In this document: piece by piece, positions 1-38,870 of the stretch
How positions within the stretch are numbered: the stretch's first letter is position 1
How the letters are laid out: every line of letters starts with the position of its first letter
Source: Alistipes sp.
Lineage (GTDB): Bacteria; Bacteroidota; Bacteroidia; Bacteroidales; Rikenellaceae
Direction: 5' to 3'
DNA length: 38,870 nt
Assembly: GCA_017463615.1 (NCBI GenBank)
Contig: JAFTOU010000061.1
Location: 1-38,870 of the forward strand
Made by a program: the position numbers and the translations under genes
The notes under the pieces: model-generated
Told to the model about the DNA's origin: nothing
What the model saw: only the letters and a program-made list of their open reading frames with translations
Databases searched by the model: none

Positions 1-147
1 AAAATCACCTTTAAGGTTGCCCAATCCGTTCAATGCGGTGTAACTAACCAACTTTGCGCCTTGATATAGCAACACTTGTAGTATAAACCTCGATGCGGTG
101 GTTTTTCCCGCATTAGGATCGCCTTTAATCACAATTACTTTTGCCAT
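1..147 (-). CDS. P-loop NTPase, N-terminal fragment
   Basis: The first 49 residues of a protein that runs off the left edge of the window. The start ATG is at 147. A Walker A motif, GDPNAGKTT, lies at residues 9-17 directly after a hydrophobic strand (KVIVI), so the product binds a nucleotide. The rest is missing and neither the family nor the role can be named. The gene lies 41 nt downstream of the BspA-like lipoprotein on the same strand and may share its transcript. The local sequence is AT-rich like that gene, which suggests the same acquired segment. Confidence 0.6.
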   Translation of the reverse strand, partial: MAKVIVIKGDPNAGKTTASRFILQVLLYQGAKLVSYTALNGLGNLKGDF

Positions 148-188
148 AATCTTAAATTTTAATTGTTAATACTTTATTTGTTATTTGG

Positions 189-1721
189 TTAAAAATCATA
201 TCCTTCTATATTCGAAGCATAATCTTTCCAACCATTAGCCGCTTTATACGCATTTACCGAATTGCGTGGCACATAAATCATTCTACCCGAAGCATTTTTA
301 TAGAACATACTGCTACCTCCGCTCGGAGGTGTTATTGGCTTGCAATAAACCTCTTTCAGCGAGTCGCAACCCGCGAATGCACTACTACCAATCGAAGTAA
401 CACTATCTGGAATTGTAATGTTTTTCAGCGAGCTGCAATAAAAGAATGCGCTATCTCCAATCGAAGTAACACTATCTGGAATTGTAACACTTGTCAGCGA
501 GAAGCATTGATAGAATGTACGATTTCCAATCGAAGTCACGCCATCGGGAATAGTTATGCTCGTGAGGCTGGTACATGCATCGAATGCAGCCCCTCTAATC
601 GAAGTAACGCTATTCGGAATTGTTACACTTGTCAGCGAGTAGCATTGATAGAATGCAGAAACTCCAATGCTAGTTACGCTATCGGGAATAGTAATGCTTG
701 TTAGCGAAGAGCAATTAAGGAATGCACCACTTCCAATAAATCTAGTTCCCGCCTTAATTGAATAGCTTGTCAAGGATCTATCAACAGCCTCTACTAAGCA
801 TGTATCAGCGTATCTAATATTGTCTATTACTGGTAGGCTGATGCAACCGTTGAATGCATTATACCCAATCGAAGTAACGCCATTGCCAATAGTTACACTT
901 GTCAGCGAAGAGCAACCAGAGAATGCACGCTCTCCAATCGAAGTTACGCCATTGCCAATGGTAACACTTGTCAGCGAAGAGCAACCATCGAATGCATGCT
1001 CTCCAATCGAAGTTACGCTGTCGGGAATAGTAATATTTTTTAAGTTAGTACAGCCATTAAAAGCCGATGCTCCAATAGCTGTAACTTGCTCGGGCAGAGT
1101 GATTTTTACAAGGCTGACACACCCCTCGAATGCACTGTCGGCAATCTTTTCGAGAGAAGTGAAGTACTCCAGCTCGGAAAATGCCAAAATCGAAGAGCCT
1201 TTGAATGCTGTGCCGAGGTCGGTAACGGCAGCAGCCTCCTCGTACGACAACTCGCCATCCTCGTTCTCGTCCCAATGAAGCGTACAGAGGAGTTTGGTGT
1301 TCTCATCTTGGAACTTGATAGCCTGTGTCTCCTCGGCAGTTGCGCCCTCCTGGACAAATAATAGGCTCTGCAACTCGGCATTGTCGCTACCAAGTAGTTT
1401 TACAATAGCTCTGCGCTCTGCATCCGCCTCATTTTTAGCAACAGTAAAGGTCAATTTTTCCAAACGGATAGCACGGGTATCGGCTATGCTCAACCACGAC
1501 TGCGCCTCCTCAGGAATCTCAACCGAGTATTCAAGGTTGGTAGATACGGTAACTACTACGACACCACCGTTTGCCCCAACAACGATATTTCCCTCATAAT
1601 CGGTAATAAATACGGTTTCTTCGCCTGGTTGTTCAGCATTGTTGTCGTTGCCGTCATCGACTGGACTGCAAGCAGTGAAAATCATTCCAAACACTGCCAA
1701 TAAAAGAAATAATTTCTTCAT
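189..1721 (-). CDS. BspA-like leucine-rich-repeat surface lipoprotein
   Basis: A 510-residue predicted lipoprotein. The start at 1721 gives MKKLFLLLAVFGMIFTAC, a classic lipoprotein signal with the lipid-bearing Cys at about residue 18; an upstream in-frame ATG at 1754 would bury the signal. After an acidic linker comes a BACON-like beta domain (about residues 40-130), a short Asp/Glu loop resembling an EF-hand (DENEDGELSYEE), then about ten LRR_5/BspA repeats of 23 residues (consensus SLTSVTIPDSVTSIGxxAF). The C-terminus ends with the usual non-repeat cap. BspA-type repeats are common on Bacteroidales surfaces and often bind host or bacterial ligands; the ligand here is unknown. The near-identical repeats could recombine. 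It is preceded by a structured leader of about 330 nt. Confidence 0.9.
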   Translation of the reverse strand: MKKLFLLLAVFGMIFTACSPVDDGNDNNAEQPGEETVFITDYEGNIVVGANGGVVVVTVSTNLEYSVEIPEEAQSWLSIADTRAIRLEKLTFTVAKNEADAERRAIVKLLGSDNAELQSLLFVQEGATAEETQAIKFQDENTKLLCTLHWDENEDGELSYEEAAAVTDLGTAFKGSSILAFSELEYFTSLEKIADSAFEGCVSLVKITLPEQVTAIGASAFNGCTNLKNITIPDSVTSIGEHAFDGCSSLTSVTIGNGVTSIGERAFSGCSSLTSVTIGNGVTSIGYNAFNGCISLPVIDNIRYADTCLVEAVDRSLTSYSIKAGTRFIGSGAFLNCSSLTSITIPDSVTSIGVSAFYQCYSLTSVTIPNSVTSIRGAAFDACTSLTSITIPDGVTSIGNRTFYQCFSLTSVTIPDSVTSIGDSAFFYCSSLKNITIPDSVTSIGSSAFAGCDSLKEVYCKPITPPSGGSSMFYKNASGRMIYVPRNSVNAYKAANGWKDYASNIEGYDF

Positions 1722-1789
1722 AGTAATATAAATTTGGTTAAAAGTTATCTCCAAATCAAATTACCATACGCTCCTCTATGGGGATTATT

Positions 1790-1882
1790 TACAAAATAGA
1801 AAGTGTGGAGCTGACTTCCGTTTATCTGATAAGAGGTTCTGACAAAACCCAAGACGAATAAACGATACAAGACCCCACACTT
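1790..1882 (-). promoter_or_regulatory. Structured leader RNA, copy A (attenuator-like)
   Basis: On the minus strand the RNA upstream of the lipoprotein folds with an outer stem (1801-1808 pairs with 1875-1882, 8 bp perfect), an inner stem (CGTTTAT at 1819-1825 pairs with ATAAACG) and a loop containing CAGAACCT. The 3' arm is followed by a T-rich tract (TTTCTATTTTG), as in a terminator. The same arrangement and loop recur at 19783-19861, with base changes that preserve pairing. I infer a cis-acting leader that controls read-through into the lipoprotein gene. A frame of 62 codons overlaps it and is probably not a gene. Confidence 0.55.
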
Positions 1883-2051
1883 GGATAGTATGGGGTGTAT
1901 GCACAAAGTGTGCATAGCCACATAGCTATACAAGAAATGAGTGTTGTCGTATCCTCGTTTCGTTGAAAACTGTCAGATTTTCTGTATAAGGATTAAAGCG
2001 AAAACACTTTCATCAAATATGTCTGCCGAGGGTATAAGCCCAACGACATCA

Positions 2052-2082
2052 CAAAATTAGTAAAAGTTTCGCAAATAACAAC
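2052..2082 (-). promoter_or_regulatory. Promoter of the BspA-like gene
   Basis: The minus strand carries TAATTTTG (2052-2059), matching the Bacteroidetes -7 box TAnnTTTG, with a GTTG 19 bp further upstream as a -33 box. The predicted transcript starts near 2048 and has a leader of about 330 nt before the ATG at 1721. The region 1883-2051 is otherwise non-coding. Confidence 0.5.
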
Positions 2083-2111
2083 ACTCTTGTAGGGTCTTGT
2101 TCGGATATGAT

Positions 2112-2154
2112 ACAAAAAAGCAGAGGACTATACGCTCGGTACAGTCCTCTGCTT
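2112..2154 (-). terminator. Rho-independent terminator of mscL
   Basis: A perfect 12-bp stem (2118-2129 with 2143-2154) has a 13-nt loop. On the minus strand it is followed by six T. It lies 35 nt past the mscL stop codon. Confidence 0.85.
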
Positions 2155-2189
2155 GATTGATTGCGGAAGAGTTCCGCTATCGCTAAAAA

Positions 2190-2618
2190 TTACTTCTTCT
2201 CCTTGAGAATATCGCGAATCTCGGTCAGAAGAACCTCCTCCTTGCTTGGTGCTGGTGGAGCAGGAGCAGGAGCCGGCTTAGCCTCCTCCTTCTTGAGCAG
2301 CTTGTTCATAACCTTTACCATCATAAATACGCAGAATGCGAGGATAGTAAAGTCTACAACCTGCTGGATGAATGCGCCATAGTTCCAAGTTACAGCTGGA
2401 GCAACCTCAGCGCCTGCCTCAATAACTGCCTTCTTGAGGGTCAGCTTCAGGTCGGTGAAGTCTACACCACCTACAACCAGACCAATTGGAGGCATAATAA
2501 CATCGTTTACCAAAGAGGTAACAATCTTACCAAAGGCACCACCGATGATAACACCGACTGCCATATCCATCACATTACCCTTGAGGGCGAATGCCTTAAA
2601 TTCCTTCAAAAATCCCAT
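2190..2618 (-). CDS. mscL: Large-conductance mechanosensitive channel MscL
   Basis: A 142-residue inner-membrane channel that opens under extreme membrane tension to release solutes on hypo-osmotic shock. The N-terminal amphipathic helix ([13 protein letters not shown]), the pore helix TM1 ([16 protein letters not shown]) and the following [10 protein letters not shown] segment match the family closely. TM2 (about residues 80-100) is followed by a Pro/Ala linker ([10 protein letters not shown]) and the C-terminal bundle helix. Its length is normal. It starts 32 nt after the stop of the carboxyltransferase gene on the same strand, so it may be co-transcribed. A strong terminator follows. Confidence 0.95.
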
Positions 2619-2650
2619 AATCGTTTGGTTTTTTAATTGTTATAAAATGT

Positions 2651-4771
2651 TTATCCTACAATCATAATTACAGCATCAGTTGCGATATTCTCGCCCTCAG
2701 CAACAAGAATCTGCTGAACAGTACCTGCATAGTCAGATGTGATAGAGTTCTCCATCTTCATAGCCTCAAGTACAGCCACCTCCTGACCTGCAGCAACAGC
2801 ATCACCCACCTTAACAGCAAGTGAGATAACGCGACCTGGCAGCGGAGCTACAACCTTATTACCGGTAACAGCAGTAGCAGCTGGTGCGGCAGCAGGTGCA
2901 GTAGCAGGAGCCTCCTCGCCAATCTCAAGGATGATAGCGTCGGTTGCAACATTGTCGCCTACAGCAACCAGAATCTGGCGAACAACACCTCCGAAGTCGG
3001 CAGTGATAGAGTTCTCCATCTTCATAGCCTCAAGAACGACAACCTCCTGACCCGGAGCAACAGCATCGCCAACCTTAACCTTGATATCAATAACCTTACC
3101 TGGCAGCGGAGCTACAACGGTCTTACCAGTGATAGGCTGCTTAACCTCTGCAGCTACTGGAGCAGCCTCCTCCTTAGGAGCAGCGGCAGCAACAGTTGCC
3201 TGATATGCAGCCTTCTTAAGTGCAGTGAGGTATGGCTTTGCAACCAATGGGAAGAGCTCAAGGAGCAGCTCCTCCTTCTCATTCTCAGCGAGCAGTACGC
3301 CACCAGCCTCCTCAAGCTGTGGATTTGGCTGCTTCTGGTACTTAGAGATATCGTAAGCAGTCTCCTCGCGAACACCGCAAATCTGGAGACGGAACTCAGG
3401 GTCTACAGGTACTGGAGTTGCACCATACTCACCCTTTACAAGGTTTACAAACTGGTTGTTCTTTGTGGTATACATTGCACGACCAGCCTTCTCGTCCAAA
3501 GCGCAGTTTACAGCCTGAGCACCTACAATCTGTGAAGTAGGGGTTACAAGCGGTGGCAGACCTGCCGACAGACGAACTGTTGGGATAAGCTCCATAGCGC
3601 GTGGCAGGATATCCTCTGCCTTAAGAGCCTGAAGCTGTGCAACCATATTTGAGTACATACCGCCAGGAATCTCAGCCTCCTGAACGAGCTTGTTAGGTGC
3701 TGGGAAGCCGAAGTAAGCCTCAATAGCCTGTGCTGCAGCAAGCAGTGTAGCGAAGTCCTCGCTCTGAGCAGCCTTAACGGCGCGGTTGAGCTCTGCCTCC
3801 ACCTCTGCAGGAACTGCATCTACAAGTGGGTTGAATGGCTTTGGTGCTGGCTTATCCTGACCGAATACAGAGATATTGAGCTCGGTGCGAATATCCTTCA
3901 GCTGCTCGTTAATCTTAGCAACAGCCTCCATATTCACGCCCAAATCTATGCCCAACTTCTGGCAGAAGAGGTATACCAACTCCAACGCTGGAGCACCAGT
4001 ACCACCACCAAACCACCAGCAGTTTGTATCAACAACGTCTACACCCGCTGCGATAGCCGCATATACAGATGCAAGACCGTAGCCAGGGGTACAGTGTGTA
4101 TGGAAGTCGATAGGAATAGATACGGCAGCCTTGAGCTTCTTAATCAGTGCGCTTACACGCTGTGGCGGAATAAGACCTGACATATCCTTGATGGTAATCA
4201 TATCGGCACCCAGAGCAGCAAGCTCCTTAGCCTTACCTACAAAGTAGTCATCGGTAAATACTAAAGCAGGGTTCTTCTTACCACGCAGCTTGTCCCAGAA
4301 GCTGAGCTTAGGGTACTTAGGATCCACAGTGTAACATACTGCGCAATCTGCAATACCGCCATACTTCTTTACATACTTGATGGTAGACTTAACATTATTG
4401 ACATCGTTCAGACAGTCAAAGATACGCATAATACCCAGACCACTCTCAATAGAGTTACGGCAGAAGCCCTCAATAATCTCGTCGGTATAAGGCGCATAAC
4501 CAAACAGGTTACGACCACGAGAGAGAGCAGTGAGCTTAGATACATCGCCTACAGCACTCTTGATGCTCTCCAAGCGAGTCCAAGGGTTCTCGCTCAAATA
4601 ACGCATTACAGAGTCAGGCACTGCACCGCCCCAAACCTCCATAGCGAAGAAGTGTGCATCTTTGTAGAATGGCAAGCAACGCTCTACCTGAGCCTGTGTC
4701 ATACGGGTTGCGAAAGAAGACTGCTGTCCGTCACGCAATGTTAAATCCCTAATTTTTAGTACTTTAGCCAT
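2651..4771 (-). CDS. Biotin-dependent carboxyltransferase (OadA / PycB type) with two biotinyl domains
   Basis: A 706-residue protein. The N-terminal carboxyltransferase barrel carries RDLTLRDGQQS (residues 8-18) and the metal-binding DFHTHCTPGYG, as in oxaloacetate decarboxylase alpha and pyruvate carboxylase subunit B. The conserved PYC_OADA domain follows. The C-terminus has two consecutive biotinyl domains (about 549-618 and 637-706), each with an intact EAMKM; the biotin-accepting lysines are at about 584 and 672. The usual protein has one. The start at 4771 fits the predicted transcript start near 4823; an in-frame ATG at 4822 would lie on the transcript start. No membrane decarboxylase beta subunit or biotin carboxylase lies nearby, so sodium pump and carboxylase roles cannot be separated here. 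Confidence 0.9.
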   Translation of the reverse strand: MAKVLKIRDLTLRDGQQSSFATRMTQAQVERCLPFYKDAHFFAMEVWGGAVPDSVMRYLSENPWTRLESIKSAVGDVSKLTALSRGRNLFGYAPYTDEIIEGFCRNSIESGLGIMRIFDCLNDVNNVKSTIKYVKKYGGIADCAVCYTVDPKYPKLSFWDKLRGKKNPALVFTDDYFVGKAKELAALGADMITIKDMSGLIPPQRVSALIKKLKAAVSIPIDFHTHCTPGYGLASVYAAIAAGVDVVDTNCWWFGGGTGAPALELVYLFCQKLGIDLGVNMEAVAKINEQLKDIRTELNISVFGQDKPAPKPFNPLVDAVPAEVEAELNRAVKAAQSEDFATLLAAAQAIEAYFGFPAPNKLVQEAEIPGGMYSNMVAQLQALKAEDILPRAMELIPTVRLSAGLPPLVTPTSQIVGAQAVNCALDEKAGRAMYTTKNNQFVNLVKGEYGATPVPVDPEFRLQICGVREETAYDISKYQKQPNPQLEEAGGVLLAENEKEELLLELFPLVAKPYLTALKKAAYQATVAAAAPKEEAAPVAAEVKQPITGKTVVAPLPGKVIDIKVKVGDAVAPGQEVVVLEAMKMENSITADFGGVVRQILVAVGDNVATDAIILEIGEEAPATAPAAAPAATAVTGNKVVAPLPGRVISLAVKVGDAVAAGQEVAVLEAMKMENSITSDYAGTVQQILVAEGENIATDAVIMIVG
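2654..3127 (-). repeat. Tandem duplication encoding two biotinyl domains
   Basis: Segments 2918-3127 and 2654-2863 encode two 70-residue biotinyl domains that are very similar in protein and DNA (for example both encode LEAMKMENSIT with nearly the same bases). An Ala/Pro linker of about 18 residues separates them. This is an internal duplication within one gene. Confidence 0.85.
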
Positions 4772-4826
4772 AATTTTTAAGGTTTTATAATGTTGTGTTA
4801 ATTCGTACACGCTGTTAATCAAATAA

Positions 4827-4834
4827 CAAAGATA
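4827..4834 (-). promoter_or_regulatory. Promoter of the carboxyltransferase gene
   Basis: TATCTTTG on the minus strand is an exact TAnnTTTG -7 box, with TTGTTG about 19 bp upstream. Transcription should start near 4823, giving a leader of about 50 nt to the ATG at 4771. Confidence 0.7.
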
Positions 4835-4867
4835 GCAATTTTTGTAGATTTATCAACAATTTTAACG

Positions 4868-4902
4868 AAAAAAGTGACATTTTTTTCAAAACGCCACTTT
4901 TA
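4868..4902 (-). terminator. Probable terminator of the antiporter gene
   Basis: On the minus strand AAAGTGGC and GTCACTTT pair (one G-U) around an AT-rich loop and run into TTTTTT. It lies just past the antiporter stop codon. The stem is short. Confidence 0.5.
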
Positions 4903-4922
4903 CCGACCTATTTTTTAAGAAA

Positions 4923-6095
4923 TTACTCCTCGTCATGGTATGCGCTGATTGCCAATCGCTTAACTATAAGCACAAAACCGCCCGTAAGAACAAGGTTTAG
5001 CACCAGCGTGAGCACCGACACAAGCAGAGCCGCACCGCCGATATTATAACCCAGAGCGATAAAGATAACACCTGCGCCCACCTCGCCACGGGTAAACATA
5101 CCGATAGAGAGTGCCAAGCGCTCCTTAAGCGAGTGGTTGCGGTAGAACAACATAGGAACGAGTTTTCCGATATTTGAGAGCAGCGACACCGCCAGCACAT
5201 GGAGTGCAATTACGCCCCAAGATGGCATTGGTTGAGAAGCCATAATACTCTGACCTGTAACGCTTACGCTTGCGCTAATCTGCGGCATACTCATACCCAC
5301 AAGTAGCATAAAGAGCAGCGAGATTGCCGTGGTAATACGCTCGTCGTTCTTAGACTCGCTATGCTCGCGCTTGATAACCATACCGAGTACAAATGCCGGC
5401 AGCAGCACCTCAATATGGAGTGCATCCTCAGCGCCAAAGAAGTGCTTAGTAACCACATGTATAAGCTGCGTAAGGCTGAATACCAACAGTGCATAGCAGA
5501 GGATAGCCCACCACTCCTGACGCATCTGGAAGTGGCTCATCTTCTTCCAACCGATATAGAGCAGACCAAAGACAATAACCAGTATAGCGCCCATCTGCCA
5601 CTGCAAGCCAATCATAGCAATCTGCAGCGGAATCATCAGCAGGATGGTATCAAGGTCATCAAAGATAGCCAGCACCTGAATCTTGCGATATATCCACCTC
5701 TGCTGCAGACCCAGCGCAGCAAGCATAGAGAAGAGGATACCCGCCGATGTAGGGGCTGCAAAACGGCTGAGCAGCAGAGTCTCCTTCCACGCAGCACCAC
5801 TGCCCCAGAACTCTGGCGGGAGGAGGAAGAAGATGTAGTATACAGCGATAAGTATCCACGGAGCTGCCGCTGCAAGCATAGCCACACAGTAGTCCTTTGC
5901 GTAACTGCCCACATTATTCTTATCTAACTCAAACTCGCGACCCACATTTATCATGATAAATGCAAGGCAGGTTCCGAGCAGCATAAATACAACTTGAGAT
6001 AAGATTTCATACCCCTCCCCCATCACCCCCGGAAGGAGCTGCGAGAGCAGGAGTCCGACAATCAACATCAGCGAAAATGAGAGTACTTTCTTCAT
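4923..6095 (-). CDS. Cation/proton antiporter (CPA2-like membrane protein)
   Basis: A 390-residue inner-membrane protein with about 11-12 hydrophobic segments spread over its length. The segment AIFDDLDTILL (about residues 143-153) has the paired acidic residues expected in the ion-binding helix of monovalent cation/proton antiporters, and the halves show the repeated architecture of that fold. I read it as an Na+(K+)/H+ exchanger; the ion cannot be told from sequence. There is no C-terminal TrkA-N or UspA domain. It is a single gene with its own promoter at 6128-6135 and a terminator after it. Confidence 0.75.
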   Translation of the reverse strand: MKKVLSFSLMLIVGLLLSQLLPGVMGEGYEILSQVVFMLLGTCLAFIMINVGREFELDKNNVGSYAKDYCVAMLAAAAPWILIAVYYIFFLLPPEFWGSGAAWKETLLLSRFAAPTSAGILFSMLAALGLQQRWIYRKIQVLAIFDDLDTILLMIPLQIAMIGLQWQMGAILVIVFGLLYIGWKKMSHFQMRQEWWAILCYALLVFSLTQLIHVVTKHFFGAEDALHIEVLLPAFVLGMVIKREHSESKNDERITTAISLLFMLLVGMSMPQISASVSVTGQSIMASQPMPSWGVIALHVLAVSLLSNIGKLVPMLFYRNHSLKERLALSIGMFTRGEVGAGVIFIALGYNIGGAALLVSVLTLVLNLVLTGGFVLIVKRLAISAYHDEE

Positions 6096-6127
6096 CTACT
6101 TTATTAAAATTTTCATAATTTGGAGCA

Positions 6128-6135
6128 CAAAGATA
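6128..6135 (-). promoter_or_regulatory. Promoter of the antiporter gene
   Basis: TATCTTTG on the minus strand, with TTTG 19 bp upstream. The predicted transcript starts near 6124, about 29 nt before the ATG. Confidence 0.7.
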
Positions 6136-6166
6136 ATAAATACTTTCAAAACTCCAAAACATAAAA

Positions 6167-6201
6167 GATAGGAGTCTGCATTTAAGCAAGCTCCTACTAT
6201 C
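6167..6201 (-). terminator. Terminator of the GH3-lipoprotein operon
   Basis: On the minus strand a GATAGTAGGAG arm pairs with CTCCTATC around an inner TGC/GCA pair, followed by TTTTATGTTTT. It lies about 27 nt past the lipoprotein stop. Confidence 0.6.
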
Positions 6202-6227
6202 ATAATCGTGCATCAATCGCGCTCCGG

Positions 6228-7679
6228 CTACTCCGAATAGTCGTACTCCAGGATGGTAGAGAGGCGATTTTTTGTCGTTGCACCGGCAAGGTGGGTAGTG
6301 ATGCCGAGGTACAACTTTTTACCGCCATCCTTAATCTGCATACCCTCAGCCTCAGAGAATAGATTTTCGTTGAGATTGAGCAGTTTTTTCATATTATCAA
6401 AGTCCGACACGGCTGCCACCCTTTGTCGTGGTGCAAGGCGGTTACCCTTGTAGTCAAACACCTCCACATAGGCCTGAGCGTTGTCGTAGACGCCACTACC
6501 AACTACCGACTCAAGGGGTTGCCCCTCGTACCAGAATACCCGATTGCCATAGATAGCCTGACCCTGAAAACTGCAGGAGTAGGTTTTATCATAGTCTCCC
6601 GAATTGAGGTTGGATGCCACGCGGAAAGAGCCCAGAGGCGTAAGGTTATCCAGCACGCGCGCCGAGAGTGTGGTAGTGCCCTTCTTGCGCTCTGTATTTG
6701 TGCCAGCCTCGCCACCCCAGATACGCTCTAAAGTGACGGTCTGCTCATTGAGGGCAAGGACTGCATCAAGGTCGTAGATTACACAGTGGCGAGTACCGCT
6801 TGAAGTACAGGTAACCAACATTCGCCTATACTCAAAGTCAAGGCTTACCTGCAGGTTGCTCACGCTCCACTTCTTACCACTCGTATCCGTATAGCTACTC
6901 ATATAGAAGTTCTCGCCCGTATAGTGCTCAAAGGTGGTATTTGGCTGATAGCGAACACGGCAGAAGGTCTTGTTGTTAGAGTAGTCGTACACCGCACTGG
7001 TGCTTGTACTTGAGACCGTCCCGTTGGAGTTTAGCCACACAAAGTCCTCTCCCCCATCAGTTGCCCGCTCCACGCAGAGATTTGTTCCGTGACCAAACCA
7101 GCGCATCAACATACGCTCGCTACTAACGGTCTTATCGCCATAAGAGCCTCGCTTCACACGGCTCAGAACCACTATCCACTTACTTCCCGTAGCGCTATCG
7201 CCACCACACTGGCTGAAGTAGATATAGCCATTCTCGCTTGAGTCGTAGAAGTCAAAACACTGCATAACCGTTCCTGGATATGTAAGCTGGCGCGAGGAGA
7301 AAATAAGCTGCTCGCTGAGCAGGCTCTCCAATGTTCGCGCCTCCACCTTATGCTCAATAACGCTGACAGATGCCCTTGCGGTCACGCTATCGCCATAGCT
7401 ACAGATAACCGCAGCCTTACCAACCCCCACAGCCGTAGCTACGCCGTTGCTATCAACCGTAACCACAGACTCATTGTCCGAGCGCCACGACAGCTCAAGC
7501 TCCTCGCATAAAGGGTCGCTGGTGGCACTAAACTGGATAGTGCCACCAACAATAAGTGTAACAGACCTCGGCTTGATGGTTAGGGATTTTATGGTTACCA
7601 CAGCCTCCTCATCCGCCCCGCCACAAGAGATGGCGAGCAGCAGTTGAGCAAGTAGCAACAGCCTACAGATATATTTCAT
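6228..7679 (-). CDS. BIG2-domain lipoprotein with helveticin-J-like C-terminal region
   Basis: A 483-residue lipoprotein: the signal MKYICRLLLLAQLLLAISC has the lipid Cys at residue 19. A bacterial Ig-like (BIG2) domain follows at about 28-108 (SLTIKPRSVTLIVGGT, then SVVTVDSNGVATAVGVG). The remaining 370 residues are beta-rich with phrases such as MQCFDFYDSSENGYIYFSQ and EAEGMQIKDGGKKLYLGI; these resemble the helveticin J / phage receptor-binding group of beta-propeller-like proteins, but that is recall, not a search. The gene starts 11 nt after the GH3 glucosidase stop, so the two form an operon. The likely location is the cell surface or the inner leaflet of the outer membrane; a role in binding glycans is only an inference. 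Confidence 0.75.
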   Translation of the reverse strand: MKYICRLLLLAQLLLAISCGGADEEAVVTIKSLTIKPRSVTLIVGGTIQFSATSDPLCEELELSWRSDNESVVTVDSNGVATAVGVGKAAVICSYGDSVTARASVSVIEHKVEARTLESLLSEQLIFSSRQLTYPGTVMQCFDFYDSSENGYIYFSQCGGDSATGSKWIVVLSRVKRGSYGDKTVSSERMLMRWFGHGTNLCVERATDGGEDFVWLNSNGTVSSTSTSAVYDYSNNKTFCRVRYQPNTTFEHYTGENFYMSSYTDTSGKKWSVSNLQVSLDFEYRRMLVTCTSSGTRHCVIYDLDAVLALNEQTVTLERIWGGEAGTNTERKKGTTTLSARVLDNLTPLGSFRVASNLNSGDYDKTYSCSFQGQAIYGNRVFWYEGQPLESVVGSGVYDNAQAYVEVFDYKGNRLAPRQRVAAVSDFDNMKKLLNLNENLFSEAEGMQIKDGGKKLYLGITTHLAGATTKNRLSTILEYDYSE

Positions 7680-7690
7680 CTCGCGTTGTA

Positions 7691-9808
7691 TTACTGCACA
7701 ACGAATGGCAGAACAGCTGCAATATCGGCAGAGGATGTTCCGATAAGAATCTCGTACTCACCCGCATTGGTAGTCCAGCTGTGGGTCTTGTCGCACCAGA
7801 AGGCACACATCTTCTTATCCACCTCAAAGGTTACAACGCTCTTCTTGCCAGGCTCAACAGCAACCTTACGGATAGCCTTCAGCTCCTTATTTGGACGCAG
7901 AACGGTTGGGTTCTTCTCGGCAATATAGAGCTGAACAACCTCAGCACCCGCCATAGAGCCCGTATTGCTAACCTCAATAGCCACCTTGAGCGGTTTCTCG
8001 GCCGTCAGGGTCTTAACCTTGCCCTTGCTCAGAATCTTAGCCTTATCAAGGTTGAAGGTTGTGTAGCTCAGACCATAACCGAATGGAAAGAGAGGCTTGA
8101 TATCCTTCTTCTCATACCAGCGGTAGCCAACAAGCACAGACTCGTCGTAGTGCACATCGTAAGTCCACGGATGGAACGCCTTTTCGTTAGGGTTACCATA
8201 GGCCTTTGCAATATTGAAGCCCTCAGGTACAGAGTTTACAGCTGGTGAGTCCTTGAAGTCGCGCTCAATAGACATTGGCAGCTTACCCGAAGGGTTTACA
8301 GCACCGATGATAATGTCGCGAATAGCCTTCTGACCATTCTGACCTGGGTACCAACCATAAATCAGAGCTGCGCACTTATCTGCCCAAGCGCTCATATTCA
8401 CAGCCGAGCCAGAGTGAACAAGCACGATAGTATTTGGATTTGACTCCACAACCTTACGGACAAATGTCTCCTCCTTCTTATCCAAATCAAATGGACGCTC
8501 CGAAGCCTCAGCGTCAAAAGTGCCTGTAACGCAAAGTACTACATCGGCAGCCTTGAGCTGCACTGCAGATGGTCTCTCCGCAAAGACAACATCCTTACCG
8601 AAGCTCTCGGTAAGCACATCACGCAGTGTAACATGGTCGTAACCAGTCACGCGAGCAGCGCCACCACCATGCGGCACCTTATCAAACCACTTACCCACAA
8701 CAAGCAGCTTGCGAGAGGTTGCAAGTGGCAGTATACCATTATTGCGCAGCAGCACAGCACCCTCGGCAGCTGTCTGATAGCTAATCTGCTGGTGTGCAGG
8801 CAGGTTTGCCTCCAGCGAGCGGTCATACTGCTTGCCACTATTATAGCGGTCGTAGAGACCCCAGCGGATGCAGGTTGCAATCAGTGGGCGAATCATCTTC
8901 TCAATATCCTGCTCAGTAGCAACGCCCTCAGCAACAAGGTCTGCAGGCTTCTTCTTGATATAGAAGGCATCCTCGCCAGGCATATCAAGGTTCTGACCCG
9001 AGAAGATTACATTCTTCCAGTCGTAGATAGAGTTCCAGTCCGACATCACCAGACCCTTGAAGCCAAGCGTACCGCGGAGCAGGTCTGTAATAACATACTT
9101 ACTCTCGCCGGTCCACTCACCATTGAGCTGATTGTAGGCGGTCATAACCGTAGCCACGCCCGCATCAATAGCCGCCTTGAAGGCTGGAGTGTAGATCTCC
9201 ATAATAGCACGCTCGTCCACGATAGAGTTTGAACGACGGCGGTAGAACTCGGTCTGGTTGCAGAGGAAGTGCTTAGCGCACGCCAGAGTACCAGTGCTCT
9301 GCATACCGGTAACATAGTCGTAGATGATGGATGCTGCCAGATGTGGATCCTCGCCCAGATACTCAAAGTTGCGACCGCACTGCGAGTTACGGTAGATATT
9401 CATACCAGGACCAAGGATAACACCTGCACCTGCCATACGAGCCTCCTCGCCCACAGCGTGACCGTATGAGTATGCAAGCTGAGGGTTAAAGGTCGCTGCA
9501 AGCATAATAAATGCAGGGAACTGGGTTGTGCGCTCGGCAAGGATAATCTCGCCAGCGTCGTGCATGTGCTGCTTGTTCTTAACACCCATAGAGGCATCGG
9601 TAGTGTAGATATGAGGCAGCCCCTTTGCCGGAACACCCGGCAGGAAGAATCGGTTATGTCCCTGAATCATAGAGAGTTTCTCCTCAAGGGTCAGGGTCTT
9701 GATAATCTCATCGGCCTTAGCCTCCGCCTGCTCAAAACTCATTACAGGCTGTGCAATAACGGCAGTAGTTGCCGCCAAAGCAAGTAGTGATAAAAGCAAT
9801 CTTTTCAT
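7691..9808 (-). CDS. GH3 family beta-glucosidase, secreted
   Basis: A 705-residue glycoside hydrolase of family 3. The start at 9808 gives a clean Sec signal (MKRLLLSLLALAATTAVIAQ); the in-frame ATG at 9856 would add 16 residues before it. The N-terminal barrel has the KHF substrate-binding motif (179-181) and the catalytic nucleophile in GLVMSDW (Asp257). A Rossmann-like second domain follows, then a C-terminal fibronectin-III-like domain (about 600-705), as in BglX-type enzymes. The probable substrate is a beta-linked glucoside or xyloside in the periplasm. It is first in an operon with the BIG2 lipoprotein. No SusC/SusD pair is adjacent. Confidence 0.9.
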   Translation of the reverse strand: MKRLLLSLLALAATTAVIAQPVMSFEQAEAKADEIIKTLTLEEKLSMIQGHNRFFLPGVPAKGLPHIYTTDASMGVKNKQHMHDAGEIILAERTTQFPAFIMLAATFNPQLAYSYGHAVGEEARMAGAGVILGPGMNIYRNSQCGRNFEYLGEDPHLAASIIYDYVTGMQSTGTLACAKHFLCNQTEFYRRRSNSIVDERAIMEIYTPAFKAAIDAGVATVMTAYNQLNGEWTGESKYVITDLLRGTLGFKGLVMSDWNSIYDWKNVIFSGQNLDMPGEDAFYIKKKPADLVAEGVATEQDIEKMIRPLIATCIRWGLYDRYNSGKQYDRSLEANLPAHQQISYQTAAEGAVLLRNNGILPLATSRKLLVVGKWFDKVPHGGGAARVTGYDHVTLRDVLTESFGKDVVFAERPSAVQLKAADVVLCVTGTFDAEASERPFDLDKKEETFVRKVVESNPNTIVLVHSGSAVNMSAWADKCAALIYGWYPGQNGQKAIRDIIIGAVNPSGKLPMSIERDFKDSPAVNSVPEGFNIAKAYGNPNEKAFHPWTYDVHYDESVLVGYRWYEKKDIKPLFPFGYGLSYTTFNLDKAKILSKGKVKTLTAEKPLKVAIEVSNTGSMAGAEVVQLYIAEKNPTVLRPNKELKAIRKVAVEPGKKSVVTFEVDKKMCAFWCDKTHSWTTNAGEYEILIGTSSADIAAVLPFVVQ

Positions 9809-9844
9809 AGATATTTTAGATTTGGTTTGTACGCAGTTAGCAAA

Positions 9845-9852
9845 CAAAAGTA
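9845..9852 (-). promoter_or_regulatory. Promoter of the GH3 operon
   Basis: TACTTTTG on the minus strand matches TAnnTTTG. The predicted start near 9841 leaves a leader of about 33 nt. It lies back to back with the mscS promoter across a very AT-rich 126-bp spacer. Confidence 0.65.
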
Positions 9853-9922
9853 GCAATAAATTTTTAATTTATTACACTTTATTGAAAATTTTAGTAATTT
9901 AGCACCCCGAAAATGGAATAAA

Positions 9923-9930
9923 TACATTTG
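9923..9930 (+). promoter_or_regulatory. Promoter of mscS, very close to the start codon
   Basis: TACATTTG matches the -7 box exactly and ends 4 nt before the ATG at 9935, with a weak TTTAG about 20 bp upstream. The transcript would start at or next to that ATG. Confidence 0.6.
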
Positions 9931-9934
9931 CATT

Positions 9935-10858
9935 ATGAAATATCTGTTACAAACCGAAGACCCTACAAAGGCTATGGAGAACCTTATCCTCCCAGACAGC
10001 CTTCAGAAAGCACATTTGGCCGAGACGGTCAATAAGATTTTTACCACCGACTACAACGAGCTGTTCAATAGCCTTATTGAGCAGGCGCTGTGGATTGGTC
10101 TGAAGATTATCCTCGCAGTTATCATCTACTATGTCGGTAAGTGTATTACCAACTGGATTCTGCGCATTATGGACCGCTCATTTGCGCGTCGTAATGTGGA
10201 TGTTTCGCTCTGCTCGTTCCTGCGCAGCATGGTGAAGGTGGTGATGACCATCCTTGTAATCCTCGCCGCTATCCAGACCTTGGGCATCAACACAACCTCG
10301 TTCTTGGCAATCTTCGCCTCAGCAGGTCTTGCTGTAGGTATGGCTCTGAGTGGTACGCTGCAGAACTTCGCAGGTGGCGTTATCCTGCTCCTGCTACGCC
10401 CTTATCGCGTAGGCGACTACATCACCGCACAGGGTCAGTCGGGTACGGTTAAGGCTATCGGCCTCTTCTCTACTCAGCTCACTACTGGCGACAACCGTAT
10501 TATATATGTACCAAATAGCGCAATCTCTACCTCTATCGTAGACAACTACTCACAGCCAGCTACCCGCCGCGTAGATTGGAAGATTACAATCTCCTACGGC
10601 GACGATGTAGATGTTGCTCGCCAGGCAATACTTGCAATGCTTGAGGATAAGCGCGTGCTCAGCGAGCCCGCAAAGCCTATGGTTGTGCTCTCGGAGCTGG
10701 GCGATAGCGCCGTTGTACTCACCGCGCGTGCTTGGACAGCAAATGGCGACTACTGGTCACTCTACTGGGATATTAACGAGCGTATCTATAAGGAGTTGCC
10801 AGCTAAGGGTATCAACTTCCCTTACCCACAGATGGATGTTCATATTAAACAAAACTAA
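9935..10858 (+). CDS. Small-conductance mechanosensitive channel, MscS family
   Basis: A 307-residue inner-membrane channel opened by membrane tension. Three hydrophobic helices (about 47-70, 83-105, 110-160) lead into the pore helix with the Gly/Ala-rich pattern GLAVGMALSGTLQNFAGG, then RPYRVGDYI, which marks the start of the MscS beta domain, and an alpha/beta C-terminal domain. Length and layout are typical. The start is uncertain: the -7 box suggests either a leaderless message from 9935 or translation from the in-frame ATG at 9977 (MENLILPD). It is followed after 15 nt by a DUF5606 gene, so the two are probably co-transcribed. Confidence 0.9.
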   Translation: MKYLLQTEDPTKAMENLILPDSLQKAHLAETVNKIFTTDYNELFNSLIEQALWIGLKIILAVIIYYVGKCITNWILRIMDRSFARRNVDVSLCSFLRSMVKVVMTILVILAAIQTLGINTTSFLAIFASAGLAVGMALSGTLQNFAGGVILLLLRPYRVGDYITAQGQSGTVKAIGLFSTQLTTGDNRIIYVPNSAISTSIVDNYSQPATRRVDWKITISYGDDVDVARQAILAMLEDKRVLSEPAKPMVVLSELGDSAVVLTARAWTANGDYWSLYWDINERIYKELPAKGINFPYPQMDVHIKQN

Positions 10859-10873
10859 TTTTAGAATATAACT

Positions 10874-11290
10874 ATGGAATTGAAAGACATTTTGGCGATT
10901 TCGGGTCAGCCTGGCCTCTATCGCTATATCGCGCAGTCGCGCAATGGTTTTATTGTAGAGTCTCTGCTCGACGGCAAGCGTAGCAACGCTACCGCCTCTT
11001 CAAAGGTTAGCGCACTGTCAGAGATCTCTATGTACACCGAGGGCGAGGATATTCCACTCGCAGAGGTCTTTACAAAGATGTTCGCCTACACCGAGGGCAA
11101 GCAGGCTCTGTCTCATAAGGAGTCTAACGAGGCACTCAAGGAGTTCTTCGGCGCAGTTATCACCGACTACGACCGCGAGCGCGTACATGTTTCAGACATC
11201 AAGAAGGCCGTAAACTGGTTCAACATTCTCGTTGCTGCCGGTATGACCGAGTTCCGCCTCCCAGAGGACGAGGAGCAGACCGAGGAGTAA
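10874..11290 (+). CDS. DUF5606 family protein
   Basis: A 138-residue soluble protein of a family restricted to Bacteroidetes. The start MELKDILAISGQPGLYRYIAQ reads like a small barrel (SH3/Tudor-like) that begins the family; the C-terminal half is helical and ends in an acidic tail (EDEEQTEE). The function is not known. It follows mscS by 15 nt and is followed at once by a strong terminator, so these two genes make one unit. Confidence 0.8.
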   Translation: MELKDILAISGQPGLYRYIAQSRNGFIVESLLDGKRSNATASSKVSALSEISMYTEGEDIPLAEVFTKMFAYTEGKQALSHKESNEALKEFFGAVITDYDRERVHVSDIKKAVNWFNILVAAGMTEFRLPEDEEQTEE

Positions 11291-11309
11291 CCCTCCCCAC
11301 AAAAAAAGG

Positions 11310-11340
11310 CCGCATTCGCTTGCTGAATGCGGTTTTTTTG
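11310..11340 (+). terminator. Rho-independent terminator after the DUF5606 gene
   Basis: A perfect 8-bp stem (CCGCATTC with GAATGCGG, 7-nt loop) is followed by TTTTTTTG. An A-run on the 5' side could make it work in both directions. Confidence 0.9.
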
Positions 11341-11341
11341 T

Positions 11342-11349
11342 TACATTTG
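11342..11349 (+). promoter_or_regulatory. Promoter of the MFS permease gene
   Basis: TACATTTG matches TAnnTTTG and begins right after the T-run of the preceding terminator. Start predicted near 11353, 26 nt before the ATG. Confidence 0.6.
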
Positions 11350-11378
11350 TGGGTGGTTTTATCTAAAAACGCTTTTTT

Positions 11379-12593
11379 ATGAATTTCTTTGAAAGAACTG
11401 GTTTGCCTAAGAGTCTATTCTGGGGTTTTCTTGGAGTGCTTATCTTTATGATGGGCGATGGTATTGAGCAGACGTGGCTGAGCAAGTACATTGAATCGCA
11501 GGGCTTGGATCACGAGATGCTATTTACCGTCTACGGCATTGCAATAGCAATCTCGTCGTGGCTCTCGGGTGTGATTGCCGAGACGATAGGCGTAAAGCGC
11601 ACGATGGCGTTGGGATTTATCATCTACATCATCGGCATGGCGGGCTTTGCTGGCATTGGTATGACGGGGCTCAACTACCCTACTCTGCTGGCTACATACG
11701 CCATCAAGGGCTTTGCATATCCGCTCTTTGCCTACACATTCATCGTCTGGATAACCTATCGCGTAGGTAAGGAGAGTCTCAGCTCGGCGCAGGGTTGGTT
11801 CTGGTTTGTATTCACAGGCGGACTAAATGTTCTGGGCGCATACTATGGCGCATACACGAAGGAGGCTATTGGCGTTGTGCCGACGCTCTGGACATCGCTT
11901 ATATTTGTAACTATAGGTGCTATTCTCGCGCTATGGGTAAACAAGTGTCCCGACACAAACCTCTTTGCAGAGGGTAATACAAAAAATAATGGCAGCAAGT
12001 TCAAGGAGCTTATCCACGGCTTGGGCATTATGAAGCGCGAGCCGAAGGTGCTGATGGGCGGTATTGTGCGCATAATCAACTCCATTTCGCAGTTTGCCTT
12101 CGTGGTATTTATGCCGCTCTACTTCGCTGACCACGGTATGACCGACACCGAGTGGGGACTTATCTGGGGCTCGGTATTTATGTTCAACATCGTCTTTAAC
12201 CTCGTCTTTGGCATCGTGGGCGACAAGCTCGGCTGGGGACGCACAATAATCTGGTTTGGTGGCGTGGGCTGCGCCGTGGGCGTGCTGCTATTCTACTACG
12301 CGCCGGAGATATGGAACAACTTCTGGTTTATCCTCGCCTGCGGAGGCTTCTGGTGCGTTATGCTGGCAGGTTATGTACCTCTGAGTGCGCTTGTACCATC
12401 GCTGGTAGATAAGGACAAGGGTGCTGCAGTATCGGTGCTCAACCTCGGCGCAGGTCTGGCGACATTCATCGGCCCGCTGCTGGTCAAGCTCCTCAAGGAG
12501 CCTATCGGCTACACTGGCATTGTATGGGTTATCGCTGCGCTCTATATCGTCAGCTCCATTATGACCTACTACATCGCAAAACCAAGCAAATAA
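11379..12593 (+). CDS. MFS transporter, polyol permease type
   Basis: A 404-residue inner-membrane protein with 12 hydrophobic segments, a major facilitator superfamily fold. The N-terminus (LPKSLFWGFLGVLIFMMGDG, then IEQTWLS) is very like the ribitol/arabinitol permease group (RbtT, DalT), so a sugar-alcohol or a related polyol substrate is plausible. The central cytoplasmic loop lies at about residues 185-215. There is no catabolic gene for a polyol next to it, so the substrate is an inference from family resemblance only. It stands alone, with its own promoter and a hairpin after it. Confidence 0.8.
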   Translation: MNFFERTGLPKSLFWGFLGVLIFMMGDGIEQTWLSKYIESQGLDHEMLFTVYGIAIAISSWLSGVIAETIGVKRTMALGFIIYIIGMAGFAGIGMTGLNYPTLLATYAIKGFAYPLFAYTFIVWITYRVGKESLSSAQGWFWFVFTGGLNVLGAYYGAYTKEAIGVVPTLWTSLIFVTIGAILALWVNKCPDTNLFAEGNTKNNGSKFKELIHGLGIMKREPKVLMGGIVRIINSISQFAFVVFMPLYFADHGMTDTEWGLIWGSVFMFNIVFNLVFGIVGDKLGWGRTIIWFGGVGCAVGVLLFYYAPEIWNNFWFILACGGFWCVMLAGYVPLSALVPSLVDKDKGAAVSVLNLGAGLATFIGPLLVKLLKEPIGYTGIVWVIAALYIVSSIMTYYIAKPSK

Positions 12594-12615
12594 AAGTAGA
12601 CGCCAATTTGAAATA

Positions 12616-12641
12616 GGACTGCTTGGACATCCAGGCAGTCC
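12616..12641 (+). terminator. Hairpin between the MFS and vWA genes
   Basis: An 11-bp stem with one G-U (GGACTGCTTGG with CCAGGCAGTCC) and an ACAT loop is followed by ATTTTATT. It sits 22 nt past the MFS stop and 8 nt before the vWA ATG, so it may terminate the former or shape the leader of the latter. Confidence 0.6.
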
Positions 12642-12649
12642 ATTTTATT

Positions 12650-13498
12650 ATGAATTACTCGCAAATTATATCTCAGGAGCACAAGGCTCTATTTATCATA
12701 GCCATAGACCAGTCGGGCTCTATGCAGTCGCCATTTCATCGCCACACAATAACGGCGAAGAAGTGCGAGATTGCCTCCTCTGTAGCCTCCGCGCTGATAG
12801 ACGAGCTGGTGATGCACTCGCAGCAGGCACATAGGCTCAACGATCCCTGCCCATATTGCGACATAGCCGTTCTTGGCTACTCACAGAACGAAGTCTACCC
12901 GCTGCTGCATCCAGGAGCCGTAGTGCTACCCATCACCGCGCTAAACCGCGATGCTACGCCACACTACACCCGCGCGGCGGTCTATATCAACAGTCAGAAC
13001 CACCCCGAGTTTGTGCTGGAGAGCATCAAGGAGTGGGTAAAGCCACGCACTGGAGGCTCCACGCCAATAACCGACACAGTAAACATCATCTCCGACATTG
13101 TCAATGAGTGGTGCAGCAATAGCGCCAACCAAGATAGTTTCCCGCCGATAATCTTCAACATCACCGACAGCATAGACGAGTCGGAGTACACCGGCTCGCT
13201 GATTGAGAGGTTGGAGTTGCTAAAGAATATAGGCACAAACAATGGGCGCACGCTGGTGTTCAACATCTGCATAGATGCCAACCCTATTGAGGATAGATTC
13301 TACTTCCCGCGACTGGAGGATATACCCGAAGCGCACCCGATATATGCGTTAGCGAGGAGTTCAAGTACCATTCCCGAGCGCTTTGTGCCATGGGCTAAGA
13401 TATTCAACCCCGAGGCGACTACGGAGTGTCGGGCGCTATGCTACAACAGCGCCATACTGCAGCTAATTCCGCTGCTCAACATCAGCGTTAATTGGTAG
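12650..13498 (+). CDS. von Willebrand factor A domain protein
   Basis: A 282-residue cytoplasmic protein (no signal or membrane segment). The metal-ion-dependent adhesion site is intact: DQSGS at residues 20-24, a Thr in GGSTPITD, and an Asp in FNITDS. A CPYC pair sits at about residue 64. Such single-domain vWA proteins act as metal-dependent binding adaptors, as in TerY-like systems; no tellurite-type or kinase partners are present here. The ATG at 12650 is preferred, because an in-frame ATG at 12623 lies inside the hairpin. Its last 36 bp overlap the end of the convergent DMT transporter gene. Confidence 0.8.
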   Translation: MNYSQIISQEHKALFIIAIDQSGSMQSPFHRHTITAKKCEIASSVASALIDELVMHSQQAHRLNDPCPYCDIAVLGYSQNEVYPLLHPGAVVLPITALNRDATPHYTRAAVYINSQNHPEFVLESIKEWVKPRTGGSTPITDTVNIISDIVNEWCSNSANQDSFPPIIFNITDSIDESEYTGSLIERLELLKNIGTNNGRTLVFNICIDANPIEDRFYFPRLEDIPEAHPIYALARSSSTIPERFVPWAKIFNPEATTECRALCYNSAILQLIPLLNISVNW

Positions 13499-14401
13499 CT
13501 GCTCCTTCTGGCGGCTATGCGAGACAATCACCACGCCCGCAAAGACGGTAACCGCCGCCAGCACCTTCTGCCAGCTAAGGGTGTCCATACCTACATATAT
13601 ACTCACGACTATAGCCACAATAGGCTGCACATAGGAGTACATACTCACCAGCGTCGGGCGCAGAATCTTCTGACCCACGGGGATAAGGAAGTAGGTGACA
13701 AATGTCGCACAGATAATCAAAAAGGAGAGCTCGGCGATATATGCCGTAGGCAGCTGAGCGAAGTCAAGCCTTGTAAGCTCCCCCACCGAGAATGGCAGCG
13801 AGAGTAGCGAGGCAAAGAGGAATATCCACTTCATAAATGTGACTACCGAGTACTTTGTAATCGTCGGCTTGAAGATACCCAAGTAGAGCGAGAAGCAGAG
13901 CGAGTTGCCAATCATCAACGCAACACCCAGAGGGGTAGTCTGCGCCACCGCCGAGGCAGAGGTTACACTATTGAGTATCAGGTATATAACACCACAAAGA
14001 CTGAGCACCACGCCGCCGATTTTCTTTGCCGATAGTGGCTCCTTGAGTGCATACGCGGCGATGAACATCGTGTATACGGGCGAGAGCGAGGTTATTATTG
14101 AGCAGTCCATCGGCGTGATGCGCGAGATTGCCATCAGGAAGAACATCTGCGTGAGGAAGAAACCCAACACCGAGGCTGCAAAAATCTTCGGATAGTCGCC
14201 CCTCTCCACCCTCTCCCGTGGCATAAAGAGCGATATGAGCCAGAAGAGCGCACCCGCGCCTAACGAGCGAAGCGTAAAGAGGGCAATGGGCGATATTGCA
14301 CCGCTGCTGGTCAAATCTTTGCATATAACAATGTTGAGACCAAATATCAGATACGCCGTAAAGCAGGCGAAGTGTCCAAAGAGAGAATTTCTACTAACCA
14401 T
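13463..14401 (-). CDS. EamA / drug-metabolite superfamily transporter
   Basis: A 312-residue inner-membrane protein with ten hydrophobic segments arranged as two EamA repeats (about 10-145 and 160-295). The second half has the typical end of the family (PVGQKILRPTLVSMYSYVQP). Members export or import amino acids, nucleotides or other metabolites; the substrate is unknown. Its own promoter lies just upstream. The 3' end overlaps the convergent vWA gene by 36 bp. Confidence 0.85.
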   Translation of the reverse strand: MVSRNSLFGHFACFTAYLIFGLNIVICKDLTSSGAISPIALFTLRSLGAGALFWLISLFMPRERVERGDYPKIFAASVLGFFLTQMFFLMAISRITPMDCSIITSLSPVYTMFIAAYALKEPLSAKKIGGVVLSLCGVIYLILNSVTSASAVAQTTPLGVALMIGNSLCFSLYLGIFKPTITKYSVVTFMKWIFLFASLLSLPFSVGELTRLDFAQLPTAYIAELSFLIICATFVTYFLIPVGQKILRPTLVSMYSYVQPIVAIVVSIYVGMDTLSWQKVLAAVTVFAGVVIVSHSRQKEQLPINADVEQRN

Positions 14402-14422
14402 AATATGCTTCTAATCTACGGG

Positions 14423-14430
14423 CAAAGATA
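14423..14430 (-). promoter_or_regulatory. Promoter of the DMT transporter gene
   Basis: TATCTTTG on the minus strand, about 22 nt before the ATG. It lies back to back with the tRNA-Ser promoter. Confidence 0.65.
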
Positions 14431-14449
14431 GCGATATTTCCCTAAAAAG

Positions 14450-14480
14450 TTGGAGGAATAAAAAAACTTTTCTATCTTTG
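14450..14480 (+). promoter_or_regulatory. Promoter of tRNA-Ser
   Basis: A -33-like TTGG (14450-14453) is separated by 19 bp from TATCTTTG (14473-14480), an exact -7 box. Start predicted near 14484, about 11 nt before the mature tRNA. Confidence 0.7.
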
Positions 14481-14494
14481 TCACCCGAAAAAAC

Positions 14495-14582
14495 GGAAAG
14501 GTGCAGGAGTGGTTGAACTGGCCCGCCTGGAAAGCGAGTAAACGTCAAAAGCGTTTCAGGGGTTCGAATCCCCTCCTTTCCG
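14495..14582 (+). tRNA. tRNA-Ser (anticodon GGA)
   Basis: The 88-nt sequence folds as a class II tRNA. The acceptor GGAAAGG pairs with CCTTTCC (14575-14581) and the discriminator is G. The anticodon loop is CTGGAAA with GGA at 14529-14531, and its stem has one C-A mismatch. The long variable arm has an AAACG/CGTTT stem. The T arm is AGGGG-TTCGAAT-CCCCT. CCA is not encoded. It reads UCC/UCU codons. The AT-rich accessory segment begins just after it. Confidence 0.92.
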
Positions 14583-14604
14583 CAAAACAAACTATATGAA
14601 AAGG

Positions 14605-14639
14605 ATAATAACCGCTCAAAAGGCGGTTATTATTTTTTA
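14605..14639 (+). terminator. Terminator of tRNA-Ser
   Basis: A perfect 11-bp stem (ATAATAACCGC with GCGGTTATTAT) and a 7-nt loop run into TTTTTT. Confidence 0.85.
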
Positions 14640-14662
14640 ACACCTTGATATACACACTATTA

Positions 14663-15103
14663 CTATTCGCAAATATATTTATCAACCATTTTTGCGATTT
14701 TGTCTGCATCTGGGGCGTAGCCCGCAAAAGTATAGCGAACTAACGATTCTATCGGAAAGAACTCTCCTTCGCTTCTAATAGCGCATAGTGTAGTCAAGTG
14801 AGTCGTACCTCTTTTCGACAGGAAGATACCATCTTCATCTTCTATATAGTCATTAATTTTAAGGTAATCATCTATCACATCATAGATATCCGACATTTCC
14901 TTATCAAATTTTGTGGCACAATCCACCAACACAAACCTATCAACATTTGGAATTACAGCCAATCCCGACTCTTGTAGATGAATCTGCCCTGAGTCATCAA
15001 TGTAATCTACGGTGTATATTCTACCATTCATTTGTGTAGCTTGCTTGTCTGCTCCATTATAATCTTCCATTTGTAGCACTCTTATTTTATCTCCTTTTTT
15101 CAT
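14663..15103 (-). CDS. Small protein with a DUF4314-like N-terminal domain
   Basis: A 146-residue soluble protein. The first 70 residues (MKKGDKIRVLQMEDYNG, then YTVDYIDDSGQIHL and LAVIPNVDRFVLV) look like the small beta-barrel of DUF4314, a domain often found on mobile elements. The C-terminal half is acidic and helical (IYDVIDDYLKINDYIEDED) and is unrecognised. The AT-rich codon use differs from the genes left of the tRNA. The function is unknown. It lies first after the tRNA, pointing toward it. Confidence 0.6.
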   Translation of the reverse strand: MKKGDKIRVLQMEDYNGADKQATQMNGRIYTVDYIDDSGQIHLQESGLAVIPNVDRFVLVDCATKFDKEMSDIYDVIDDYLKINDYIEDEDGIFLSKRGTTHLTTLCAIRSEGEFFPIESLVRYTFAGYAPDADKIAKMVDKYICE

Positions 15104-15198
15104 AAATCATAAGATTAACAATACTCTTTGGGTTTTATATAACAGGAGATTAAGGAAACTTGAATTCTTTTCTAAATAAAACTATCGTAGTACATTTA

Positions 15199-15232
15199 CA
15201 ACAAAAGCCACCATAACAGGTGGCCTTTGTTG
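15199..15232. terminator. Hairpin in the 265-bp gap 15104-15368
   Basis: CAACAAAAGCCACC pairs with GGTGGCCTTTGTTG (13 of 14 positions) with a 6-nt loop. Neither side has a long T-run, so it is a weak bidirectional terminator at best. I see no gene or further structure in the rest of this gap. Confidence 0.4.
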
Positions 15233-15368
15233 ATTGATATATGAATTACTACATTGTTATTTCTCAAATATAAATATCTTGCTATCAGGTGATTGCTTTA
15301 AGCTCACCCATTGATAAATCATGTCAATTCTTCTGCTGAATAGGACAATTCTTATGCTGCAAAAAAAA

Positions 15369-15653
15369 TTATTTTGTTTGCTTTTGAGCGATTATTCTCT
15401 CTATTTCTCTTACTTCGGATTTTGTAAAGCCGTGTATCACAACTTCCTCACCGTGTACTATAAATGATAATGTAGAGAAGCCAATTAATGGAGTAACCGC
15501 ACTAACATACGATATATTCTCATAAGGAATTGATGTTGTCTTGCCCGAGAAGAATCCAGGGCATTTAATAATCACATTTTCATCGTCCAAGATAATCTGA
15601 GGTGGGAATAGCGTATTGTTCGCCGAGATTCGTGATGCTGTGTATTTTCTCAT
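15369..15653 (-). CDS. Small protein with bacterial PH-like fold
   Basis: A 94-residue protein. The pattern of short strands (IILDDENVIIKCPG, TTSIPYENISYVSAV, LSFIVHGEEVVIHGF) followed by a single C-terminal helix (KSEVREIERIIAQKQ) is that of the bacterial pleckstrin-like (bPH) domain; this is a fold-level guess. There is no membrane segment. Its ATG overlaps the TGA of the upstream GNAT-like gene (ATGA), which indicates translational coupling. Confidence 0.6.
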   Translation of the reverse strand: MRKYTASRISANNTLFPPQIILDDENVIIKCPGFFSGKTTSIPYENISYVSAVTPLIGFSTLSFIVHGEEVVIHGFTKSEVREIERIIAQKQTK

Positions 15654-16180
15654 AGTAGTCGACGCTTAAATATGTAATTGTATATGTTGCTATTATATAA
15701 TCTCCGCAAATTTATCCATTGGTATATCCGTTCTTCTGTGGTGCGATAGCGAACGAATCCCAATCCCTGCATAAATCTATATGCGTTATGATTATCTTTA
15801 TTACAGTAAGTCCGAACTTTGAATCCCTCCTTCAATAGGCGTTCTATAAGTAGGATTGTTCCTCTCATATAAAGCAAAGTCAAGCGTGGAGATTTACTCC
15901 AACCGCCCCCGTGGTATGATACGGTTTTGATTCGGCAATATTCTTTTAGAATATAAACAAAAGCGATGGGGGTATTATTCTTGACTTCATATAGCACATA
16001 TCCTTGTATTTTATCAAGGTGATTCTCAAACAGTTCTTGTAGTATCTCCTCGGAGTCAACATCGCTGGCAATCTTATGCCAATCTTCCGTTGAGAATCGC
16101 TTAACAATATCATCGCCTTTTTTATACGGTTTCCACTCTATCACCGAATCGGAAACATAAGAAATATCAACCAATGACAT
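15650..16180 (-). CDS. GNAT-like acetyltransferase
   Basis: A 176-residue soluble protein. The middle strand AFVYILKEY, the basic segment around LTLLYMRGTILLIERLLKEGF and the closing NKDNHNAYRFMQGLGFVRYRT match the last motifs of GCN5-related N-acetyltransferases (the Asn and the YRFxxxLGF of motif B). The acetyl-CoA loop is poorly conserved (HGGGWSKSPRL), so activity is not assured. The acceptor is unknown. It is coupled by a 4-nt overlap to the PH-like gene. Confidence 0.6.
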   Translation of the reverse strand: MSLVDISYVSDSVIEWKPYKKGDDIVKRFSTEDWHKIASDVDSEEILQELFENHLDKIQGYVLYEVKNNTPIAFVYILKEYCRIKTVSYHGGGWSKSPRLTLLYMRGTILLIERLLKEGFKVRTYCNKDNHNAYRFMQGLGFVRYRTTEERIYQWINLRRLYNSNIYNYIFKRRLL

Positions 16181-16208
16181 ATCAATTGCAAATGTTGATT
16201 TAAAGACG

Positions 16209-16245
16209 CAAGACCTATCTAATATTACCTATCAGACAGGTCTTG
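16209..16245 (-). terminator. Hairpin after the 76-residue gene
   Basis: A 12-bp stem with one G-U (CAAGACCTATCT with AGACAGGTCTTG). There is no clear T-run on either side. A short direct repeat, AATATTACCTA, lies in and beside it. Confidence 0.4.
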
Positions 16246-16269
16246 TGTGCTACGCAATATTACCTAATA

Positions 16270-16500
16270 CTACTCCCACTCGTCGTATTGGTATTTATTG
16301 TGAATTTGAAGATTTTCAAATTTAGGCGTTGAAAATTTTCCATACTGGTCATACAGTGCTCTAAGAATCTCACTCTCTGTTGGAGCTGATAGTCCCTTAA
16401 CTGTGGTAGATGTTCTACTACCGTTATAGACAACTGTGATTTGTGCAGCCCATTTCTTTACACACTTTTTGTTTACTTGATTTACTGGTCCACTTCCCAT
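16270..16500 (-). CDS. Small protein of unknown function (76 aa)
   Basis: A 76-residue, mildly basic protein starting MGSGPVNQVNKKCVKKWAAQ. It reads as a beta hairpin (ITVVYNGSRTSTTVKG) and a helix (TESEILRALYDQYG), with an aromatic, acidic tail. I do not recognise it. It lies 52 nt after the stop of the WG-repeat gene on the same strand, so the two may form a transcript and possibly a pair. Confidence 0.5.
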   Translation of the reverse strand: MGSGPVNQVNKKCVKKWAAQITVVYNGSRTSTTVKGLSAPTESEILRALYDQYGKFSTPKFENLQIHNKYQYDEWE

Positions 16501-16552
16501 AATTAAAATGTTTTTAAAAGTTATACACTTAACAACAATATCGTTGACTTAA

Positions 16553-18430
16553 TTACTTTTTCACGAAAACAAGCCCAGCCTCAGCAAATAATGCCAACTC
16601 CGAATATTTGCAAGGGATCACGAATTTATCCTCGGTATTGATCACGCCGTTTTTTTCAAGATATTCAACATCTGCTAAACCATTAGAGAAGTCTCCAGCA
16701 TTGTCAAACTCGCAAGCGATAACAATTTCACCCTGCTTATTAATATAACCCCACTTACCATCAACTTTTACTCTTGCCAAGCCATTAGTGCTAAAAATAC
16801 CAGCGTTGTTAAATTTACAAGCAATAATGACCTCGCCCTGCTCATTTATATAGCCATATTTGCCATCAACCTTTACTCTTGCCAAGCCATTAGCAAAAAT
16901 ACCAGCATCATCAAATTCGCAAGGGATAACAGTTTCTCCCTTCTCGTTAATATAACCCCACTTACCATCAACTTCTACACTTGCCCAACCATTAGTGCTA
17001 AAAATACTAGCGTGGCTAAATTTACAAGGAATAACTACTTCGCCCTGCTCATTTATATAGCCATATTTGCCATCAACCTTTACTCTTGCCAGACCATTAG
17101 AAGTAAAATCATCAGCATAATCAAACTCACAAGCAATAACTACCTTGCCCTGCTCGTTGATATAGCTATATTTACCATCAGCCTCTACTCTGGCCAGGCC
17201 ATTAGAAGTAAAATCATAAGCACAATCAAACTCACAAGCAATAACCACCTCGCCCTGCTCATTTATATAGCCATATTTGCCATCAACTTGTACATATGCT
17301 AAACCATTAGCAAAAATACCAGCATCATTAAATTTGTCAGATAAAACTTGTTCTCCAACCTTGTTGGCATAGTATACCATACCATCCTCATCCTTTAACA
17401 GAATCATACCATTCGGAGACACGTTAACATCTGAAGTATAATAGGCTTCGTGCTCAAATAACAACTCATTATTAACATTCAAGCACTGTATTTTTTCAAC
17501 CTCTTCATCTTCATCCTCATCGTAGTCATCATCCCAATCATCATAGTCCTCATCATCGTCGCCATAAGAGTAGGTTTCGTGCAAAATGTACCATTCGTTA
17601 CCATTAACAGTATCAAATAGTGTAGTTTTACACTCTGTCTCTCGCATATCGCCCTCGTTGTCTAACGAAATCTCATCTCTGTTAGAATCATATCCCTCAC
17701 CCTGCTGGTAATAGATAGAGCCTAACGGATAGAGCGGCTCATTAACAAACTCACTATCCAACGTTGAATCCTGAATAAGGTAAAGTTTATCTGCATCGAA
17801 TGGCTCATCTAACTCCAACTCTCCACAGAAAAACATCCCCTTAAGGTTCTGTACGCGTGCGAGATAGTAACCATCTTTAACCCCCTTAAACTCTCTTGAT
17901 TTATCCTCGTCAGTCTTGTCGGATAGGTCTGAAACGCACTGAGTCTCATAAACAACATTATCCTCTTCGTCCTTTACTACAAGCTCAAAATACTCTGTAT
18001 CAGGGCAAATAAACTGTCTTTCATAGTAGAAATCATAATCATACTTACTTGCCCAATCATAGAAGACATCGTTAAGGTTTCCCTCCGAAAGTTCATCTTT
18101 TTCTTCCTCTGTGACATCCAAAAGCTGAACACCTTTAGCCCAGAGAGATAGCTCAATAGTGTATTTACCACCTTTCGACACATCTAAAGATTCTTCAGTA
18201 GTTGTATTTACTCCATTCCCATTAAGAAAATTTAGCAATTTATTTCCGAACTGACGAGTATTCCAATTAGGGTCGTACTCAAATCCCTCCTGTTTTGCAA
18301 TCTGGCGAAGAGCCTCTTTAACATTGTCGATCTTGACATTGTCATTACTGCGACAAACTTCGATACTTCCATTGTTCAATACAGACAAAATGTATTCGCC
18401 TGCAATAACTGATTTTTTAGCTGAACTCAT
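16553..18430 (-). CDS. WG (KWG) repeat protein
   Basis: A 625-residue soluble protein without a signal peptide. Its N-terminal 70 residues (EYILSVLNNGSIEVCRSND, then PNWNTRQFGNKLLNFLNG) form a small domain of unknown role. A middle region follows, with a very acidic run (EDYDDWDDDYDEDEDEE, about 300-320). The C-terminal third has six clear WG repeats of 35 residues, consensus DGKYGYINEQGEVVIACEF, plus a degenerate one at each end. WG repeats form a beta-propeller-like scaffold whose partners are usually unknown. The close similarity of the repeats suggests recent expansion. The AT-rich codon use fits the island. A cytoplasmic binding or effector role is possible but unsupported. Confidence 0.8.
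   Translation of the reverse strand: MSSAKKSVIAGEYILSVLNNGSIEVCRSNDNVKIDNVKEALRQIAKQEGFEYDPNWNTRQFGNKLLNFLNGNGVNTTTEESLDVSKGGKYTIELSLWAKGVQLLDVTEEEKDELSEGNLNDVFYDWASKYDYDFYYERQFICPDTEYFELVVKDEEDNVVYETQCVSDLSDKTDEDKSREFKGVKDGYYLARVQNLKGMFFCGELELDEPFDADKLYLIQDSTLDSEFVNEPLYPLGSIYYQQGEGYDSNRDEISLDNEGDMRETECKTTLFDTVNGNEWYILHETYSYGDDDEDYDDWDDDYDEDEDEEVEKIQCLNVNNELLFEHEAYYTSDVNVSPNGMILLKDEDGMVYYANKVGEQVLSDKFNDAGIFANGLAYVQVDGKYGYINEQGEVVIACEFDCAYDFTSNGLARVEADGKYSYINEQGKVVIACEFDYADDFTSNGLARVKVDGKYGYINEQGEVVIPCKFSHASIFSTNGWASVEVDGKWGYINEKGETVIPCEFDDAGIFANGLARVKVDGKYGYINEQGEVIIACKFNNAGIFSTNGLARVKVDGKWGYINKQGEIVIACEFDNAGDFSNGLADVEYLEKNGVINTEDKFVIPCKYSELALFAEAGLVFVKK
16660..17290 (-). repeat. Six 105-bp repeats within the WG-repeat gene
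   Basis: Units of about 105 bp each encode DGK(Y/W)(G/S)YINEQGE-type WG repeats. Adjacent units share long identical stretches, so copy number may vary between strains. Confidence 0.75.
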
Positions 18431-18538
18431 ATTTTTTATTTTTAAAGTTTGTGTTAAGAATTATTATGACCTTAAAGTTTAGCCTCATATAAACATAAGA
18501 AATGAGTCGAAAAACTTTAGTAGTTAGTAGAATTTTTT

Positions 18539-18739
18539 TTACTGTTTGTCGTTGTAAATCATCAAAGCTGTTGGAATCCAGCACTCTGCACCGTTGGCAT
18601 TCATATAGCAACAAGTCGAGTATTTTATATCGATGACCTCGATGTCGTTGGCTTCCAGAAACGCATTGATTGAGTTCTCCAATCGTTCGCGGTGTGCGAT
18701 GTTCTTGCTATTCATAGCAAAAGTCTTAACCTTTATCAT
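18539..18739 (-). CDS. Small conserved-looking protein (66 aa)
   Basis: A 66-residue protein: MIKVKTFAMNSKNIAHRER, then LENSINAFLEANDIEVIDIKYST and a final strand ALMIYNDKQ. A beta-alpha-beta-beta pattern with an amphipathic helix resembles small sporulation- or phage-associated proteins of unknown function. It lies 18 nt after the GIY-YIG-like gene and is probably the last gene of that three-gene transcript. Confidence 0.55.
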   Translation of the reverse strand: MIKVKTFAMNSKNIAHRERLENSINAFLEANDIEVIDIKYSTCCYMNANGAECWIPTALMIYNDKQ

Positions 18740-18757
18740 AGTTCCGAAAGTTTTAGG

Positions 18758-19300
18758 TTATTTTTTATGTTGCTTTCTCAATTTGGAGAGTTCCTTACGC
18801 ACCTCTTTAGTTATGGTTTTATTCTCCTGGATATTCAGCGGATAGCACTTTATGGTTGACGACAACTCAACTGTTTCTCGCAGTTTGTAGCTTTCGTCAT
18901 ATTCCCATTCCCAATAGCAGTTGCCATCTATGAACTCATTAACTGTGCCCTCACTTTGTGACATATCTTCGCCAAGCAAAGCACTGATAGTTTGTCTTAA
19001 AGTGGATAGCGTTCCGTGCTTTACCGCAGAGGGAGAATGTTTTTGCAAAGTGTGCCACTTTGCTCGGGCGAGCATATCCTTGCTGATACCAAAGTATAGA
19101 GCCAAATAACTTTCACCCTCGATTTCTTGTGCTTGAATCTTGGCGAGTTCTTCTTGAGTCAATGGTAATTTTGCCAAAAGGGTCTGTGCTGCCTCTCTCT
19201 TAAACCACCAGCAATATACTCCGCCACGCAAGGGCTCAATGCCACTTGTGCGATTAGACAGTTGCTCACGCAAAAGACTGACTTTGATTAAGTTCTTCAT
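18758..19300 (-). CDS. GIY-YIG superfamily-like protein
   Basis: A 180-residue protein. GGVYCWWF (Gly27-Val28-Tyr29) and LYFGISKD (Tyr69-Phe70-Gly71) stand in the spacing of the GIY and YIG strands, followed by Arg79 and His83, and a Glu122 in VNEFIDG where the metal-binding Glu of GIY-YIG nucleases is expected. These are the catalytic positions, so a nuclease or a relative that binds nucleic acid is likely. The C-terminal 40 residues are basic and helical. It starts 1 nt after the DUF6884-like gene. The family call is from motif reading only. Confidence 0.6.
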   Translation of the reverse strand: MKNLIKVSLLREQLSNRTSGIEPLRGGVYCWWFKREAAQTLLAKLPLTQEELAKIQAQEIEGESYLALYFGISKDMLARAKWHTLQKHSPSAVKHGTLSTLRQTISALLGEDMSQSEGTVNEFIDGNCYWEWEYDESYKLRETVELSSTIKCYPLNIQENKTITKEVRKELSKLRKQHKK

Positions 19301-19301
19301 A

Positions 19302-19727
19302 TCACTCGCTTAAAAACTGTAAAATTTGACCTATTTTCATATTTTGGTACAGATACTTCACATTCGAGAATTCATCTGTAATCAGATACTTATAGTAGTT
19401 TTTACCCGCAAGAATGAATATCTCGTCATTAGCGAAGTCAACACCTTCGGCACTCAACTGTTTGCGCACCTCTGCGCTCCACGCCTTGACGACATCAGCC
19501 TTCTGGCCATTCAGCGTATAGTCGTACTCAGAGATTTGACAATCAAGAGCGAGCAGATGATGTTTTGCCGATAAGATATAGATCCGGTCAGCCTTCAAAG
19601 TCTCTTTGGCATACTTCAAAGCCTTCTTAAATAGAGGGCTTTTGTACAAAGACTCGGCTTTGATTGTGTCTGGGTTCTTAACCGCCTCTTTTGCTTTGCT
19701 ACACGATATTAGAGCAATCTTTGCCAT
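19302..19727 (-). CDS. DUF6884 / YaaA-like domain protein
   Basis: A 141-residue protein. KIALISCSKAK at the N-terminus, AESLYKSPLFKKALKYAK, and YILSAKHHLLALDCQISEYDYTLN are the signature blocks of the DUF6884 group, related to YaaA-type proteins, which are thought to act on nucleic acids. No enzyme activity is established for it. The ATG at 19727 is chosen because the family begins with this strand; one at 19748 is also in frame. It is first in a tight operon with a GIY-YIG-like protein and a 66-residue protein, behind the second copy of the structured leader. Confidence 0.7.
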   Translation of the reverse strand: MAKIALISCSKAKEAVKNPDTIKAESLYKSPLFKKALKYAKETLKADRIYILSAKHHLLALDCQISEYDYTLNGQKADVVKAWSAEVRKQLSAEGVDFANDEIFILAGKNYYKYLITDEFSNVKYLYQNMKIGQILQFLSE

Positions 19728-19771
19728 AACTATTTTATAGTTGGCCATCCAACACCTAAAATGGCAATCTG

Positions 19772-19861
19772 CGAAAAAAGGAAAGCGTGGTGCTGAAAAC
19801 TTATCTTAGCAATCAGGTTCTGGAATACCTATGGGATAAAATAAGCAACAGCCCCACGCCA
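19772..19861 (-). promoter_or_regulatory. Structured leader RNA, copy B (attenuator-like)
   Basis: On the minus strand GCGTGGGGCTG pairs with CAGCACCACGC (10 of 11), enclosing an inner CTTAT/ATAAG stem and the loop CAGAACCT, and is followed by TTTCCTTTTTTCG. Copy A at 1801-1882 has the same order of parts; 5' GCGTGG/CCACGC here is GTGTGG/CCACAC there, a compensatory change. A 7-bp palindrome (19860-19875) abuts the 5' side. The fold ends about 45 nt before the DUF6884 start codon. I infer a cis-acting attenuator or a processed small RNA. Confidence 0.6.
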
Positions 19862-19968
19862 TACCAAGTGGTATGACGCAAGAAGATGTCCGCTCATTCT
19901 CTCCCTTTGAATTTTCCAGATTCGATTGCGAGAATAAACTTACACTTTCCGCGTAAAGTATGTTTGTA

Positions 19969-20000
19969 CAAAGGTAACAAACATTTAGCAGAATGTGCAA
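19969..20000 (-). promoter_or_regulatory. Promoter of the DUF6884 operon
   Basis: TACCTTTG (19969-19976) matches TAnnTTTG, with TTGC 20 bp upstream. The start near 19965 gives a 240-nt leader that contains structured copy B. The rest of the gap up to 20217 is AT-rich and I see no gene in it. Confidence 0.6.
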
Positions 20001-20217
20001 TTTTGCGAACATTTTTTACTGTTGCTATGGCTAAATATGTGTGAAATAACGATTTTCGGCTACAAATTTCTGCCAAATCTTTCTAAAAATCAATATTGAA
20101 TGTGAAATATGTTATTCTGAATTTGGGGTAATTTGTGCCTCTATTTTGTGGTACAACTTAAGATGTCCTTGCGATTTTATATTTTCATTCATAGTTAAAA
20201 TAAAACGAAATAATATT

Positions 20218-20844
20218 ATGCGAGAAACTAAAGACCAGACAATTATCCGCCTGAAAAGAGAGGTCGCGGAGCTTAAAGAGGCCGTAAGAGGTCAAAAACG
20301 AATGGCTAAGGAGAAAATAAAAGAATCAAAAGAGACTCTCATTCAATCGCAGTCAAAAAGTAAGGCAGACCTTCGAGGGCAAATCAACAAATACAAATCA
20401 GATTACAACAAATTAAAAAAGCAATATGACCGTTTGCGAGATAAGTTTTACACATTGATGATGAGGAAGTCGCGTGATAAAAGGGACGCTCTATTCTCTA
20501 TGGAATTGGCTGTTGGTTTGGATAGAGAGTGGTATGAACGGATTACAGAAGATAACAGGAAACGCTTGGAAGCGTATCAGAATGGCGACACATTAGACCC
20601 TTACGGCAATTTATACTTCTTCGACAATAACTTGATGCTGACGATAAATCCCAAAACAGGTGAACGATTAACGCTATCTCAGTTAGCAGAAATCTACAAT
20701 CTATTGCGTACTCAAAGCGAATATTTGTCGGCCATAAAAGAGGCTACACAATTAAGACGGTACAATGATGGTTATGAATACTTGGAATTTATAAACCAAA
20801 AGGGGCAAGAGTTATTCGAGAAATATTACTCTCATTTGTTTTAA
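20218..20844 (+). CDS. Coiled-coil protein of unknown function
   Basis: A 208-residue soluble protein. Residues 1-85 are a long, highly charged helix (KREVAELKEAVRGQKRMAKE, then KYKSDYNKLKKQYDRLRDKF) with heptad-like spacing, so a coiled coil. The C-terminal half contains a compact domain (DPYGNLYFFDNNLMLTINPK, then LTLSQLAEIYNLLRTQSEYL). I do not recognise it. The ATG at 20218 is chosen over an upstream in-frame ATG at 20146, because the extension is hydrophobic and unlike the rest. It is the only plus-strand gene of the island and stands alone. Confidence 0.65.
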   Translation: MRETKDQTIIRLKREVAELKEAVRGQKRMAKEKIKESKETLIQSQSKSKADLRGQINKYKSDYNKLKKQYDRLRDKFYTLMMRKSRDKRDALFSMELAVGLDREWYERITEDNRKRLEAYQNGDTLDPYGNLYFFDNNLMLTINPKTGERLTLSQLAEIYNLLRTQSEYLSAIKEATQLRRYNDGYEYLEFINQKGQELFEKYYSHLF

Positions 20845-21026
20845 TCTTCGTAATCTCATCGTATTCAATGCTTTATACAGATTAATAATCTTAAATATAA
20901 AAATAGCGATAGATTATACCAATGTATATTATATATATTATCACGCTCAAAAGGGCAATTTTCTAAAATCAAAATCTTTAACACCTGTAACTCAATATAA
21001 ATCAATGCACTATATATATTAATAAA

Positions 21027-21668
21027 TTAATTATTGGTTATTACAGCCTTAATCTTACGAATCGTATTAATACTTGTACCCGTAATAGCTGAGATATTTG
21101 CCAGAGAGAGTCCCTTGCGAATCAGAGATATTTCTCTCTGGTATTGTTTTCGATATTCGTCATCGGACTTACGATAGGTGTCAGGGCGTCCCATTTTGAT
21201 ACCTTCACGACGGCACTTTTCGATATACTGTCTGCGACCACTCTCCATTCGCTCTTTAATGGTTAGGCGTTCCATCGCTGCGACCTCTAATAGGATTGTA
21301 CAAATCAGCGATGCGACTGGATTGGCCCTACCGTCACTATCCAAAGTCTCCAAGTTGTAGTTCTTCACATATAGACTCACCTTGTTTTCGGTTAGGATTT
21401 GAATGACTTTGAGAGCCTCCAAGGTATTTCGACCTATACGACTAATCTCCAAACAAACAACCCTTCGAATTTGGTTGTTCTTTACAAACTCAATCAATTC
21501 ACAAATCTCCTCTCGTTCCTCGTTCTTTTTTGCTCCGCTGATTTTGTTGGTGAATACCTTTACGACTACCCAATCCATCTGCTGACAGTGTGCTGTAAGT
21601 TCATTTATCTGCCTTTGGTACTCCTGTTTTTCGGTACTCACTCTGGCTAAGATTACAACCTTTTCCAT
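21027..21668 (-). CDS. Serine recombinase, resolvase/invertase type
   Basis: A 213-residue site-specific recombinase. ARVSTEKQE at residues 8-16 has the nucleophilic Ser11. CLEISRIGRNTLEAL corresponds to the conserved Arg motif, and ERMESGRRQYIEKCRREG is the start of the E helix. The C-terminus is a helix-turn-helix DNA-binding domain (LIRKGLSLANISAITGTSIN). Length and layout match resolvases and DNA invertases. The target site is not evident; no pair of 20-bp or longer inverted repeats was seen beside it. The gene follows a larger serine recombinase on the same strand after 120 bp. Confidence 0.9.
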   Translation of the reverse strand: MEKVVILARVSTEKQEYQRQINELTAHCQQMDWVVVKVFTNKISGAKKNEEREEICELIEFVKNNQIRRVVCLEISRIGRNTLEALKVIQILTENKVSLYVKNYNLETLDSDGRANPVASLICTILLEVAAMERLTIKERMESGRRQYIEKCRREGIKMGRPDTYRKSDDEYRKQYQREISLIRKGLSLANISAITGTSINTIRKIKAVITNN

Positions 21669-21759
21669 ATATGTAAATTAAAACTATTAGACTATGGATA
21701 TATATAACAAACTGTGGCGATTACTTTAATATAAAACCTTAAATTAATATGAAATTATG

Positions 21760-21796
21760 GCCCTATTAAACCTCTTTTCAATGTTAAATTAATAGG
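21760..21796. terminator. Hairpin at the end of the large recombinase gene
   Basis: CCCTATTAA pairs with TTAATAGGG across a 17-nt loop; the right arm includes the last codons and stop of the large recombinase. It is followed by TTT on the plus strand. Terminator strength is uncertain. Confidence 0.4.
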
Positions 21797-23288
21797 GTTT
21801 GACTTTAATATGTTTTGACTTCAATTTTATGTGTGGCACCTCTTTACTTGTCGTCTCCCTAATCAGCCCCCAAGTGTGCTTCCAACAATCAACTTCATAA
21901 ATATGTACCCTGTCGTTAATGCGGTTATATATCTTGATTATCGACTTTGATACACTTGGTTTCTCTACGGTGATGATATCAACGACCTTACGAACGATAT
22001 CTACTTTTTCTTGGAGCGACATTGTCGTTTCGTTTATCTCTTCAGCCAACATTGCTTCTTGTATTTGATATTGTTTAGCTAATAGATAGTTCACCAACTC
22101 ACAATGTCGTTTGTCTTTGATTTGCAAATCTTCTTGTAATTGGTGATTCAACTCATCGGCCTTTACCTCACTTATACGCCCCATAATCAAACGCTCCTCA
22201 ACTTTATCTATTCTTGCTTGGATATTATTCAGTTCTTGATCTATAGTACTCAACTTTTTGCGTGTGGTAGTTATTTCTTTGTCTATCTGTTTTTGTAATA
22301 GACCCCTGTTCATTATATATTGGGAATACATCATTTTTGAAAATTCCCAAACAATAGGATCTATATTTACTCTGCGAATAGCCACTCCCGAACAATGCTT
22401 ACTGAAATAAGAGTCCAAAGAACTATTACCGCTCAATATACATCCTGTATGGGCATCACATATTAAACCCTTAAGCAAGAACTGCTCCTTATGGTTTAGT
22501 TTGTGAATGGTTTTATTGTTCGTAAGAGCCTTTTGTGCATCTTCAAAGACTTTTGGCGTGATTATTTGTGGACAAGGCCCTTCACCAATGTATAGTCTGC
22601 GCTTTAAGTAGTTAGAAATTCTTAATATAAGCGTCTTTAATGAGGTTTCAGGGAAGTATCCCTCCTCTTTGAGATTGGTGGCTATATCTCTGATTGTTAA
22701 GCCTCCATAAGCGTACTCTTTGAAAATTCTACGAAGGATCTCGGCCTGCTCTTTGTGAACTATATATTTTTTATCTTTATCTGTGATATACCCAAATGCG
22801 GGGCGTCCGCCCGCCGATTTTCCTAATGATAAGTTTCGTTTTCGTCCCCTAATCATTCTCTCTTGTTTTAACATCATTTCAGATTCTGATAAAGAGGAGA
22901 ATAATGAAAACATCAACGAACCTGTTTGCGACATCTTGCCATCATTATCCAATAATCGGAAATAAGGTTTTAAGCATATCAGTTGTATGTTTCGTTCTAC
23001 CAAGTAATCGCGAATACTGAACAGTACCAATTGCCTTCGGCTTAATCGAGATAATTCGTATATATACACACACTTTATATTCGGATCTTCATTTATCTCG
23101 CATTTCATTCGATTCAAACCTCTTCGTTCCTCTTCAGAAAGTTTTATAGCAGACTCCTTGTCTTCGATTATGATAATGTTATCATCACTAAAACCGTCCT
23201 TGTGTACCTCGCGAAGTACCTCATCTGTTTGCTGGGTCAAGTCCTGCTGCTGTGTACTAACTCTACTTAAAATAATAGCTCTGTCCAT
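21789..23288 (-). CDS. Large serine recombinase
   Basis: A 499-residue site-specific integrase. The N-terminal catalytic domain has LSRVSTQQQ with Ser10 and YELSRLSRRQLVLFSI, followed by the recombinase domain (GKSAGGRPAFGYI to about 280), a zinc-ribbon-like stretch with a reduced set of Cys (ICDAHTGCI, then KHCSG) and a long coiled coil (about 325-430). Such proteins integrate and excise mobile elements at short att sites. It is the best candidate for moving the AT-rich segment. The missing zinc ligands are odd but not rare. It is adjacent to a second, smaller serine recombinase. Confidence 0.9.
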   Translation of the reverse strand: MDRAIILSRVSTQQQDLTQQTDEVLREVHKDGFSDDNIIIIEDKESAIKLSEEERRGLNRMKCEINEDPNIKCVYIYELSRLSRRQLVLFSIRDYLVERNIQLICLKPYFRLLDNDGKMSQTGSLMFSLFSSLSESEMMLKQERMIRGRKRNLSLGKSAGGRPAFGYITDKDKKYIVHKEQAEILRRIFKEYAYGGLTIRDIATNLKEEGYFPETSLKTLILRISNYLKRRLYIGEGPCPQIITPKVFEDAQKALTNNKTIHKLNHKEQFLLKGLICDAHTGCILSGNSSLDSYFSKHCSGVAIRRVNIDPIVWEFSKMMYSQYIMNRGLLQKQIDKEITTTRKKLSTIDQELNNIQARIDKVEERLIMGRISEVKADELNHQLQEDLQIKDKRHCELVNYLLAKQYQIQEAMLAEEINETTMSLQEKVDIVRKVVDIITVEKPSVSKSIIKIYNRINDRVHIYEVDCWKHTWGLIRETTSKEVPHIKLKSKHIKVKPY

Positions 23289-23364
23289 TAACGTATATAT
23301 ATGTTTACCAGATTATTGCAATACGAATTAATAATTCTGAAATCTGTGTATAAAATACCAAAAT

Positions 23365-23579
23365 AAGGGGTATTCTTTAGTGAATACCCCTTGAACAGTT
23401 ATTATTCTTATGATATAGTTTTATAAAGATTGAAAGCCTTGCAAACGCAAGGCTTTCTTTATTGTAATATGGCGAGGAAGCTCGCTTACTAAAGCCATAT
23501 TGCAATAAAGAAAAAAGTAGCTTGCTACTTTCAATCTTTGCAAGGACGCCCGCGGCAGCGAGGGGATGGGCGTCACGGA
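23365..23579. other. Cluster of nested inverted repeats in the gap 23289-23811
   Basis: Six stems lie within 215 bp: AAGGGGTATTC/GAATACCCCTT (23365-23392); an outer stem AAAGATTGAAAG/CTTTCAATCTTT (23425-23436 with 23528-23539); inside it GAAAGCCTTGC/GCAAGGCTTTC (23432-23457), a 17-bp stem with one mismatch (23457-23473 with 23494-23510) and AAAGTAGC/GCTACTTT (23514-23531); then GACGCCC/GGGCGTC (23545-23574). It holds no credible gene. It could be a structured RNA, a cruciform, or an element end. Confidence 0.7.
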
Positions 23580-23744
23580 GCAAATTTATTTGCGTAGTAG
23601 CCAATCCCCCACCTCCCAACAGCAAGCTGTCCTACAGCATTGAGCGAAAAGGAGGGGATTGCGAACTTGGTGCAGGGTTAGCTCCTATTCCAGTCCCAAA
23701 AAATCGCCCCAATTAAATAATTCTAATAATATTTTACAGTTTTT

Positions 23745-23774
23745 TTTGTATTAGCAGTTTTTTCACTAATTTTG
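23745..23774 (+). promoter_or_regulatory. Promoter of the small peptide / fimbrillin-like operon
   Basis: TTTG (23745-23748) and TAATTTTG (23767-23774) are separated by 18 bp. The predicted start is near 23778, 34 nt before the first ATG. Confidence 0.7.
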
Positions 23775-23811
23775 TAGTGGTGAAAATTTTACAAACGAAA
23801 AAACAGATGCT

Positions 23812-23949
23812 ATGAAGAGAAAAACAACTATCTACGTTGCGCCTCTGGTGAAGGCTGTGGAGGTTACAACAGAGCTGGGATTTGCCAATACAGGCTACTA
23901 TGACGACTCTTTCCCAGGGGGATGGGAGGACGAGGAAGATTTGAAGTAA
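23812..23949 (+). CDS. 45-residue peptide upstream of a fimbrillin-like gene
   Basis: The frame encodes MKRKTTIYVAPLVKAVEV, then a Gly/Tyr-rich part and an acidic end (GGWEDEEDLK). It begins 34 nt after the predicted transcript start and ends 21 nt before the lipoprotein ATG. Short peptides starting with a positively charged, aliphatic segment (M-K-x-x-Y-x-x-P) often precede fimbrillin-like genes in Bacteroidales; their role is unknown. It has no signal peptide. Confidence 0.6.
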   Translation: MKRKTTIYVAPLVKAVEVTTELGFANTGYYDDSFPGGWEDEEDLK

Positions 23950-23970
23950 CCAACTTAAAATGATGAAGTT

Positions 23971-25269
23971 ATGAGAAGATTATACTTTGCAATAATATTG
24001 GGCGCGCTCCTACTTAGTGGCTGCGTTAATAAAGGATTTGATGATATCTCCAATGCCAAGTCGGACATCACATTTGAAGTTGGAGATTTCGTCCAGTTCG
24101 GAGCCTCTCAAACCCGCATTATTGGCACTCCAGACATAGGCAAGACAGCTTGGGATGTGGGCGATAAGTTGCTTGTAGTCACCGATGCAGGTAGCAGCAC
24201 TACCCTAACCTATACAGCAGACTATAAATGGGTTGCAGATTGCACTTTAGGGGGTCTTAACGAGCAGAGCGAGATAGCCGTTACCTACGCTCCAAACTGC
24301 GCACTCACAGCAGGTGTTATCACTCCGCAAGAGTCGTTACCGTTAGGCACAGGCGAGTACTACACCACCGAGGCGACACTCTCTGGCAATACGGTAACCA
24401 TCTCATTTGCAGATGCCGCGCGCACCTACAGCCGCCTGCGTATTGCAGGATTGGAAAATCAGACGCTGACTGTCACCACCACGGGCTTTACTCCCGCTGG
24501 AGCGACCGAGGTAGCAACAGCGGCATACACCCTTACCACTGACAACAACGGCAACGCTTTCCTTTATGGCGTGTTTGCAGAGGGTGCAACGGTAAGTGTA
24601 AAGCAGGGCGATATAACACTTAAAGATTACACCTTTACAGCAGAGAAGAACCCTAACGGCACAGAGTACAATAAGAGCTATGCATTGGATGCAACACCTG
24701 TCATAGACGGCACATTGGGAGGCAAGGACACAGCAGAAGAAAGCGATATCACTGCCTTGGTGGAACAGCTTAAAGCTTATGTGGATAACGGAATTACCAC
24801 GATTATCGTACCAGGCAGCGAACCTGCTTTAATAGAAATGGATTCGTGGACGAATACAGTTATTGGTGAAGCGATTTATCGTCTTTCAAAAGAAGAGTCT
24901 TATAACGGCAAGATTGATTTGATTCTTCCCGATGTAACGGAAATCTTTGATCAAGAGTTTCATTCTGCACGCGCCCTTAACAGCATCACACTTGCCAAAG
25001 TAACGAAATTAGCAGATCAAGCTTTTTATGGTACACTATACTTACGAACAATCACATTTGGTTCTGTAATTACAGAAGTAAATGAGTTGGGGGCTATTTT
25101 TAATCAAGTCGGATATAAAGTAGGCGGTTGTGATTTAATCCTCAACTGCGGACAGATGAACGAAAGCAACGTACCTGCGCCGGATTTGACGAATAACATT
25201 TGGAAGTTCAAGTTTGAAAACGAATTCAAGAGCATCACTTTGACCCACACCGATGAGTGCGGTCACTAA
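23971..25269 (+). CDS. Fimbrillin-like lipoprotein with LRR-type C-terminal region
   Basis: A 432-residue lipoprotein: MRRLYFAIILGALLLSGC has the lipid Cys at residue 18. Residues 30-245 resemble the N-terminal part of fimbrillin-family proteins (AWDVGDKLLVVTD, LRIAGL, TEYNKSYALDATP). From about 270 the sequence changes to an LRR_5/BspA-type region (LILPDVTEIFDQEFHSARALN). The end (THTDECGH) is abrupt. The first part uses a mixed, richer codon set and the second favours A/T-ending codons such as GAA, so the gene looks mosaic. A surface location is expected. No pilus assembly gene is adjacent. It lies behind a 45-residue peptide gene. Confidence 0.75.
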   Translation: MRRLYFAIILGALLLSGCVNKGFDDISNAKSDITFEVGDFVQFGASQTRIIGTPDIGKTAWDVGDKLLVVTDAGSSTTLTYTADYKWVADCTLGGLNEQSEIAVTYAPNCALTAGVITPQESLPLGTGEYYTTEATLSGNTVTISFADAARTYSRLRIAGLENQTLTVTTTGFTPAGATEVATAAYTLTTDNNGNAFLYGVFAEGATVSVKQGDITLKDYTFTAEKNPNGTEYNKSYALDATPVIDGTLGGKDTAEESDITALVEQLKAYVDNGITTIIVPGSEPALIEMDSWTNTVIGEAIYRLSKEESYNGKIDLILPDVTEIFDQEFHSARALNSITLAKVTKLADQAFYGTLYLRTITFGSVITEVNELGAIFNQVGYKVGGCDLILNCGQMNESNVPAPDLTNNIWKFKFENEFKSITLTHTDECGH

Positions 25270-25272
25270 ACA

Positions 25273-25306
25273 GATAAGAGCAGCGAGTGCTGCTCTTATC
25301 TATTTT
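25273..25306. terminator. Bidirectional terminator between the lipoprotein and CDF genes
   Basis: A 12-bp perfect stem (GATAAGAGCAGC with GCTGCTCTTATC) and a 4-nt loop is followed by TATTTTAT on the plus strand. It overlaps the stop of the convergent CDF gene. Confidence 0.8.
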
Positions 25307-26202
25307 ATAGGCTCGGTGTGGATGCCCACATGTGTAGCGGGGCCGAAGCGCTCTTTTAGTAGGTGCTCCACGGAGGTGGTGATTGCATGTGCCTGATTGA
25401 GGGTCATATTGCCGTCCATGCGGATATGCACCTCTATAGCGTAAGCGTTTCCGATGCGGCGGGTGCGGAGGTGGTGGGGCGAGGTAACGCCCTCCACGGA
25501 GAGTATCAGCTCCTCAATCTCGCGCTCAACATCTGCGGGCAGGGAGCGCTCCAGCAGCTCCTCCATGCAGGGTTTTATAAGCTCCACGGCTACCTTGATG
25601 ATAAAGGCGCTCACAACAACCGCCGCCAGAGGGTCAAGGATGCGCCATCGCTCGCCAAGGAATATTGCGCCGCCGATACCCACAAATGTACCGATAGAGG
25701 AGAAGGCGTCGCTACGATGGTGCCACGCATTGGCAACCACCGCTGGCGAGTTGTACTGCTTGCCACGAATAACGGTGTAGTGATAGAGAATCTCCTTTGT
25801 AACGATAGATACCGCCGCAGCGACAAGGGCAATCATACTCGGCACCTCAATGGTCGCGCCACCGAGCGCCGCAACAATGCTCTTCACGCCACCAACAAGC
25901 ATCGCCACGCCCACGCCGAGCAGCACAACGCCGATAATCGCCGTAGCGAGAGTCTCGTACTTGCCGTGCCCATAGCGATGGTCCGCATCCTCAGGCTTGC
26001 CCGATATGCGCACAAAGACCACGACAATAATGTCGGTAATAAAGTCCGAGAGCGAGTGCACAGCATCGGCAATCATCGCTGCACTATGACCCACAACTCC
26101 CGCCACAAACTTAAAAGTCAGCAACAGCAGATTAACCACTCCGCCGATGATAACAACCCTGAAAATACCCTTTTCACGAATCTTCTCGTCCATCTTCCCC
26201 AA
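25300..26202 (-). CDS. Cation diffusion facilitator (metal/proton antiporter)
   Basis: A 300-residue inner-membrane exporter of divalent metals such as Zn2+ or Fe2+. Six hydrophobic helices cover about residues 12-215. The transport-site residues are in DAVHSLSD (Asp46, His49, Asp53) and WHHRSD in the fifth helix, and DADHRYGHGK supplies the cytoplasmic loop histidines. A ferredoxin-like C-terminal domain (about 215-300) ends with HVGIHTEP. A start at residue 4 (MDEKIREK, 26193) is equally possible. It is a single gene with its own promoter. The metal is not determined. Confidence 0.9.
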   Translation of the reverse strand: MGKMDEKIREKGIFRVVIIGGVVNLLLLTFKFVAGVVGHSAAMIADAVHSLSDFITDIIVVVFVRISGKPEDADHRYGHGKYETLATAIIGVVLLGVGVAMLVGGVKSIVAALGGATIEVPSMIALVAAAVSIVTKEILYHYTVIRGKQYNSPAVVANAWHHRSDAFSSIGTFVGIGGAIFLGERWRILDPLAAVVVSAFIIKVAVELIKPCMEELLERSLPADVEREIEELILSVEGVTSPHHLRTRRIGNAYAIEVHIRMDGNMTLNQAHAITTSVEHLLKERFGPATHVGIHTEPIK

Positions 26203-26213
26203 AAATTAGAATG

Positions 26214-26221
26214 CAAAGATA
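26214..26221 (-). promoter_or_regulatory. Promoter of the CDF gene
   Basis: TATCTTTG on the minus strand, 11 nt before the ATG. A hairpin (AATCTTGC/GCAAGATT, about 26229-26248) lies directly upstream. Confidence 0.65.
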
Positions 26222-26251
26222 ATAAAAAATCTTGCGGCTGCAAGATTTTTA

Positions 26252-26423
26252 CTATTAGCTTTTAGCCATTGGCTATTAGCCGTTAGCTTTATCAAGGTAT
26301 CGCTACGCGATAGTGTTTAGGGGTACAGTCGGCACTCTCGGTTGTCCCTTGCACCCTATAAACACTGTCGGCTTGCCGACACCGCTAAAAAGCCAATAGC
26401 CAATAGCTAACAGCCAATAGTCA
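26252..26423. repeat. Heptamer-rich intergenic repeat, copy A
   Basis: The flanks are runs of TTAGCCATTGGCTATTAGC-like heptamers on the left and CCAATAGCCAATAGC on the right, in inverted orientation. The core holds the palindromes TATCGCTACGCGATA and GTCGGCTTGCCGAC, the latter followed by ACCGCTAAAAAGCC. The centre adds an inverted pair around AGTGTTTAGGGG. Copies B, C and D at 27.6, 30.9 and 31.8 kb share these parts. Confidence 0.85.
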
Positions 26424-26550
26424 TTTTGGCGTCAGAAGGGCGTAGATGCAACGCTCGGCAAAAATACCCGCGATGGGCTGTACTATGGCGTACTGCCCAT
26501 TGCGGGTACTTTTTGTTAGCGGCGGCAGGTATGCCCTTATCACGCCAAAA
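26424..26550. repeat. 127-bp long inverted-repeat element (MITE-like) next to a stop codon
   Basis: Arms at about 26424-26471 and 26501-26550 match as an imperfect inverted repeat. The termini are TTTTGGCGT/ACGCCAAAA; AAGGGC, CGCT and CAAAAA lie at the same offsets, and TACCCGC pairs with GCGGGTA in the centre. On the minus strand the inner stem is followed by ATTTTTG, so it can serve as the terminator of the permease gene, whose TGA it directly abuts. Confidence 0.8.
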
Positions 26551-27558
26551 TCAGTTGCCGGCAGCGACAATAATGCCCAAACCCACGATAAAGAGGGCGA
26601 ACATCAGCGCGAGGAGGTAGCCGGTTTTGCGGTCGGCGCCCTTAAATTCTTTCCAGATGAACACGCCCCAGAAGGCGGCAATCATCGGTGCGCCCTGACC
26701 GAGCGCGTAGGATACGGCTGCGCCAGCCTTACCTGCGGCGATATAGCTAAATGCTGTACCGAGGCACCAGATAGCGCCACCGAGAACGCCCACGAGGTGG
26801 GTTGAAAGTGAGCCACGGAAGTACTCGCCGTATGTTACAGGGGTGCCGACAAAAGGCTTACGCATAACGAAGGTATTGAATGCCAAGTTAGAGACAAGCA
26901 CGCCGAGGGAGAAGATAAAGATTGCCGAGTAAGGGGTTAGCATACCTGCTGCAGGCTGTTCAAAGTTATTGATATCCATACCCTTAACCACGAAGCGGTA
27001 GAATGTAGACATCAGCAGACCCGCAACGATAGCCAGGATAACGCCCTTGCGGCTATTGCCACTGCTCTCGCCCTGCTTTGACACGCGACCCGCTGCCATA
27101 CCGTTGCAGATGATAGCCACAACGACAAACAGCACGCCAAGGCCGAGCAACCACGGGTTACCCTTTGCCTGCTCAAGGTAGTTGTTCACAACGCCCAGCA
27201 CCAGTGCCAGACCGCAACCGAGAGGGAAGGCTACGGACATACCTGCCAACGATGTAGATGCCGAGAGCAGGATATTTGAGGCGTTGAAGATAACGCCACC
27301 CAGCAGCACCCAGCCGATAGATACGGCGCTTGCCTGACCCAGGTCGGCAACAAAGCTACGACCCATATCGCCAGTGCTACCCATCGTAAAGCCGAGCAGC
27401 AGAGTGAAGAGCACCATGCCGATGACATAGTCCCAGTAGAAGAGCTCGTAACGCCAAGTTTTACCCGCCAGTTTCTGGGTATTTCCCCACGAGCCCCAGC
27501 AGAGCATTGTGATAAAGCAGAAGATTACTGCAAGCGAATAACTTTCAATGATAAACAT
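26551..27558 (-). CDS. Sugar permease, drug/metabolite superfamily (GRP/ribose-type)
   Basis: A 335-residue inner-membrane protein with ten hydrophobic segments. MLCWGSWGNTQKLAGKTWR near the N-terminus, and the C-terminal YALGQGAPMIAAFWGVFIWKE, resemble the glucose/ribose permease branch of the drug/metabolite superfamily found in Bacteroidetes sugar operons. The upstream ribokinase on the same strand suggests that the substrate is ribose or a related pentose. The ATG at 27558 is used; a longer frame to 27654 would run through an intergenic repeat. A 127-bp inverted-repeat element begins right at its stop codon. Confidence 0.75.
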   Translation of the reverse strand: MFIIESYSLAVIFCFITMLCWGSWGNTQKLAGKTWRYELFYWDYVIGMVLFTLLLGFTMGSTGDMGRSFVADLGQASAVSIGWVLLGGVIFNASNILLSASTSLAGMSVAFPLGCGLALVLGVVNNYLEQAKGNPWLLGLGVLFVVVAIICNGMAAGRVSKQGESSGNSRKGVILAIVAGLLMSTFYRFVVKGMDINNFEQPAAGMLTPYSAIFIFSLGVLVSNLAFNTFVMRKPFVGTPVTYGEYFRGSLSTHLVGVLGGAIWCLGTAFSYIAAGKAGAAVSYALGQGAPMIAAFWGVFIWKEFKGADRKTGYLLALMFALFIVGLGIIVAAGN

Positions 27559-27585
27559 AATTTTATAGATTTTAGGTTGATTTCT

Positions 27586-27709
27586 GGCTTTTGGCTTTTC
27601 AGCGGTGTCGGCAAGCCGACGGGTATTTATAGCGCAATAAATACAAATCCGCATAGCGGATACCTTGATATAGCTAATAGCTAATAGCCAATGGCTAACA
27701 GCTAATGGT
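27586..27709. repeat. Heptamer-rich intergenic repeat, copy B
   Basis: Read on the minus strand it has the same order as copy A: TTAGCCATTGGCTATTAGC heptamers, TATCAAGGTATCCGC palindrome, a central TATTTATagcgcAATAAATA stem, GTCGGCTTGCCGAC, and CACCGCTGAAAAGCC. Its left part overlaps the end of the ribokinase gene. Confidence 0.85.
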
Positions 27710-28610
27710 TAAAACTATCCACCTCCTCGCGTGTTGGCACGGATGGCTGTGCACCTGCGCGGGTGACGGATATTGCCGAGGCTTTTGTGGCAAAGCGGAG
27801 TGCATCCTCAAGGCTCTGACCCTCGGCGAGGGCTGCACAGAGAGCGCCATTATAGACATCGCCCGCAGCGGTAGTATCTACGGCAGTAACCTTATGGGCT
27901 GGGATGATTATCCCCTTACCATCCTGATAGAGGTAAGCACCTGCGCTACCCATAGTGATAACTACGCGCTCAACGCCCTGCGAAACAAGCACCTGAGCAG
28001 CCACCTGAGCCGACGCCTCGTCTGTAACCTCCACACACGTAAGGGTCTGAGCTTCAGTCTGATTTGGAGTTATAAGGTAGAGCTTTGAGAGTGTTTGCGC
28101 GCTTACCACAGCAGCTGGGGCAGGGTTAAGTACCACGCGCGCACCCTCAGCAGTGGCAGCGTCTACAACAGCATCAACAGTTGCCATCGGAATCTCAAGC
28201 TGCAGGAGGACGATATCGCCACTCTCCACGCACTCAAGTGCCGGCATAACATCCTCAATAGTCAGGCAGTCGTTAGCACCCAGAGCCACCGATATTGAGT
28301 TCTGACCCGCGCCATCTACCATAATAAGTGCAACGCCCGAAGGGGTTGTTTTGCGCACGATGTAGGAGGTGTCTATACCAAAGCGCTGATAGCCAGCAAT
28401 AGCTGCATCGCCGAACATATCGTTACCCACAGCGGCGGCAAAAAGCACGCGATGACCCATGCGTGAGGCTGCTACAGCCTGATTTGCGCCCTTACCACCA
28501 CCCGCCATCATAAAGTGGTTGCCGATAACACTCTCGCCAGGGCGGGGTAGGCGCTCGGAGCGGACTACCATATCGGTATTAGAGCTACCGATAACTATAA
28601 TTTTATTCAT
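27702..28610 (-). CDS. rbsK: Ribokinase (PfkB family)
   Basis: A 302-residue sugar kinase that phosphorylates D-ribose to ribose 5-phosphate with ATP. Both PfkB signatures are present: GGGKGANQAVAASRMG at about residue 38 and DTTAAGDVYNGAL at about 244, with the catalytic Asp in the latter. Substrate-binding NTDM at the N-terminus also fits ribokinase. The downstream permease on the same strand points to a ribose uptake and use unit. The last His codon and stop come from the edge of intergenic repeat B, so the natural C-terminus may have been altered by it. A -7 box lies 19 nt upstream. Confidence 0.9.
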   Translation of the reverse strand: MNKIIVIGSSNTDMVVRSERLPRPGESVIGNHFMMAGGGKGANQAVAASRMGHRVLFAAAVGNDMFGDAAIAGYQRFGIDTSYIVRKTTPSGVALIMVDGAGQNSISVALGANDCLTIEDVMPALECVESGDIVLLQLEIPMATVDAVVDAATAEGARVVLNPAPAAVVSAQTLSKLYLITPNQTEAQTLTCVEVTDEASAQVAAQVLVSQGVERVVITMGSAGAYLYQDGKGIIIPAHKVTAVDTTAAGDVYNGALCAALAEGQSLEDALRFATKASAISVTRAGAQPSVPTREEVDSFNH

Positions 28611-28623
28611 ATTATTACTTTAG

Positions 28624-28657
28624 TTTGTCAAATATAGTAAAATTTTCGCTACTTTTG
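28624..28657 (+). promoter_or_regulatory. Promoter of panB
   Basis: TTTG (28624-28627) and TACTTTTG (28650-28657), 22 bp apart. Start predicted near 28661. Its -33 box adjoins the ribokinase -7 box, so the two polymerases would compete. Confidence 0.65.
28629..28636 (-). promoter_or_regulatory. Promoter of the ribokinase-permease operon
   Basis: TATATTTG on the minus strand with TTGC 20 bp upstream (28657-28660). It overlaps the panB promoter region, in the opposite direction. Confidence 0.65.
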
Positions 28658-28684
28658 CAACATTAACACAAAAATCATACAACT

Positions 28685-29500
28685 ATGTCTACAGAAAGCA
28701 AAGTTAGAGCCGTGACTACATCGCGACTCAAGCAGATGAAAGAGCAGGGCGAGAAGATATCTATGATTACATCATACGACTACTCTATGGCAGCTATTGC
28801 CGATGGTGCGGGTATAGATATTATCCTCGTGGGTGACTCGGCAGCAAATGTTATGGCTGGTCACAAGACCACCCTACCTATAACCCTTGACCAGATGATA
28901 TACCACGCCTCGTCCGTTGTTCGTGGCACTGAGCGCGCATTTGTGGTGTGCGATATGCCATTTGGAACCTATCAGGGCGATGCGAAGACTGCCCTCCACT
29001 CTGCCGTGCGCATTATGAAGGAGAGTGGCGCTGACGGCGTGAAACTTGAGGGCGGCGCGGAGATATTGGACTCTGTGAAGGCTATCCTTACCGCTGGTAT
29101 TCCTATTATGGGTCACCTCGGTCTTACCCCGCAGTCGGTGCACCAGTTTGGCGGTTACGGTCTGAGGGCTAAGGAGGAGGCTGAGGCTGAGAAACTCATT
29201 GCCGATGCTAAGCTATTGGAGCAGGCGGGCTGCTTTGCCGTAGTGCTTGAGAAGATTCCTGCAGCGCTTGCCAAGCGAGTATCAGAGGCGCTAACAATCC
29301 CTACTATCGGTATCGGTGCTGGTGGTGGCACGGATGGTCAGGTGCTTGTTATCCACGATATGCTGGGTATCAACAAGGGCTTCAGTCCTAAGTTCCTGCG
29401 TCGCTATGCCGACCTGCATACGGTGATGACCGACGCTATAGGTCAGTATATTGATGATGTCAAGAGTGGCGACTTCCCTAACGAGAACGAGCAGTACTAA
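28685..29500 (+). CDS. panB: 3-methyl-2-oxobutanoate hydroxymethyltransferase (PanB)
   Basis: A 271-residue cytoplasmic enzyme that makes ketopantoate from 2-ketoisovalerate and 5,10-methylene-tetrahydrofolate, the first step of pantothenate synthesis. Family blocks are plain: [32 protein letters not shown] with the Mg-binding Asp, [22 protein letters not shown] and the catalytic Glu in VLEKIPA. Length and start are standard. No panC or panD lies nearby. A GH109-type gene starts 21 nt downstream and may be read from the same promoter, with no obvious pathway link. Confidence 0.95.
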
Positions 29501-29521
29501 CCCCTACAAACCTAACCTAAA

Positions 29522-30913
29522 ATGAGACCTACCTTACTTATAGTCCTACTCTGCGCACTCTTTACCATAGGTTGTAGTCAGAGTGAGGGCGACTACCGCA
29601 TAGTGGATGGCACTATAGTCTACAACACCCCCGAGCGCCCTGCAGGTCAGAGCGATATGGTCGGCTTTGCAGCAGAGCCACTCCAGACCGTGCGCGTAGG
29701 CTTTATCGGCTTAGGCATGCGCGGGCCTGGTGCAGTGCGTCGCTGGTGTCAGATAGAGGGCACTGAGATTGTTGCCCTCTGCGACATCAACCCCGAGGGT
29801 ATTGCTAAGAGTCAGAGGTATATCGCCGAGGCGGGTCGCACCCCTGCCGTAGAGTACTGCGGTAGCGAGGATGTATGGCAGCAGCTCTGCCAGCGCGAGG
29901 ATATAGACCTGGTCTACATTATGACCGACTGGAAAAACCACGCTCAGATGGCTCTCTACGCTATGGAGTGCGGTAAACATGTGGCTATAGAGGTACCTGC
30001 AGCGATGAGTATGGCGGAGATTTGGGCACTTATCAACACCTCCGAGCGCACGCGCAAGCACTGCATACAACTTGAGAATTGCGTCTACGACCGCTTTGAG
30101 ATGACGGCGCTAAATATGGCACAGCAGGGGTTGTTTGGCGAGATTCTGCATGTTGAGGGGGCGTATATCCACTGCCTTGCAGAGTACTGGGATAAGTACT
30201 ACAACAACTGGCGATTGGACTACAACCGCACCTTTGCGGGCGATGTATACCCTACTCACGGCATTGGTCCTGTATGCCAGGTGCTCAATATCCACCGCGG
30301 CGATAGGCTCAAGACCCTTGTCTCAATGAGCACAAAGCCTGTCAGCGGAGCTAAGTACTGGGAGCAGATGTTCGGTGAGCCTTGCGAGGATTTTGCCAAT
30401 GGCGACCAGACCACAACGCTTATACAGACCGAGAATGGCAAGGTTATCCAGCTCCATCACAATGTTATGACCCCACGCCCATACTCGCGCGACTATGCAC
30501 TTGTCGGCACTACGGGATATGCGACTAAGTACCCGACGCAGGCGTTCCTGCTTGGTACTGAGACCGTTGGAGAGGTGGATATAGAGAATCTAAATAGCCA
30601 TCGCGTGGTCTCTGACGATGTTCGCAAAGCGCTGATGGAGCAGTATAAGCACCCAATCACAGCACACACCGAGGTTATGGCGGCAAAGGTGGGCGGCCAT
30701 GGAGGCATGGACTACATTATGGACTACCGACTGGTCTACTGCCTGCAGAACGGCCTTCCATTGGATATGGATATCTACGACCTTGCCGAGTGGTGCTGCC
30801 CTATAGAGCTGAGCGCAGTATCTATCGCCCACGGCTCTGCACCAGTGACCATACCTGACTTTACACGCGGCGCGTGGAACAAGATTAACGGCTATAAGCA
30901 CGCTGTAAAATAG
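29522..30913 (+). CDS. GH109 family lipoprotein (Gfo/Idh/MocA fold, alpha-N-acetylgalactosaminidase-like)
   Basis: A 463-residue lipoprotein: MRPTLLIVLLCALFTIGC has the lipid Cys at residue 18. A Rossmann domain follows with VGFIGLGMRGPGAV (NAD binding) and the EVP motif (AIEVPAAM), then the C-terminal sheet domain with PTHGIGPVCQVLN and GGHGGMDYIMDYR, all typical of GH109. GH109 enzymes use NAD+ in an oxidation-elimination-reduction cycle to remove alpha-N-acetylgalactosamine, as in blood group A antigen and mucin-type glycans. The lipid anchor places it in the periplasm or at the surface. Repeat copy C starts right after the stop. Confidence 0.85.
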   Translation: MRPTLLIVLLCALFTIGCSQSEGDYRIVDGTIVYNTPERPAGQSDMVGFAAEPLQTVRVGFIGLGMRGPGAVRRWCQIEGTEIVALCDINPEGIAKSQRYIAEAGRTPAVEYCGSEDVWQQLCQREDIDLVYIMTDWKNHAQMALYAMECGKHVAIEVPAAMSMAEIWALINTSERTRKHCIQLENCVYDRFEMTALNMAQQGLFGEILHVEGAYIHCLAEYWDKYYNNWRLDYNRTFAGDVYPTHGIGPVCQVLNIHRGDRLKTLVSMSTKPVSGAKYWEQMFGEPCEDFANGDQTTTLIQTENGKVIQLHHNVMTPRPYSRDYALVGTTGYATKYPTQAFLLGTETVGEVDIENLNSHRVVSDDVRKALMEQYKHPITAHTEVMAAKVGGHGGMDYIMDYRLVYCLQNGLPLDMDIYDLAEWCCPIELSAVSIAHGSAPVTIPDFTRGAWNKINGYKHAVK

Positions 30914-31052
30914 CGCTACGCGCACCTTAGCCATTAGCCATTAGCCTTTGGCTATAATCGGTATCCGCTACGCGGATGAATATTCATTACCTTGTCGGCT
31001 CTGCCGACACCACTAAAAAGCCAATAGCCAACAGCTAACGGCCAACAGCCAA
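30914..31052. repeat. Heptamer-rich intergenic repeat, copy C
   Basis: Same design as copy A in the same orientation: TTAGCCATTAGCCATTAGCC heptamers, GGTATCCGCTACGCGGAT palindrome, GTCGGCTCTGCCGAC palindrome, CACCACTAAAAAGCC, then CCAATAGCC heptamers. It fills the whole gap from the GH109 stop to 2 nt before the tatC start codon. Confidence 0.85.
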
Positions 31053-31054
31053 AT

Positions 31055-31825
31055 ATGAAAGATGCGAATAATATGACATTTTTTGAGCACCTCGACTGCC
31101 TGCGTCCCGGTCTTATCCGTAGCGTGGGGGTGTTGCTGGTGGCTATGGTGGTGGCATTTATGTTCAAAGAGCCGATTATGGATGCTGTTATGGCACCCAA
31201 GTCGCCCGAGTTTGTGACAAATAGGGCTATGTATGCCCTTGCCGAGCAGACGGGTAGCGAGGTGCTCAAGATAAATCAGAACCCCGTAACGCTGATAAAT
31301 ACCACCATGGCGGGTCAGTTCAATATGCACATGCTCATGGCGTTCTATGTAGCGTTGATTGTGGCAATACCGTACCTACTGGTGGAACTGTGGATATTCG
31401 TCCTACCTGCCCTTACGCGCTCGGAGCGAAGAAGTAGCTATATGTATATGTTCTACATCCTACTCTGCCTGGTCGCCGGGGTTTGCTTCGGCTACTTCAT
31501 CCTCGCGCCGCTGTCGGTGAACTTCCTTACGGGATATGTGGTTAGTAGCGACATTACAAATATGATTGATGTGGGGTCGTATATCTCTCTGGTGGCAAAT
31601 ATGGTGCTCGTCTGCGCCGTTGTCTTTGAACTTCCCGTGGCAGTATTCTTCCTCTCCCGCACAGGCCTGCTCACCGCATCCTTTATGCGCAAATACCGCC
31701 GCCACGCAGTGGTCGTCCTCGCCATCGGCGCCGCAATTATCACCCCTCCCGACATCATGAGCATGATTCTTGTCATCATCCCGCTGTATCTTCTCTACGA
31801 AGCCAGCATCTGGATAGCAAAATAG
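31055..31825 (+). CDS. tatC: Twin-arginine translocase subunit TatC
   Basis: A 256-residue inner-membrane protein, the core receptor of the twin-arginine pathway that exports folded proteins. MTFFEHLDCLRPGLIRS matches the conserved N-terminal FxEHLxELR segment, and IGAAIITPPDIMSM is the diagnostic motif before the last helices. Six hydrophobic segments are present. The periplasmic loop (about 47-90) is longer than in E. coli, as is common in Bacteroidetes. No tatA or tatB is adjacent. It is tightly flanked by intergenic repeats C and D. Confidence 0.93.
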   Translation: MKDANNMTFFEHLDCLRPGLIRSVGVLLVAMVVAFMFKEPIMDAVMAPKSPEFVTNRAMYALAEQTGSEVLKINQNPVTLINTTMAGQFNMHMLMAFYVALIVAIPYLLVELWIFVLPALTRSERRSSYMYMFYILLCLVAGVCFGYFILAPLSVNFLTGYVVSSDITNMIDVGSYISLVANMVLVCAVVFELPVAVFFLSRTGLLTASFMRKYRRHAVVVLAIGAAIITPPDIMSMILVIIPLYLLYEASIWIAK

Positions 31826-32127
31826 TTGGCTGTTAGCCATTAGCCATTGGCCATTAGCTTTTCTAAGGTATCGCTGCGCGATAGTTTTTAGCGCGATAGT
31901 CAATGACATAGAATAGCAATCGGGCTAAAGCCCTCAATAACATTGAATAACAAGCGCAGTACGCGCTCTGCTATTAAGGGCGAAGTCCGCTGTCATTACT
32001 TACTATTAAATGCCATTTTGCCATTGTTGCGCATTCCATCTTGCACCGTCATCCACCCTCTACTCCCTAAATACTATCGCGGAGTGATACCTTGATATAG
32101 CTAATAGCTAAAGGCCAATAGCTATTT
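31826..32127. repeat. Heptamer-rich intergenic repeat, copy D (composite)
   Basis: The left arm (31826-31890) is TTGGCTGTTAGCCATTAGCC heptamers plus AAGGTATCGCTGCGCGATAG. The right arm (32067-32127) is the inverse of the same part (TATCGCGGAGTGATACCTTG and TAGCTAATAGC). Between them lie about 175 bp unlike the other copies, with an inner inverted pair (AATGACA with TGTCATT, ATAGCA with TGCTAT). Confidence 0.8.
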
Positions 32128-32189
32128 TCACGACAAATTGGCTTGGTTTTTGGTGGAAACAACCACGAAAACCAAAAATCATTACTATC

Positions 32190-33023
32190 GTGAAAAAGTT
32201 TACATTATCTATTATGGCGCTGCTGATGGGATATGTGGTGGTGGCGCAGGGCGATGCCCAGGATTCGTTGTTGCTCTCAAAGGAGCAGAAGGGGGATAAG
32301 ATTATTGAGAGATACCTTATCCGAGGGGCGGAGAGTCAGAGTGTGGAGTTTGAGCTGTTATTTCCGATAAACAGCTCGGCGGTTGAGAGTAATTTTGCAT
32401 CCAATGCTGAGGCGATAGAGGCGATGGGAGGCTTTGCCGAGCAGCTGGCCGACACGACGATGCGCATTGTGGCGGTGAAGGTTGTGGGATATGCCTCGCC
32501 CGATGGTTTAGAGTCCAAGAATAAGACACTGGCGATGAACAGAGCCAATGCCACGGCGGAGCTGATACGCAAAAACTGCAGCCACAAGGATATTATGGTC
32601 TCGGGAGTGGCGTACAGTTGGCAAGATTGTGTTCCTGCAGTAAATGCCTCATCAATGGCGGACAAGCAGGCGGTAATAGCTATTCTCAAGAGTACCGCCC
32701 ACACCCCTATGCAGAAGCAGGCGGAGCTAATAAAACTGCCGAAGGCGTGGAGCGAGCTGAAGAATACCATACTGCCGTCTATGCGTCATGCAACGGTGGT
32801 GGTAGACTACACCACAGACAAGGTTGTAGAGAAGGTTACCGTTGTGGCGCAGCCTAAGCCGAAGCCACAACCTGCACCGCAGCCAGCAGCTCAGCCACAG
32901 GCGCAGAGTACTCCAAAACAGACAGAAAAACCATACCCCGTAGCGGTTGTAGAGACCGACGAAACGGGCATTATTGTGGAAGTTCCGCAGAAAGAACACC
33001 GTCATAAGCGAAAAAATCGTTAG
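32190..33023 (+). CDS. OmpA-like / DUF3868-type exported protein
   Basis: A 277-residue exported protein that starts with GTG (MKKFTLSIMALLMGYVVVAQ signal peptide; no closer ATG keeps it intact). Residues 45-145 resemble an OmpA C-terminal-like domain (VKVVGYASPDGLESKNKTLA, then NRANATAELIRK), which usually binds peptidoglycan. The C-terminal 60 residues are Pro/Gln-rich (QPKPKPQPAPQPAAQPQAQ) and end in a basic tail (HRHKRKNR). It could be a periplasmic or outer-membrane anchor; Bacteroidales fimbrial gene clusters often carry related proteins, but none lies here. A hairpin and a short complement of the start codon lie upstream. Confidence 0.7.
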   Translation: MKKFTLSIMALLMGYVVVAQGDAQDSLLLSKEQKGDKIIERYLIRGAESQSVEFELLFPINSSAVESNFASNAEAIEAMGGFAEQLADTTMRIVAVKVVGYASPDGLESKNKTLAMNRANATAELIRKNCSHKDIMVSGVAYSWQDCVPAVNASSMADKQAVIAILKSTAHTPMQKQAELIKLPKAWSELKNTILPSMRHATVVVDYTTDKVVEKVTVVAQPKPKPQPAPQPAAQPQAQSTPKQTEKPYPVAVVETDETGIIVEVPQKEHRHKRKNR

Positions 33024-33028
33024 AAAGA

Positions 33029-33059
33029 TTTGTCATTTCGCAAGATATTAGTATCTTTG
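33029..33059 (+). promoter_or_regulatory. Promoter of the 93-residue protein gene
   Basis: TTTG (33029-33032) and TATCTTTG (33052-33059) are 19 bp apart, an exact Bacteroidetes promoter. Start predicted near 33063, 30 nt before the ATG. Confidence 0.8.
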
Positions 33060-33092
33060 CTGTAAGAATGTTAAACTAAACCAAATATTACT

Positions 33093-33374
33093 ATGGCAAA
33101 TTTACGAGTATTGAAGAAAGAGATTGACTACCGCTTGGAGGAGTTGGTGTTTGATTGTGATATGGCTATCTATTTCCAGCCAGCTAAGGTTGAGGATATT
33201 TTCGCCATCATGGAGCAGGGCGTACAGCTTCGCAATGCCCTCTACACTCAGGCAAACAACCCTGCAGAGCCACACAACCCTTCTCTTGTTCGCAAGCACT
33301 ATGCTGCTCTGCGTCAGCAGATGGATGCCTCTTTCGGCGAGTTGTTTGAGAAGCTCTCTGAGGTAAACAAGTAG
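33093..33374 (+). CDS. Conserved Bacteroidales small helical protein
   Basis: A 93-residue, all-helical soluble protein (MANLRVLKKEIDYRLEELVF, then KVEDIFAIMEQGVQLRNALY and LRQQMDASFGELFEKLSEVN). I recognise the opening as that of a small conserved hypothetical family in Bacteroidales, without a known role. It has a strong promoter and its own terminator, so it is a monocistronic, probably well-expressed gene. No signal peptide is seen. Confidence 0.75.
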   Translation: MANLRVLKKEIDYRLEELVFDCDMAIYFQPAKVEDIFAIMEQGVQLRNALYTQANNPAEPHNPSLVRKHYAALRQQMDASFGELFEKLSEVNK

Positions 33375-33390
33375 TCATCCACACTACAGC

Positions 33391-33428
33391 AAGGGGTTGT
33401 TCAGCCGTTGGGTTGAACAACCTTTTTT
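33391..33428 (+). terminator. Terminator of the 93-residue protein gene
   Basis: GGTTGTTCA pairs with TGAACAACC around a 10-nt loop and is followed by TTTTTTT. Confidence 0.85.
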
Positions 33429-33437
33429 TGTAAACTA

Positions 33438-33469
33438 TTTGGTTTTTACGCCGCAATTACCTATATTTG
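33438..33469 (+). promoter_or_regulatory. Promoter of the FMN riboswitch-receptor transcript
   Basis: TTTG (33438-33441) and TATATTTG (33462-33469), 20 bp apart. The predicted start near 33473 coincides with the 5' strand of riboswitch stem P1. Confidence 0.75.
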
Positions 33470-33474
33470 CATCA

Positions 33475-33658
33475 AGATTTCGGGGCGGGGTGCAACTCCC
33501 CACCGGCGGTGATAGTCCGCGACTCCTATAAGGGTTTGAAACACACAGCGTTAGGCTACAGGGTGTGGATCGGCAAGGTTTAAGTTATGCTAAGACTCTT
33601 ATAGGACTGAATCGGTGAAATTCCGATACCGACGGTATAGTCCGGATGGTAGAAGTCT
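33475..33658 (+). promoter_or_regulatory. FMN riboswitch (RFN element)
   Basis: The conserved RFN blocks are all present in order: GGGGCGGGGTGCAACTCCCC, ACCGGCGGTGAT, AGTCCGCGA, then ATCGGTGAAATTCCGATACC, GACGGTATAGTCCGGATGG and AGAAG. The basal stem P1 is AGATTTC with GAAGTCT (33475-33481 with 33652-33658, one G-U). A variable helix fills the middle. When FMN is bound the downstream terminator should form and shut off the receptor gene. Confidence 0.95.
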
Positions 33659-33709
33659 GAATATGGTGGCGCAGGACATACTATGTCTTGCCGTGCTATA
33701 TGGTATGCC

Positions 33710-33738
33710 CCGATATCGTAACTGATGTCGGATTTTTT
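33710..33738 (+). terminator. Riboswitch-controlled terminator
   Basis: CCGATATC pairs with GATGTCGG (one G-U, 6-nt loop), followed by ATTTTTT, 12 nt before the receptor ATG. A further stem (GCAGGACATA with TATGTCTTGC) lies between aptamer and terminator. Confidence 0.85.
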
Positions 33739-33749
33739 ATTTTTATGCT

Positions 33750-36700
33750 ATGCGCAAACTTTTTACAGTACTATTTTTCTCTCTCTTCGCCCTCACTGCA
33801 TGGGCACAGACAACAACATCTACAATCACGGGTCGGGTGGTAGACGGTAGCGAAAGACCCATCGTCGGCGCAACGATAGTCGCCCTACACACCCCTACGG
33901 GCACAACATACGGAGTGGCAACCAATGTTGATGGCCTCTACCGCATAGATGGCCTTAAGGTCGGTGGCGAGTACAGAGTAGAGTTCAGCTGCATAGGATA
34001 CAATACAGTTCGCCAGCAGGGCATCTACACCTCCTTGGGTCAGCCCCTTATGCTCAATGCCGTACTGCACGAGCAGCAGCAAGCTATTGACGAGCTTGTA
34101 GTCACCACTCGCAAGAGCAGCGACAACTACTCCACAACAGATATAGAGGTTCTACCGACGGTATCTCGCTCAATATACGACATCGCTCGTCTGAGTCCCT
34201 ACGCCGCCTCGCAGCAGGAGGGTGGCGTAAGCATTGGAGGTGCAAATAGCCGTTACAACAGCTTCTACATTGACGGCATAGTAAACAACGATATGTACGG
34301 ACTTACCGCCTCGGGTACCAACGGCGGACTGGCAAATGCAAACCCTATACCGTTGGATGCGCTGGAGCAGGTGCAGATTGTAACAGCGCCCTTTGATGTT
34401 CGCCAGAGTGGCTTTACGGGCGGAGGTATCAACGCCGTAACCAAGTCGGGCACAAACAACTTCACAGGCTCTGCATACGCCTACTACACCGACAATAATC
34501 TATATGGTAAGGGGGTAAACAACGCCCCATTAGCAAAGCTCAACACACTAACCTACGGAGCATCCCTGGGTGGTGCGATTGTCAAGAACAAGCTCTTCTA
34601 CTTTGTCAGCGCCGAGAACTCTACAGACTACTCCCCTTCGGCATACCATATTGGCGATGCGAACTGCAAGGTCTCTGAGGCTGATGCCAAGACTATTTCA
34701 GAGCACTTCAAGTCGCTCACTGGCTACGATGGTGGCGGTTATGGTAGCCGTGGCGTCAATCGCCAATCGACATCTATCCTTGCGCGTATAGACTGGAATA
34801 TATCCGACAAGCACAACCTCGCCGTGCGCTACCACTTCCTTGATGCGGGCAAAGAGGAGTATGTAAACTCCGCCTCTACCCTACTCTTCCACGGCGCGGG
34901 ATACACCTCTGTATGCAGTAGCCACTCCGTTATGGCAGAGCTTAGCTCGCGCCTGAGCAATGGCATATACAACTCGCTGCGCGTAGGTTACAGCCGCGTA
35001 ACAGACGGCAGAAAGACCGACGCCAGAACGCCATTTGTAACCATAGACCATATCCGCGAGGGCGAGAATACAGCCGTAAAGATTGGTACAGACGGTATGG
35101 CGCACAGCAACTCGCTGACGCAGAACTGCATAACTATCTCCGACCACCTGACCATCAACCGCGGGGCACACAACATCACCCTCGGCACTCACAACGAGAT
35201 TTTTGCAGCCAAAGTACTCTTTGTGTCAAACTCCTTAGGTTCGTACACCTACAACACCATGGCGGACTTCTTGGAGGGCAAGCCATCTATGTTCCAGCAG
35301 ACAATTCCTATCGGCGACGCATCTACACGCATACGCACCGCCCAGTTTGGTCTCTTTGCGCAGGATGAGGTGGCGCTGGGCGATGTTAAGCTGACATACG
35401 GACTTCGTGCCGACATCCCGACTATCTTCAACACTCCGCGCGAGAACAGCACCTTCAACAGTAGCGAGATTGCTCAGAATTACGGCGTTGCAACCAACAG
35501 CAAGCCTAAGACCCACATACTACTCTCCCCTCGCGTAGGGTTTGACTGGTATATCAACATCAACAACAGACTGCGTGGTGGCGTGGGTATCTTCACAGGC
35601 AGAATACCATTCGTATGGATTACCAACTGCTACTCCAACACTGGTATGACCCAGATGGGCTATACGCTCTATGGCGATAATATTCCTCCATTTGGCGTCT
35701 CCCCTTCAGGCACTGCGGGCACAAGTGCAAACCCGGTAATATATGTTGCTGACCGCAAGTTCCGTATGCCACAGACTGCAAAGGCAAACCTCGCCTTTGA
35801 GAGCCATATCGGCAAGGGTTGGAACATAACCCTTGAGGGTGTCTATGCAAAGATGCTCAACGACATCTCTATCCGCAACCTTGTGGCGCAGGATAACGGG
35901 GCGAAGCTCTATGCTGTAAATAGCGACCTTGCAAACAGCAACAACACCACCGTATTCTACGACTCAAGCGCCAAGAAGCAGTTCTCGTCTGTCTACTACC
36001 TTGAGAACGAGAGCCGTGGCTACTCATACAACCTCTCTGCCCTCATTGAGAAGCAGTTTACCTTCGGTCTGCAGCTCTCGGCAGCATATACATTCTCGCA
36101 GAGCTACACCGTAAACGATGGCGTATCATCCTCAGCACCAAGCATTTGGGGCAAGAGCTACGCAACCGTTTCTAACAGCAAGCAGCTGACCCATTCGGTA
36201 TTTGAGACTCCGCATAAGGTTACCCTGCAGGCGGTATTCTCTCGCCGTTATGGCTCTATCTTCGGCTCTACCGTATCGCTTATCTATCAGGGCTACTCGG
36301 GTATGCGCTACAGCCCTACATACTACAAGAATGGCGTTGATGTCAATGGCGACACCTACCGCGGAAATACAACAATCTACATCCCTACAGAGGCTGAGCT
36401 CGCGGCTATGAACTTTGAGAGCGCCGAGCAGCGCACAGCCTTTGACGCCTACATTAACAACCACAACGCACTGCGCAATAACCGTGGCAAGTATGCCGAG
36501 CGCAACTGCCTTATAGCGCCTTTTGAGCACCATATAGACCTGCACTTTGCTCAGGACTTCTACTTCAGCCGTAACAACTCGCGCAAGGTGCAGATTACAC
36601 TTGATATTATGAATCTTGGCAACCTATTCAACCGCAACTGGGGCGCATCCTACTTCCTTGACGACTGGAAGCTCTCGCCTGTAGAGGTTGTTTCGCTTGC

Positions 36701-36815
36701 AGACGATGGCAATGGCAACAAGACCCCGACCTACCGCTTTGTAGGTGGCGAGGTGTCGCGCAACGACCTGCTCTCGCGCTGGCGTATGCAACTGGGTGTA
36801 AGGGTTGTATTCTAA
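33750..36815 (+). CDS. TonB-dependent receptor, Oar-like, under an FMN riboswitch
   Basis: A 1021-residue outer-membrane protein. It has a Sec signal (MRKLFTVLFFSLFALTAWAQ), a carboxypeptidase-regulatory-like beta domain (about 24-105; ITGRVVDGSERPIVGATIVA), a plug domain (about 110-235; GGANSRYNSFYIDGIVNNDM, then GINAVTKSGTNNFTGSAYAY) and a long beta-barrel ending in the C-terminal Phe expected for outer-membrane proteins (LGVRVVF). This is the Oar/TonB carboxypeptidase-like class, energised by TonB-ExbBD. No SusD partner follows. Control by an FMN riboswitch makes riboflavin, FMN or FAD the likeliest cargo; that is an inference. A HAD phosphatase gene follows after 13 nt. Confidence 0.92.
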   Translation: MRKLFTVLFFSLFALTAWAQTTTSTITGRVVDGSERPIVGATIVALHTPTGTTYGVATNVDGLYRIDGLKVGGEYRVEFSCIGYNTVRQQGIYTSLGQPLMLNAVLHEQQQAIDELVVTTRKSSDNYSTTDIEVLPTVSRSIYDIARLSPYAASQQEGGVSIGGANSRYNSFYIDGIVNNDMYGLTASGTNGGLANANPIPLDALEQVQIVTAPFDVRQSGFTGGGINAVTKSGTNNFTGSAYAYYTDNNLYGKGVNNAPLAKLNTLTYGASLGGAIVKNKLFYFVSAENSTDYSPSAYHIGDANCKVSEADAKTISEHFKSLTGYDGGGYGSRGVNRQSTSILARIDWNISDKHNLAVRYHFLDAGKEEYVNSASTLLFHGAGYTSVCSSHSVMAELSSRLSNGIYNSLRVGYSRVTDGRKTDARTPFVTIDHIREGENTAVKIGTDGMAHSNSLTQNCITISDHLTINRGAHNITLGTHNEIFAAKVLFVSNSLGSYTYNTMADFLEGKPSMFQQTIPIGDASTRIRTAQFGLFAQDEVALGDVKLTYGLRADIPTIFNTPRENSTFNSSEIAQNYGVATNSKPKTHILLSPRVGFDWYININNRLRGGVGIFTGRIPFVWITNCYSNTGMTQMGYTLYGDNIPPFGVSPSGTAGTSANPVIYVADRKFRMPQTAKANLAFESHIGKGWNITLEGVYAKMLNDISIRNLVAQDNGAKLYAVNSDLANSNNTTVFYDSSAKKQFSSVYYLENESRGYSYNLSALIEKQFTFGLQLSAAYTFSQSYTVNDGVSSSAPSIWGKSYATVSNSKQLTHSVFETPHKVTLQAVFSRRYGSIFGSTVSLIYQGYSGMRYSPTYYKNGVDVNGDTYRGNTTIYIPTEAELAAMNFESAEQRTAFDAYINNHNALRNNRGKYAERNCLIAPFEHHIDLHFAQDFYFSRNNSRKVQITLDIMNLGNLFNRNWGASYFLDDWKLSPVEVVSLADDGNGNKTPTYRFVGGEVSRNDLLSRWRMQLGVRVVF

Positions 36816-36828
36816 CGCATACTTAACT

Positions 36829-37419
36829 ATGAAAAATATTGTTTTTGACCTTGCAGGAGTGGTCTTTGCTCGCAATGTAGCGCGCTGTCCGCAGAGCCTT
36901 ATGGACTACTTCTACTTTATCAACTCGGGCGAAGCGATGCCTGAGTTTTGGAACGACTACGACCGTGGCACGCGAGATATTGACTCCGTAGCTGAGTGCT
37001 TAGCTGCCTTTCGTGGCTCCGACTTTGAGACAGCTAAGAGTATGATGCTCAGCGCCATAACCTACCAGGAGCAGGTTGTCCCTACTGCCGAACTTATTGC
37101 CGAGCTAAAGCAGGCGGGCTATAGGCTCTTTGTGCTCTCCAATATGTCTAAGGAGTATATCGCCTACCTGCGCCGTATGGATGTCTACCGCCACTTTGAG
37201 GGCGAGATAATCTCCTGCGAAACGGGGCTGATAAAGCCCGAGAAGGCTATCTACGAGCTACTTCTGCAGCGTTACTCGCTCGACCCGTCGCAGACTATAT
37301 TTATTGACGACCGTGCCGAGAATGTAGCAGCAGCGGCCGAGGTTGGCATCACTCCATTTCACTTTGACCGCAACAATCCTGAGAAAAGTTGCGAGCAGTT
37401 GCGTGATTTATTAAAATAA
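36829..37419 (+). CDS. HAD superfamily phosphatase (YihX-like)
   Basis: A 196-residue cytoplasmic hydrolase of HAD subfamily IA. Motif I is FDLAGVVFA with nucleophile Asp6; the second acidic residue of the usual DxD is Ala, as it is Gly in YihX, a working glucose-1-phosphate phosphatase. Motif II is VLSNMS, motif III the Lys of LIKPEKAIY, and motif IV FIDDRAENV. A helical cap lies at about residues 15-80. The ATG at 36829 is used, because it begins the family strand; an in-frame ATG at 36805 overlaps the receptor gene. It follows the receptor by 13 nt and so should be under the same riboswitch. A flavin or flavin-precursor phosphatase role is an untested possibility. Confidence 0.85.
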   Translation: MKNIVFDLAGVVFARNVARCPQSLMDYFYFINSGEAMPEFWNDYDRGTRDIDSVAECLAAFRGSDFETAKSMMLSAITYQEQVVPTAELIAELKQAGYRLFVLSNMSKEYIAYLRRMDVYRHFEGEIISCETGLIKPEKAIYELLLQRYSLDPSQTIFIDDRAENVAAAAEVGITPFHFDRNNPEKSCEQLRDLLK

Positions 37420-37424
37420 AGTGT

Positions 37425-37432
37425 TACATTTG
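37425..37432 (+). promoter_or_regulatory. Promoter of the flavoprotein gene, very close to its ATG
   Basis: TACATTTG ends 4 nt before the ATG at 37437, with TTGC about 22 bp upstream. A transcript from here would be leaderless. Confidence 0.55.
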
Positions 37433-37436
37433 CAGT

Positions 37437-38720
37437 ATGGAAGAGATTTTTGACAATATCCCCGAGCAGCCGTCGTACGATGTTATCGTCATCGGCGCAG
37501 GTGCTGCAGGTATGATGGCGGCAGGTACTGCTGCACGCAATGGAGCTAAGGTGCTCCTGCTTGAGAAGATGGAGAAACCCGCACGAAAGGTTCGTATTAC
37601 GGGTAAGGGTCGTTGCAACCTTACAAACGAGCGTGGCGAGGAGTACTATGAGCAGAATATCCGCACCAACTACGACTTTGTCCGCGTGGCATACTCCGAG
37701 TTCAACAATCGCGCAACGATGCGCTTCTTTGAGCGTATGGGTGTGAAACTCAAGACCGAGCGTGGCGACCGCGTCTTTCCCGAGAGTGGCAAGGCTGCCG
37801 ATATTGCCAATGCGCTGGAGTTCTACTGCCGCGACTACGATGTAGATATTCGCTGCCACACCCGCGTGTCGGGCATCCTTACGCTGGGCAACAAGGTTAT
37901 GGGTGTCAAGTACTTCAACAAGCGAGGCTTTGAGCGTCGTATAGAGGCACCAAATGTCATCATAGCTACGGGAGGTATCTCCTACCCTCGCACCGGTTCT
38001 ACGGGCGATGGCTATCTATTTGCCGATGCACTGGGGCATAGCATTGAGGATGTGCGTCCTTCACTCACTGCTCTTGTTACATCCCATTCGCAGGCTCAGT
38101 ATATCCAGAATGTTCTGCTGCGCAACACCACCGTACGACTTGTCGTAGATGGTACTGTTGTCGGCGAGGAGTTTGGCGAGGTCAGCTTCTCCGACCGAGG
38201 CATTGAGGGCGCTGCAACGCTGCGTCTGAGCCGCGATGCGGTAGATGCGCTGACAGAGGAGAAGAGTGTTAAGTTGGAGCTTGACCTCAAGCCAGCACTT
38301 GACGAGGAGATTCTCCGCGCCCGCATACAGCGCGAGGTTGCCGAGATGGGTCCCGAGGAGTTCTTTGCCGAGCTTGTGCGTCGCCTTGTGCCAAAGCCGC
38401 TGGTAGTACCTATCTGCAAGGAGCTTGATGTCCACTCTCGCCTCTACATCAGCAAGGTCAGCGACAAGGAGTTTGAGCGACTTATCAAGGTACTCAAGAG
38501 CTGGTCGTTCCCGATATCAGACTACGCATCGTTTGACTACGCTATCGTTACTGCAGGTGGCGTGAAGTGTGACGAGGTGAACGAGTACACTATGGAGTCT
38601 AAGCTCATCAAGGGTCTCTACTTCGCGGGCGAAGTACTTGATATTGACGCAAATACGGGTGGTTACAACCTCCAGATTGCATTCTCCACAGGTCATCTGG
38701 CAGGTCTGCTAAAGAAGTAG
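37437..38720 (+). CDS. BaiN/RdsA-type NAD(P)/FAD-dependent oxidoreductase
   Basis: A 427-residue flavoprotein of the HI0933-like group. The dinucleotide-binding fold DVIVIGAGAAGMMAAGTAAR starts at about residue 14. GRCNLTN and IIATGGISYPRTGSTGDGY are signature motifs, and the C-terminal GLYFAGEVLDIDANTGGYN is the second FAD motif. Related enzymes reduce ring double bonds (BaiN in bile acid 7-dehydroxylation); the substrate of this one is unknown. It starts 17 nt after the HAD gene and may be read from the riboswitch transcript as well as from its own promoter. A short N-terminal extension (MEEIFDNIPEQPSY) precedes the fold. Confidence 0.88.
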   Translation: MEEIFDNIPEQPSYDVIVIGAGAAGMMAAGTAARNGAKVLLLEKMEKPARKVRITGKGRCNLTNERGEEYYEQNIRTNYDFVRVAYSEFNNRATMRFFERMGVKLKTERGDRVFPESGKAADIANALEFYCRDYDVDIRCHTRVSGILTLGNKVMGVKYFNKRGFERRIEAPNVIIATGGISYPRTGSTGDGYLFADALGHSIEDVRPSLTALVTSHSQAQYIQNVLLRNTTVRLVVDGTVVGEEFGEVSFSDRGIEGAATLRLSRDAVDALTEEKSVKLELDLKPALDEEILRARIQREVAEMGPEEFFAELVRRLVPKPLVVPICKELDVHSRLYISKVSDKEFERLIKVLKSWSFPISDYASFDYAIVTAGGVKCDEVNEYTMESKLIKGLYFAGEVLDIDANTGGYNLQIAFSTGHLAGLLKK

Positions 38721-38723
38721 TCT

Positions 38724-38870
38724 ATGAAGCGCAGTGGCAGAAATATCCGACAGCGACTCTACGGTCTGACCCTTATAGGCAACCGTCTCTCGCGCATCCG
38801 CCACTTCCGCGGTCACGGTGTACATTCGCCATTTGTCTACAACCTTGTGCGCAAGGTATTTATGTCCAAA
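38724..38870 (+). CDS. Probable SAM-dependent methyltransferase, N-terminal fragment
   Basis: The first 49 residues of a gene that runs off the right edge, starting 3 nt after the flavoprotein stop. The sequence RHFRGHGVHSPFVYNLVRKV resembles the opening of a group of Bacteroidetes class I methyltransferases, which I recall by the RGHGxHSPFV phrase. The catalytic domain lies outside the window, so the call is tentative. It is translationally close to the flavoprotein and in its operon. Confidence 0.55.
   Translation, partial: MKRSGRNIRQRLYGLTLIGNRLSRIRHFRGHGVHSPFVYNLVRKVFMSK

Follow-up and report, generated by a model that had tools for sequence, protein, structure and literature searches.

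In a 38,870-nucleotide stretch of DNA from a gut bacterium, an Alistipes species (the window), an FMN riboswitch precedes the gene for a TonB-dependent outer-membrane receptor. Comparison of genomes makes it very likely that this FMN-off transcriptional riboswitch controls a receptor that would import flavins into an apparently riboflavin-auxotrophic bacterium. The cargo could be riboflavin, FMN, FAD or a flavin-bearing compound, and its uptake would be driven by TonB. The features of the locus are collected in Table 1.

Table 1. Features of the riboswitch-receptor locus, with positions in the window.
Feature	Positions	Strand	Basis
Bacteroidetes-type promoter (TTTG 33438-33441, 20-nt spacer, TATATTTG 33462-33469)	33438..33469	+	Read from sequence
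FMN riboswitch aptamer (RF00050), enlarged variable stem	33472..33661	+	103.8 bits, gathering score 66.2
Antiterminator strand: P1 5' strand plus neighbouring P2 bases, which can pair instead with the terminator 5' arm	33475..33487	+	Predicted duplex
Antiterminator strand overlapping terminator 5' arm	33706..33718	+	Predicted duplex; strands vary together across leaders
Intrinsic terminator (stem 33710-33731, U-tract 33733-33744)	33710..33744	+	Predicted hairpin; kept in 11 leaders
Candidate flavin importer: Oar-type TonB-dependent receptor of the outer membrane (1021 aa)	33750..36815	+	Pfam; clade support 100/100
HAD-family hydrolase, 13 nt downstream of receptor	36829..37419	+	PF00702
HI0933-like FAD-binding flavoprotein	37437..38720	+	TIGR00275, PF03486

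A first-pass annotation had proposed an FMN riboswitch upstream of the receptor, and an Infernal search with the Rfam model identified it well above the gathering score (E = 3.1e-23). The match spanned model positions 1-138 and was not cut off, indicating a full aptamer, and it was the sole FMN riboswitch match across the assembly of the source Alistipes-like genome. Nearly all of the aptamer helices were retained across 11 leaders. The promoter that had been placed 5' of P1 was recovered as a Bacteroidetes-type box, assigned by the Bacteroidetes promoter consensus, and not as a sigma-70-type promoter, for which a promoter scan of the leader gave no candidate. In 80 of 107 leaders, the motif TAnnTTTG began at most 25 nt upstream of the aptamer, compared with 2.2 expected from shuffles; a suitably spaced TTG or TTTG was found in only 34 of these 80.

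The U-tract terminator that had been noted after the aptamer was also found. One terminator-like hairpin was detected against 0.4 expected from shuffles, its stem has eight pairs with a predicted pairing probability of at least 0.98, and it was nearly unchanged among 10 close relatives. Its 5' arm could alternatively be engaged by the P1 strand, in a duplex predicted at -18.9 kcal/mol. This competing pairing could be scored in 87 of the 107 leaders (20 could not be), and was Watson-Crick in 77, G-U in seven and mismatched in three, so that the strands were compatible in 84 of the 87. In 12 of 106 leaders, including those of the Oar-type loci L222, L223, L224 and L226, this pairing did not outperform shuffled sequences (z above -1). 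By prediction, the leader is an expression platform with mutually exclusive folds. We infer that, when FMN is plentiful, it would bind the aptamer, P1 would stay closed and the terminator would form ahead of the start codon. Under FMN scarcity, the terminator 5' arm would instead be bound by the 5' strand of P1/P2, permitting read-through into the receptor gene and the production of more receptor. The annotation had the receptor following these elements 12 nt later; the receptor does follow, but its start codon lies 5 nt after the U-tract and 88 nt after the aptamer.

The encoded protein gave Pfam matches over cut-off to OMP_b-brl_4 (PF25183), CarboxypepD_reg (PF13620), CarbopepD_reg_2 (PF13715) and Plug (PF07715), in agreement with the proposed TonB-dependent receptor of the Oar type. 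By eye, its N-terminus resembles a signal peptide, and its last residue is F. No NCBIfam match was found, and a search of solved structures gave no match at E up to 0.01. The next two genes in the window encode a HAD-family hydrolase and an HI0933-like flavoprotein, consistent with the earlier observation that no riboflavin-synthesis gene stands behind the receptor. A relative of the hydrolase, which is possibly an FMN phosphatase, adjoins the receptor on either strand in 11 of 41 loci searched; the flavoprotein is probably just a neighbour.

Loss of riboflavin synthesis was judged by two genes of the pathway, by ribB throughout and by ribH as well in the window's family (Rikenellaceae). Neither ribB nor ribH gave a match in the source genome (assembly 93% complete), and flavokinase (PF01687) was found in all 35 genomes tested, the source genome among them. 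With ribB and ribH absent and flavokinase kept, the host appears to be a riboflavin auxotroph by these marker genes. Among 200 Rikenellaceae genomes there were 20 FMN riboswitch sites above the cut-off, of which 19 precede the receptor and the remaining one precedes ribB. None of the 19 genomes with a riboswitch-receptor site had a match to ribB. Weak ribH-like matches were seen in three of the 19 (G091, G139 and G148), two of which, together with their neighbours, just pass the curated cut-off; further weak matches of this kind came from G095 and, at 34.8 bits and over cut-off, from G089.

In 40 chosen Rikenellaceae genomes, a receptor orthologue (>800 bits) was present in 23, none of which carried ribB, and 15 of the 17 genomes without the orthologue carried ribB (Fisher 3e-9, relatedness ignored). 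Two genomes, G104 and G108, lacked ribB, riboswitch and orthologue, indicating that auxotrophs can manage without the latter two. The annotation had held that orthologues lacking the riboswitch and clustering with receptors of a different known cargo would speak against its reading, and the lack of the riboswitch was seen in part. Within the orthologue clade (tree support 100/100), five of 29 members lack it, with no degenerate copy matched before these five at E up to 1. The four of these whose genomes were searched for ribB (all but L016) came from genomes without ribB. No FMN riboswitch was detected near more distant Oar relatives in 62 loci (L018-L029, L031-L080).

The survey was extended to 393 Bacteroidales genomes, in which 83 FMN riboswitch sites were found besides that of the window. 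These precede ribD (32), ribB (13), a family of TonB receptors of ~860 aa (36) and one probable Oar-type receptor, and one lies at an unclassifiable contig end. The pairing is kept within Rikenellaceae and recurs with another receptor family across the order. At one ~860-aa receptor locus (L203), a reading frame is open through the aptamer. Receptor-type sites are spread over 17 families. Many of the genomes are incomplete assemblies, and with this caveat ribB was absent from 37 of 38 receptor-linked genomes (36 of 37 leaving out the tentative G346), from none of 44 rib-linked genomes (G413 left out) and from 40 of 310 genomes without an above-cut-off riboswitch. In the lone receptor-linked genome with ribB, the first receptor is broken and the rib operon is intact. 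Three families (f9, f77 and f117) contain both receptor- and rib-type sites, and their ribB state matches the type of site except in G413. The association of receptor linkage with ribB absence supports the suggestion that flavins may be imported across the outer membrane. Elsewhere in the phylum, 395 genomes gave 27 further sites above the cut-off, none of them of the receptor type; ribB follows 24 of these and ribD three.

With rib genes so commonly under FMN riboswitches in the order, the element in the window could be a relic of a lost rib operon with an incidental new neighbour. We regard this as highly improbable, since relatives whose receptors are as little as about 46-47% identical still have the aptamer and promoter box, most of them also keep the terminator and its competing strand (exceptions L222-L224 and L226), and a receptor follows in 19 of 20 sites in the family and 37 of 83 in the order. 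The receptor could also import another nutrient, the riboswitch reporting redox or flavin state and not the receptor's own cargo. Flavin is a candidate cargo, and the NCBIfam, solved-structure and other searches for relatives gave none of known cargo. This explanation is nevertheless improbable, as two receptor families with only weak alignment to each other (hhalign probability 75%) stand behind the riboswitch, and the near-uniform absence of ribB would be unexpected for a general redox read-out.

Oar-type receptors have been linked to peptides or proteins. The large barrel with its CarboxypepD_reg domain would suit import of peptide- or protein-bound flavin, such as flavoprotein fragments, in place of free flavin. 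At some ~860-aa loci, a second receptor comes next (confirmed by comparison), followed by a nucleotide pyrophosphatase gene, an arrangement that fits the needs of FAD salvage. This gene lies behind the receptor or receptors in nine genomes and suits FAD better than bound flavin, in a search that did not extend to proteases; import of bound flavin is accordingly unlikely, if somewhat less so than import of another nutrient. The Alistipes loci showed no nucleotide pyrophosphatase next to the receptor.

RibU, PnuX, ImpX, RibN, RfnT, RibZ and RibXY are inner-membrane carriers, and no inner-membrane riboflavin carrier was found here. A PnuC-family gene (PF04973) was considered as a PnuX-type carrier and rejected, as the source copy is followed by thiamin pyrophosphokinase (Pfam), pointing to thiamine; a relative (L307) has a TPP riboswitch just upstream. 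In the 40 Rikenellaceae genomes, the gene was present in 25 of 25 lacking ribB compared to eight of 15 bearing it (Fisher 0.0003), an enrichment not counted as support because its neighbours point to thiamine. Five f6 genomes have a DHA2-like MFS gene downstream (NCBIfam match TIGR00711, below the family cut-off), which was not counted in the operon because an opposite-strand ORF separates it from the receptor.

Among the closest parallels is BT2390 (OMthi) of Bacteroides thetaiotaomicron, a TonB-dependent receptor behind a TPP riboswitch, whose deletion together with the synthesis operon is described as raising the thiamine needed for growth (PMC5613172). Both systems place a vitamin-cofactor riboswitch before an outer-membrane TonB-dependent receptor in Bacteroidetes. 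They differ in riboswitch class and vitamin, the OMthi host makes thiamine, and the role of OMthi was tested by deletions whereas that of the FMN-linked receptor is proposed here from genome comparison. Cobalamin riboswitches before BtuB or TonB-dependent receptors, described in Caldithrix (PMC5317091) and Gluconobacter (PMC5756330), likewise put a cofactor sensor before an outer-membrane receptor, a likeness of layout, but B12 is a much larger cargo. FMN riboswitches are also described before riboflavin transporter genes (PMC3766115), and the carriers named above are the riboflavin transporters listed in PMC6593275; those too are uptake genes, but for inner-membrane carriers and not for an outer-membrane receptor. 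The main texts of these two papers do not mention TonB and their transporter lists name no outer-membrane receptor, and the former, a survey from 2013, records no such riboswitch for Bacteroidaceae. The ribD and ribB riboswitches of other Bacteroidales and Bacteroidota share this aptamer, and those of Bacteroidales also share the promoter box and, for the most part, the terminator layout. They control synthesis; in the present case the position of the synthesis genes is occupied by a receptor, in genomes that lack ribB. No description of the FMN riboswitch-TonB receptor pairing was found in open-licence PMC texts, and the recurrent pairings point to an unreported route of flavin import.

More broadly, we think it somewhat probable that Bacteroidales that have lost riboflavin synthesis share a dedicated, FMN-riboswitch-controlled system of outer-membrane flavin salvage, involving at least two weakly related receptor families (Oar-type of ~1020 aa, and ~860 aa) and, in some lineages, tandem receptors with a nucleotide pyrophosphatase for extracytoplasmic cleavage of FAD, the riboswitch moving from the synthesis operon to the receptor upon pathway loss. 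Riboflavin is small enough to pass porins, and its diffusion through them is reported in E. coli (PMC12319065). If a receptor is indeed under FMN control in these apparent auxotrophs, vitamin B2 would join B12 and B1 as vitamins imported by TonB-driven receptors, the riboswitch-receptor pairing would serve as a genome marker of B2 dependence, and the system would reveal a means by which Bacteroidales of the gut and of other communities compete for flavins.

The first-pass annotation had placed an FMN riboswitch ahead of an Oar-type TonB-dependent receptor gene, and the observation was right: the Rfam FMN model matched in full, above its gathering score, with the receptor gene next. The riboswitch was the single match in the window's genome (2.38 Mb, 67 contigs, 93% complete). 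The receptor, whose domains mark it as Oar-type, had its closest relatives in Alistipes and Rikenellaceae assemblies, many of them labelled as ruminant gut.

Features of the riboswitch-receptor locus in the window
Feature	Position	Strand	Remarks
Bacteroidetes-type promoter box TATATTTG	33462-33469		directly 5' of P1; TTTG 20 nt farther upstream
FMN riboswitch aptamer	33472-33661	+	Rfam FMN model, 103.8 bits (gathering score 66.2), whole model covered
Terminator-like hairpin and U-tract	33710-33731 (hairpin)		U-tract ends 5 nt before receptor start codon
Receptor gene	33750-36815	+	1021 residues; CarboxypepD_reg, Plug and OMP_b-brl_4 domains (Pfam)
HAD hydrolase gene	36829-37419		after receptor
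HI0933-like flavoprotein gene	37437-38720		after HAD hydrolase

In 80 of 107 leaders the motif TAnnTTTG fell within the 25 nt that precede the aptamer (2.2 expected from shuffles), and 34 of these 80 also carried an upstream TTG or TTTG. The terminator-like hairpin was conserved across 10 close relatives, and its 5' arm could instead base-pair with P1/P2 on their 5' side (33706-33718 against 33475-33487; predicted -18.9 kcal/mol). At one informative position the competing strands covaried (A-U 46, G-C 31, G-U 7, mismatches 3) in the 87 of 107 leaders scored by a simple pattern, the 20 outside the pattern being left out; since the leaders share ancestry, these counts are not independent events. 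The best competing pairing was no better than shuffles (z above -1) in 12 of 106 leaders, four of them of the Oar type (L222, L223, L224 and L226). Terminator/antiterminator competition of this kind is known for FMN riboswitches. From the layout, bound FMN would keep P1 closed and free the terminator, and an antiterminator would form when FMN is absent.

The family survey (RIKENELLACEAE) detected an above-cut-off FMN riboswitch in 20 of 200 Rikenellaceae genomes, and the receptor gene followed on the same strand in 19 of them, with ribB next in the other (G067). Three profile or receptor searches were run on 40 genomes, comprising these 20 and 20 without a site, the latter taken as the first in the survey listing and not randomly drawn. 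No match to ribB (PF00926) was found in any of the 19 receptor-type genomes, the window's included, or to ribH (PF00885) in 16 of the 19. Partial ribH matches of 22 to 26 bits occurred in G091, G139 and G148 (two barely over the cut-off, counting neighbours), and other ribH-like matches in G089 (34.8 bits) and G095 (20 bits). Receptor orthologues, defined by matches above 800 bits (next best, 452 bits), were present in 23 of the 40 genomes and were mutually exclusive with ribB, which was found in none of these 23, while none of the 15 ribB genomes had an orthologue. Two genomes of the set, the Alistipes-like G104 and G108, had neither; they were also without a ribH match or an above-cut-off riboswitch, yet kept flavokinase. 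Flavokinase was present in all 35 genomes searched, 25 of them from the 40-genome set. In a tree of 45 receptors, 29 orthologues formed one clade (support 100/100), and the riboswitch was found at 24 and not at the other five.

Two side observations concern individual loci. At L103 (G102:C3, 88624-88952), two weak FMN matches of 39 and 30 bits, probably halves of a single aptamer split by an insertion, precede a ribD-ribE-ribBA-ribH operon. At L296, L297 and L305 (genomes G137, G138 and G182), the FMN-linked receptor adjoins a second TonB-dependent receptor and a PnuC-family gene (at L297 the receptor is judged from its start alone); this layout resembles the OMthi-PnuT thiamine uptake pair and suggests a vitamin-uptake neighbourhood.

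Among 393 Bacteroidales genomes, 82 carried 83 above-cut-off sites, excluding the window's own. The first downstream gene was ribD at 32, ribB at 13, a second TonB receptor family of ~860 residues at 36 and a probable Oar-type receptor at one; one site (L218) lay at a contig end. The Oar-type assignment (L163, genome G346) comes from 168 residues before the contig end (34% identity over 155 residues, CarboxypepD_reg domains only). The ~860-residue group was delimited by sequence clustering, with L203 added through tblastn; a Plug domain was present in the six members submitted to Pfam, eight selected members were 36-53% identical when compared with the first among them, and the hhalign probability against the Oar type was only 75%.

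The ribB profile was unmatched in 37 of 38 receptor-linked genomes (35 of 36 of the ~860-residue type, G346 and the window's genome) versus 40 of 310 genomes without an above-cut-off site, the latter obtained by subtraction from 77 of 393 (Fisher's test, 4e-27, relatedness ignored). All 45 rib-linked genomes had ribB. Receptor-type sites were spread over 17 families, three of which (f9, f77 and f117) contained both site types, with matching ribB state except in G413. One of the two sites in G413 lies on an intact ribD-ribE-ribBA-ribH operon, and the other (L206, L337; G413:C51) precedes a broken ~860-residue receptor (frame changed, middle lacking), with an intact paralogue and a pyrophosphatase behind it. 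In the wider phylum, all 27 other sites preceded rib genes (ribB 24, ribD 3).

At six loci of the ~860-residue type the first receptor gene had an Oar-type gene behind it in the same orientation (31-39% identity to the window receptor, gaps of 145 to 1085 nt), and a second receptor akin to the ~860-residue family was found in five others (31-41% identity). Longer downstream DNA was examined for 20 chosen loci. Type I phosphodiesterase/nucleotide pyrophosphatases can cut FAD to FMN and AMP. Such a protein was encoded downstream in nine genomes, matching over 386-406 residues in eight and over 164 in G301, and the four submitted to Pfam matched PF01663 at 285-298 bits. One matched solved ENPP1, ENPP2, ENPP3 and further members of the family equally, so sequence does not fix the substrate. 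The Alistipes loci examined, some of them cut short, yielded no pyrophosphatase relative. In G324, the receptor is followed after 23 nt by a nucleoside-permease-like carrier. Separately, a 471-residue protein lies 17-37 nt downstream of the FMN-linked receptor in three f6 genomes (L151, L160 and L162), the L160 copy having no Pfam or NCBIfam match, and in L021 (Tannerellaceae) a pyrophosphatase relative (39% over 268 residues) comes after an Oar-type receptor that has no FMN riboswitch close by.

Full-text searches of open-licence PMC papers, which take in only a minority of subscription journals and no bioRxiv preprints, did not find the pairing. In the portions of each source that were consulted, FMN regulons are reported as absent from Bacteroidaceae and TonB is unmentioned (PMC3766115), a riboflavin-transporter paper has no mention of TonB or the outer membrane (PMC4418817), the transporters listed are RibU, PnuX, ImpX, RibN, RfnT, RibZ and RibXY (PMC6593275), and riboflavin is reported to diffuse through porins in E. 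coli (PMC12319065); the portions of PMC11475020, PMC12405394, PMC13209645, PMC6281302, PMC6041382, PMC10409787, PMC5816637, PMC5756330 and PMC545781 likewise lack the pairing.

The further proposal, that the receptor imports flavins, is well supported by genome comparison, through the loss of ribB and the recurrence across the order. Our confidence in it fell by a barely perceptible amount on account of the ribH-like matches and of those leaders that lack a clear pairing. Vitamin receptors under riboswitches are already known for B12 and B1; what is new is that this logic would extend to flavins, and that it recurs in Bacteroidales.
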